DNA from: Phycisphaerae bacterium
GTDB lineage: Bacteria > Planctomycetota > Phycisphaerae > JAAYCJ01
DNA: 42,200 bases
Assembly: GCA_012729815.1 (NCBI GenBank)
Contig: JAAYCJ010000321.1
Coordinates: forward strand, 1 to 42,200
Direction of reading: 5' to 3'
Part shown: positions 1 through 42,200 of the stretch, piece by piece
Position numbering within the stretch: the first letter of the stretch is position 1
How the letters are laid out: every line of letters begins with the position of its first letter
Position numbers and translations under genes: made by a program
Notes under the pieces: model-generated
Seen by the model: only the letters and a program-made list of their open reading frames with translations
What the model was told of the DNA's origin: nothing
Database searches by the model: none

Positions 1-1319
1 ACGACCGCCACGTGATGGATGTACGGCCCTTCGATAAACGCCCGCTCCCACTTCGGCCAGTCGTCCACTTCCATCCAGACGTAGGTGTTCTGGGTCTGCG
101 GGCCGGGCACGGCTTGGCCTTCGCCGGCGATCAGGCGGTAGCGTCCGCCGTCGCCGTCGAACCGGGCCACGGTCAGCGGGCCGCCTCGCAGTCGCGCGTG
201 CAGCATGCCGGAAAGCGGGCTGGGCAGGATCCAGTGCTTGCCGATCCGCTTGGCGCTGTCGTCGGCGATCAGCGTGGTCGGGCCTTCCGCGTGCCACAGT
301 AACACCGCGTCGTCGTTGTCCGGATGCCGTATGGTCAGGTCGGCCAGAAACGACGGCGTCCGCTCCAGCGTCGCCGCCTCAGCCAGCACCGACGAGATCG
401 CCCCGTGCACGTCCGTCTCGCAGACCACCGGCAGCCCCTTGTCGCCCGCCAGGGCCCTCGCCAGCGAGTCGTAGGCGCCCAACTCATCCGGCAGCGATGT
501 GAACGATTCGACGGCGATCGCCAGCAGGCCCTGTTCGTGGGCCCATTCCAGGTAGAAGTCGCGCAAGGCCAGCAGCCGCACCAGCGGTTCGTCGCTTTCA
601 AAGCCCTCGAACGTGAAGGTCTGCTTCAGCTCCGCCAGTTCCTCGCGATAGCGGCCCTCCCGCTCGGCGGCGGTCTGTCGAACCCGCTGCACCACCTTCA
701 CCAGGTCGATCGGGACGATCTCCACGCCGAACCGTTCGAGCAGTTCGCTCTCGTTGATCTTGGTCGTCCAGAAAAAGTCGATCCGCCCGCCCACCAGGCC
801 GATCCGCAGCCGTCGCGACGCCTTGACCACCGACGCCGTCCGCATGAAGTCCATCATGCCGTTCCGGAATGCCGGCTCATCGATCCGGCCGTTCTCGACG
901 TAGGTAAACGGCACGCCGAGTTTGACCAGCACCTTGCTGGTGGCGAACAGCCCGCAGAGCGTATCGCGAAGCCGCGTGCCGTCCGCCAGCGGCGCCTCGT
1001 CGCGCGGGCCCCACAACAGGACCGGCAACCCGAGCTTCTTGGCGATCATCCCGGCGGCCCCTTCGGTGCCGAAGTTGCAGTGCGGCACAAACAGGGCGTC
1101 CACGCCCTCGCGGCGGAAAAAGTCCACCACCGGCCCCACGTGTCGCTGATCCCGCACCAGCCCGTCGTCGTCGGGCAGCACGTCGTCGAGATCGACGTAC
1201 CAGATGTCCCAGGCGTCCAGGCAGGCTTTGATCCTCTGTTTATAGTCGATCGCGTCCTCATGCGAGAACACGAACTTGCCGATCGGGCAGAGCCCAAGTT
1301 TGACGTTCCGCCAGTTCAT
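1..1319 (-). CDS. L-fucose/L-arabinose isomerase-like protein (3' end beyond window)
   Basis: About 439 residues are visible; the frame is open to the left edge, so the C-terminus is missing. It begins MNWRNVKLGLCPIGKFVFSH and continues with an alpha/beta pattern (GVDALFVPHCNFGTEGAAGM, then GLPVLLWGPRDEAPL) typical of the fucose/arabinose isomerase fold (COG2407). Further on are the family-like stretches LLAIAVESFTSLPDELG and LPVVCETDVHGAISS; the latter carries conserved acidic and His residues near the metal site. The end of the visible part (FIEGPYIHHVAV) matches the usual C-terminal 'hHvav' region. The ATG at 1319 has AAGGAG about 7 nt upstream. Known members isomerise aldoses, but many relatives with this degree of divergence are uncharacterised, so the substrate is open. 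It lies 71 nt after the citrate synthase stop on the same strand and may be co-transcribed with it. Confidence 0.8.
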   Translation of the reverse strand, partial: MNWRNVKLGLCPIGKFVFSHEDAIDYKQRIKACLDAWDIWYVDLDDVLPDDDGLVRDQRHVGPVVDFFRREGVDALFVPHCNFGTEGAAGMIAKKLGLPVLLWGPRDEAPLADGTRLRDTLCGLFATSKVLVKLGVPFTYVENGRIDEPAFRNGMMDFMRTASVVKASRRLRIGLVGGRIDFFWTTKINESELLERFGVEIVPIDLVKVVQRVRQTAAEREGRYREELAELKQTFTFEGFESDEPLVRLLALRDFYLEWAHEQGLLAIAVESFTSLPDELGAYDSLARALAGDKGLPVVCETDVHGAISSVLAEAATLERTPSFLADLTIRHPDNDDAVLLWHAEGPTTLIADDSAKRIGKHWILPSPLSGMLHARLRGGPLTVARFDGDGGRYRLIAGEGQAVPGPQTQNTYVWMEVDDWPKWERAFIEGPYIHHVAV

Positions 1320-1390
1320 CCGGCACTCCTTCGTGTACGGGTCAGGACCTCAAGTCTACCCCGGACGCCAACGGCGTGACAGGAGATTCG

Positions 1391-2680
1391 CTAGCGATCC
1401 GCCAGCGGCTCATAGCGGGCGATGTCCCGGCCGGTGTAGATCTGGCGGGGCCGCGCAATCTTCATCTCCGGTTCCGCGTGCTGCTCGCGCCAATGGGCGA
1501 TCCAGCCGGGAAGACGGCCGATGGCGAACATCACCGTGAACATGTTCGTCGGGATGCCCATCGCCCTCAGAATGATCCCGCTGTAGAAGTCCACGTTCGG
1601 GTACAGCTTGCGCTCGACAAAGTACGAATCGGCCAGGGCCAACTCCTCCAGCTTTCTGGCGATATCCAACAACGGATCGTCGATGCCCAGAAGCCCCAGC
1701 ATCCGGTCCGCCGCCGCCTTCAGGATCTTCGCCCGCGGGTCGTAGTTGCGGTACACCCGGTGCCCGAAACCGGCCAGGCGGAACTGGCTCGTCTTATCTT
1801 TCGCCATGCGAATGCAGTCCTCCGGCGTCATGCCGCCACGGTGGATCTGTTCGAGCATCTCGATCACATCCACGTTCGCCCCGCCGTGCAGGCGGCCCCA
1901 CAACGCGCACACCGCCGCCGCGCAGGACGCGAAGCAGTTCGCCCGACTCGAGCCCACCATCCGCACCGTCGACGTGCTGCAGTTCTGCTCGTGGTCCGCA
2001 TGGAGAATCAGAACCAGGTTCAGCGCCTCCTCCACCTCCGGGCGCAGGACGTACTCCCGATGCGGAAGCGAGAACATCATGTGCAGCAGATTCGCGCAAT
2101 ACCGCAGGTTCGGGTCCGGGTAGATGAACGGCAGGCCCAGCGACCGACGATAGGAGAACGCCGCGATCGTCCGCACCTTACTGATCAGGCGGGCGCTCAT
2201 CTCCTCGAACGCGTCATCGTCCTCGAGCTGGAAGAACTGCGGATGGAAACACGACAGGGCGTTGATCATCGCCGACAGCATCGCCATCGGCGGAGCGCTC
2301 ACCGGAAAGCCCTCGAAGTGATGCTTCATCGACTCATGGAGCAGCTCGTTGTTCGTCAATCGGCGGCTGAACGCCGACAGCTCCTTCCGGTCGGGAAGCC
2401 GCCCGTAGATCAGCAGCCACGCCACCTCCACGAAATTCGTCGTCGCTCCGGTCAGTTCCTCGATCGGAATCCCCCGATACCGCAGAACCCCCTTCTCCCC
2501 GTCGATGTAGGTGATCGCGCTCTCGCACGAGGCGGTGTTCCCATAGCCCGGATCGTAGGTCACCAAGCCCGTCGTCGCCCGCAGCTTGCGGATGTCGATC
2601 CCCCGCTCCCCGTGAACCCCGGTCACCACCGGCAGTTCCACCTCCCGCCCGTCAACCGTCAGCTTCACCGTCTCACCCAT
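1391..2680 (-). CDS. gltA: Citrate synthase
   Basis: Condenses oxaloacetate and acetyl-CoA into citrate, the entry step of the TCA cycle, in the cytosol. The 429-residue length and motif order match the hexameric, E. coli-like type. The catalytic triad is visible: H265 in RLHGGANVDVIE, H307 in GFGHRVYRNYDPRA and D364 in NVDFYSG, almost the same numbering as E. coli H264/H305/D362. HADHEQNCSTSTVR (227-240) is the other signature block. The N-terminal small beta domain (residues 1-45) is present, as expected for GltA rather than the shorter archaeal/methylcitrate type. The ATG at 2680 has GGGAGG 6 nt upstream. It appears to have its own promoter (near 2846-2875) and a hairpin in the leader. A methylcitrate synthase role is less likely, since no prp genes are nearby. 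Confidence 0.96.
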   Translation of the reverse strand: MGETVKLTVDGREVELPVVTGVHGERGIDIRKLRATTGLVTYDPGYGNTASCESAITYIDGEKGVLRYRGIPIEELTGATTNFVEVAWLLIYGRLPDRKELSAFSRRLTNNELLHESMKHHFEGFPVSAPPMAMLSAMINALSCFHPQFFQLEDDDAFEEMSARLISKVRTIAAFSYRRSLGLPFIYPDPNLRYCANLLHMMFSLPHREYVLRPEVEEALNLVLILHADHEQNCSTSTVRMVGSSRANCFASCAAAVCALWGRLHGGANVDVIEMLEQIHRGGMTPEDCIRMAKDKTSQFRLAGFGHRVYRNYDPRAKILKAAADRMLGLLGIDDPLLDIARKLEELALADSYFVERKLYPNVDFYSGIILRAMGIPTNMFTVMFAIGRLPGWIAHWREQHAEPEMKIARPRQIYTGRDIARYEPLADR

Positions 2681-2806
2681 CGGAAACCTCCCGTCAGAAG
2701 CGATCCGCCCAGCGGCCGACCGGTCCCCGACCGTACGTTCGGATCAGAGGCCGTCACCCACCGCATGGATCGCGGTTCCGATGGCGGCCCGACCATCGCA
2801 TAACCC

Positions 2807-2828
2807 TGCAGCGGCCCGCGCCGCTGCA
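2807..2828 (-). promoter_or_regulatory. Perfect 8-bp hairpin in the gltA leader / after the GT2 operon
   Basis: TGCAGCGG and CCGCTGCA form an 8-bp perfect stem around a 6-nt CCCGCG loop. On the minus strand it lies 103 nt past the GT2 stop codon and about 127 nt before the gltA start, just downstream of a TATAAT box. No U-tract follows it, so a simple intrinsic terminator is not supported; an mRNA-stabilising or regulatory 5' leader hairpin is equally possible. Confidence 0.45.
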
Positions 2829-2845
2829 CCCTTGTTCGCACCAGT

Positions 2846-2875
2846 ATTATACGATGCCCTCCACATCCGGTTCAG
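2846..2875 (-). promoter_or_regulatory. Putative gltA promoter
   Basis: Minus strand: a perfect -10 TATAAT at 2851-2846 with a weak -35 CTGAAC at 2875-2870, 18-bp spacer. It would start transcription near 2839 and give a leader of about 160 nt containing the 2807-2828 hairpin. Confidence 0.5.
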
Positions 2876-2931
2876 AACCCGCCCTCAGCCTCCCCTCGCG
2901 AAGGTCCATCAGCGGATGCACGTCGGCTTCA

Positions 2932-3900
2932 TTAGGGCCGACCGGCGCCGCCCCGCCAGATCTCACGCACGTGGTAGATCCGCTTGCCCGAGGCCTCGAA
3001 GTAAATCCGCGCCAGCACCTCGCCCAACAGCCCCATCGAGACGAAACTCACACTCACGATCACCAGCAGCACCGTAAGCAGCACGAGCGGCCCGTGGAAG
3101 GCCATGATATCCATCCCGCGCGCGAACTTGTCCCACAGGATGTACAGCCCGAGCACGAAACCCATCGCGAAACAGATCAGACCCAATAGCCCGAAGAACT
3201 GCAGCGGGCGGTGCAGGTAGCGCAGCAGGAACCGTACGGTCAGCAGGTCGAACAGCACGCGGACCGTCCGCCCGATGCCGTAGTTGCTCTTGCCGAACGG
3301 CCGGTTGACGTTCTGGATCGGAAGCTCGGTGATCTTGGCCCCCACCGAACTGGCCAGCGCCGGGATGAACCGGTGCAATTCGCCGTAGAGCCGAATCTCC
3401 TTGATCAGCTCCGACCGGTACGCCTTGAACGTCGTGCCGAAATCGTGAATCTCCACGCCGGAGAGCCACCGCATCAACCGGTTGGCCACCAGCGAGGGAA
3501 TCCGACGCACCCAGAAATTGTCCACCCGCTTTTCACGCCAGCCGGAGACCAGGTCGTAGCCCTCGTCGATCTTGGCCACAAACCGCGGAATCTCCTCCGG
3601 GTGATGCTGAAGGTCGGCGTCCATGGCGATGATGGTCCGGCCGCGGGCCTCGTCGAACCCAGCCGCCAGGGCCGGGGTCTGGCCGAAGTTTCGCCGCAGC
3701 AGCACCAGCCGCACCCGCGGGTCGTCGCCCGCCTCACGCTTCAGGACGGCTACGCTGTTGTCCCGGCTGCCGTCGTCGACAAAGACGATCTCCCAGCTTC
3801 GGCCCAGATCCATCAGGACCTTGCGGGTCCGGCGGTACAGCTCGGCGATCGAGTCCGCCTCGTTGTAGACCGGGAAAACGATCGAAAGCTCGACGTCCAT
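2932..3900 (-). CDS. GT2 glycosyltransferase, DPM1/GtrB/ArnC-like, membrane-anchored
   Basis: A 322-residue family 2 glycosyltransferase that probably moves a sugar from a nucleotide donor to a polyprenyl phosphate at the inner membrane. The N-terminal GT-A domain shows LSIVFPVYNE (6-15), VDDGS (41-45) and MDADLQHHPEEIPRF with the metal-binding DxD (about 93-95). Two hydrophobic segments follow: LLGLICFAMGFVLGLYIL, then VLLTVLLVIVSVSFVSMGLL with the usual GEVLARIYFE tail, the pattern of polyprenyl-phosphate glycosyltransferases. The open frame extends upstream to 4182, but the ATG at 3900 shares its A with the TGA of the preceding deacetylase gene (TGATG), which indicates translational coupling and fixes the start. 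It is the last gene of a three-gene cassette. The sugar is unknown. Confidence 0.88.
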   Translation of the reverse strand: MDVELSIVFPVYNEADSIAELYRRTRKVLMDLGRSWEIVFVDDGSRDNSVAVLKREAGDDPRVRLVLLRRNFGQTPALAAGFDEARGRTIIAMDADLQHHPEEIPRFVAKIDEGYDLVSGWREKRVDNFWVRRIPSLVANRLMRWLSGVEIHDFGTTFKAYRSELIKEIRLYGELHRFIPALASSVGAKITELPIQNVNRPFGKSNYGIGRTVRVLFDLLTVRFLLRYLHRPLQFFGLLGLICFAMGFVLGLYILWDKFARGMDIMAFHGPLVLLTVLLVIVSVSFVSMGLLGEVLARIYFEASGKRIYHVREIWRGGAGRP

Positions 3901-4799
3901 CACCGGCTCTCCCGGCCCTTCGACGGCCCGCTCGCCGGATGCGGCGGGCGATCCATGGACAACTCGCGATAGCTTATCAGCCTGATGTTGCGCAACCGAC
4001 ATCGCTCTATGACCTCTCGATCCGTAAGCAGTTCCAACTCCGTCTCCCGCGAACCGGTAAGCCGCGTCTCGTCGGAGGCCAGACCGCAGGCGTAGCCTGG
4101 ATGAACCATCAGCTCCGTCGTGCCCGGCGATAATCGATCCAATATATCCAGAAGCCCCTGCTTTGTCCATGAACCGGTCCACGAGATGCCCACGAAACGA
4201 TCCGCAGACGCCACTTGTGATGATTTAATATAATAATTACATATTAACGCCATCGGACTCAGCATCGCCAGCTTGACCCGCGTGGCCGGCTGGCCGCCGC
4301 CCGTCCACCATCGCTCGCGCAAGGCCCGCACGGCGGGGATCGAGAACTCCTCGGCGATCCGGCAGACCATACGTCCGATAACCGGGCAGAAGTGCAGATG
4401 CTTGTGGGTGTCCAGGTGCGTCGGCGTGGTACCGTGGTCCAGCAGCCACCGGACCTGGGAAGCGAAGTGCTGGTAGAGCTGATCGCGGGCGACGCGGCTG
4501 AGCCGCACCGCCAGCCAGAGCCGAATCACCCCAAACCGCGCCCGACCGTCGGTGTGGTAGATCGCCGAGAGGCGGCGGGGCTCCACCAGCGACCGGCCCA
4601 GACCGTAGGCCAGGTGCACGCCCACGCCCAACTCCGGATTCTCAGCGGCCAGACGCACCGCGTGCTCCGCCGCCGGGCCCGTCGCCGCCAGCGTCGCGCT
4701 GGTCACGATCCCGTTGCGGTGGGCCTCGACGATCCCTTCGTTGACCCCTTCCGACCAGCCGAAGTCATCCGCGTTGACGATCAGACGTCGTTCCAACAT
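3900..4799 (-). CDS. YdjC/ChbG-family carbohydrate deacetylase
   Basis: A 299-residue protein of the YdjC/ChbG/HpnK family, metal-dependent deacetylases acting on N-acetylated sugars. It starts MLERRLIVNADDFGWSEGVNEGI: the NADDFG block carries the catalytic and metal-binding Asp pair (D11, D12). A second metal motif, PTHLDTHKHLHFCP, supplies His residues, and ELMVHPGYACG near the end is the third conserved block. The frame stays open up to 4916, but the ATG at 4799 places the conserved N-terminus at the usual distance and overlaps the upstream gene by 35 nt. Neighbours are a lipid-A synthase N-domain protein (upstream) and a GT2 polyprenyl-sugar transferase (overlapping downstream), so it more likely trims an acetyl group from an envelope lipid-linked sugar than from chitobiose. 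That role is inferred. Confidence 0.88.
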   Translation of the reverse strand: MLERRLIVNADDFGWSEGVNEGIVEAHRNGIVTSATLAATGPAAEHAVRLAAENPELGVGVHLAYGLGRSLVEPRRLSAIYHTDGRARFGVIRLWLAVRLSRVARDQLYQHFASQVRWLLDHGTTPTHLDTHKHLHFCPVIGRMVCRIAEEFSIPAVRALRERWWTGGGQPATRVKLAMLSPMALICNYYIKSSQVASADRFVGISWTGSWTKQGLLDILDRLSPGTTELMVHPGYACGLASDETRLTGSRETELELLTDREVIERCRLRNIRLISYRELSMDRPPHPASGPSKGRESR

Positions 4800-5088
4800 C
4801 CTTCCCTTCCGCCGTCGCGTGGCGATGGTTTTTGATGAGCGCCAAATTCCGGACATAAATGAATACGCCCAGCCCCTGTCCGAAAGTGAAGACGGGGTCG
4901 TTGATCCCGATCGCATAGATGGTCAAAATGATCCCGCCGAGCAGCGACAGATACCAGAACACGACCGGCACGTAGCTCTGCTTCCGCCGCTCCGAGGCGA
5001 TCCACTGGACAATGAATCGTGAACCGAATACCGCTTGTCCGGCGAAACCCACCGCCGTCCACGCGCTGAAATCAAAGGGATTCGTCAT
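4765..5088 (-). CDS. Lipid-A-disaccharide synthase N-terminal-domain (LAB_N) membrane protein
   Basis: A 107-residue small membrane protein. WTAVGFAGQAVFGSRFIVQWIASERRKQSYVP and the following hydrophobic helices (VVFWYLSLLGGIILTIYAIG and GQGLGVFIYVRNLALI) match the LAB_N domain (PF07578), which is fused to LpxB in some bacteria and free-standing in others. The free form often sits beside GT2 and deacetylase genes and is thought to help lipid-linked sugar transfer or membrane anchoring; its biochemical role is not established. I chose the ATG at 5088 over a TTG at 5103 because GAGGA lies 8 nt before it. First gene of a minus-strand cassette with the ChbG-like and GT2 genes. I found no convincing -35/-10 pair upstream. 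Confidence 0.85.
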   Translation of the reverse strand: MTNPFDFSAWTAVGFAGQAVFGSRFIVQWIASERRKQSYVPVVFWYLSLLGGIILTIYAIGINDPVFTFGQGLGVFIYVRNLALIKNHRHATAEGKDVGTTSDRQRG

Positions 5089-5201
5089 CGGCGCATTCCT
5101 CAATATACTCCGGCTGGAATCTTGTCTGCCGAAAAGCTCAGTAGACTACAACGGCCTCGCCAACGCAAGCGAATCGCCCGCAGCGGCCGCCTTCTGTGCT
5201 G

Positions 5202-5229
5202 TTGAACCGGCCCGTTCCGCGGGTACAAT
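5202..5229 (+). promoter_or_regulatory. Putative promoter of the FAD-oxidoreductase unit
   Basis: TTGAAC (5202-5207), 16-bp spacer, TACAAT (5224-5229). The start would be near 5236, just before a strong ribosome site (GAGGAGG, 5252-5258) that now serves only the 35-codon relic at 5266. Confidence 0.5.
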
Positions 5230-5265
5230 GCGGGAGCATCACCAGTAACCCAAGAGGAGGCCGCC

Positions 5266-5373
5266 ATGCCGACTTACGAATGTGACGTGGTTGTGACGGG
5301 GGCCGGACCGGCTGGGTTCGCCGCCGCGACATCCCCGCCGGCTTACGACATCGACGCCGCCGAGATCCGTTAA
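5266..5373 (+). pseudogene. Relic of an FAD-dependent oxidoreductase (internally deleted)
   Basis: ATG at 5266 with a strong Shine-Dalgarno (GAGGAGG, 7 nt spacer) opens a 35-codon frame that starts MPTYECDVVVTGAGPAGFAA, a clear Rossmann dinucleotide-binding N-terminus (GxGxxG). After residue 23 it jumps to SPPAYDIDAAEIR and a TAA stop. This short tail resembles the extreme C-terminus of the same family (the neighbouring full-length gene has CDPHQLQNVLR at the matching place). The simplest reading is a former gene of about 450 codons that lost its middle by one in-frame deletion, leaving promoter, ribosome site, first beta-alpha unit and last helix. A functional leader peptide is an alternative. 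It ends 36 nt before the intact paralogue-like gene. Confidence 0.65.
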
Positions 5374-5409
5374 CCGGATGAAACACTGAGCTTCCAGGAA
5401 ACCACTGCC

Positions 5410-6774
5410 ATGCAAGTCACGCTGAATGCCAACCACGGCTCCGACGTCGACGTCCTGGTCTGCGGTGGAGGGCCGGCGGGCGTAGCCGCCGCCGTCGCCG
5501 CCGGGCGACAGGGGGCTAGGACGCTGCTCGTCGAGCGGTTCGGCTGCCTCGGCGGGGTCGCCACCAACTCGCTGGTCGGCGTCTGGCTGGGCAGCTACTC
5601 CCGCGACGGCCGGTTTCCCGTCATCGCGGGCGTCTTTCAGAAGGTCGTCGATCGTCTGGTCGCCGAAGGGGCGGCCGTTTCACAAACCCAGGACGTGATC
5701 AGCGGCACCCGTCACGTCGGCTACGGCCCCAACCACGGCCGGACCGTGCCATTCGAATTCGAGCCCTGCAAACGCATCCTCGACCAATTCGTCGGCGAGG
5801 CCGGAGCGAGAGTCCTCTTTTTCACCACCGCCATCCATCCCATCGTCGAGAGCCGCCGCATCGCGCAAGTCCTTCTGCACGGCAAGTCCGGCCTGACCGC
5901 CGTGCGTCCCAAGACCGTGGTGGACGCCACCGGCGACGCCGATCTGGCCTTTCGGGCCGGATGCCCCACCGTCAAGGGCCGCGACGAGGACGCCCTGATG
6001 ACCCCCGCGTCGGTCATCTTCGTGCTCGAGGACGTCGACTCAGCCGCGTTCGAAGCCTACTGCCGCGACACCGGCGACGTGCGTTTCCGCCGCATCATCA
6101 GCAACCTGCGAGAAACCGGCGAGTGGCCCTTTTCCACCGACATCATCGTCGGCTGCGAGATGCCCAGGCGAGGCACGTTCTTCATCAACGCCCTGTGCCA
6201 CTGCGGCATCGACGGGACCGACGACGCGAGCCTCACCCGCGGCATGATCGAGGGCCGATCCGAAGCTCACAGCCTGTTTCAGATCATGCGGAAGCATATG
6301 CCCGGTTTTTCTCGCTGCCGGCTCACCCAGACCAGTCCCGCCATCGGCATTCGCGAGACCCGCCGCATCGTCGGACGCTACACCCTCACCGACGAGGACC
6401 TTTTGGCCGGGCAATCCTTCGACGACACCGTCGCCCTCACCGGCTATCAATGGGATATGACCGACCCGAAAAAGCCGTCGCATCAGCCGATGGATGGCAA
6501 ACCCATCACTAAGCCTTACACCGAAATCCCCTACCGCTGCCTCGTCCCGCAGGCCATCGACAACCTGATCGTCGCCGGACGCAGCATCTCGGTCTCATGG
6601 AACGCCCTGGGACCGGTCCGCATCATGCCGTGCTGCTTCGCCACCGGCCAAGCCGCCGGCGCCGCAGCCGCCCTGGCCGCCGCGTCAGGCGCCGCCGTCG
6701 GCGAATGCGATCCGCACCAACTCCAGAACGTCCTGCGATCCGCGGGGGCGATCATCCAACCCGCGATCGGCTGA
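5410..6774 (+). CDS. FAD-dependent oxidoreductase (FAD_oxidored, PF12831-like)
   Basis: A 454-residue flavoprotein. The N-terminal FAD-binding motif is VDVLVCGGGPAGVAAAVAAGRQGARTLLVER with the acidic residue closing the first Rossmann unit (GGGPAG at about 18-23). LGGVATNSLVGVW and VVDATGDADLAFRAG (second FAD contact, about 175-189) and the C-terminal IDNLIVAGRSISVSWNALGPVRIMPCCFATGQAAGAAAALA (third FAD contact) are standard for this family. RETRRIVGRYTLTDEDLL is another characteristic block. Substrates of these proteins are largely unknown; they are abundant in Planctomycetes and often sit with sugar-degrading genes. No signal peptide is visible, so cytosolic. AGGA lies about 10 nt before the ATG. 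It follows a degraded relative at 5266 and probably uses that gene's old promoter. Confidence 0.88.
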   Translation: MQVTLNANHGSDVDVLVCGGGPAGVAAAVAAGRQGARTLLVERFGCLGGVATNSLVGVWLGSYSRDGRFPVIAGVFQKVVDRLVAEGAAVSQTQDVISGTRHVGYGPNHGRTVPFEFEPCKRILDQFVGEAGARVLFFTTAIHPIVESRRIAQVLLHGKSGLTAVRPKTVVDATGDADLAFRAGCPTVKGRDEDALMTPASVIFVLEDVDSAAFEAYCRDTGDVRFRRIISNLRETGEWPFSTDIIVGCEMPRRGTFFINALCHCGIDGTDDASLTRGMIEGRSEAHSLFQIMRKHMPGFSRCRLTQTSPAIGIRETRRIVGRYTLTDEDLLAGQSFDDTVALTGYQWDMTDPKKPSHQPMDGKPITKPYTEIPYRCLVPQAIDNLIVAGRSISVSWNALGPVRIMPCCFATGQAAGAAAALAAASGAAVGECDPHQLQNVLRSAGAIIQPAIG

Positions 6775-6781
6775 TCGATCC

Positions 6782-8215
6782 TCAATCCGTCAGGCGATCG
6801 AGCACGATAAAGCCGATGACCTCTTCGTCGTTCGTCAGGCATCCGCTGTTGGGCGTCTGACGCAGGGCGCGGAACGCCACCGTGTTGCTCGAACACGACA
6901 CGTCCGTCGCCATCAGCGTGCCGGTCTGGCTCTCGTTGAAGGGATCGTCGAACGTCTCGAAATCCCCGCCCGTGCTCATCTGCAGATGCTCGACCGCGGC
7001 GTCCACCGGGCCGATCCCCGCAATGAACCACCGCGACCCGTCCGGCGTGATGCACATCGTCCGGCCGTACCCGGCGATCCCGCCCGATACGCACGCCGAC
7101 TGGCTGCCGAGGTTGTCAAGCTGTCCCGCCGTCGTCGAACCCGGCGCATCGGCCACTTCCCCGATCGCGCTGCGGAACAACTGCCCGTCGTCGGTCATGT
7201 CCGCCTCCTCGGCGAACATGAAATACCCGAAGCTGCCGCCCTTGATCGCCACCGGCAGGCTCGGGCTCGCCGGATTGTTCGTGAAGACCGTGATCGTCCC
7301 GTCCGTCACGTCCAGCAGGGCGCGATCGTCGGATGCCCCTTGCCCGTAGATGATGTAATCGCCGTCAATCGCCATCTGGACATTGTCCTGAAAACCGTCC
7401 TCGAACACGTCAATCGCCAGCGGAATCGCGTTCGGGTCGTCCACGTCGAACACGTAGATCATCTCGCCCGGACTCTCGCCATGCGCCGCCACCCGACCGG
7501 TCGTCGCGTCCACCGCCACCTGGTCGAAGGAGCCCTCAAACCCGTCGGGATTCGGGAAACTGATCACCTGCGGCGACGAACCGCTCACGTCGATCACCTT
7601 GATCACGTTGCCGTCTTCCACCTCGTCGGCGTCATTGATCGTCGCGATCAGCGACCCGTCCGCCGCCATGTGGCCCGGAGCCTGAACTTCAACGGGCATC
7701 ACGAACGGGTCCAGCTCAATCTGGCTGCCCGGAACGTCCGTCAATATCCCCGTCTCGGTGTCGAAGATCGCCACCTGGTTCGAGCCCCGCACCAGGGCCA
7801 CCTTCTTGCCCGCCACCCGGAAATTCCTGGTCCCGAACAGCGTGCCGCCGGTGATCTCCGTCGCCGTCGTCGCGTTCGGGTCCGTGGTCGAGGCCTTCAG
7901 CCAGTAAACCGTATCGTTATCCCCGAACACCACGATATCATCTCCCGCCTCGATCCGACCCGGATTCAACGAAAGGCTGATCAGCGTCTTGACCAGCGCC
8001 GGCAGCGCCTCGTTCGGATCGCTCGTATTCGGATCGGCGGTGTTGGGGTCCGTCACATTCGGATCGATCGTATTCGGATCGACCGTGTTGGGATCCGTGG
8101 TGTTTGGATCGGTCGTATTCGGATCGGTCGTCGGGCCGCCGCATCCCTCAATCCCAACCAGGGCCACCAACACAACCGCCACCCACACCGAAAACGCAAA
8201 CCGTCTTCGCAACAT
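6782..8215 (-). CDS. Putative lipoprotein with DPN repeat and beta-propeller-like region
   Basis: 477 residues. The N-terminus (MLRRRFAFSVWVAVVLVALVGIEGC) is a lipoprotein-type signal with a lipobox-like end and Cys at 25. Residues 30-69 are eight tandem xDPNx pentapeptides (TDPNT, VDPNT, IDPNV, ADPNT, SDPNE), probably an extended linker from membrane to domain. The rest alternates short beta-strand-like stretches and Asp/Gly turns (IVVFGDNDTVYWLKAS, RNFRVAGKKVALVRG, GNVIKVIDVSG, GEMIYVFDVDDPNAIP), which fits a propeller-like surface domain but is not a clear match to a named family. I do not recognise its function. SD GGAGG lies 7 nt before the ATG. A promoter is visible at 8294-8322; the gene appears monocistronic. 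Confidence 0.82.
   Translation of the reverse strand: MLRRRFAFSVWVAVVLVALVGIEGCGGPTTDPNTTDPNTTDPNTVDPNTIDPNVTDPNTADPNTSDPNEALPALVKTLISLSLNPGRIEAGDDIVVFGDNDTVYWLKASTTDPNATTATEITGGTLFGTRNFRVAGKKVALVRGSNQVAIFDTETGILTDVPGSQIELDPFVMPVEVQAPGHMAADGSLIATINDADEVEDGNVIKVIDVSGSSPQVISFPNPDGFEGSFDQVAVDATTGRVAAHGESPGEMIYVFDVDDPNAIPLAIDVFEDGFQDNVQMAIDGDYIIYGQGASDDRALLDVTDGTITVFTNNPASPSLPVAIKGGSFGYFMFAEEADMTDDGQLFRSAIGEVADAPGSTTAGQLDNLGSQSACVSGGIAGYGRTMCITPDGSRWFIAGIGPVDAAVEHLQMSTGGDFETFDDPFNESQTGTLMATDVSCSSNTVAFRALRQTPNSGCLTNDEEVIGFIVLDRLTD
8009..8128 (-). repeat. 15-bp tandem repeats coding for (x)DPN(x) pentapeptides
   Basis: Eight in-frame 15-bp units inside the lipoprotein gene, varying mainly at the first and last codon of each unit, encode residues 30-69. 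Units such as GATCCGAAT-type cores recur with synonymous changes, so copy number could vary by slippage. Confidence 0.85.
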
Positions 8216-8293
8216 CGCACTGCCTCCGAAAGATATATCCCATTACTCGCACCCTCTCAGCAGGATGAGAAACTCAGTTGCACCAGCGCAATC

Positions 8294-8322
8294 ATCCTAC
8301 CGCCACGATCAGGGCAAGGCAA
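8294..8322 (-). promoter_or_regulatory. Putative promoter of the DPN-repeat lipoprotein
   Basis: Minus strand TTGCCT (8322-8317), 17-bp spacer, TAGGAT (8299-8294). Leader of about 70 nt to the ATG at 8215. Confidence 0.55.
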
Positions 8323-8357
8323 TCGGAATTTCAGTCTGACTAAGAAAAAAGGAGCCG

Positions 8358-9134
8358 CTACGCCGCCGGTATCTGGCCCACTCCGTCGATCACGTGCCGC
8401 GGCTGATACGGAAATCGCGGCAAGTCCTCCCGGCCGGTGATGCCCGAAAGCACCAACACCGTCTCAATCTCCGATTCGATTCCGGCCACGATGTCGGTGT
8501 CCATCCGGTCGCCCACGATCACCGTCTCCTCGCGCCGGCACCCGAGACGCTTGAGCGAATCCCGCATGATCAGCGGGTTCGGCTTGCCGATGAAGTATGC
8601 CTGCCGGCCGGTGGCCAGTTCGACCGGGGCGATCAGCGCCCGGCACGCCGGCAGGATGCCCCGCTCGCCCGGACCGGTAACGTCCGGGTTGGTCCCGATC
8701 AGCTTCGCCCCCGCCAGCACCAGGCGGATCGCGGTCTCGATCTGCTCATAGCTGTAGCCTCTCGTCTCGCCGACCACCACGTAGTCCGGCCGAACGTCGT
8801 CCATCGAAAACCCCACGTCGTAGAGCGCCTGAATCAGACCCGCCCCTCCGATCACGTAGGCCCGTCCGCCCGGACACTGCGAAGCCAGAAAGCTCGCCGT
8901 CGCCAGGGCGGAGGTCATGAAATGCTCCTCACCCACCTCGACCCCCATCCGCAGCAGCTTCTCCTCCAGCTCCCGCGGCGACCGCTCGGAACTGTTGGTC
9001 AGGAACAGGTACTGCTTGCCCGCGCGCTTCAGCCACTCCACGAACGCGCCGGCCCCCTCCAGCAGCCGCCCGCCGTGATAGATCACCCCGTCCATGTCGA
9101 TGATAAAGCCCCTTTTCTGCCGAAGTACGTCCAT
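8358..9134 (-). CDS. HAD-IIA family sugar phosphatase, NagD-like
   Basis: A 258-residue haloacid dehalogenase-superfamily phosphatase of the NagD/phosphoglycolate (IIA) type. All motifs are visible: I, FIIDMDGVIYHG with D13 nucleophile and D15; II, LFLTNSSERSP; III, the Lys in YFIGKPNPLIM; IV, VIVGDRMDTDIVAGIE. The cap between motifs II and III has the C2 layout. Length and order are normal for NagD, which dephosphorylates nucleotide or sugar monophosphates in the cytosol; the physiological substrate cannot be read from the sequence. A TATAAT box lies at 9185-9180 on the minus strand, about 45 nt upstream, with no good -35. It is followed by the lipoprotein promoter, so it is probably a single-gene unit. 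Confidence 0.9.
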   Translation of the reverse strand: MDVLRQKRGFIIDMDGVIYHGGRLLEGAGAFVEWLKRAGKQYLFLTNSSERSPRELEEKLLRMGVEVGEEHFMTSALATASFLASQCPGGRAYVIGGAGLIQALYDVGFSMDDVRPDYVVVGETRGYSYEQIETAIRLVLAGAKLIGTNPDVTGPGERGILPACRALIAPVELATGRQAYFIGKPNPLIMRDSLKRLGCRREETVIVGDRMDTDIVAGIESEIETVLVLSGITGREDLPRFPYQPRHVIDGVGQIPAA

Positions 9135-9282
9135 CGCCGCTCATCCTTTACGCATCGCCGGTCGTTGCCAAAAGCTTGGATTATACCCGCCGGCCGGCCG
9201 TCGTCACAGCCCCCGCCGCGGGCAATTCGTCCAAAAAGCGATATTCCCGCCATCTGCCTGTAGCGGTATGGACGCGGCTCGG

Positions 9283-9300
9283 TATAATCGGGCGCGCCCG
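9283..9300 (+). promoter_or_regulatory. TATAAT box abutting a 12-bp perfect palindrome
   Basis: TATAAT at 9283-9288 is directly followed by CGGGCGCGCCCG (9289-9300), a perfect palindrome at the expected transcription start. No good -35 is present. It could serve the MFS-HEAT gene starting at 9380. Confidence 0.35.
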
Positions 9301-9379
9301 GTCGGCGACCGGAACGGTCAGACCGAGGGCTTGTGGAGTTCGAGCAAAGCCGACGACCCAGCGAGCAAGGCATCCTACC

Positions 9380-11617
9380 GTGAGTTCCGAACTGACCAAC
9401 GTCGAACGCATGCGACGCCTGCCCTGGCTCTACGCCAGCACGCTCGCCAACACCGTCTTTTGCCTCCTGACCTTCTTCGGCTCGGTCTTCGTCATGTTCC
9501 TGGACGCCCTGAAACTCGATAAGGCGCAGATTGGATTCCTGCTCTCGCTGCTGCCCTTCGCCGGATTGATCGCCGTCCCCATCGCCCCCACCCTCTCGCG
9601 TTTCGGCTGCAAACGCATCTTCATTACGTTCTACGGCGCCCGCAAGGCCATCACCGCCCTGCTCCTGCTGACCCCGTGGGTCCTGGCCCGGTACGGCGAG
9701 GCCGCCGCGTTCTGGTTCGTGGCTGCGGTAGTGCTGGCCTTCGCGCTGGCCCGGGCGGTCGCGGAAACCGCCTGGACCAGCTGGTTCCAGGAAGTGATCC
9801 CCAACCACGTCCGCGGCAAGGTCGGCGCCGTCAACACCATCGGGGCGACCGTCGCCGGCATTGTCACGCTCAGCGTCGCCGGCTACGTGGTCGGCCGTTT
9901 CACCGACCTGGGCCTGAGCCGGTTCATCATCCTGATCGCCGTCGGCGTGGTCGCCGGCGGCGTCTCGATACTTTTCTACTCGGGTATCCCGGGCGGAGCC
10001 GCAAACCCTTCCCTTTCCACCGGGCGCACCGAGTTCGCGATGATGACCGACGCCCTGCGCGATGCGAACTTCCGGCTCTACCTGCTCGGCCTGGCCGCGG
10101 TGACCTTCGGCCTCGTGCCCCTGCTCTCGTTCGTGCCGCTCTACATGAAGGAACAGATCGGCCTGAATCCCGGCCGCGTGGTCTACCTCGACGTCGGTTA
10201 CTACCTGGGCCTGCTGGCCTCCTGCTACCTGTGGGGCTGGGCCTCCGACCGCTACGGCAGCAAGCCGGTCATGCTCTCGGGGCTTTGCATGTTGCTGGCC
10301 CTGCCCGTCCTCTGGTTTCTCATGCCCGCCCACAGCGTCTGGAGCCTCGGGGTCGCAATGGCCATTGCCCTTCTGTTGGGCATGGCAAGCCAGGCCTGGG
10401 GCACCGGCTTTTCTCGCTACCTCTACGTGACCGCCGTCCCTCCCGAAAGCCGCACCGCCTACATGCCGATCTTCTACGCCTGGGCCGGACTGACCGCCGG
10501 ACTCGCTCCGCTTCTGGCCGGGTGGTTCCTCGACCGCTGGGCCGATCTGAACTTCACCGTCGCGTTTCTGCGCGTCACTCCGTTCACGCCCCTGTTCGCC
10601 GTCTGCGTTGCACTGCTGGCGGCCGGCATCATGATCATGAGCCGCGTCCGCACCCACGGCGAGGTGTCAACCCCCAAATTCCTCGGCATGTTCTTCCAGG
10701 GCAACCCGCTGATGGCGATGGAGTCCCTGGTCCGCTACCGCTGGGCGGGCGATGAGCGCCAGCGGATCCACGTGACCCAGCGCCTCGGCCAGGCCCGCAA
10801 TCCCCTCAGCGTCAATGAGCTGGTCGAGGCCCTGCACGATCCGAGTTTCAACGTCCGCTACGAAGCCATCACCGCGATCTCCAAGATGCCGCCCGAACCC
10901 GTCCTGGTCGACGAACTGCTCATGGTCCTCGGCGGCGACGAGCCCGACCTGGCCATCGCCGCCGCCTGGGCCCTCGGGCGCCTCGGCGACTCCAGCGCCG
11001 TCCTGCCGCTCCGCGAAACGCTCCTGTCCGACTATCCGCTGCTGCGAGCCCACAGTGCCCGCGCCCTAGCCGCCCTGAATGACCGATCGAGCATCCCGTT
11101 CCTGCTCGATCAATTCCGCGAGGAATGCAACGACGGGGTCTGCCTGGCCTACGCCTCCGCTCTGGGCGTCCTCCGCGCCGCTGAGGCCATCGACGATCTG
11201 CTGGCCGCCCTGGAACGCATGGGCCGAGAGGCCCCGCGCCAGGAACTGGCCCTGGCCCTGGCCCGAATTGCCGGGTCCGAGCGGAACTACATCGGCCTGT
11301 GGCGGGGCTTCCGCACGGACCCTGGCACCGCAGCCGCCCAGGCCCTCCTGAACCTCCGCAAGTCGCCCGCCGCCGACCCGGAGCTTCGCCGCCTCATGGA
11401 GCAGTGCGTCCACTGCTTCGCCCGCAACGATCTGGCCCTCGGCGCCCAAGGACTCTGCCAAATCCTGGACGGCGTCTGCCAGAAGGCCCGCCGCGAGAGC
11501 CTCCAAAAGATCCTTGGCCAGTGCGCCGCTTGTCTGCGCCGGTCGGACCAGGTCCGTCCGGAGTACCTCCAATTGGCCCTGCACGCGATCGCCCTCGGCC
11601 TCAACAGCCGCTGCTGA
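9380..11617 (+). CDS. MFS transporter fused to C-terminal HEAT-repeat domain
   Basis: About 745 residues from a GTG at 9380 (AAGG 9 nt upstream); the frame is open further 5' but that part is Arg/Pro-rich and non-membrane. Residues 10-440 form an MFS-like bundle with about 12 hydrophobic helices, for example LYASTLANTVFCLLTFFGSVFVMFL, the loop-2 type stretch LSRFGCKRIFI, and YYLGLLASCYLWGWASDRYGSKPVM with the repeated loop-8 motif. From about residue 450 the protein becomes soluble and helical with HEAT/PBS-lyase-like repeats: NVRYEAITAISKM, DLAIAAAWALGRLGDSSAVLPLRETL, LLRAHSARALAALNDRSSIPFLLDQF, VCLAYASALGVLRAAEAIDDLLAAL. A cytosolic HEAT scaffold on a transporter suggests protein binding or regulation. 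Substrate unknown. A Cys-containing tail (CVHCFARN, GQCAACLRR) is notable. Confidence 0.85.
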   Translation: MSSELTNVERMRRLPWLYASTLANTVFCLLTFFGSVFVMFLDALKLDKAQIGFLLSLLPFAGLIAVPIAPTLSRFGCKRIFITFYGARKAITALLLLTPWVLARYGEAAAFWFVAAVVLAFALARAVAETAWTSWFQEVIPNHVRGKVGAVNTIGATVAGIVTLSVAGYVVGRFTDLGLSRFIILIAVGVVAGGVSILFYSGIPGGAANPSLSTGRTEFAMMTDALRDANFRLYLLGLAAVTFGLVPLLSFVPLYMKEQIGLNPGRVVYLDVGYYLGLLASCYLWGWASDRYGSKPVMLSGLCMLLALPVLWFLMPAHSVWSLGVAMAIALLLGMASQAWGTGFSRYLYVTAVPPESRTAYMPIFYAWAGLTAGLAPLLAGWFLDRWADLNFTVAFLRVTPFTPLFAVCVALLAAGIMIMSRVRTHGEVSTPKFLGMFFQGNPLMAMESLVRYRWAGDERQRIHVTQRLGQARNPLSVNELVEALHDPSFNVRYEAITAISKMPPEPVLVDELLMVLGGDEPDLAIAAAWALGRLGDSSAVLPLRETLLSDYPLLRAHSARALAALNDRSSIPFLLDQFREECNDGVCLAYASALGVLRAAEAIDDLLAALERMGREAPRQELALALARIAGSERNYIGLWRGFRTDPGTAAAQALLNLRKSPAADPELRRLMEQCVHCFARNDLALGAQGLCQILDGVCQKARRESLQKILGQCAACLRRSDQVRPEYLQLALHAIALGLNSRC

Positions 11618-11659
11618 TGAACCGATGCGGCACGCGACCCGCCTGCCGCGCGAATCCCG

Positions 11660-11688
11660 TTGCCAGGACAGGCTGCGATCGCTATGAT
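11660..11688 (+). promoter_or_regulatory. Putative promoter of the second MFS gene
   Basis: TTGCCA (11660-11665), 17-bp spacer, TATGAT (11683-11688). Predicted leader of about 120 nt containing a stable hairpin at 11752-11772. Confidence 0.55.
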
Positions 11689-11751
11689 GTCATTTGGGCC
11701 GCAAACGGCTCAGCCGCGAAGGTGTCGCTCGACGGCCGAAGGAATGGGGGG

Positions 11752-11772
11752 CGGTCGCGCCCACCGCGACCG
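11752..11772 (+). promoter_or_regulatory. Perfect 8-bp hairpin in the leader of the MFS gene
   Basis: CGGTCGCG and CGCGACCG pair around the loop CCCAC, ending 43 nt before the ATG at 11816. No T-run follows, so it is not an intrinsic terminator by itself. Confidence 0.45.
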
Positions 11773-11815
11773 GAGAATTCCCGTGTGTCCGCCTCAGCGG
11801 ATCAGGGACCGAGAC

Positions 11816-13153
11816 ATGACCGACAACCGGAAATCGCTTTCGATACAACTTGTTCTGTTCTTCGGCGCCATCATCTGCATGTCCGCTGCGATGGGCGTCC
11901 ACGAGTCCATCTTCAACAACTACCTCGCCGACACCTTCAACCTTTCCGCGCCCGCCCGCGGATGGCTCGAGATGCCGCGCGAACTGCCCGGGTTTCTCGT
12001 CGTGGTGATGGCTGGCGTCCTCTGGGCCCTGCCCGTCACCCGTTTGGGACTGGTCGGAGCCGCCATCTTTCTGGTCGGAACGGTCGGCTTGGCCGTTCTC
12101 GGCTCGTCCTACGGGGCCATGGTCGTCATGATGGTGCTGGCCAGCGCCGGGCAGCACCTGATCCACCCCGTCTCCGCCTCCATCGCCCTGGCCACCAGCG
12201 ACGCGACCAACCGCGGATGGCGGATGGGCCAGATGCGGGCCACCGAGACGATCGGCCTGATCCTCGGCGCGGGAATCGTCTGGTTCCTCTTCGATAAGGT
12301 CCATCCGCAGTATCGTCTGGGATTCCTGATCGCCGGCGTGGTCGGTCTTCTGGCCGGTATCTTCTACGGCTTCATGCACATTCCCCAACTCCACAAACCA
12401 CGCCCCAAGCTGGTGCTCCGACGGAGGTTCACCCTCTACTATGTTCTGGAATTCGTTTTCGGGGCCCGCAAGCAGATATTCCTGACGTTCGGGCCTTGGG
12501 TGCTGATCCAGGTCTACGGCCTCTCCGCCTCGTCCATCGCCGGGCTGCTGATGACCGCGGCGATCATCGGCATCGTCTTCAAACCCCTTGCCGGGCTGGC
12601 CATCGACCGCCTCGGCGAACGGGCCGTCATGGTCGTCGACGGCCTCGCGCTCGCCGTCGTCTGTCTCGGCTACGGCTATGCCCTGCACCTGGTCCTCCTG
12701 ACCCGATCCGTCGCTCCCGGCTACTTCCTCGCCGACGGACTCTTCTCGTCAGCCGCGTTCGGCTCCACCGTCGGCACGACGGCCCGCACCCTCGCCTGCG
12801 GATGCTTCATCGCCGATAACCTCCTCTTCGCCCTCGGCTCAGCCCGCGCCACCTACCTCTCGCGAATGAGCCACTGCCACCAGGAAATCTCCTCCACCCT
12901 GGCCATGGGAGTCTCGATCAACCACATCGCCTCGATGACCATTCCGGTCGTCGCCGGCGCCCTCTGGGCCGCCCTCGGATACGAACACCTCTTCGCCGCC
13001 GCCGCCGTTCTGGCCCTCTCCATCTCAGCCCTCTCCACCCTCGTCCCCGCCCGCGGAGTCCCGCTCATCGCCCACCAACCGCCCGCCCCCGAACCGCCTC
13101 TGGAACCCGAACTGCAACCGGTCGCCGCCGAATCCAGCTCTCTCGCCAAGTAA
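11816..13153 (+). CDS. MFS transporter
   Basis: 445 residues, about 12 hydrophobic helices. The ATG at 11816 follows AGGGA and starts MTDNRKSLSIQLVLFFGAIICMSAAMGVHESIFNNYLAD, where TM1 begins at the right place; the upstream part of the open frame is non-coding leader. The central loop after TM6 (IPQLHKPRPKLVLRRRFTLYY) and PLAGLAIDRLGERAVMVVDGLAL (loop 8-9 motif-A-like) fit the major facilitator fold. A 30-residue Pro/Glu-rich tail (QPPAPEPPLEPELQP) follows the last helix. Substrate is not predictable. It lies 198 nt after the MFS-HEAT gene and has its own promoter, but pairing of two MFS proteins suggests related or sequential substrates. Confidence 0.85.
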   Translation: MTDNRKSLSIQLVLFFGAIICMSAAMGVHESIFNNYLADTFNLSAPARGWLEMPRELPGFLVVVMAGVLWALPVTRLGLVGAAIFLVGTVGLAVLGSSYGAMVVMMVLASAGQHLIHPVSASIALATSDATNRGWRMGQMRATETIGLILGAGIVWFLFDKVHPQYRLGFLIAGVVGLLAGIFYGFMHIPQLHKPRPKLVLRRRFTLYYVLEFVFGARKQIFLTFGPWVLIQVYGLSASSIAGLLMTAAIIGIVFKPLAGLAIDRLGERAVMVVDGLALAVVCLGYGYALHLVLLTRSVAPGYFLADGLFSSAAFGSTVGTTARTLACGCFIADNLLFALGSARATYLSRMSHCHQEISSTLAMGVSINHIASMTIPVVAGALWAALGYEHLFAAAAVLALSISALSTLVPARGVPLIAHQPPAPEPPLEPELQPVAAESSSLAK

Positions 13154-13160
13154 CCGTTCG

Positions 13161-13209
13161 AATTCTTCTGCCGCCGAGAACGGCATTCTGGCTTCTGAAT
13201 TCTCTCTTC
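13161..13209. other. Short region between convergent genes with hairpin and degenerate repeats
   Basis: Between the MFS stop and the COQ7-like stop are TGCCG/CGGCA (13169-13173 and 13181-13185, 7-nt loop) and degenerate copies of TTCTGAATTC-like words (GAATTCTTCTG, CATTCTGGCTTCTGAATTC). It could act as a weak two-way terminator, but there is no clean T-run. Confidence 0.3.
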
Positions 13210-13791
13210 TCAGTAATCCGGCTCCGCCGTCCGCAGCAGTTCCTTCCACCGCCCGATGTGCCCGTGCTCATCCGCCAGGTTCTTCTCGATCACCGCACGC
13301 GTCTCATCGTCCCACTCGACCGACTTGAGCAGTGCCCGGTAGTCCTCGATCGTCCCCTTCTCCACCCATATCCCCGCCCGCAGGCTCCGCGTCCGCCCCA
13401 TCAGCCGCGAACCAAAGCCCACCATCGCCCCCGCCCAACCGTACAACCCGCGAATCCAACTCGGACGGCCGCTGTACTCGAACAACTTGACCATGTAATC
13501 CTGCAGGTGAGTCATCTCGTTGCACATCGCCGCGATCAGCTCCCGGTTGTGCTCGCACATCCGACGGTGAATCTGGTACCGATACACCCCCACCGCCAGC
13601 GTCTCAAGATTGCACAGCCGCCGAAGCCCTCGCCGGATCGCCCGCCGCTTCCGCCGCGACATCGCGTGCCCGCGAATCTTGAACTGCTCGATCCGCACCT
13701 CCGGCCGGATCACCGATACGTCATGCCCCCCTATCTCGCCTCCCGTCGCCTGCGATCCCACCGGCGCACCGCTCGTCTTCGACTCCACCAT
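13210..13791 (-). CDS. COQ7/ferritin-like diiron protein
   Basis: 193 residues from ATG 13791 (GGGAGG 7 nt upstream; a GTG one codon earlier is less well placed). The pattern of metal ligands fits a four-helix diiron protein of the COQ7 (demethoxyubiquinone hydroxylase) type: Glu in CNLETLAVGVYRYQ (E63), ExxH in NEMTHLQDYM (E92, H95), Glu in VEKGTIEDYR (E144/E149) and ExxH in LADEHGHIGRW (E175, H178). The first 40 residues are not helical-bundle-like and are Arg-rich (MSRRKRRAIRRGLRRL). COQ7 hydroxylates a quinone precursor, but ubiquinone is not expected in Planctomycetes, so another hydroxylation or a ferroxidase role is possible. I saw no quinone genes beside it. It has its own promoter at 13830-13859. 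Confidence 0.68.
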   Translation of the reverse strand: MVESKTSGAPVGSQATGGEIGGHDVSVIRPEVRIEQFKIRGHAMSRRKRRAIRRGLRRLCNLETLAVGVYRYQIHRRMCEHNRELIAAMCNEMTHLQDYMVKLFEYSGRPSWIRGLYGWAGAMVGFGSRLMGRTRSLRAGIWVEKGTIEDYRALLKSVEWDDETRAVIEKNLADEHGHIGRWKELLRTAEPDY

Positions 13792-13829
13792 CACAAAACC
13801 CTCCCGAAATGATCCCCACGATGCCTCCT

Positions 13830-13859
13830 ATTCTACCCGATACCAGGCATCGAAAGCAA
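13830..13859 (-). promoter_or_regulatory. Putative promoter of the COQ7-like gene
   Basis: Minus strand TTGCTT (13859-13854), 18-bp spacer, TAGAAT (13835-13830), about 40 nt before the start codon. Confidence 0.5.
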
Positions 13860-13902
13860 CCGGCCACCCGACGCGGCCCAAACGCAAACCCTGACGCGGC
13901 CG

Positions 13903-15774
13903 CTATCCGTCGATCTGCTTCTCAACGTACGCCAGCCATTCAACCGTCTCATCCCGCTCGTCCGTCATGCCGGTATCGAGGGCCTGCCGCAGGAACTCCC
14001 GCGCCTCGGTCCACCGACCCGACTGCATCGCCTCCTGGGCTTGGAACAGCAACGACAGCCCCTTCACGCGTACGGCGCAGTGCCTGACGTACTGCTTGAA
14101 CTTGCGACACTCCGCCAGATCCGCATCGCGAAGCTCACCGGCGTCCCGATCGAGCTGATCCAACACGCCCACCGTCTTCGAAAAAACCTCCAGCCGGTCC
14201 TTGCCATGCCTTCCCAGGTCTGTGCTCAACTGCCAGCGATACTGCGGCATCTTGCGGTTCCATCCCAGACCCCACGCGTCCGTCGACCGATTCCACGGAA
14301 ACCGATAGATCAAGGCCTGAAGGGAACTCAATGCCGCGTTCAGCCGGTCCCACAACGCTTCCCCCTCCAACGCCTGGGATTCCCCGAACGCCCATCGATA
14401 GTAGTCCCGACGGTAGGCGCCCGCGTCAAAACCCTTGTCCTCAGCCATGCGGGCCCACAACCCGCCGTTCTGATAGCCCACCCAGCTCATGCCCTGGTCG
14501 CTCTCCGTGTTCCAGGTGATCCACAGCAGGAACATCTGGTCGATGCCCATCCGCTTGAACTCCCGGAAATCCGCCGCCATCGAGGGCCCGAACACCGGAC
14601 AGAGATTCGACAGCATGAAGGTGTCGGTGTGCATGGAAAAGACGTACGCCGCCTGCGAATTCCGACGGCAGTACTCCTGCAGGTATTCGTGAAACAGCCG
14701 ATGCCCGGGCTCAGGGTTCTCCGCCAGGGGAATTGAAAGGTTCTGCCCCCAAAAGGCGAACAGCGTCGGGACGTCACGGCATTCGGGCGGCACCCGCAAC
14801 GTCCGCGTCGTGCTCTCAACCGTCAGCGGCCGTTCGCGATTGTCGAAGTTGTACGCCTCCTGAAAGACCTCCACGTCGGGCAGTTCCTCCTGAACCCGCT
14901 GGCGTATGCGCTTCACCGCGTTCCCGTATAACTCCATGAACGGCTTGTCTCGGCACCGCTCGCACCGGCACACCGCCCCGCCGTCGCCCGGCCAGATGCT
15001 CAGCCGCTTCATTTGCGGTATCCGCCGAAGCGATGCGATCACGTTCCTGGCGCATTCCTCGACCGCCTCAGCCGCCGAGTAGCAGAAATTGTCGCCCGTG
15101 TACTTGCCGCGAACGCGCTGCCCGTCAACCTGCGGATACCAATCCGGATGCCGGTCGTAGTATGCATCCGACTTGAGGAAGTAACACATCGCATGCCCGC
15201 TGCCCTCGAGCATCAGGCCGCGAAGGTTGACCGCGTCGATGATGGCATTGGCGTCCACGTGGCTGGTGCTTCCGTCCCAGCGCCACATATCGAGGCCAAA
15301 CGAGTTGAACCGGTTCTTGGCCGCCCAATCGACCAGTTCGACCGTCATGTCCAACTCCGCGCGAATCGTCCGGACGTCGAATTCAGCCGTCTGCGCCCTT
15401 CGCGCGTCGCGGGGAATCTCAAGGCGATCCCGCTGCGGAACGCACTCGAAATCCGGCGAGAAAAACCGCACGCCGCCGAATGTCTCCAGAAAGGCATAGA
15501 CCCCGAACAGGACGCTGCGGGAATTGCTGCCGGCGATCACGAGGTTATCGCCCTGCGTCTCGATCGAATACCGGTCCCGATCCTCGTCGCCACCCATCTG
15601 CTTCAAGATGATCGCCGGCTCCCCGGCGGCAACACCGGCAAGCGGCAGCCAAACCCCTCCAATCCGCTCCAGGTACCGCCGCAACTCAGCCGCCGCGAAA
15701 CGGATCGTCTCAGAGCCCTGGGCAAGAATACTGTACGCGGACCGACGGCATTCAAACAAGGTCAGGACGGACAT
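13903..15774 (-). CDS. DUF4838-type glycoside hydrolase-like protein
   Basis: 623 residues, start at ATG 15774 (MSVLTLFECRRSAYSILAQG). The N-terminal 130 residues match the alpha-glucuronidase-like accessory domain seen before DUF4838: AAAELRRYLERIGGV, then SVLFGVYAFLETFGGVRFFSPDFECVPQ. The central barrel-like region has NRFNSFGLDMWRWDG, CYFLKSDAYYDRHPDWYP, FCYSAAEAVEECARNV, LSIWPGDGGAVCRCERC and LFAFWGQNLSI, hallmark blocks of DUF4838. It probably acts on a plant or algal glycan, but the activity of the family is poorly defined. No signal peptide is visible, unlike many relatives, so it may be cytosolic. The same frame stays open to 16869 across the neighbouring gene; that extension is spurious. 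Second gene of a unit with the Gfo/Idh/MocA gene, 53 nt apart. Confidence 0.85.
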   Translation of the reverse strand: MSVLTLFECRRSAYSILAQGSETIRFAAAELRRYLERIGGVWLPLAGVAAGEPAIILKQMGGDEDRDRYSIETQGDNLVIAGSNSRSVLFGVYAFLETFGGVRFFSPDFECVPQRDRLEIPRDARRAQTAEFDVRTIRAELDMTVELVDWAAKNRFNSFGLDMWRWDGSTSHVDANAIIDAVNLRGLMLEGSGHAMCYFLKSDAYYDRHPDWYPQVDGQRVRGKYTGDNFCYSAAEAVEECARNVIASLRRIPQMKRLSIWPGDGGAVCRCERCRDKPFMELYGNAVKRIRQRVQEELPDVEVFQEAYNFDNRERPLTVESTTRTLRVPPECRDVPTLFAFWGQNLSIPLAENPEPGHRLFHEYLQEYCRRNSQAAYVFSMHTDTFMLSNLCPVFGPSMAADFREFKRMGIDQMFLLWITWNTESDQGMSWVGYQNGGLWARMAEDKGFDAGAYRRDYYRWAFGESQALEGEALWDRLNAALSSLQALIYRFPWNRSTDAWGLGWNRKMPQYRWQLSTDLGRHGKDRLEVFSKTVGVLDQLDRDAGELRDADLAECRKFKQYVRHCAVRVKGLSLLFQAQEAMQSGRWTEAREFLRQALDTGMTDERDETVEWLAYVEKQIDG

Positions 15775-15827
15775 CCGGGCCTCCCGCTTGAAGGGATCTA
15801 CCGCCTTCGTTTCCTTCCATTCGAAGC

Positions 15828-17249
15828 TCAGCCGCCCTGCTTCGCCGCCACCTGCTGCTTCTTCAACTCGCCTGCCTCGTGGGCGCCCACGAGTTTGACG
15901 TTCGGCTTGACCATTTCGATCGGGTCCTCGTCGGTCGGCATGGGCGGATAGTCCGGGCGGCGCAGGCCAGGCACCAATTCGGCGATTCGGACCGCCTGTC
16001 CGCTCGCCATCGAGTGGTTCGCCGCCACGCCGGTCAGGATCGAATACGCTCCGCTTCGCTCGTCGGCGGCCCGGAGGTACTTGTCCTTCGGCGGATCGAC
16101 GGCGAACAGATCGGCCAGCAGCGGGTCGTCGCCGCCGCCGTGGCCGCCCGTACCCGTCCACAAATCCACCGAGTACGACGTCTGGAAATGCGGGAAGACC
16201 CGTGTGTGCGTCCCCTCGTTGATCAGCTCGCCCGGCACCGTCCCGTCGCCGTTGATGTACACCGACTCCTGGCAGACGTGCTCCAGGCGGCCCTTCGAAC
16301 CGTTGAACGCGATCATGTACCCTTCCCACGGCGTGAACGCGTTGAGCGAATACGACAGCTTCGCGCCCGTATCGTACTCCACCACCACGTTCATCGAATC
16401 CTCGATGTCGATCTGATCGCTGAACACGCACCGGTCGCGGATATACCCGTCGTGATGCTCGTTTTCCAGATACAGGTCCCGCAGGCTCTCGTTCGACCGC
16501 ATGTCCACGTGGAACGAGCACTTGCCCGCCTCCGGACAGTCCAAACAACGCTCCGACCGCTTCGTCAGCCCCGCCCGCTCCGCCGTCGCCGGCGTGTAGA
16601 ACTTGCGGTGCCCCATCGCGAACACCTTCGTCGGCACCGCCGACAGCCACCAGTTCACCAGGTCGAAGTGGTGCGTCGCCTTGTGCACCATCAAGCCGCC
16701 CGAATTCCGCTTGTTCCGGTGCCACCGCCGAAAGTAATCCGCCCCGTGATGCGTGTTGAGCAGCCAGTGAAAGTCCACCGACTGAACGTCCCCGATCACC
16801 CCGGACATCAGCATGTCCTTGATCTGCGTCCGCGGCGGCGAGTAGCGGTAGTTGAACGTCACCGTGCACTTGCGGCCCGTCGCCTTCTGCGTCTCGATGA
16901 TCTTCCGGCAGCGGATTTCATCGGTCGTCATCGGCTTTTCCGTGATCACGTCGCAACCGAGTTCCATCGCACGGCGGATGTAGTCGCTGTGAGTCACGTC
17001 CGGACCGCTGGTCACGATCACGCAATCGGGCTTCTGCTCGGCCACCATCCGCTCAAAGTCTTTCGCCTCGTAGCCCGGAACCTCCCGCCCCGTGTCCGCC
17101 GCCCACGACACCCGCATCTTCAGCCGGCCCGGATTGATGTCGCAAAAACCCACCATCTCGCAGACGTCCGGGTAGCGATCCATCACCGCACTGGTGTACA
17201 TCCACGACCGACCGCCCAGACCAACCTGCGCAAACCGCTTCTTCGCCAT
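15828..17249 (-). CDS. Gfo/Idh/MocA-family oxidoreductase
   Basis: About 473 residues. The NAD(P)-binding Rossmann start is MAKKRFAQVGLGGRSWMYTSAV, followed by KPDCVIVTSGPDVTHSDYIRRAMELGCDVITEKPMTTD, which carries the family's EKP motif (catalytic Lys). NYRYSPPRTQIKDM and GGLMVHKATHHFDLVNWWLS (catalytic His region) complete the picture. A Cys cluster (CLDCPEAGKC, about 245) is seen in several Planctomycete members. Likely oxidises or epimerises a sugar or sugar derivative in the cytosol. Two ATGs in tandem (17252, 17249) are available; GAGGG stands 5 nt before the second, 2 nt before the first, so I chose 17249. It leads a two-gene unit with the DUF4838 gene. Confidence 0.92.
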   Translation of the reverse strand: MAKKRFAQVGLGGRSWMYTSAVMDRYPDVCEMVGFCDINPGRLKMRVSWAADTGREVPGYEAKDFERMVAEQKPDCVIVTSGPDVTHSDYIRRAMELGCDVITEKPMTTDEIRCRKIIETQKATGRKCTVTFNYRYSPPRTQIKDMLMSGVIGDVQSVDFHWLLNTHHGADYFRRWHRNKRNSGGLMVHKATHHFDLVNWWLSAVPTKVFAMGHRKFYTPATAERAGLTKRSERCLDCPEAGKCSFHVDMRSNESLRDLYLENEHHDGYIRDRCVFSDQIDIEDSMNVVVEYDTGAKLSYSLNAFTPWEGYMIAFNGSKGRLEHVCQESVYINGDGTVPGELINEGTHTRVFPHFQTSYSVDLWTGTGGHGGGDDPLLADLFAVDPPKDKYLRAADERSGAYSILTGVAANHSMASGQAVRIAELVPGLRRPDYPPMPTDEDPIEMVKPNVKLVGAHEAGELKKQQVAAKQGG

Positions 17250-17272
17250 CATGACCCTCTCACTGTTCTCTG

Positions 17273-17305
17273 TCGCCTGTCACAAAAAGCACGTTTTTCG
17301 CCTGT
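17273..17305 (-). promoter_or_regulatory. Direct repeats with inner inverted repeat in the Gfo/Idh/MocA leader
   Basis: TCGCCTGT occurs at 17273-17280 and 17298-17305, 25 bp apart (about two and a half helical turns), flanking AAAAAGCACGTTTTT (an A5/T5 inverted repeat). They lie just downstream of the -10 box, where a repressor could block the unit. Operator function is inferred. Confidence 0.4.
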
Positions 17306-17322
17306 GGCACGGCAAAATCTAG

Positions 17323-17351
17323 ATTATCCCACGCCCAACCGACCATAACAA
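17323..17351 (-). promoter_or_regulatory. Putative promoter of the Gfo/Idh/MocA-DUF4838 unit
   Basis: Minus strand TTGTTA (17351-17346), 17-bp spacer, GATAAT (17328-17323); leader about 65-70 nt. Confidence 0.55.
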
Positions 17352-17450
17352 GGTTCTGCCGCGAAATTCCCGCCACGACCCCGCGATCACCGCGCCTGCC
17401 GGCCCCGCCGCCATTCGATCACCAGGATCACAAAAAATGCTTATATAGCC

Positions 17451-17479
17451 TTGTAATACGTATTACGGGTCATTATAGT
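17451..17479 (+). promoter_or_regulatory. Promoter with overlapping 14-bp palindromic operator (GH42 gene)
   Basis: TTGTAA (17451-17456), 17-bp spacer, TATAGT (17474-17479), in a locally AT-rich patch. The perfect palindrome GTAATACGTATTAC (17453-17466) covers the -35 and half of the spacer. Its even length and central CG are typical of LacI-family operators, and a LacI regulator is encoded 3.8 kb downstream; regulator assignment is inferred. Confidence 0.6.
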
Positions 17480-17526
17480 ATGGGCTAAGAGACTGGTATG
17501 CCTGCGAACATGTTGGAGATCGACTG

Positions 17527-20500
17527 ATGAAGATGTCCTGGGTTCTTGTTCCGGCGATGGTCCTGATCTGTACGTTTTCGGCGATCGCCGACGAGGCGGC
17601 AAGCCGCCCCGCCGGCTCCCAGCTCCACTCGCAGGTCCGCGACCGGCTGGAGCCGGCCGATCGCCTGCTGGTCGCCTTTCAACAATCCGAGCGCGACCGA
17701 TCGCCTGCGGTGGGCTTTCGGGCCAAGGACGACCCGGCCCTTGGGGCCGACGTGCGGGCATGGTGGGACGAGCGGGCGTTGACCCTGGAAGTGCGGGTCT
17801 TTGATCCGACCGACGGCCCGGGCGGGGTCGGCGCCGAGCTGTGGATCCATGACGGCATCCAGGTGGGCATCGAGACCAATCCCGAGAACGACATCCTCCT
17901 GCCGGGCTACACGCCCACGTCGTTCGAAATGGGGTTCTCGCCCCAGCCGGACGGCGGCGTGGCCATGTTCTGCTGGCAGCCCGGCGGTCTGGCCATGGAC
18001 GACGTGCGGGCCGAGAGCGAGAAACTCGAAGCCGGATATCGCCTCACCGCTGCGATTCCATGGAAGATGCTCGGCGCCGCGGCGCCGTTGCGATGGCTGG
18101 GCCTCAACATCCTGGTCAACGACGGGTCCAACGGCCGACGGTTCACCGAGTGGACCAGGGGCATCGGCGACGGCAAGGATCCCAACGAATACGTCCGCGT
18201 CGCCCTCGTCGGCCGCGACGCGGGCCAATCCTCCGCCGGCCGCTTCGCCACCGATCAGATGGTCGGCAAGGCCTACGACGAGGACGAGACCTTCAGCGGA
18301 CGGTTCGTCGAATATGCGCTCGCCGATCTGCCCGCCCAAGAGGTGACCCTCACCGCGACCCACGAAAACGGCCAGGCCATCGACCTTGGAACGGCCGATT
18401 TGCCTCCAGCCGCCGCGGGACAGGTGCGAGTGATCCAGTTCACCGCCGCAGCCTCGCGCCTGGCGGCTGAAGGACGCTACCGGCTCTCGGCCTCCGATCG
18501 TCCGGTGACGGCGGTCAAGCCGATCGTCCGGACCAACACCAAACGCCGCATCGAGGCCAAGATACAGGAGCTTTCAGATCGGACGGATGCTCTTGAAAAG
18601 CGTCTGGCCGAACGTCCCGAGCACGCCGCCGACGCTTACGTCGGCATGGGCGTGCCGACCGCAAGACGGTTTCTCGATCACGTCCGCGCCGGCGGCTGGG
18701 AAGGTAATCAATCCGACGACTGGGACGTGATGCAGCTCGAGGAGGTCGAGTGGATCCTCGATTGGACGGACGAACGTCTGGATCGCCTCTCGCGCGGCGA
18801 GGTCCAGGTCTACCAGCGGCCGGTCCTGCGGCCGGAAACGGTGACTGTCCGCGACGGTGCGTTCCACGGCAAGATCATCGGCGACGATCGTGAGCGCCCG
18901 CTCTACCTCGGCGGCTACGGGGCGTGGGACAAAGTCATTACCGATCTCCCGTTCCTCACCGCGGTCGCCACGAACCTCACCCAGCAGAGTGCCTGGTCGA
19001 AGATGATGCAAAAGGACGGCTCGATCGAGTTCCTCGGCATTCCCAGCGAAACCGGACCGAGCCGCCTGCTGAAAAACCTCGACACCTGCGCCGAGCGCGG
19101 CGTGATGGTCGATCCCATCATGACGCTTCACGTCCTGCCCGACTGGGTGGCCTACGAAGCCGACGACGTCTACGGCATCGAAGGGGGCGGCTTCATCCGC
19201 TACAAGATCGACCACCCGGTCATCCGCAGAGTCCTACGCATGTGGACCGAGGCCCTGGTCGCCCCCATCAAGGACAAGCCGGCCCTCCTGAGCGTCTGCA
19301 CCACCAACGAACCCGCGTACGCCCAGAGCGGCCGCGACAAGTACAGCCGCCCAGCCTGGATCGCATATCTCAGAGAGCGACACGAGACCATCGAATCCCT
19401 CAACGCCCTCTATCAAACCGAATACGCGACGTTTGAAGATGTCCCCGTTCCGCCCCTGCTCAAGTCGATCAGCGAGTTGCCCAAGGAACTCACGGCGCTG
19501 CGGTGGTACTACGACTGGATGGCCTTCAACAACCGCCACCACGCCGCCTTTCACCGCTGGCTCCACGACGAGATCAAGGCGGTCGGACCGAACGTCCGGG
19601 CCCACACCAAGATCATGCCGCTGCTCTTCGACCGGGCGAACCTGTTTATGGGCATCGACCCGGAGCTGATGACCGAGCCGATGGACCTGGCCGGCTGCGA
19701 CTCGTTCGGCAGATGGTCGTGGACTCCCGGCGGCGAGTATGCCTACGACTGGCAGGAAGAAGAGGCCTGGTATGAATTGCTCTTCTCGTTCGGCGGCAAG
19801 CCCGTCTACAACTCGGAGAACCACCTGCTCAACACCGATCTGCCCCCGATCCACATCCCGGTCGGCCACACCCGCTGCGAGGTCTGGCAGAACGCTCTGC
19901 ACCACCTGACCGCCAGCGCCATCTGGGTCTGGGAGGTCTTCCCGCCGTACGAAGGGGCCACCATCTACCGCCGACCGGCCAACATTTACGCCGCGGGCAA
20001 GGCCGCTTTCGACGCCAACCGACTTGCCAATGAGGTCGCCGCGATCAACGCCGATCGCCCGGAGGCCGCCATCCTCTACTCGATGAACTCCATCTTCTGG
20101 CAGGATGACTGTCCCGCGTTGATGCCCAAGATATTCACCGCACTGATGTTCATGGGCAAGCCCGCCACGTTCATCAGCGAACGCCAACTGGCAGCCGGGG
20201 TGGTCCCGGCGAACCTTAAGTGGATCGTTCTACCCCACGCGACCCACCTGACCGATGAGGCCGTCGCGGGTCTGGCACGTTTCGTCGAATCCGGCGGCCG
20301 CGTCGTAAACGTCGGAAGCGAGTGCATGGCGTGGGACGCCTACCACCGCCCGCGCTCATTGCCACAAGTCCTGGCCCAGGCGCCGACGGTCGATCTGCCC
20401 GCAACCGAGAAGCAACTCCACGCCGCCCTTCGGGAGATCTTCAGCCGCGGGGGAATGGAATTCCTCGCATTGCTCGACGCCGAGACCGGCCAACCCGTCT

Positions 20501-20703
20501 GGGGTGTCGAATACCGCGCGGTCGCCTACCGCAACCGGCTCCTGGTGCCGATGGTCAACTTCCTGAACCGTCCCCAGCGGGTGCGTGTCCACTTCAAGGG
20601 CCAAGCCATGGACCTCCTGGCCGAGCGCTCGCTCGACCTGGATGCCGGCGAGGGCATTGCCCTCGAATCGCTGCAGCCGAGGGTGCTGTCCATCGGCGAT
20701 TGA
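17527..20703 (+). CDS. Secreted GH42-like beta-galactosidase with N-terminal CBM9-like domain
   Basis: 1058 residues. Signal peptide MKMSWVLVPAMVLICTFSAIA, cleavage likely before DEAAS. Residues 40-230 resemble a CBM9/DOMON carbohydrate-binding domain (DVRAWWDERALTLEVRVFD, GAELWIHDGIQVGIE, LTAAIPWKML). A helical linker (about 340-430) follows, then a GH42-like (beta/alpha)8 barrel: acid/base E595 in VCTTNEPAYA and nucleophile E764 in PVYNSENHLL, 169 residues apart, close to the known GH42 spacing. The C-terminal part (KWIVLPHATHLTDEAVAGLARFVESGGRVVNVGSE) is the amidotransferase-like trimerisation domain. It should release galactose or related sugars from oligosaccharides, outside the cytosol. 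The ATG has GGAG 8 nt upstream. A strong promoter/operator precedes it. Confidence 0.88.
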   Translation: MKMSWVLVPAMVLICTFSAIADEAASRPAGSQLHSQVRDRLEPADRLLVAFQQSERDRSPAVGFRAKDDPALGADVRAWWDERALTLEVRVFDPTDGPGGVGAELWIHDGIQVGIETNPENDILLPGYTPTSFEMGFSPQPDGGVAMFCWQPGGLAMDDVRAESEKLEAGYRLTAAIPWKMLGAAAPLRWLGLNILVNDGSNGRRFTEWTRGIGDGKDPNEYVRVALVGRDAGQSSAGRFATDQMVGKAYDEDETFSGRFVEYALADLPAQEVTLTATHENGQAIDLGTADLPPAAAGQVRVIQFTAAASRLAAEGRYRLSASDRPVTAVKPIVRTNTKRRIEAKIQELSDRTDALEKRLAERPEHAADAYVGMGVPTARRFLDHVRAGGWEGNQSDDWDVMQLEEVEWILDWTDERLDRLSRGEVQVYQRPVLRPETVTVRDGAFHGKIIGDDRERPLYLGGYGAWDKVITDLPFLTAVATNLTQQSAWSKMMQKDGSIEFLGIPSETGPSRLLKNLDTCAERGVMVDPIMTLHVLPDWVAYEADDVYGIEGGGFIRYKIDHPVIRRVLRMWTEALVAPIKDKPALLSVCTTNEPAYAQSGRDKYSRPAWIAYLRERHETIESLNALYQTEYATFEDVPVPPLLKSISELPKELTALRWYYDWMAFNNRHHAAFHRWLHDEIKAVGPNVRAHTKIMPLLFDRANLFMGIDPELMTEPMDLAGCDSFGRWSWTPGGEYAYDWQEEEAWYELLFSFGGKPVYNSENHLLNTDLPPIHIPVGHTRCEVWQNALHHLTASAIWVWEVFPPYEGATIYRRPANIYAAGKAAFDANRLANEVAAINADRPEAAILYSMNSIFWQDDCPALMPKIFTALMFMGKPATFISERQLAAGVVPANLKWIVLPHATHLTDEAVAGLARFVESGGRVVNVGSECMAWDAYHRPRSLPQVLAQAPTVDLPATEKQLHAALREIFSRGGMEFLALLDAETGQPVWGVEYRAVAYRNRLLVPMVNFLNRPQRVRVHFKGQAMDLLAERSLDLDAGEGIALESLQPRVLSIGD

Positions 20704-20757
20704 CCCCAGAACGCTCAGAAAACGCCACAGCCCCCTCCCGGCCGGCTTCGGTGACGG

Positions 20758-21018
20758 TCACGGACGGTCGCGCCTGTCCCACGACCCCAAGCGGAAACGC
20801 CTGCCCTGCTGCCACGCGCGGATGACCATCATCGCCATGAGCCCCATCACCAGGATCAGCCCCAGCATGACCACCGTCTGCGGCCAACTCAGCGTCCCCA
20901 GCGCCTTGAGAATCAGAATCAGCGTGGCTGCAACATTCCCCAGCACCATAACCGCGTGTCGACCGGGCTCCACCTCAACCCGCATGACTGTTGCCCCTTC
21001 GAATATCGAAACAGCCAT
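20758..21018 (-). CDS. Small membrane protein, function unknown
   Basis: 86 residues starting MAVSIFEGATVMRVEVEPGRHAVMV. Two hydrophobic helices can be seen (about 22-42 and 48-67: NVAATLILILKAL and TVVMLGLILVMGLMAMMVI), followed by a basic tail rich in Arg (RAWQQGRRFRLGSWDRRDRP), as expected for an inner-membrane hairpin with the tail in the cytosol. I do not recognise a family. The Shine-Dalgarno is weak (AGG, about 10 nt from the ATG). It sits alone on the minus strand between the GH42 gene and lacI; the remaining bases up to lacI are AT-rich promoter DNA. Confidence 0.5.
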   Translation of the reverse strand: MAVSIFEGATVMRVEVEPGRHAVMVLGNVAATLILILKALGTLSWPQTVVMLGLILVMGLMAMMVIRAWQQGRRFRLGSWDRRDRP

Positions 21019-21110
21019 ACACGGTAGCCTAAAACATCAGTCTAGCAGAATCCGATCAGCGACGCAAGATGAATCTGAAGCAAACCTATCTCAATGGCCA
21101 CAAGCAACAT

Positions 21111-21187
21111 AAGCATTAAGATGCTTAATAATAGCTAGTTATATCACTTTATCACCGCATATGCCGATTGTTAAGCGGACGATTAAC
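21111..21187 (+). promoter_or_regulatory. Inverted repeats upstream of lacI (candidate autoregulatory operators)
   Basis: Overlapping inverted repeats AAGCAT/ATGCTT (21111-21126) and ATTAAG-ATG-CTTAAT (21115-21129), then GTTAA-N8-TTAAC (21170-21187), the last lying 10 bp before the -35 box. They share a TTAA core. The sequence is unlike the GTAATACGTATTAC palindrome of the GH42 gene, so it is unclear whether the same regulator binds both. Confidence 0.4.
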
Positions 21188-21196
21188 TTAATTTGC

Positions 21197-21225
21197 TTGA
21201 CTTGAGACCTTAACTTCGGTACTCT
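21197..21225 (+). promoter_or_regulatory. Putative promoter of the lacI operon
   Basis: TTGACT (21197-21202), 17-bp spacer, TACTCT (21220-21225). Short leader (about 18 nt) with AGAGGA before the ATG at 21250. Confidence 0.55.
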
Positions 21226-21249
21226 GGAGTTCAAACGAGAGGACGGTCA

Positions 21250-22281
21250 ATGCCCACGATCAGACAAATCGCCGACGTGGCCGGGGTTTCGGTGGCAACC
21301 GTGTCGTACGTGTTGAACGACCGCCCCGACGTCTCCGATGAGACCCGCGAACGGGTGATGGCCATCGTTGAGAAACTCAACTACGTCCGGTCGCGCACCC
21401 GCAAGCGCAGCCGCGGTCGCAACGTTCCCGCCATTCGCAGCCTCGCCTTCGTAAGCTGCCTGCCGTTCGATCCGTGGACGGACCCCTATTTTGGCCAGTT
21501 CCTCAAGGGCTGCATCGAGGCAGCCCATCAGACCGAATCGGTGGTTCAGGTGACCCAGATTGACCCGGAGAAGCCCGGCCGCGACCGGATCCCCCTGGCC
21601 GTTCGCGAAAGGATCACCGACGGCCTGATCGTCACCGGATGGCCCAGCCGGCAGTTGATGGCCATGCTGTCAACCCAGAACATCCCCATGGTGCTGATCG
21701 ATACGCGCGACGTGTACGAAGGCTACAGCCACATCCGCCCGGACCACGGCGGAGGAGCGGCCAAAGCCGTCCGGCACCTCCACCAACTCGGCCACCGCCG
21801 GATCGCCGTCATCACGGGCGACATGCAGTTTGAATGCGAAGCCGAACGTCTGGCCGCCTATCGGCAGACGATGCGGGAGCGTGGCTTGGAGGTCCACGAC
21901 CGCTGGATCGTCAGGCAGCCGTTATTCTGCGAGCGCTGCGGCTATGATGCCATGCTCGCCATGATCGACCGCGGCCTCGACGTGACCGCCGCCATCTGCC
22001 ACGGCGATCTGGTCGCCCGCGGCGCTCTGACCGCCGCCAGAGAACGCGGTGTGGTCGTTCCCAAGGATCTGAGCATCATCGGATGCGACAATCAGCCGTG
22101 GTCCGACCAGACCATTCCCGCCCTGACCACCATCGACGTCTTTCTCCAGGAACTCGGAGCCGTCGCGTTGCGTCATCTCCTTCAGCGGGTCAACCATCCG
22201 ACGCTGCGGCCCCAGCGAATCGTGCTCGAATCGGAAGTCGTGGTCCGCAAGACCACCGCACCGCCGGGAGAACAGGCATGA
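21250..22281 (+). CDS. LacI-family transcriptional regulator
   Basis: 343 residues, standard length. The helix-turn-helix and hinge are at the N-terminus: [46 protein letters not shown]. The periplasmic-binding-protein-like effector domain follows ([108 protein letters not shown]). It probably senses a sugar released from the local glycan and represses this operon and perhaps the GH42 gene. It has an unusual Cys pair in the core (CERCGYDAM). The stop codon overlaps the start of the prepilin-like gene (ATGA), so the two are translationally coupled. Confidence 0.95.
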
Positions 22282-23063
22282 TCTCGGATTTCGAATTTCG
22301 AATTTCGGATTTGCGGAAGACCCGCCAACGTCGGCTGGTAATTCGACCGACTGAGACGCCCATTGATGCCATCCGTGGCCACTTTCCCTCACGGCGCTCA
22401 TCCACCCGCGTTTCAAATCCGAAATCCTTCACCCTGATCGAACTCCTGGTGGTCGTCGCCATCATCGCCGTACTGGTGGCCATTCTGCTTCCGGCCCTGG
22501 CCCAGGCACGCGATGCGGCCAAGACCATCCAGTGCAAAAACAACCTGCGCCAGTTGGGGCTGGCGATGGTGGTGTACCAGCAGGATTTCAAGTACGTTCC
22601 GTACTTCTTCGGTTCGTTGACCGACCCGGACAAGTGGGCGGATCGCTACATTGCGGATCGGAAACTCGTGGTCTGCCCGGCCGACCCGTGGGGCGGATTC
22701 GAGCCCTACAACGGCGGCTCGTGGATCGATCCCAAGTACAACTACTTCGAACAGCGATGGAGTTGGGACGCTCCATGCTCATACTGGAACTTACTGAACC
22801 ATCAGGCGAACTGGATGGGGAACTGGGGTGCGGCCTACGCCCTGATGATCGAATACAGCGGCAGCGCAAGCGGCGCCAACGGGCTGGATGTCGGCCAGGA
22901 GTGCACGTATATCCGCTGCATGAACTACGATACGATTCGCCACTCAAACCTCACATCGATCCACCTGGCCCCATCCGGCCGGGTTGCGGAATACCGCACA
23001 TCCAACTCGGACCCCTACTGGCAGTGGGACTGGCCCGAGTGGTATCGCATGGACCTCTACTGA
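22278..23063 (+). CDS. Prepilin-like protein with type IV/II N-terminal methylation motif
   Basis: 261 residues. The ATG at 22278 overlaps the lacI stop (ATGA). A 50-residue leader, far longer than usual, precedes the prepilin signature [45 protein letters not shown], with Phe at +1 and the conserved Glu at +5 (E55); the residue before the cleavage point is Ser rather than Gly. After the long hydrophobic helix comes a globular domain with Trp/Tyr-rich sequence ([24 protein letters not shown]) and several Cys. Such G-type prepilin-like proteins occur in large numbers in Planctomycetes and Lentisphaerae, commonly near sugar-degrading genes; their roles are unclear (pseudopilin or surface glycan handling). 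Part of the leader derives from CGRATTT repeats. Confidence 0.8.
22285..22312 (+). repeat. Tandem 7-mer CG(G/A)ATTT, four copies
   Basis: CGGATTT, CGAATTT, CGAATTT, CGGATTT in a row, coding for part of the prepilin-like leader. The last copy plus flanks (ATTTCGGATTTG, 22302-22313) recurs as a perfect inverted copy at 22414-22425. Confidence 0.85.
22414..22425 (-). repeat. Inverted copy of the CGGATTT repeat
   Basis: CAAATCCGAAAT is the exact reverse complement of 22302-22313; the two arms enclose 100 bp that code only for the non-conserved leader of the prepilin-like protein. Confidence 0.8.
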
Positions 23064-23087
23064 CCAACACGTTCCTGGAGACAAAAA

Positions 23088-25394
23088 GTGCCTAACCACA
23101 GCCCCCGTCAAAGCCATGGTACGCGATCACCCATCCTGCTTCTGGCCTGCTTCGTCCTGAGCGCCGGCGCCGTCGGCCGCGCGGGTCCGCCAGCGCCGTG
23201 GGTCGAGGAGCGTTTCGACGACCTGGTCGTCGGCAACCTGCTCAACCAGAGCTCGCGTGCCAGCGAACTGCCCAACTGGGGACGGTGGGCTTGCGAGAGT
23301 TGGAATCCTCAGAGCCACCTGATCGTCGAAGGCGTCTCGGCTGGGTCCGACGGCAAGAGCGTCGAGGTCCGGACGGTCAACGGCTATCACAACCGCATCG
23401 CCCTCGAGACCCAGTTCGGCGGCGTGATCCGATGCCGGTTCGACTGGCAGCCGCGCCAGGGCCAGTGGACCTTCGCCGGATTCAAACGGCCCGACGCCGG
23501 CTGGGATGAATACCAGGCCGCGATCATGCTCCAGCCGCCCAAGGACGGCGGCCACGTCTTCACCTGGAAAGGCCGCGAACGCATCCAGATCGATACCGCA
23601 CCCATGCAACCCGGCGACGGAACCAGCGCCGGACCGTGGTACGCCGTCGAAATGACCGTGCATCCGCGGGCGGTCGAGGGCCAACCGGGCACCTACTCCG
23701 TCAAGATCACCGGCCCTGACGGCACGATCGCCGAAGCCGGACCCCTCGAATTCTCCCACGCCGCCGACCAGGCGGTCGAAACGTTCGAAATCCGCAGCAT
23801 CAAATGGTCCGAGCCCGAAGGCGAGGTCAACGGCTACTTCGACAACCTCGTGATCGAGCCCGAACCATCCGCGCCGCGGATCTCGATCGCCTGCGAGAAG
23901 TGGGGCCACGTCTACCACAAGGGCAAGCCCATCGCCCTTCAGCCGACGATCCTCGCCGGAACGCAAGCCGCCGCCGGACCCGCGGCGCTCACCGTCTTCG
24001 ACCCTTACGACCAGGTCATCTTCGAACAGACCGAAACGCGAACGGTCGAAGCGAACGGCATCGACGCCACGCCGGTCACCATCCCGGCTGAGAAGCTCGA
24101 GCGGTACGGCCTGTATCGTGTCCGCCTGACCTTCGGCGAGGGCGACCAAGCCGTCTCGGCCAAGACCACGTTCCTGGTCGTCGAACCGCCCGATCCGAGC
24201 ATTTCCAGTTTCGACTCGCCGTTTGGGGCGTTCCACTACCCTCAAGTCGGCGAGGATGGCAAGTGGGATCTCGTGGTCGATCAGATGTACGACATCGGCG
24301 TCCGCTGGCTGCGCCTCAATTTCCACTGGCACAGCGTCGAACCCGAAAAGGGCAAGCTCGACTGGGGCGTCATGGGCAAGTTCGCCGATTGCGCCCTGGC
24401 CCACGACATGCATGTGATGGCTGAGGTGGCGAACACGCCCAAATGGGCCAGCACCGCCGCCGACGACGAGCGGATCGGCGCCATCGACACCGGCGCCGGA
24501 TGGATGTCCGTCGCGCCGCGCGATTTCGCCGACTGGGAGAACTTCTGCCGCAAGACCGCCGAGCGTTTCGGCGGCAAGGTCAAGTACTTCGAGGTCTGGA
24601 ACGAGCCCGGCGCGCCGCTGGACTACAAGAACTTCAACGGCTTCTACCGCGACTCATCCGACAACTTCATCAAGCTGATCCAGACCGCCCGGCAGGCCGT
24701 CCGGTCCGTCGTGCCCGATGCCCAACTCGTCTCCAGCGGCTATCGCTGCGTCGACATCGGGCCGCACTTCGACCACTTCGTCGAGCGGGTGCTGGCCGGC
24801 GCCGCTGACGACATCGACGTGTTCGCCTTCCACGGCGGCGGCCACGGCGGCAACGCGACCAAGTACCACGACGTCCGCATCCTTCTCAAACAATACGGCC
24901 GCGACATCCCCATCTGGGACACCGAAGGCCCGGGCCTCTCTCGCGACACGTACAACACGGTCACCGGCTACATCGAGGAGTGGGCCAGAGGCGTCGAGAA
25001 GATGTTCGGCTTCATCTACGTGCTCCCTCGCTACGGCAGTTCGAATCTGGTCAATCCCGACTACACCCCGTCGATCGGCACCGCCGCCTTCGCCACGATG
25101 ACCCGATTCCTGGCCGGGGCCGAGATGGAAGGCCCGCTGCGGCCCGGTCCCGCCGTTCGCGCCTATTCGCTGCGAAAGGGCGACACGCGGATCATCGCCG
25201 CCTGGTCCGAAGCGGGCGAGGAACGAGTCGGGCACTTCTACAACGCCAAAGAGACCTTCGACTGGCAAGGCAACCCCGGACCGCAGGTCGAACCCGGCGG
25301 CTACGCCGTCAACCAGGTCTCCGTTCCCGAAAGTCCGATCTACATCTTCTGTCCGCTCGACCTGGGCCTGCCCGAACCGAAGGAGCAGGAATAG
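23088..25394 (+). CDS. Secreted clan GH-A glycoside hydrolase, GH39-like
   Basis: 768 residues, GTG start at 23088 with GGAG 7 nt upstream. The N-terminus has a signal-like stretch (SPILLLACFVLSAGAVGRA). Residues 35-265 look like a beta-sandwich of the concanavalin/LamG type (VEVRTVNGYHNRIALETQFGG, EVNGYFDNLVIEPEP); an Ig-like segment follows to about 365. The (beta/alpha)8 barrel begins near FDSPFGAFHYPQVGEDG and carries the acid/base E506 in YFEVWNEPGAP and a likely nucleophile E613 in IPIWDTEGPGLS. This order and the WNEP motif resemble GH39 (beta-xylosidase, alpha-iduronidase) and nearby clan-A families. Substrate unknown; the sialate/acetyl esterase immediately downstream implies an acetylated glycan. 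Member of the lacI operon. Confidence 0.78.
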   Translation: MPNHSPRQSHGTRSPILLLACFVLSAGAVGRAGPPAPWVEERFDDLVVGNLLNQSSRASELPNWGRWACESWNPQSHLIVEGVSAGSDGKSVEVRTVNGYHNRIALETQFGGVIRCRFDWQPRQGQWTFAGFKRPDAGWDEYQAAIMLQPPKDGGHVFTWKGRERIQIDTAPMQPGDGTSAGPWYAVEMTVHPRAVEGQPGTYSVKITGPDGTIAEAGPLEFSHAADQAVETFEIRSIKWSEPEGEVNGYFDNLVIEPEPSAPRISIACEKWGHVYHKGKPIALQPTILAGTQAAAGPAALTVFDPYDQVIFEQTETRTVEANGIDATPVTIPAEKLERYGLYRVRLTFGEGDQAVSAKTTFLVVEPPDPSISSFDSPFGAFHYPQVGEDGKWDLVVDQMYDIGVRWLRLNFHWHSVEPEKGKLDWGVMGKFADCALAHDMHVMAEVANTPKWASTAADDERIGAIDTGAGWMSVAPRDFADWENFCRKTAERFGGKVKYFEVWNEPGAPLDYKNFNGFYRDSSDNFIKLIQTARQAVRSVVPDAQLVSSGYRCVDIGPHFDHFVERVLAGAADDIDVFAFHGGGHGGNATKYHDVRILLKQYGRDIPIWDTEGPGLSRDTYNTVTGYIEEWARGVEKMFGFIYVLPRYGSSNLVNPDYTPSIGTAAFATMTRFLAGAEMEGPLRPGPAVRAYSLRKGDTRIIAAWSEAGEERVGHFYNAKETFDWQGNPGPQVEPGGYAVNQVSVPESPIYIFCPLDLGLPEPKEQE

Positions 25395-25397
25395 CCG

Positions 25398-27026
25398 GTG
25401 ACAGCGACACGCGGCGCATTGGCGATTGCGGCAATCGCGCTGGCGGCCTCGACCGCCGCAGCCGATCTGCGGGTCGCCGCCGTCTTCGACGACCACATGG
25501 TCCTCCAGCAGCAGATGCCCGTCCCCGTCTGGGGATGGGCCGACCCGGGCCAGAGCGTCACCGTCTCATTCGCCAGGTCTGAAGTCCAGGCCGTCGCCGA
25601 CGAAGCCGGACGATGGCGGGTGAACCTCTCGGCGATGCCCGCCTCCGCCGAGCCGCAAGACCTCACCGTCGTCAGCGGCGGACGGAAGCTCGTTTGCCGC
25701 GACGTCCTGGTCGGCGAAGTCTGGCTGGCCGCCGGTCAGTCCAACATGGATTGGCCCGTCTCCGAGTGCCTCAACGCCGAAGCCGAGATCGCCTCCGCTG
25801 ATCATCCGCGGATCCGCTACCTCAAGATTCCCCACCGCATCGCCGGAGTACCACTCGACGACCTCGACTTCTCATCCGCCTCGGCGGAGACGACCACCGC
25901 GCCCGCTGCGCCCAAATGGCGGGTCTGCTCGCCCGCGACCGTCGGCAGCTTCGACGGCGTCGGCTACTTCTTCGCTCGGTTTCTCCACCGCGAGCTGGAT
26001 GTGCCCGTCGGCGTCATCAACGTCGCGTGGGGCGGCACGCACATCAACGGCTTTATCCCGCTGGCCGGCTACGAAGCCGAACCGGGTTTGTCCAACGAGT
26101 TGAACTGGTTCCGCGAAACCAAGGCCGAGTACCGTCAAGCCCGCGACCACTACGTCGCCGCGATGGACCGCTGGCTCACCGAAGCCAAGTCCAACCGCGC
26201 CGCCGGCCGGCCCGTGCCCGATCCGCTGCCACTCGCGTGGCCCGCCGATCCGATCGCCGCCAACCGCCACCTGCCCACCGCCCTCTGCAACGCGATGATC
26301 CACCCCCTCGTCCCAGCCGCGCGCCGCGGCGCGATCTGGTACCAGGGCGAGATGAACCTGATCGACGGCCTGTTCTACTTCGTCCGCATGAAGGGCCTGA
26401 TCGCGGGCCTGCGAGCGGTCTGGAACCAGCCGGACATGCCGTTCTATTACGTCCAGATCGCACCCGGCGCCGACTCGATGCCCTGGCGGCTGCCGCTGCT
26501 GTGGGAGGCCCAAGCCAAGGTCATGACCGAAGTGCCACATACCGGCATGGCCGCCACGATGGACATCGGCGATCTCGACAGCGTCCATCCTCGTAACAAG
26601 CAGGACGTCGGCCGCCGGCTTGGCCTCTGGGCTCTGGCCCGAACCTACGGCCGCGAGAACCTCGTCTGCTGCGGCCCGATCTACGATTCGATGACCATCG
26701 AAGGCGATCGCATCCGCCTGCGATTCCGCCATACCGGCTCGGGCCTCGCCTCGCGCGACGGTCAGCCGCTCTCATGGTTCACCATCGCCGGCCCCGACAA
26801 CAGCTTCGTCTCCGCCCAAGCCGAAATCGACGGCCACACCGTCATCGTCCGGCACAAGGACATCGCGAATCCCACCGCCGTCCGCTTCGCCTGGCACACC
26901 CAAGCCCAACCCAACCTCATCAATAAAGAAGGCCTTCCCGCGATCCCCTTCCGCACCGACTCGCCGCCGCTCGAGTCGTTCTATCACTGGCGCGGACCTG
27001 CCAGCCCCTGCACACCCGAAGACTAA
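25398..27026 (+). CDS. Sialate O-acetylesterase-like carbohydrate esterase
   Basis: 542 residues, GTG start only 3 nt after the preceding stop, with AAGGAG in the end of that gene. The signal peptide MTATRGALAIAAIALAASTAAA points to export. ADLRVAAVFDDHMVLQQQMPVPVWGWADPG is the family's N-terminal beta-domain signature. The catalytic Ser is in WLAAGQSNMDWPV (S115), with the Asp-x-x-His pair in DLDSVHPRNK (D394, H397). INVAWGGTHINGF and GAIWYQGEMNLID are further SGNH-like blocks (Gly and oxyanion residues). It removes acetyl groups from sugars, sialic acid in vertebrate members but often xylan or other acetylated polysaccharides in bacteria. Last gene of the lacI operon; pairs with the GH39-like hydrolase. 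Confidence 0.92.
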   Translation: MTATRGALAIAAIALAASTAAADLRVAAVFDDHMVLQQQMPVPVWGWADPGQSVTVSFARSEVQAVADEAGRWRVNLSAMPASAEPQDLTVVSGGRKLVCRDVLVGEVWLAAGQSNMDWPVSECLNAEAEIASADHPRIRYLKIPHRIAGVPLDDLDFSSASAETTTAPAAPKWRVCSPATVGSFDGVGYFFARFLHRELDVPVGVINVAWGGTHINGFIPLAGYEAEPGLSNELNWFRETKAEYRQARDHYVAAMDRWLTEAKSNRAAGRPVPDPLPLAWPADPIAANRHLPTALCNAMIHPLVPAARRGAIWYQGEMNLIDGLFYFVRMKGLIAGLRAVWNQPDMPFYYVQIAPGADSMPWRLPLLWEAQAKVMTEVPHTGMAATMDIGDLDSVHPRNKQDVGRRLGLWALARTYGRENLVCCGPIYDSMTIEGDRIRLRFRHTGSGLASRDGQPLSWFTIAGPDNSFVSAQAEIDGHTVIVRHKDIANPTAVRFAWHTQAQPNLINKEGLPAIPFRTDSPPLESFYHWRGPASPCTPED

Positions 27027-27143
27027 CCTCCCTCCGGTTCCGCTTGTTAGGGTCAGAAGCGCGGCTGCGTGGTTTGAGATGGTCGGAGACATCGTTCGGA
27101 CCACGGGCGGCGGGCGGCCGGACAGTACGTCGCGCGGCGGCCC

Positions 27144-28349
27144 TCAGCCGCTCACCCGATCCGCCTGCCCTGGCGAAACGGCCTCCGTCAGAGGCCGGCT
27201 GCCGGACGCGTGCGCCACCGGTTCGCAGACCTTCTCCCCGCCCGGCCGCCGCAGCGAGCGATAGATCGCCAGAACCTGTGAGGCCACGTCGTCCCAGTTG
27301 TAGTGCCGGCGGATGCTCTCGATCTGGCGGGCCTGCAGATCGGCGGTCAGCGGGCCCAGGTCGAGCCAGTGGCGAAGCCGATGCTCCATCTCGTCCTCGT
27401 CGCCCGGCCGAAAGTACCGGTCGGGCGAAAGCCCGATCTCGCGGTGGCCGGGAATGTCGCTGACCACCGCCGACAGCCCCGCCCCAAGCGCCTCGAGCAA
27501 CGCGATGGGCAGCCCCTCGTAGTAGCTCGGCAGCACGAAGAGACCCGCGTGCGAGTACAGCTCGCGCAGCGGCTGGCCCGTTACGTAGCCGGTCAGCACC
27601 ACGTTTCGGCAGTTGGCGACCTCGGCCTTGAGGCCTCGGCTGTAGGCCGTCTCGTGATCGGCGTCGCCCGCAATAACCAGCTTCCAGTCGGTCTGCAGCC
27701 GCGAAAACGCCCGCACCAGATGATGCAGGCCCTTTTCGGGCACGAACCGCGCCACCGCCAGCACGTACCGTTCCGGCTGCACCCCGAACCGCTGAAGGTG
27801 AGCCCCTTCGCGGACGCGATCGAGAATCTGAACGCCGTTGCAGATCAGGTGCGCCTCGCGGGCGAAACGAGCGCGGATATGGTCGCGGATCGACGACGAA
27901 ATCGCAATGATCTCATTGGCGTGCCGGCAACCGCACCGTTCGCCCAGCTTGAGCATCAGCTTGGCCATCGGGCCCCACTTGGCCCGCTGATAGTCCGGCC
28001 CGTGGTGTGTCATCACGACCCGAAGGCCCGTCGCCCTCGCCAGCGGCACCAGCATCGACGGCCCGATCGAATGGACGTGCAGGATGTCCGGCCGTCTGGT
28101 CCGGGCCAGAATCGTCGCCAGCGTCGAGTGGCAGATCGCCTCCAGGCTCTTGCTCGCCGGGCAAGACAGATTCACGAACCCCACCCCCTGCCACTCCCGG
28201 CGGTACGGGCGCGACAGGTACGGCTTGCGCGTGAACACGGTCACCTCGACGCCCATCCGCACGAGGCGCGGGTAGAGATGCTGACAGTGGCTCTCGACCC
28301 CGCCGGGCACGTCGGGAAAGCCTCTGGTACCGATCACTGCAATTTTCAT
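27144..28349 (-). CDS. GT4-family glycosyltransferase
   Basis: 401 residues from ATG 28349 (AAGGA 6 nt upstream; one base after the stop of the preceding methyltransferase). GT-B fold: MKIAVIGTRGFPDVPGGVESHCQHLYPRL is the glycine-rich N-terminal loop that binds the acceptor side, DILHVHSIGPSMLVPLA follows, and the donor-binding C-terminal domain has VLAVARFVPEKGLHHLVRAF and LPSYYEGLPIALLEALGAGLSAVVSDIPGHREI with the EX7E pair. Retaining transferase using a nucleotide sugar; sugar not predictable. The last 30 residues are low-complexity. Final gene of the polysaccharide operon; probably adds a later sugar of the repeat unit. Confidence 0.92.
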   Translation of the reverse strand: MKIAVIGTRGFPDVPGGVESHCQHLYPRLVRMGVEVTVFTRKPYLSRPYRREWQGVGFVNLSCPASKSLEAICHSTLATILARTRRPDILHVHSIGPSMLVPLARATGLRVVMTHHGPDYQRAKWGPMAKLMLKLGERCGCRHANEIIAISSSIRDHIRARFAREAHLICNGVQILDRVREGAHLQRFGVQPERYVLAVARFVPEKGLHHLVRAFSRLQTDWKLVIAGDADHETAYSRGLKAEVANCRNVVLTGYVTGQPLRELYSHAGLFVLPSYYEGLPIALLEALGAGLSAVVSDIPGHREIGLSPDRYFRPGDEDEMEHRLRHWLDLGPLTADLQARQIESIRRHYNWDDVASQVLAIYRSLRRPGGEKVCEPVAHASGSRPLTEAVSPGQADRVSG

Positions 28350-28350
28350 C

Positions 28351-29265
28351 TCAATCCTTTGCCGCAAAGAGGGAGAACGATTTGACGCCCAGCTCGTCTT
28401 CCGGAAACGACCGGAACCGGGACGCCAGATGGGGGCGGGTGCGCCGCACGTAGTCGCCGTCCATAATCTGGGAAGGAACCGTTCGCACGTCCCGAAAATC
28501 CAACTCGTTCATGATGCGGGCATAGTCGCTCATCAGCAGGCGGTTCGGCGAGCCCGTGAACCGCAGCAGCTTCCAGACCGGCTCCGAATAACGCAGGTGG
28601 TTCAACGGGTCGGTCGTTCGGAGAAACGACGTGTGCGCGCCGGCGTCCACCTTGTGAAGCATCATGGCCCCGGCGGCCAGCTTGTCGCGGAACCGGGCGA
28701 ACGACGCCCGTACGTCGTCAAAATGCTCCAAAACCGCTTGGCTGACAAACAGGTCGAAACCGCCGTCCGGCAGGCCGTTCAGACTGAACGCCGAATCGTG
28801 AACATAGGCGAACTCGTCCGAAAACCGCCTGTCGGCGAGGCGCTCGCCCACCCGTCGCGCCACCGCCGAACCCGGCAGGTCGTTCAGCCGGTCCAGCAGG
28901 GCCAGGTAAAACTCGCGCGGCGTTTTCGAGATCAACCGGTGCTTGTCCACCGCCGTGTAGCTCTTGGCGCCGTGGGCCAGGACGACCAGCCCCGTTCCCA
29001 GGTCGAACCCCGGTCCGACCTCCAGCACCCGCCGCCCCTCAAACGGCTCCGCGACGCCGGCAAACTTCACCAGCGCCTCACGCCAGCCCTTGACCACGCC
29101 CAACGTGTACTCCACGCTGCGCTCGATCTGCTGGCTGGTAAAGGGACGCGGCGACGTGTAGCCGATCAGACCGCGGCGAACCCGGTTGACCATGCACAGA
29201 CCCAGGCCCGTGACGTGAAGCAAGTGCTGATTCAACTTCCGCGGCGTCAACGGTCGGCTCATCAT
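28351..29265 (-). CDS. SAM-dependent methyltransferase (class I)
   Basis: 304 residues. The SAM-binding motif I is GRRVLEVGPGFDLGTGLVVLAHGAKSYTAVDKHRL (about 78-112), with the acidic residue after motif II in AVDKH; FDLFVSQAVLEHFDDVRASFARFRDKLAAGAMMLHKVDAGAH is the post-I/III part. The N-terminus starts MMSRPLTPRKLNQHLLHVTGLG. Its ATG (29265) overlaps the TGA of the upstream GT4 gene (ATGA); a second ATG at 29262 is possible. It lies between two GT4 genes of the polysaccharide operon and therefore most likely methylates a sugar of the repeat unit. It is not closely alike to FkbM-type enzymes that use a different signature. Confidence 0.88.
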   Translation of the reverse strand: MMSRPLTPRKLNQHLLHVTGLGLCMVNRVRRGLIGYTSPRPFTSQQIERSVEYTLGVVKGWREALVKFAGVAEPFEGRRVLEVGPGFDLGTGLVVLAHGAKSYTAVDKHRLISKTPREFYLALLDRLNDLPGSAVARRVGERLADRRFSDEFAYVHDSAFSLNGLPDGGFDLFVSQAVLEHFDDVRASFARFRDKLAAGAMMLHKVDAGAHTSFLRTTDPLNHLRYSEPVWKLLRFTGSPNRLLMSDYARIMNELDFRDVRTVPSQIMDGDYVRRTRPHLASRFRSFPEDELGVKSFSLFAAKD

Positions 29266-30482
29266 CTGCCTTTCCCAGTTCGTTCGTAAATCTCGATCAA
29301 CCGATGGTAGTGCCGATCCGGGCTGAGATCAACCTCAACCAGTCGCCTCGCCGTTTTGCCCATTCTAGCACACGCGCCCGGGTGGTCAAGCATAAACCGC
29401 ATCCGGGCCTGGAGTTCCGCGACGTCGCCGGGCGCAAAAGTCAGCCCCGTTTCCCCGTCGCGAACCAGTTCCGGAATCCCGCCGATCGCCGCCGCCACCA
29501 CCGGCTTGCCCATCGCGAACGACTCGACCACCGCCAGCGGGTTGTTCTCGTACCACTCCGAAGGCAGCACCGTAAACTGGGCCCGGGCCACCCGCTCCCG
29601 CAGCCCCACCCCGTTCATGTGCCCCCAGAACCGTATGTGGCCCAAAGAGTAACGGCGCACCCGAGCCTCCAGTTCCGCCCGTCCCGGACCGTCGCCCACC
29701 AGGTCCAACTCGACCGACATGTCCCGCACCGCCTCGATCAACGCACCCACACCCTTCTCCGGCGAAAGCCGCCCGAAATAGACGATCCGGCCCGATTCGC
29801 CCGCGCTCGGCTCGAACTCGCCCGCGTCGGTGAAATTCGGCAAATACTCAATCGGCCGATCGAACCCCATCTCCCGCAGCTTTTCGATCAAAAACCGGCT
29901 CGGCGAAATGAACCGATCCACCAGCCGGTAGACGCCCAACAGCCGGTGGTGCAGGTACATCTCCATCGTGCTCAACAGGCTCTTGACCCGCGAACCCTTG
30001 GTGCACCCGGTCAGCACGCACTGATAGTACCGCCCGCCGCGGCAGCGCTCGCACGGCCGCCCGTCGGCCAGCATCGCATAGGAGGCGCAGACAAGCTTGT
30101 AGTCGTGAAGCGTCATGACCGTCGGCACGCCCGCCGCCCGCGCCGCATGTATGATCGACGGCGAAAGCTGATGGGCGATATTGTGAAAGTGCACGACGTC
30201 CGGCCGGACCCGCTCCAGCATCGCCCGGAAACGCCTTTTGGCTTCGAACGAATAGAGGATGCCCGCCGCCGCCCGAAGCGACGCCATCGGCCCCAGCTTG
30301 GCGTGGTAGTCCACCGGCGGAGCGAACAGGTCCTCGTGCGGATACCGCGGATTCTCCGGGCAGTGCATGCCCCAGAAGTCCACCTCGTGCCCGCGCGAGG
30401 CCAGCAGACGGCCGGTCTCCAGAACGACCCGCTCCGCGCCGCCTTTCTGATACACGTATTTGTTGACCTGGAGTACCCGCAT
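29262..30482 (-). CDS. GT4-family glycosyltransferase
   Basis: 406 residues. N-terminal acceptor domain MRVLQVNKYVYQKGGAERVVLETGRLLASRGHEVDFWGM with the Gly-rich loop; DVVHFHNIAHQLSPSIIHAARAAGVPTVMTLHDYKLVC is the usual second block, followed by a Cys-rich insert (CERCRGGRYYQCVLTGCTKGS, about 149-169) common in this subgroup. The donor domain has IVYFGRLSPEKGVGALIEAV and LPSEWYENNPLAVVESFAMGKPVVAAAIGGIPELV, with the EX7E pair. The four Cys of the insert could bind a metal. It begins 6 nt after the Wzy-like gene's stop. It probably builds the exopolysaccharide repeat unit on the cytosolic face. Confidence 0.93.
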   Translation of the reverse strand: MRVLQVNKYVYQKGGAERVVLETGRLLASRGHEVDFWGMHCPENPRYPHEDLFAPPVDYHAKLGPMASLRAAAGILYSFEAKRRFRAMLERVRPDVVHFHNIAHQLSPSIIHAARAAGVPTVMTLHDYKLVCASYAMLADGRPCERCRGGRYYQCVLTGCTKGSRVKSLLSTMEMYLHHRLLGVYRLVDRFISPSRFLIEKLREMGFDRPIEYLPNFTDAGEFEPSAGESGRIVYFGRLSPEKGVGALIEAVRDMSVELDLVGDGPGRAELEARVRRYSLGHIRFWGHMNGVGLRERVARAQFTVLPSEWYENNPLAVVESFAMGKPVVAAAIGGIPELVRDGETGLTFAPGDVAELQARMRFMLDHPGACARMGKTARRLVEVDLSPDRHYHRLIEIYERTGKGR

Positions 30483-30488
30483 GGTCCG

Positions 30489-31937
30489 CTATGACCCTGA
30501 AATGGGAGCGACCCGCGTCCCGTGACGCCGCGCCGCTCCGGAAAGAACCAAATCCGTCACCACGATCGCCGAGCCCATCCCCAACACCAGCAGCACCTGC
30601 ATCAGGAAATTCGCCGGGTTCACCACCGCCGCGAGCACCATCATGATGATGATGCTCGCGAACAGCCCACGCTCGCGAATGAACCGGACGAACAGGCCGT
30701 GGTAGAGCGCGCCCATCGCGATCATCCCCAGCACCACGCCCCAGTAGTGGAAATTCAGGTACAGGCTCCCCATCGGCGTGGCCGGCGCGCCGCCGCCGGT
30801 GAACGTGAGCCCCAACCGCTCCTTGAGCACATAATCGAAATGCAGCGGCTTGTCCGGGTACAACCCGCGGGGAATCACCACCATCGCGTTCTGAATGTAC
30901 TCCCAGCCGTACTGGAGTTCGAACCGCCCCAGATCGATCAGACGCACCAACTGCGTGAAGTTCAGATCGTAGACCGCCTGGTAGCGCAGGCAACTGCGGT
31001 GCACCACGAAATCGACCACCGACATGTCGTCCAGGTCGAGCCCCTTGATCACGTCGGCCAGTCCGATCAGCCCGAACAGCCCCACCCCCGCCGCCAAAAC
31101 CAGCATCGGCGAAATCCGCCGATACTTGTTGTAGATCGCGATCGAAAACAGCACGACGTAGAACGCGGTCGCCCGATGGCCCGTCGTCATGAAGATCAAC
31201 CCGACCACCAACGCGATCAGCACCACGATCCGCAGCCGGCAACGGCCCGTCCGACGAAAATCGCGGGCCGCGAAAAACAACGTCCCCAGCACGGCGAAGA
31301 ACTCGCCGGTGATCTTGAAAATGCCGCTGCCGATCTCAGCCGACCGGCGCAGCCCCTCGACGTTCGTCCCGGACAGCAATCCCGGCGTCACGCCCGACCA
31401 CATGCCGTAGTACACCAGCAGCGCCGCACCCGCCGCCAGAAAACCCGCCATCACCGGCCAGTGCAGAATCGTCTGCGTCACCGGAGGCGCGACAACCCGC
31501 GGGCCGCCGCGACGGACGATGGCGTACAGCGAAACGCCCGCAAGAAAACTCAACAGACCCAAAACCTGCACGTACATCACGTTCGCGTAAAGCGTGCGGT
31601 CCGGCAGCTCCACCCGGATCAGGGCCAGCGACGGCAGGGCGTAATAAAGCGTGAAGAAAACGAACGGAAAAAAGAACGGCGAGAGGAAGTTGAAGTTCCG
31701 CCGAATCCACGAAACCGCCGTATACACCGAGAGAACGAGAAAGGGAACGACGAAACTGATCGCCTCCAGCAGCCACGTCAGGCCCTCGTCCTGCCGCATC
31801 TGCCCCACCAGCCCCATCACGCCCAGCAGCAGAAGCAGCCACAGCAACCCCAACAGCCAGCCGGAGGCGCGGCCCGTCGCGGCCGCGCCGGCAATCCTGG
31901 CGTCGATCGGCTGCATGCCCGGCGTCACACCGCTCAT
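30489..31937 (-). CDS. Wzy-like O-antigen/exopolysaccharide polymerase
   Basis: 482 residues, about 12 hydrophobic helices with few charged loops: GWLLGLLWLLLLLGVMGLVG, ISFVVPFLVLSVYTAVSWI, FFFPFVFFTLYYALPSLALI, IVVLIALVVGLIFMTTGHRATAFYVVLFSIAIYNKYR, VLAAGVGLFGLIGLADVI. The large periplasmic loop between about residues 310-390 (LRYQAVYDLNFTQLVRLIDLGRFELQYGWEYIQNAM, then PRGLYPDKPLHFDYVLKERLGLTFTGGGAPATPMGSLYLNFHY) is typical of O-antigen polymerases of the 'oligosaccharide repeat unit polymerase' type. The assignment rests on topology and neighbours. ATG overlaps the end of the pyruvyl transferase gene by 4 nt (ATGA). Confidence 0.82.
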   Translation of the reverse strand: MSGVTPGMQPIDARIAGAAATGRASGWLLGLLWLLLLLGVMGLVGQMRQDEGLTWLLEAISFVVPFLVLSVYTAVSWIRRNFNFLSPFFFPFVFFTLYYALPSLALIRVELPDRTLYANVMYVQVLGLLSFLAGVSLYAIVRRGGPRVVAPPVTQTILHWPVMAGFLAAGAALLVYYGMWSGVTPGLLSGTNVEGLRRSAEIGSGIFKITGEFFAVLGTLFFAARDFRRTGRCRLRIVVLIALVVGLIFMTTGHRATAFYVVLFSIAIYNKYRRISPMLVLAAGVGLFGLIGLADVIKGLDLDDMSVVDFVVHRSCLRYQAVYDLNFTQLVRLIDLGRFELQYGWEYIQNAMVVIPRGLYPDKPLHFDYVLKERLGLTFTGGGAPATPMGSLYLNFHYWGVVLGMIAMGALYHGLFVRFIRERGLFASIIIMMVLAAVVNPANFLMQVLLVLGMGSAIVVTDLVLSGAARRHGTRVAPISGS

Positions 31938-33322
31938 CCTGCTTCGTCTCCCGTTTCCTTCCCGCCAGCGCCGGACAGACTCCCGCTCTCGCCCTCCGCC
32001 GTCTCGCGCCGGTGCCTGCCCAATAACGCGCTGAACCGCTGGTCAATCTCGTCGTTCGCCCGGCGCACCGACGCCCGCACGCCAGCCGCCAGCGTCTCAC
32101 GATCCGCCAACCCCGCTGAGATCACGTCCCAGAGTCTCTCCTCGGTCAGTTCCGCGATATCCAGAATGAACTCCCGCGGTTCGATCATGCTGATGATCCC
32201 GAACCCTTTGGGAATCTCGTAGGCGATCGCCACCACCGGCGTGCCCGCCGACAACGCGAAGATGTTGGAGTGGATGCGCGTGCCTACGAAAAGGTCCATC
32301 GCCCCATAGAGCCCGCGCAGTTCCACCGTCGTGTAGTCGCCAGACAGCACGACCGGCCGCCCTTGCCGCACACGGCGGGCGATCTCGCGACTCACCGGCA
32401 AATCCTCCGCCGCATGCGGCATCAGGAACACCTGCGCCCCGCGCTGGCCGGCCAGACGGTCAATCGTATTGGCCAGAATCGTCAGGTACGCATCGAACCG
32501 CCCAGCCCCGTCGCCCTGAAGCGGAAAGTGCCAATGCCTGGCCGTCAGGCCGATCCGAACCGCCGCCGCGCCATCCACTTCGACGCCTTCACGGTTCAAT
32601 ACATCATGCAGTATCCGGTCGTCATCCTGTCCCGTCGGCGACTCCGGCCGCCAGAACGCCAGGTCCGGCAACAACTCGATACGAGCCGGATCAATTCTCA
32701 GTTCATCGCGCACACAGCGACGCGAAATCTCCTCGCGCACGACCACCCGCTCAAACCGCCTCATGCACGCGCCCAAAAGCCATCGGGCCGGACGCCCCAC
32801 CACCGGACCCACCGAGTGGCCCAGGGCGACGATCCGCTTGCCCAGACACAAAGCCAACAAGGACTGGTGCACCATCCGATAGACGAACAGCAACTGCGCC
32901 GTCCCGCCGTACGAGTACAGGTAGCTCCCGCCCTTGAGGATCGCCAGATCGGCCGAGCGCAGCGCCTCGAACGCGGGCCGATGACGGCGAGGGATCAGCC
33001 GGCCCGCCCGTCCGCCCAACGCCCGCACCGCCGCCAGCACCCACAGCGACACCGCCAGGTTCCACAGCGCCGAGGCCATCGCCGCCGGCCCGCGCCGACC
33101 GTCGAACACGCGAGGGAATATCGCCTGATGGTGCGCCACGCCCAACCCTCGGACGTGCTCGAACATCTTCGACGGCCCATCGCCGCCGCCCGCATAGTCC
33201 GCGTTCAGGACTTCGATCTCCGCACCCGGGCACGCGCGACGCAGCAGCAGAATCGTATTCTCCAGGATGGCAAGGTCGCCCTTGTTGCTGTCGTCGCTCA
33301 TGTTCAGGATGGCAAACCGCAA
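31934..33322 (-). CDS. Polysaccharide pyruvyl transferase family protein
   Basis: 462 residues of the PS_pyruv_trans family (PF04230). The start is a TTG at 33322 with AAGGA 9 nt upstream, giving MRFAILNMSDDSNKGDLAILENTILLL, the expected first strand and loop. ADLAILKGGSYLYSYGGTAQ and RIVALGHSVGPVVG are the central blocks; VFLMPHAAEDLPVSREIARRV and LYGAMDLFVGTRIHSNIFALSAGTPVVAIAYEIPKGFGI are the C-terminal ones, with the conserved Arg-x-His. It would attach pyruvate from PEP as a ketal to a sugar, giving the polymer negative charge. The final 30 residues are low-complexity (RRETAEGESGSLSGAGG). Overlaps the Wzy-like start. Confidence 0.92.
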   Translation of the reverse strand: MRFAILNMSDDSNKGDLAILENTILLLRRACPGAEIEVLNADYAGGGDGPSKMFEHVRGLGVAHHQAIFPRVFDGRRGPAAMASALWNLAVSLWVLAAVRALGGRAGRLIPRRHRPAFEALRSADLAILKGGSYLYSYGGTAQLLFVYRMVHQSLLALCLGKRIVALGHSVGPVVGRPARWLLGACMRRFERVVVREEISRRCVRDELRIDPARIELLPDLAFWRPESPTGQDDDRILHDVLNREGVEVDGAAAVRIGLTARHWHFPLQGDGAGRFDAYLTILANTIDRLAGQRGAQVFLMPHAAEDLPVSREIARRVRQGRPVVLSGDYTTVELRGLYGAMDLFVGTRIHSNIFALSAGTPVVAIAYEIPKGFGIISMIEPREFILDIAELTEERLWDVISAGLADRETLAAGVRASVRRANDEIDQRFSALLGRHRRETAEGESGSLSGAGGKETGDEAG

Positions 33323-33364
33323 CCGTCTCGTTCCTTATCAACCCGTTCCGCCGACGATCCGCCC

Positions 33365-34636
33365 CTACCGCAACAGGGCCCGCGATCGGCGGCGAATGAA
33401 CCGAACCAGGTCCCGAAATCCCTTGTGACGAAGCTTGTACGTCGCCCACGACCCCCACGACGCCAGCGGCGACTGACGATATCCCGACAGATCGGCCTCG
33501 CCAAGCCAGCGAAGCATCCGCTGCGAGCCCGCGTTCAAACCCTCCAACCGCTCCGGAATGTGGCGCTGAATGTCCTGCCACATGAAAATCTCATCCGTCC
33601 CCAGCCGCAACGCCCGTCTCGAGATGCGATCGACCACCACGTCGCCGATTCTTCCGTCGACGTCGAAGTTGCACTGCGCCGGGTCCATCCCTTCCAGCAG
33701 CAGACCCGTGATCGTCCGAAGGCATTTCTCGCACTGCCCGCAGTTCAGCGAGCCGTGCTGCGAATAGCAAATCCGCAGGTACTTGAGACACTCGGGGGCG
33801 TGGCGCACCAGATGGTGAATCTTGTCCTGCCGGCTTAGTTCGTACGCGTCATGCACCACCCGAACGTCCGCCCAGCCCATCCGCGAATCCACCGCCGGAT
33901 GCGACCCCCACGGATGCCGGAAATCCGCGGTGTGAGTCGCCGATATGACCATCGTGCCCAGCCCGTGCCGCGTCAGCGGACTCGCCGCGCCCAGCAGCAT
34001 CATCCCGTGCCCCACGCACCCCCACCACGTCTCCAGCCCGTGCAACCGCTCCAGCGGACGCTCGTTGACCAGCTCCCGCATGTTCGTCCGGACCGTCCGG
34101 ACCTCCACCCCCTGCTTCTCCGCGAACCCCACAATCCACCGCCGCACCTTCTCCCAGAACACCGCATCCTCAAACGAAATGTCCGCGCCCCAGATCGGAA
34201 TCAGCGTCGGCTTTCGATCCTGGTGCCGCGAGTAAGAAGCCAACGAATCGAGGCCCGAGCTGAACAACAGGCCCACACCCTCGTTCTCGAACCGGTTCGC
34301 CGTCACCCGCTCGGCGTCCAGTGACGCCTCGCCAGAGAACTTCGGAAACCAGCGGCGAAACTGGCCCGCCAACTCGCCCGCCGCCGCCAGAAACCGCTCG
34401 TCCACCTCGCCCACGCGAACCGTCGCGCCGGTCGCCCACGCGATCGGCATCACCGTCGAAAGCACGGGAACGTTGAGAATCGAACGCGGCACGTCCGAAA
34501 TGTCGCACGAGTATTCCGCCACGAACCGCCCGCCCAGGAAGTACCTCCGCAACGGACCCGGCACGTGGATAACCGACTCGAGCCGGTTCCGGCTGACCTG
34601 AACGTCGCCGATACGGATATCGTTCTTGGCTATCAT
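33365..34636 (-). CDS. QueC-like PP-loop ATPase superfamily protein in a polysaccharide operon
   Basis: 423 residues. After a 120-residue N-terminal domain unlike other families I know comes a PP-loop: GLLFSSGLDSLASYS (SSGLDS at 126-131, variant of SGGxDS), which binds ATP and forms an acyl-adenylate. Near the end the four-Cys zinc pattern of QueC is present: C290, C299, C302, C305 (Cx8CxxCxxC, in NCGQCEKCLRT). QueC itself converts a carboxylate to a nitrile for 7-deazaguanine, but no queuosine genes are near and the length is nearly double. Lying between the flippase and the pyruvyl transferase genes, it more likely activates a carboxylate on a sugar, perhaps to make an amide. Function unproven. 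Confidence 0.78.
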   Translation of the reverse strand: MIAKNDIRIGDVQVSRNRLESVIHVPGPLRRYFLGGRFVAEYSCDISDVPRSILNVPVLSTVMPIAWATGATVRVGEVDERFLAAAGELAGQFRRWFPKFSGEASLDAERVTANRFENEGVGLLFSSGLDSLASYSRHQDRKPTLIPIWGADISFEDAVFWEKVRRWIVGFAEKQGVEVRTVRTNMRELVNERPLERLHGLETWWGCVGHGMMLLGAASPLTRHGLGTMVISATHTADFRHPWGSHPAVDSRMGWADVRVVHDAYELSRQDKIHHLVRHAPECLKYLRICYSQHGSLNCGQCEKCLRTITGLLLEGMDPAQCNFDVDGRIGDVVVDRISRRALRLGTDEIFMWQDIQRHIPERLEGLNAGSQRMLRWLGEADLSGYRQSPLASWGSWATYKLRHKGFRDLVRFIRRRSRALLR

Positions 34637-34652
34637 CTGAAACTCGGAGACC

Positions 34653-36017
34653 TCATGGTGATTTATCCACGACGGCTGGGCATGACGCCGGCTGCGGCGA
34701 CGATACGCGATTATAGAAAACCGCCCGAAGATAGAAAAGCAGAAAAAGCGACGTCAAGCCGCCGGCCAACGCGATCCCGGCCACGCCCAACCGCCACATC
34801 AGCAGGTAGTTCATCGCCACCTTCAATACCGTGAACGCCGCCCCGTACGTCACGAACACCGCCGTGAAACGCAGCGACAGCAGCCCCCGCAGGTAAATCC
34901 GCCCGATCGTGTTCGGCAGCAGCCCCAGCATCAGGCACGCCATCACCCAGCCGACCAGGCCGAGGCTCTCGCCGTCCAGCGCGCCCCGCCCGTAGGCCAG
35001 ACGCGCGATCGGCTGGTGCAGCAGCACGAAACCCACCGTCAGCAGCGCCACCATCGGCATCACCACCCGCACGCTCTTGCGCACGTCCTGCCGCAGCCGC
35101 TCCGGTCCGTGCTGGCAGTAGTTGATGCTGAAGTGCGACAGCATCGCCACCAGAATCCCGCCCGTCACGAACGTCACCGGAATCATGTACAGCGTGTCCG
35201 CGTAGTGAAGGATCGAAACCTGGCTCTCGCCCAGCCACGACGCCATCGCCTTGTCGATGATCGGCTGAAAACCCACCGCCACCATCCCCGTCATCTGCAG
35301 CGAACAGTCCTTCACGAAGGCCCCGAACCGCGGCGCGACCCTCAGCGACCATCCCAGCTTCATCAGCCGAAACGCCTTCAGCGCGACCAGCAGAATCAAA
35401 AAACGCGACAACTCGCCGATCACGTACCCCCAGACGATCGCGTGGACGCCGAATCGGTCCTTCATCGCGTAGATCACCGCCAGGTTGACCCCCGCCCGGA
35501 ACATCGGCGAAAGGGCCGCCAGGGCAAAGTGACGGTACGCGTTCAGCACTCCCGCCGTCACGCTGGTCAATACGATCAGAATCACCAGCGGCGCCATCTC
35601 CAGCAGCAGGCGGTGGATCAACGCCAACGACGGCGCGTCAAAGTTGGCCACCACCACCAGCACCGGTTTGACCAACAGCAGGAACACCGCCGCCAGCACT
35701 GCCATCGCCCCCGCCCCATACACCATGATGTTGCCCACGAACGCGCCCACGTCCTGGCCCTCCTGCCGGGCCTGCACCACGTGAGGCACGATGATCGTCT
35801 CGATCACCGGGGCGAACAGCAGCGAGAGGAACAGCACCATCGAGTATGCGAAAAACAACGCGTCCGTCTCGGTCGTCGCCCCGAACCACGCCGCGATGAA
35901 CAGCGGCACCAGGAACCCCGCCGCCTTCCCCACCGCCGACAGCACGGTCGTCGAAACCGCGTCACGAGCCAGCGGGCTGCCAAGTATTCGAGCCTTCCAC
36001 GAGGCGAGCCAGGTCAT
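34653..36017 (-). CDS. MurJ/Wzx-like lipid-linked oligosaccharide flippase
   Basis: 454 residues, about 13-14 transmembrane helices, of the MurJ/MviN branch of the MOP exporter superfamily. AVSTTVLSAVGKAAGFLVPLFIAAWFGATTETDALFFAYSMV is the N-terminal signature; FAPVIETIIVPHVVQARQEG, ALIHRLLLEMAPLVILIVLTSVTAGVLNAYRHFALAALSPMF and LHYADTLYMIPVTFVTGGILVAMLSHFS follow the MurJ pattern closely. The position directly after the Wzz-like gene and before the sugar-modifying enzymes makes it the exopolysaccharide flippase of this operon rather than the housekeeping lipid II flippase; a second, true MurJ should exist elsewhere. It ends 16 nt before the PP-loop gene. Confidence 0.87.
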   Translation of the reverse strand: MTWLASWKARILGSPLARDAVSTTVLSAVGKAAGFLVPLFIAAWFGATTETDALFFAYSMVLFLSLLFAPVIETIIVPHVVQARQEGQDVGAFVGNIMVYGAGAMAVLAAVFLLLVKPVLVVVANFDAPSLALIHRLLLEMAPLVILIVLTSVTAGVLNAYRHFALAALSPMFRAGVNLAVIYAMKDRFGVHAIVWGYVIGELSRFLILLVALKAFRLMKLGWSLRVAPRFGAFVKDCSLQMTGMVAVGFQPIIDKAMASWLGESQVSILHYADTLYMIPVTFVTGGILVAMLSHFSINYCQHGPERLRQDVRKSVRVVMPMVALLTVGFVLLHQPIARLAYGRGALDGESLGLVGWVMACLMLGLLPNTIGRIYLRGLLSLRFTAVFVTYGAAFTVLKVAMNYLLMWRLGVAGIALAGGLTSLFLLFYLRAVFYNRVSSPQPASCPAVVDKSP

Positions 36018-36085
36018 CCGCGATTTCCAGTCCTATGCCTCATCCGATCAACAACCGATCCGCCGCGCCGACCGCCCAACCGCGA

Positions 36086-37354
36086 TCACGCGCTCTTCCT
36101 CCTCGAACCGCGATCCTGCGGCGCCCAGGCCAGCACGAACGCCAGCAGCGCCGCGCCGATACCGCCCGCAAAACCGCTCGCCAGCACGTTCTTCTTCAGA
36201 TTCGGCTTGACCGCACGCTTCAGGTACGCCGCCTCGGCCACCACCTCGATATCCTCGATCGCGTCCTTGTTGATCTCCAGCCGGGCGATCTGCCGCGACG
36301 TGTCCTGAATCTTCGCCGGAAGCTCCTTGTCCTTCTTCAGGGCCAGTTTCTCGATCTCCTGTTCGAGTTGCTCGACCGCCGACTCGTTCTCGATCTGGAG
36401 TTGCCGCGACTCCTCCGCGAACGTCGCCACCGACGTCCGAAGCCTCTCGATCTCGATCGTCGCGTCGCTGATCTGCAACTCGCACGTCTTGACCCGGTCA
36501 TACGCGTCGTCCACCAGGTTGATGCCGTTCTGAATGTTGTTGGCCAGCAGAATGCCCGAAATCGCGTCCGATTCCTGCGTCGTCGGCAGCGCCTCGCGAC
36601 TCCTCAGCAACTCCTGCGTGTTGTTCTCCAGCAGGCCCAGCATGCCCTCCAGCTTCCCCTTGACCGCCGCCAGATTCTCGACCCGTCGCTCCCGGTGGGC
36701 GATCTCCTCCTTGGCCCCGCGAATCTGCTCCGCCTTCTTGCGGACCGACACCTCCGTCACCTGGTTGGCCTCCGCGATCTGGCTCCGCAGTGCTTCGATC
36801 TCCGCCCCCGCCACCTCCCGCTCAACCTCCAGAATCTTGACCGCCTCGTGAAGCTGGTCGATCTCGGTGATCAGGATCGCCCGCTGCCGTTCGGCCCGCG
36901 GATTGAACGCGTCCTTGATGTGCTTGATCAGCGAGTTGGTCACCTTGATCCCGACCTCCGGCTCGGCCGTCAGGCAGTTCAGGTAGATGATCTCCCCGCC
37001 GCCCGCCGCGTGGGCGTTCAGGTCGCTCATCAGCATCGCGGCATACCGCGCCTCATCCAGCGACAGGCCCTCCAGAACCACCTTCGCGAAACTCCCCTTC
37101 TTGACCAGTTGCACCACGTCGTCCGCCCGGGCGATGTACTGCGACTGGTCCCCCGCCAGGCCCGCGCGCCCCAGCCGCAACGCCGCCGTCACCTCGTACT
37201 CCTTCGGCAGCATCATGCTGACCGCCCCCGCCGCCAATGCCACCAACACCGTCAGCACAATGATCATCCGCCGGCGATCCCACAGGATCAGCCCGTACCG
37301 CATCGGATCGATCCGCTCCTCCACGTAGGAAGGCGCATCCTGCCGGTCAACCAT
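36086..37354 (-). CDS. Wzz-type chain-length determinant / polysaccharide co-polymerase
   Basis: 422 residues. Two transmembrane helices at the ends (MIIVLTVLVALAAGAVSMML, about 30-49, and ASGFAGGIGAALLAFVLAWA, about 394-413) frame a long periplasmic coiled-coil (ITEIDQLHEAVKILEVEREVAGAEIEALRSQIAEA and TCELQISDATIEIERLRTSVATFAEESRQLQIENESAVEQLEQEIEKLALKKDKEL). KEYEVTAALRLGR is the Wzz beta-strand signature. There is no cytosolic tyrosine-kinase domain. It controls chain length of Wzy-made polymers in the inner membrane. First gene of the operon; GGAG lies 7 nt before the ATG, strong promoter at 37405-37433. Confidence 0.88.
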   Translation of the reverse strand: MVDRQDAPSYVEERIDPMRYGLILWDRRRMIIVLTVLVALAAGAVSMMLPKEYEVTAALRLGRAGLAGDQSQYIARADDVVQLVKKGSFAKVVLEGLSLDEARYAAMLMSDLNAHAAGGGEIIYLNCLTAEPEVGIKVTNSLIKHIKDAFNPRAERQRAILITEIDQLHEAVKILEVEREVAGAEIEALRSQIAEANQVTEVSVRKKAEQIRGAKEEIAHRERRVENLAAVKGKLEGMLGLLENNTQELLRSREALPTTQESDAISGILLANNIQNGINLVDDAYDRVKTCELQISDATIEIERLRTSVATFAEESRQLQIENESAVEQLEQEIEKLALKKDKELPAKIQDTSRQIARLEINKDAIEDIEVVAEAAYLKRAVKPNLKKNVLASGFAGGIGAALLAFVLAWAPQDRGSRRKSA

Positions 37355-37404
37355 GGCGAGACTCCGTCAAAACGCGTTCGGGGTGCAACGTGAACAACCT
37401 CATT

Positions 37405-37433
37405 ATCCTAATCCCGTCTCCCGCCCCTGTCAA
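37405..37433 (-). promoter_or_regulatory. Promoter of the exopolysaccharide operon
   Basis: Minus strand TTGACA (37433-37428), 17-bp spacer, TAGGAT (37410-37405); leader about 45 nt to the Wzz start. The -35 matches the consensus exactly. Back to back with the GT-C gene's promoter. Confidence 0.65.
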
Positions 37434-37439
37434 CCGTCC

Positions 37440-37468
37440 TTGCCTCCTTGCCAACCCGCCGGTACAAT
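37440..37468 (+). promoter_or_regulatory. Promoter of the GT-C glycosyltransferase gene
   Basis: TTGCCT (37440-37445), 17-bp spacer, TACAAT (37463-37468). Its -35 is 6 bp from the opposing -35 of the polysaccharide operon, so RNA polymerase binding at the two sites should interfere. Confidence 0.6.
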
Positions 37469-37539
37469 GCCGCAACAGATCGCCGTTGAACAGCGCCGGC
37501 GACGCCTGATCTCCTGAAACAACGGTCGCAGCCGATGGT

Positions 37540-39129
37540 ATGACACGCACACAAGCGCAACTGACAGCGACGCCTCTACCGACCGCAGCCCAGGCCGCTG
37601 CGCCGCTGACACGTCAACCACCTCGATCGGCGTGGGCGGCCGTGGTCGTGCTCGCCGCGGGCGTACGGCTTGTCTACTGGCTCACCTCGCCCTCCGTCCT
37701 GCGGGACACCGTCGGCTTCATCGCGCGGGCCGCCGAGTTCACCGACCGGACCTTCCTGCAGCATCCCGTCCAGGAACCGCTTCATCCCGTCTTGATCCGC
37801 CTGGCTCACCGGCTGCTGTTTCCACGCGCCTTCGACCTCGGCCCCCCCGATCCCTTCGCTTGGGAACTGGCGGCCTTTACCGTCGGAATGGTCACCTCCC
37901 TGGCCTGCCTCGCCCTGCTCTACGGTCTCGGCCGCCGGCTCCATTCCCCCGCCGCGGGACTCTGGGCCGCCTTCTTCTTCGCCGTTCAGCCCTATGCCGT
38001 CATCTATTCGGTCAACGGGCTTTCCGAAACCACCTTTCTCGCCTTCGTTCTCCTGGCCGTCCTGCTGACCCTGGCGGCCGACGACAACCGGAACCGATGG
38101 CTCCTCGCCGCGGGCGCAGCCGCTATGCTCGCCCTCCTCGTCCGCAAGGAAGGCATCGTCCTGCTCGCCGCGATCGCGATCTACCTGCTTCTCGCCAAGC
38201 CAATCCGTCCACGCCGCCGACTGGGCCAAACCGCCGCCTTCCTCGCCGGCGCCGGAGCCCTCGCCGCACTCTACTGGCTCATCGGTGGACGGTTCCTCTG
38301 GTTCGGCGAATACCTCCAGTGCTTCGACTTCCGCTACACCATCGACAGATTCTTCGGTCCCGCCGAAGGCCAGCCGAACGCCCAGGCCAGCCTCTGGATT
38401 TCCTCCCGCTACCAGTTCTTCATACCACTGATCCTCGCCTGGTTCAAACAGAGCGGCTTCCTGCCCGTCGCCCTCTTCCTCGTCTTCGCCCTTCAGCGCC
38501 GCCGCTTCCCTCTGCGACCCGGGGCAATCCTCTTTGCGATCTTCATCGTCCTGCACCTGACCATGGTTATGGTCCAGATCTTCGGCACTCACCGCGTCGT
38601 CAGCCGCTACATGTTCCCGCCGGCCGTCATGACATTTCCCGTCGCGGGCGCCGTCCTGGCCTGCTGGCTCCAATCCCTCGCCGACCGCACCGGCCGGCCC
38701 GCCCGCCGATTCCACCTGTCGCTCGCCCTCATCCTGATCGCCCTGCTCGTGCCCGAGGCGCTGCAGCGGGGATTCTCCGGCCATCGCGACGAAATCCACC
38801 GGACCGGCCAGTGGCTCGCCCGCAACACCCGCGCCGACGACTACCTCTTCGTCGAGGACTGCCGGATCAACTTCTACGGCGGCCGATACGGCGCCACCAC
38901 CAGCATCAAGGAAATGGGCGAGCACATCACCCACGCCCGGCACCGTGGTCTCGACCGCTGCCTCTTCGTCCTGCGAGACTCCGAGGGCAAAAACCACGTC
39001 CTGCGACACCTGCGATACCGCCTCGATCAGCGCGGCGACCTGGCCGCCGAAACGCTCGCCTCCTTCGACGGCCCTTCCGGCAAGCTCTCGGTCCTCCGCA
39101 TCCGCCCGCGAACGCCACAAACGCCCTGA
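37540..39129 (+). CDS. GT-C fold membrane glycosyltransferase (GT39/ArnT-like)
   Basis: 529 residues. ATG at 37540; no convincing Shine-Dalgarno. After a Thr/Ala-rich start, about 10 hydrophobic helices follow (WAAVVVLAAGVRLVYWL, AFTVGMVTSLACLALLYGL, AAGLWAAFFFAVQPYAVIYSVNGLSETTFLAFVLLAVLL). The first loop (SVLRDTVGFIARAAEFTDR, residues about 50-70) carries the acidic residue expected for GT-C enzymes (here D53). The second large loop includes WFGEYLQCFDFRYTIDRFFG. The soluble C-terminus (about 420-529: IHRTGQWLARNTRADDYLFVEDCRINFYGG) is periplasmic. Such enzymes transfer a sugar from a polyprenyl phosphate donor. It stands beside the polysaccharide operon, so it may decorate that polymer or a lipid, but acceptor and donor are unknown. 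Confidence 0.8.
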   Translation: MTRTQAQLTATPLPTAAQAAAPLTRQPPRSAWAAVVVLAAGVRLVYWLTSPSVLRDTVGFIARAAEFTDRTFLQHPVQEPLHPVLIRLAHRLLFPRAFDLGPPDPFAWELAAFTVGMVTSLACLALLYGLGRRLHSPAAGLWAAFFFAVQPYAVIYSVNGLSETTFLAFVLLAVLLTLAADDNRNRWLLAAGAAAMLALLVRKEGIVLLAAIAIYLLLAKPIRPRRRLGQTAAFLAGAGALAALYWLIGGRFLWFGEYLQCFDFRYTIDRFFGPAEGQPNAQASLWISSRYQFFIPLILAWFKQSGFLPVALFLVFALQRRRFPLRPGAILFAIFIVLHLTMVMVQIFGTHRVVSRYMFPPAVMTFPVAGAVLACWLQSLADRTGRPARRFHLSLALILIALLVPEALQRGFSGHRDEIHRTGQWLARNTRADDYLFVEDCRINFYGGRYGATTSIKEMGEHITHARHRGLDRCLFVLRDSEGKNHVLRHLRYRLDQRGDLAAETLASFDGPSGKLSVLRIRPRTPQTP

Positions 39130-39135
39130 TCCGGC

Positions 39136-39160
39136 CGCCTCACATGGCGAGGTTTTTCTT
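39136..39160 (+). terminator. Weak candidate terminator after the GT-C gene
   Basis: A 4-bp stem (either CGCC/GGCG or CCTC/GAGG) is followed by TTTTTCTT. The stem is short, so support is limited; it overlaps the -35 of the next promoter. Confidence 0.3.
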
Positions 39161-39187
39161 GTCACTCCGTCCGTCCGGCTGTAGGAT
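39159..39187 (+). promoter_or_regulatory. Putative promoter of the PIG-L/NagB-like pair
   Basis: TTGTCA (39159-39164), 17-bp spacer, TAGGAT (39182-39187); leader about 70 nt to the ATG at 39263. Confidence 0.6.
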
Positions 39188-39262
39188 GGTCCTTCCAAAA
39201 TCGGCCCGGCACGTGGCCGGAGTTGGACTACGCCGTAACGTGCCTTTACAGGACTTTGACCT

Positions 39263-40072
39263 ATGGCTAAACGCGTCTTCGCCGTCGCCGCCCACCCCGA
39301 CGACATCGAGTTCATGATGGGCGGAACCTTCATCCTCCTCGGCCAGGCCGGCTACGAGCTGCACTACATGACCGTCGCCAACGGCTCATGCGGCACCGCC
39401 GTCCTCAGCCGCGACCAAATCGTCGCCACCCGCACCGAGGAATCCCGACAGGCCGCCAACTCCGTCGGCGCCCACTACCACCCGCCCCTCGTCGACGACC
39501 TGGACATCTACTACGACCGCGACCTGGTCTCCAAACTCTGCGCCATCGTCCGCAAAATCGACCCGCAGATCATCCTCCTCCAGTCGCCCCAGGACTACAT
39601 GGAGGACCACATGAACTCCTCCCGCCTCATGGTCACCGCCGCCTTCTGCCGCAACATCAAGAACTTCCCCACCGACCCGCCGACCCCTCCCGTGACCGGC
39701 GAAGTCGCCCTCTACCACGCCCTCCCCTACGGCCTCTGCGATCAGCTCCGCAACCCCATCAAGGCCGAAATGTACGTCGACGTCCAGTCCGTCCTCGACA
39801 AAAAACGCGACATGCTCGCCTGCCACAGGTCGCAGAAGGAATGGCTCGACCACTCCCAGCGACTCGACTCCTACCTGACCACCATGACCGAAATGACCGC
39901 CCGCATGGGAGCCCAGTCCGGCCGATTCAAATACGCCGAAGGCTGGCGGCGGCACTCGCACCTCGGCTTCGCCGATGAAGACTTCGACCCGCTCCGCGAA
40001 ACCCTCGCAGGAAAGGTCCTCTACACCACTTCCACTCGTTCCAAAGGAGGCAACTCATGGCAAGGCCAATAA
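39263..40072 (+). CDS. PIG-L family N-acetylsugar deacetylase
   Basis: 269 residues of the PIG-L/LmbE family, zinc enzymes removing acetyl from N-acetylglucosamine derivatives. The zinc motif is [15 protein letters not shown] (AHPDD, H11, D13, D14 region) near the N-terminus, and [14 protein letters not shown] (about 113-126) supplies the third His ligand. [17 protein letters not shown] is the conserved helix after the first motif. The start has AGGA 9 nt upstream. Its last 16 bases overlap the start of the NagB-like gene, whose Shine-Dalgarno (AAAGGAGG) lies inside this gene, so the two are coupled. In some Bacteroidetes and PVC bacteria NagB and PIG-L domains are fused in one chain, which supports a joint pathway: deacetylation, then deamination. 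Confidence 0.92.
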
Positions 40073-40986
40073 GCAAACTCGCTCCCGACTGGTGGGACTA
40101 TACCACGCTCGATCCCAAAATCCTCCACGACGCCGCCAGGCTCACCCCGCGCGACCTCCAGCAGCTCTCGCGCCCGGGCTTCAAGGTCGTCTTCTACGAC
40201 ACCCTCGAAGACTTCTACCTCGCCGAGGCCCTCGAATACATCGAAGCCTGGCGCCAGGCCTCAGCCGATCAGCCCGTCGGCGTCTGCGGACCCATCGGCC
40301 CCACCGAACAACTCCCGCTCGTCGCGCGACTCGTCAACGCCCTCGAACTCAACCTGCGCCACGCCCACTTCTGGGGCATGGACGAATGGGTCCTCGACGG
40401 CAAGGAAGTGCCCGAATCCCACCCCCTCTCCTTCGCCAAGACCGACCGCGAACTCTGCTTCAACCGCATCAATAAAAAACTCGCCATGCCCGAACCCAAC
40501 CTCCACTTCCCCAAAGCCGACCCCAAACAGTACGTCGCCTCCTGGGAAAACGCCCGCTGCGCCGTCATGCAGGGCGGACAGGGCGACATCAAGCACTGGG
40601 CCTTCAACGACCCGCTCAAACGCAAAGGCAAGTACAAGGACAACCCGCCCACGCCCCAGGAATACCTCAAGCTCAGCACCCGCGTCGTCGATCTCCACCC
40701 GGTCACCATCATGCAGAACGCCCGCACCTCCGGCGGCGGACAGATGGACCTCGTCCCCTCCCAAGCCGTCACCGTCGGACCGCTGCAAACCTGGCAGGCC
40801 GAAAAAGTCTCCATCTGGCAGGCCGGCAGCCACGACAACCCCTTTGGCATGCGACTGACCACCCTCATGATCGGCAAAAAACTCCCCGACGCAGCCGTCC
40901 CCATGTCACTCCTGGCCCTCCATCCCAACGTCCAGTTCAACTTCTACCGAGGAGGAATCGGCACCGTCGCCGTCGAAATGCACTAA
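40057..40986 (+). CDS. NagB-like glucosamine-6-phosphate deaminase homologue with altered active site
   Basis: 309 residues of the NagB/RpiA/SoIL isomerase fold. [20 protein letters not shown] is the phosphate-loop region; [23 protein letters not shown] (MDEW at 108-111) corresponds to the NagB MDEY block with the catalytic acid. [13 protein letters not shown] (174-186) lines up with the NagB GxGxDGHIAFNEP block: His143 is kept (H180), but Asp141 is Ile178 and Glu148 is Asp185. These residues belong to the ring-opening/proton-relay system, so the reaction or substrate may differ from GlcN6P to Fru6P conversion. AAAGGAGG lies 7 nt before the ATG. Overlaps the PIG-L gene by 16 nt and ends the unit. 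Confidence 0.82.
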
Positions 40987-41059
40987 CGGGCCGCCTCCTG
41001 AAAACCATCGCCGACCATAGCAACGCGTGTGGGTCCGCCGCCCCGGCGGACTCCGCGCC

Positions 41060-41575
41060 TCATTCCTCCCGCCCCGCCGCGAACCCGCGAAACCCAACAA
41101 TCTCAAAAACCAACATCCCCAACGACCCACCGAGACACATCCCAAACACGATCAGCATCGCCCCAAACGGAAAAACCACCGCCGCCCCCACAGAACATCC
41201 CACCAACGGATAAAGATAAACCCGCCTAACCCGCAGCCGCCCACTCCCGCCCAACCGCGCAAACAACACCGCGCCCACATAAAACCCAAACGCCGTCACC
41301 ACCGGCGCGATAATCCACAGCAACCCGCGCAACAGCGGAGTGTGAAACGACCTCGAAACCAGAAACAAACCCATCCACCCCAAATAAAACCCAGCCCCCA
41401 ACAAAATCGAAACCACGAACCTCGGACCGGCAACCCCAAAAATGTACCTGCCTCTGCTCGTCACGAGCTGCTCCACCGAATACCACACAATCCACGAGAA
41501 ACCGGCCCCCTCCCCTGATCCACCTGATTCGCCTACCCCCTGGCTACCCGACCCCCTACCGGGCCAACTCCCCAT
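41060..41575 (-). CDS. Membrane protein of unknown function
   Basis: About 171 residues from ATG 41575, which overlaps the end of the enolase-superfamily gene by 20 nt; the true start may be later. The first 25 residues are Gly/Ser-rich. Four hydrophobic helices are visible: GPRFVVSILLGAGFYLGWMGLFLV, GLLWIIAPVVTAFGFYVGAVLFARLG, YLYPLVGCSVGAAVVFPFGAMLIVFG and LGGSLGMLVFEIVGF. I recognise no family. The plus strand here is unusually rich in A and C (the coding strand in G and T), which follows from Val/Phe/Leu-rich coding plus a local base bias. On the same strand as, and likely co-transcribed with, the enolase-like gene. Confidence 0.6.
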   Translation of the reverse strand: MGSWPGRGSGSQGVGESGGSGEGAGFSWIVWYSVEQLVTSRGRYIFGVAGPRFVVSILLGAGFYLGWMGLFLVSRSFHTPLLRGLLWIIAPVVTAFGFYVGAVLFARLGGSGRLRVRRVYLYPLVGCSVGAAVVFPFGAMLIVFGMCLGGSLGMLVFEIVGFRGFAAGREE

Positions 41576-42200
41576 AATGCTCCGACGCCTCCAGAATGCC
41601 GCCCGACCGGGCATAGAAATCCCCATCCAGATGAAATACCCCACGCTGCGGCCGCGTCCACTGAGCAGCCGCGCACGGATGAAAGCTCATCAGCTCATCC
41701 CAGCGCCGGTAGTTCTGATCGCCGTTCGTCTCGAACGCCCCGATCTTCAGCCCCGGCAGCGCCGGCAGCCGCGACGCCACATTCTTGTTCCAGTCCACCA
41801 ATATCGGCGAGACGGTCAGATCGGCACAAAAACACGGCACCCCAGCCGACCGCGCCGCCTTCGCCGTCTTCAGACTCATACTCATCGTCTTGGCGGTCGG
41901 CTTGAGCGCGATCGCCCCATACCCCAACGCGATCCGCTCCCGCGCATGCTCGTCGCTGTGCGCGCTCTCATCCGCCGCCACCATCACCCCCAGATCCGAC
42001 ACATCGACCTTGTACTCCTCCGCGAACGGCTCCTCCACCAGCACCACCCGCTCGAACGCCCCGATCCTCTTCGCGTGGTCCAACAGCCGCCGCAATCGAT
42101 CCTTGCTGTCGTACCGCCCGTTCGCGTCCAGGTAATACGCAATCCGCCCGCTGTCGGTGTACGCCGTCTCGATCCCCCCTACCGCCTCGTGGATCGCCGA
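41556..42200 (-). CDS. Enolase-superfamily (mandelate racemase/muconate lactonizing) protein, 5' end beyond window
   Basis: The last 214 residues are visible; the frame is open to the right edge and the start lies outside. It shows the enolase-superfamily C-terminal barrel pattern: IAYYLDANGRYDSKDRLRRLL with the first metal Asp (DAN), VVLVEEPFAEEY with the second metal Glu pair (EEP), GVMVAADESAHSDE with the third acid (ADES), and GAIALKPTAKTMSMSLKTAKAARSAGVPCFCADLTVSPI (KP block, in place of the usual general-base Lys-x-Lys). It ends YGELAR. Known members racemise, epimerise or dehydrate acid sugars or dipeptides. The absent N-terminal capping domain decides specificity, so no substrate is proposed. 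Confidence 0.85.
   Translation of the reverse strand, partial: SAIHEAVGGIETAYTDSGRIAYYLDANGRYDSKDRLRRLLDHAKRIGAFERVVLVEEPFAEEYKVDVSDLGVMVAADESAHSDEHARERIALGYGAIALKPTAKTMSMSLKTAKAARSAGVPCFCADLTVSPILVDWNKNVASRLPALPGLKIGAFETNGDQNYRRWDELMSFHPCAAAQWTRPQRGVFHLDGDFYARSGGILEASEHYGELAR

Follow-up and report, generated by a model that had tools for sequence, protein, structure and literature searches.

Genes and features at the locus

The window, the whole stretch of DNA that was analysed, comprises 42,200 nucleotides. The focal gene lies on the minus strand in a run of genes with the order Wzz, Wzx, focal gene, PF04230, Wzy, GT4, SAM methyltransferase and GT4. The genes and the features within the focal gene are the following.

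36086..37354, minus: Wzz-type chain-length determinant (PF02706)
34653..36017, minus: Wzx/MurJ-type flippase (PF03023, E 1e-40)
33365..34636, minus: focal gene, QueC/QatC-like PP-loop protein of 423 aa with ATG start (translation)
34283..34636, minus: N-terminal extension, residues 1–118, predicted separate α/β domain (model)
34244..34261, minus: PP-loop SSGLDS, residues 126–131 (translation and alignment of 138 relatives)
33887..33916, minus: HPWGSHPAVD segment, residues 241–250 (HHalign against QueC)
33830..33832, minus: R269, invariant in 138/138 relatives (alignment)
33722..33769, minus: zinc-type motif C290-x8-C299xxC302xxC305, predicted site (translation and alignment)
31934..33322, minus: polysaccharide pyruvyl transferase, CsaB/WcaK-like (PF04230; R-x-H motif kept)
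30489..31937, minus: Wzy-type repeat-unit polymerase (TIGR04370, 51.7 bits, cut-off 40)
29262..30482, minus: GT4 glycosyltransferase
28351..29265, minus: SAM methyltransferase
27144..28367, minus: GT4 glycosyltransferase

Both flanking genes share the strand of the focal gene: the flippase gene lies 16 bp upstream of it, the pyruvyl transferase gene 42 bp downstream. Beginning with the flippase gene, all intergenic gaps are in the range of -17 to +42 bp. Thus, the cluster looks like a single transcription unit for a Wzx/Wzy polysaccharide pathway. A previous interpretation of this DNA from its letters alone (the sequence-only reading) had placed the gene in an exopolysaccharide operon, and the Wzz, Wzx and Wzy genes around it, with the flippase and the pyruvyl transferase on either side, bear this out. 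The nearest NCBIfam model of the pyruvyl transferase is CsaB, followed by WcaK. Distant from the focal gene, the window also contains an nhaA-I RNA (RF03057, 62.7 bits; 2779-2831, minus strand), which belongs to a cis-regulatory riboswitch class.

Fold, conserved residues and spread of the family

The focal protein matches no Pfam or NCBIfam family. A sequence search of the PDB gave nothing meaningful (just two ORMDL matches at chance level), and zero matches were obtained by tblastn against 50,697 phage records, in PHROGs and with the PADLOC models, the QatC model included. The translation contains SSGLDS at residues 126–131 and an exact Cx8CxxCxxC (C290, C299, C302 and C305) within 423 residues, as the sequence-only reading had stated. 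These predicted PP-loop and zinc-type motifs are well above chance expectation.

For pattern searches the alignment A2 was used, since the broad alignment A1 contained too much diversity. Among 138 aligned relatives, G128 of the PP-loop is present in 138 and D130 in 137. The cysteines C290, C302 and C305 are strictly conserved (138/138), C299 is found in 137 relatives and R269 in all 138, and P247 and D250 are about 90% conserved. The SSG of the window copy is a variant, as 132 of the 138 relatives have [ST]GG. Loss of the PP-loop and zinc residues in most relatives, an outcome considered in the sequence-only reading, was not seen; practically all 138 keep both.

An AlphaFold2 model of the focal protein (45 sequences) has a mean pLDDT of 93.4 and a pTM of 0.90. 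In a Foldseek search of the PDB with this model the top match is QatC (9y02_B, E 3.7e-07, 424 aligned columns, TM 0.40). The low TM despite alignment over the full length indicates that the domain orientation is probably different. QatC is followed by the QueC proteins of B. subtilis and Erwinia (probability 1.00; TM by target 0.68 and 0.62, respectively) and then by Cap9 (9nto_B, probability 0.97), and TtuA is among the weaker matches (E 0.009). The N-terminal 118 residues, modelled alone with a pLDDT of 94.9, have the strand order β-β-α-β-α-β-α-β, and the additional N-terminal domain that had been proposed is predicted to fold as a separate α/β domain (residues 1–118). Its strand-helix order (34283-34636) is of the RNase H type. 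Compared with PDB folds on its own, this domain has zero significant matches, the best being weak ones to reverse transcriptases (E 0.002, TM ~0.4). The earlier label "QueC-like" is apt for the predicted QueC-superfamily fold, the PP-loop and the zinc motif, whereas the closest solved architecture is that of QatC and not of QueC.

HHalign of the family profile with seven true QueC proteins extends over 194 columns from the PP-loop to the zinc site (Prob 96.4, E 1.2e-9). The canonical substrate motifs of QueC are YxQxHxxE, VPxRN and YPDC (PMC13329287). The first two were not found in the family by this comparison, and the CDG-recognition motif YPDC is replaced by PWGS, so that Y and D are gone. 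Canonical QueC membership was rejected on this basis. PF06508 (QueC) does not match the window protein, so that its gathering cut-off is not reached; it matches 10 of 45 relatives with a best E of 0.0023.

Queuosine genes are not linked to the family. In 36 carrier genomes, whose coordinates were compared by hand, family genes never adjoin a gene for PTPS, a QueE-like protein or a true QueC, and linkage with queD or queE, part of what had been weighed as the opposing case, was thus found in 0/36. The window contains no other queuosine gene, as had been noted before; the true QueC, PTPS/QueD-family and best QueE-like genes of this genome are all on other contigs. One Halovivax and two Dependentiae genomes with family genes have no convincing QueC, PTPS or QueE match (both Dependentiae assemblies are MAGs and possibly incomplete). 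Loss of YPDC together with these carriers rules out CDG as a general substrate, and a role as a queuosine enzyme was rejected. The Halovivax genome (sp. KZCA124, L056) may depend on deazaguanine salvage; related haloarchaea have the three genes.

Relatives are present in 23/294 genomes of the phylum of the window and, with a narrower model, in 17/298 genomes of its class. In a genome sample weighted towards haloarchaea, 77 family loci were found in GTDB genomes of haloarchaea, Bathyarchaeia, Thermofilaceae, ANME-1, Dehalococcoidia, Bacillota, Flavobacteriia, Dependentiae and Omnitrophota. The family also occurs in cyanobacteria, Azospirillum and the phylum of the window, and on 28 plasmid records (including Haloterrigena, Natronorubrum, Priestia, Azospirillum and Gloeothece). 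In every annotated region inspected the relatives are annotated as "hypothetical protein".

A quick tree separates the family into two clades, A and B. The window gene groups in clade A with members from archaea, Bacillota and Flavobacteriia; the rows closest to it come from Dehalococcoidia and Bathyarchaeia. Clade B holds the majority of the members from the same phylum, a distribution that suggests horizontal transfer of the family gene. Two or three family genes stand in tandem at nine loci (L050, L117, L125, L154, L155, L016, L077, L062 and L123), suggesting multiple substrates or heteromeric enzymes. Clade-B relatives on IMG/VR contigs (L128, L131 and L132) adjoin tail-fibre, baseplate or endolysin genes. 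This is a typical position of prophage cargo and is compatible with serotype conversion.

Association with PF04230 pyruvyl transferases

Because picking genes by BLAST gave noisy results in GC-rich loci and overlooked some genes, PF04230 was checked by Pfam over whole genomes. It is the most frequent adjacent gene of the family. In 24 carrier genomes, 15 of 38 PF04230 genes are located within ~3 kb of a family gene (hand count), where 0.13 are expected by chance from the genome sizes. Where the locus contains PF04230 (19 lineages), the two genes are direct neighbours in 14 lineages (P 1e-9 for a 1-in-8 position model with random placement among ~16 genes; the lineages are not fully independent). 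The only PF04230 gene in the genome of the window is the direct neighbour of the focal gene, and several other carrier genomes likewise have one PF04230 gene each, adjoining the family gene.

The pairing recurs in two separate clades. In Azospirillum, the two genes form a stand-alone cassette, flanked by a multicopper oxidase on one side and a molybdate transporter on the other. The order in Flavobacteriia is UDP-glucose dehydrogenase, flippase, family gene, PF04230 and methyltransferase, so that flippase, family gene and PF04230 follow each other as in the window. UDP-glucose dehydrogenase genes are present in several family loci. The PF04230 partner proteins have invariant N-x-G-D and Arg residues and keep the R-x-H motif. 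In Pvg1p, R217, R337, L338 and H339 were modelled as contacting PEP (PMC6801904). Given this Pvg1p-like pattern, the partner is probably an active ketal-pyruvyl transferase. A functional partnership of the focal gene with PF04230 in the window operon is considered quite probable. The sequence-only reading had recorded the pyruvyl transferase without singling out PF04230 as the most informative neighbour.

Two groups of loci count against the best explanation. In the haloarchaeal members, which make up much of clade A, PF04230 is missing from the neighbourhood, and the genes nearby encode epimerases, UDP-glucose dehydrogenases, Gfo/Idh/MocA oxidoreductases, polysaccharide deacetylases, flippases and glycosyltransferases. 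In the phylum of the window, many clade-B members are surrounded by unrelated genes with no glycan gene among them. Bulk Pfam scans of the loci without PF04230 (mostly clade B) revealed mixed neighbours and no second common partner.

Proposed reaction and relation to known systems

Fold, conservation and gene context together point to family membership and to a surface-polysaccharide role. Such a role in surface glycan synthesis is very likely. The chances are about even for the full explanation, in which the focal gene represents an undescribed QueC-superfamily ATP pyrophosphatase family with a QatC-like N-terminal extension that acts in surface polysaccharide assembly by the reaction proposed next.

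QueC adenylates a carboxylate and converts it via the amide to the nitrile (PMC13279940, PMC13329287). By analogy, the PP-loop of the family enzyme would bind ATP, and a carboxylate of the repeat unit, or of its precursor, would be adenylated with release of pyrophosphate. Attack on the adenylate by an amine, either ammonia or a small amino compound, would then give an amide-type product. Adenylation of a carboxylate is favoured with some reserve. The CDG-binding residues and the adenine-contact region differ from those of QueC and QatC, which counts against it, as the reaction could have drifted. Of the earlier proposal that a sugar carboxylate is activated, the polysaccharide role stands, whereas QueC-like carboxylate chemistry remains an analogy because the canonical QueC substrate motifs are gone.

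In loci with PF04230, the target would most likely be the carboxylate of the pyruvate ketal installed by the PF04230 enzyme; a uronate carboxylate is the possible target in haloarchaea and wherever the locus encodes UDP-glucose dehydrogenase. An amide on the pyruvate ketal specifically is doubtful. A nitrile product is possible, but the simpler assumption is an amide or amine conjugate. The joint reading is tentative: a QueC-scaffold enzyme and a ketal-pyruvyl transferase may together equip cell-surface polysaccharides, from archaea to flavobacteria, with a masked-carboxylate group, meaning a pyruvate ketal amide, nitrile or amine conjugate.

The same activation chemistry could instead produce another sugar-linked group, such as a nitrile, an amidine or a thio-acid by TtuA-like sulfur transfer. 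The acid-to-amide-to-nitrile sequence of QueC is in line with this, as are TtuA among the fold matches and WbpG, a PP-loop protein that acts on an O-antigen sugar (PMC13329287). However, the CxxC(x)6CxC signature of WbpG is missing, the TtuA match is weak and the window operon has neither a sulfur-carrier nor a HisH/HisF-like partner gene, which makes this alternative improbable.

It is also rather unlikely that a small acid is activated and attached N-terminally to a protein of the polysaccharide machinery (e.g. the PF04230 enzyme or an assembly protein), thereby controlling it. The full-length fold match to QatC and the strict pairing with one other gene would suit such a modification, and Cap9 and QatC are QueC relatives that have shifted to protein substrates, QatC by supposition (PMC13279940, PMC13329287). 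On the other hand, the PF04230 partners are themselves enzymes with their N-G-D, Arg and R-x-H residues kept, the haloarchaeal members have different neighbours and the STRTTHP-type substrate motif of QatC is missing from the family.

A phage-defence gene of the QatC kind, located by chance in variable surface-polysaccharide islands, is very unlikely. It would account for the QatC-like architecture and for the relatives on prophage-like contigs near tail-fibre and baseplate genes, but such copies fit serotype conversion equally, in each of two separate clades the family is paired with a single, specific glycan enzyme and PADLOC gives no match for the window protein and weak ones in 5/45 relatives. 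Action on CDG as in QueC, with deazaguanine decorating an amino sugar or lipid, is highly implausible: superfamily membership and the queuosine genes elsewhere in the genome agree with it, but Y and D of YPDC are gone and carriers without detectable QueC, QueD and QueE exist.

If the proposed glycan-modifying role is confirmed, new glycan chemistry would be added to the tasks of the QueC scaffold, giving the superfamily another functional branch next to deazaguanine synthesis and phage defence, and many "hypothetical" genes would gain a function. The family points to a new non-carbohydrate substituent of surface polymers, and the question of the QatC reaction could gain a tractable relative. 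No paper tying QueC-like proteins to polysaccharide pyruvylation was found in the literature. A 2026 survey of the QueC superfamily was built on PF06508 members and says nothing of polysaccharide or pyruvyl loci (PMC13329287); the family is outside this survey because it scores below PF06508.

QatC of the qatABCD anti-phage defence system is the nearest in predicted architecture, with an N-terminal α/β extension followed by a QueC core with PP-loop. A four-cysteine zinc site and a helical C-terminal tail are also common to both proteins. They differ in the zinc spacing, C(x)19CGxCxxRR in QatC and Cx8CxxCxxC in the family, and in the T278/T280 (STRTTHP) motif of QatC, which the family lacks (PMC13329287, PMC13279940). 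In QatC the CDG residues are lost with two threonines in their place, and its activity was not reconstituted (PMC13279940), a point that counts against the reaction proposed for the family. The neighbours in the window, judged by Pfam, are glycan genes and not qatABD. The best of the weak PADLOC QatC matches among the relatives has an E of 0.0023, and with no match for the window protein a known defence family was rejected.

QueC (7-cyano-7-deazaguanine synthase) shares the core fold, the SGGxDS-type PP-loop (SSGLDS in the window copy) and Cx8CxxCxxC with the family, and is distinguished by its substrate motifs, by queD/queE linkage and by its lack of the N-terminal domain. Cap9, the deazaguanylation enzyme of type IV CBASS, couples CDG onto a protein N-terminus (PMC13279940, PMC13329287). 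It has the QueC core, PP-loop and zinc motif, but its CDG-binding YxDC motif is intact and an N-terminal extension is missing. Membership in Cap9 was rejected since this motif is replaced in the family (HHalign), and no CD-NTase gene, a neighbour of Cap9, is among the neighbours in the window. DUF6395 (PF19932) weakly matches 11/45 family members (best E 1e-4) and does not match the window protein; this separate Pfam family looks like a neighbouring uncharacterised PP-loop family. A Priestia megaterium plasmid that carries a family gene also encodes a DUF6395 protein (L161:19290-20606, minus strand) with an N-terminal region, SGGVDS and a C..CxxCxxC-type motif.

Closest in proposed chemistry are the uronamide enzymes of the WbpS/WbqG type, which amidate a sugar carboxylate in an ATP-dependent manner and are encoded beside wzx genes. 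They belong to the AsnB family (asparagine-synthase-like), are not QueC-like and have no zinc motif. Uronamide formation by the AsnB-like WbpS is thus a precedent, from another family, for the proposed reaction (PMC7468200).
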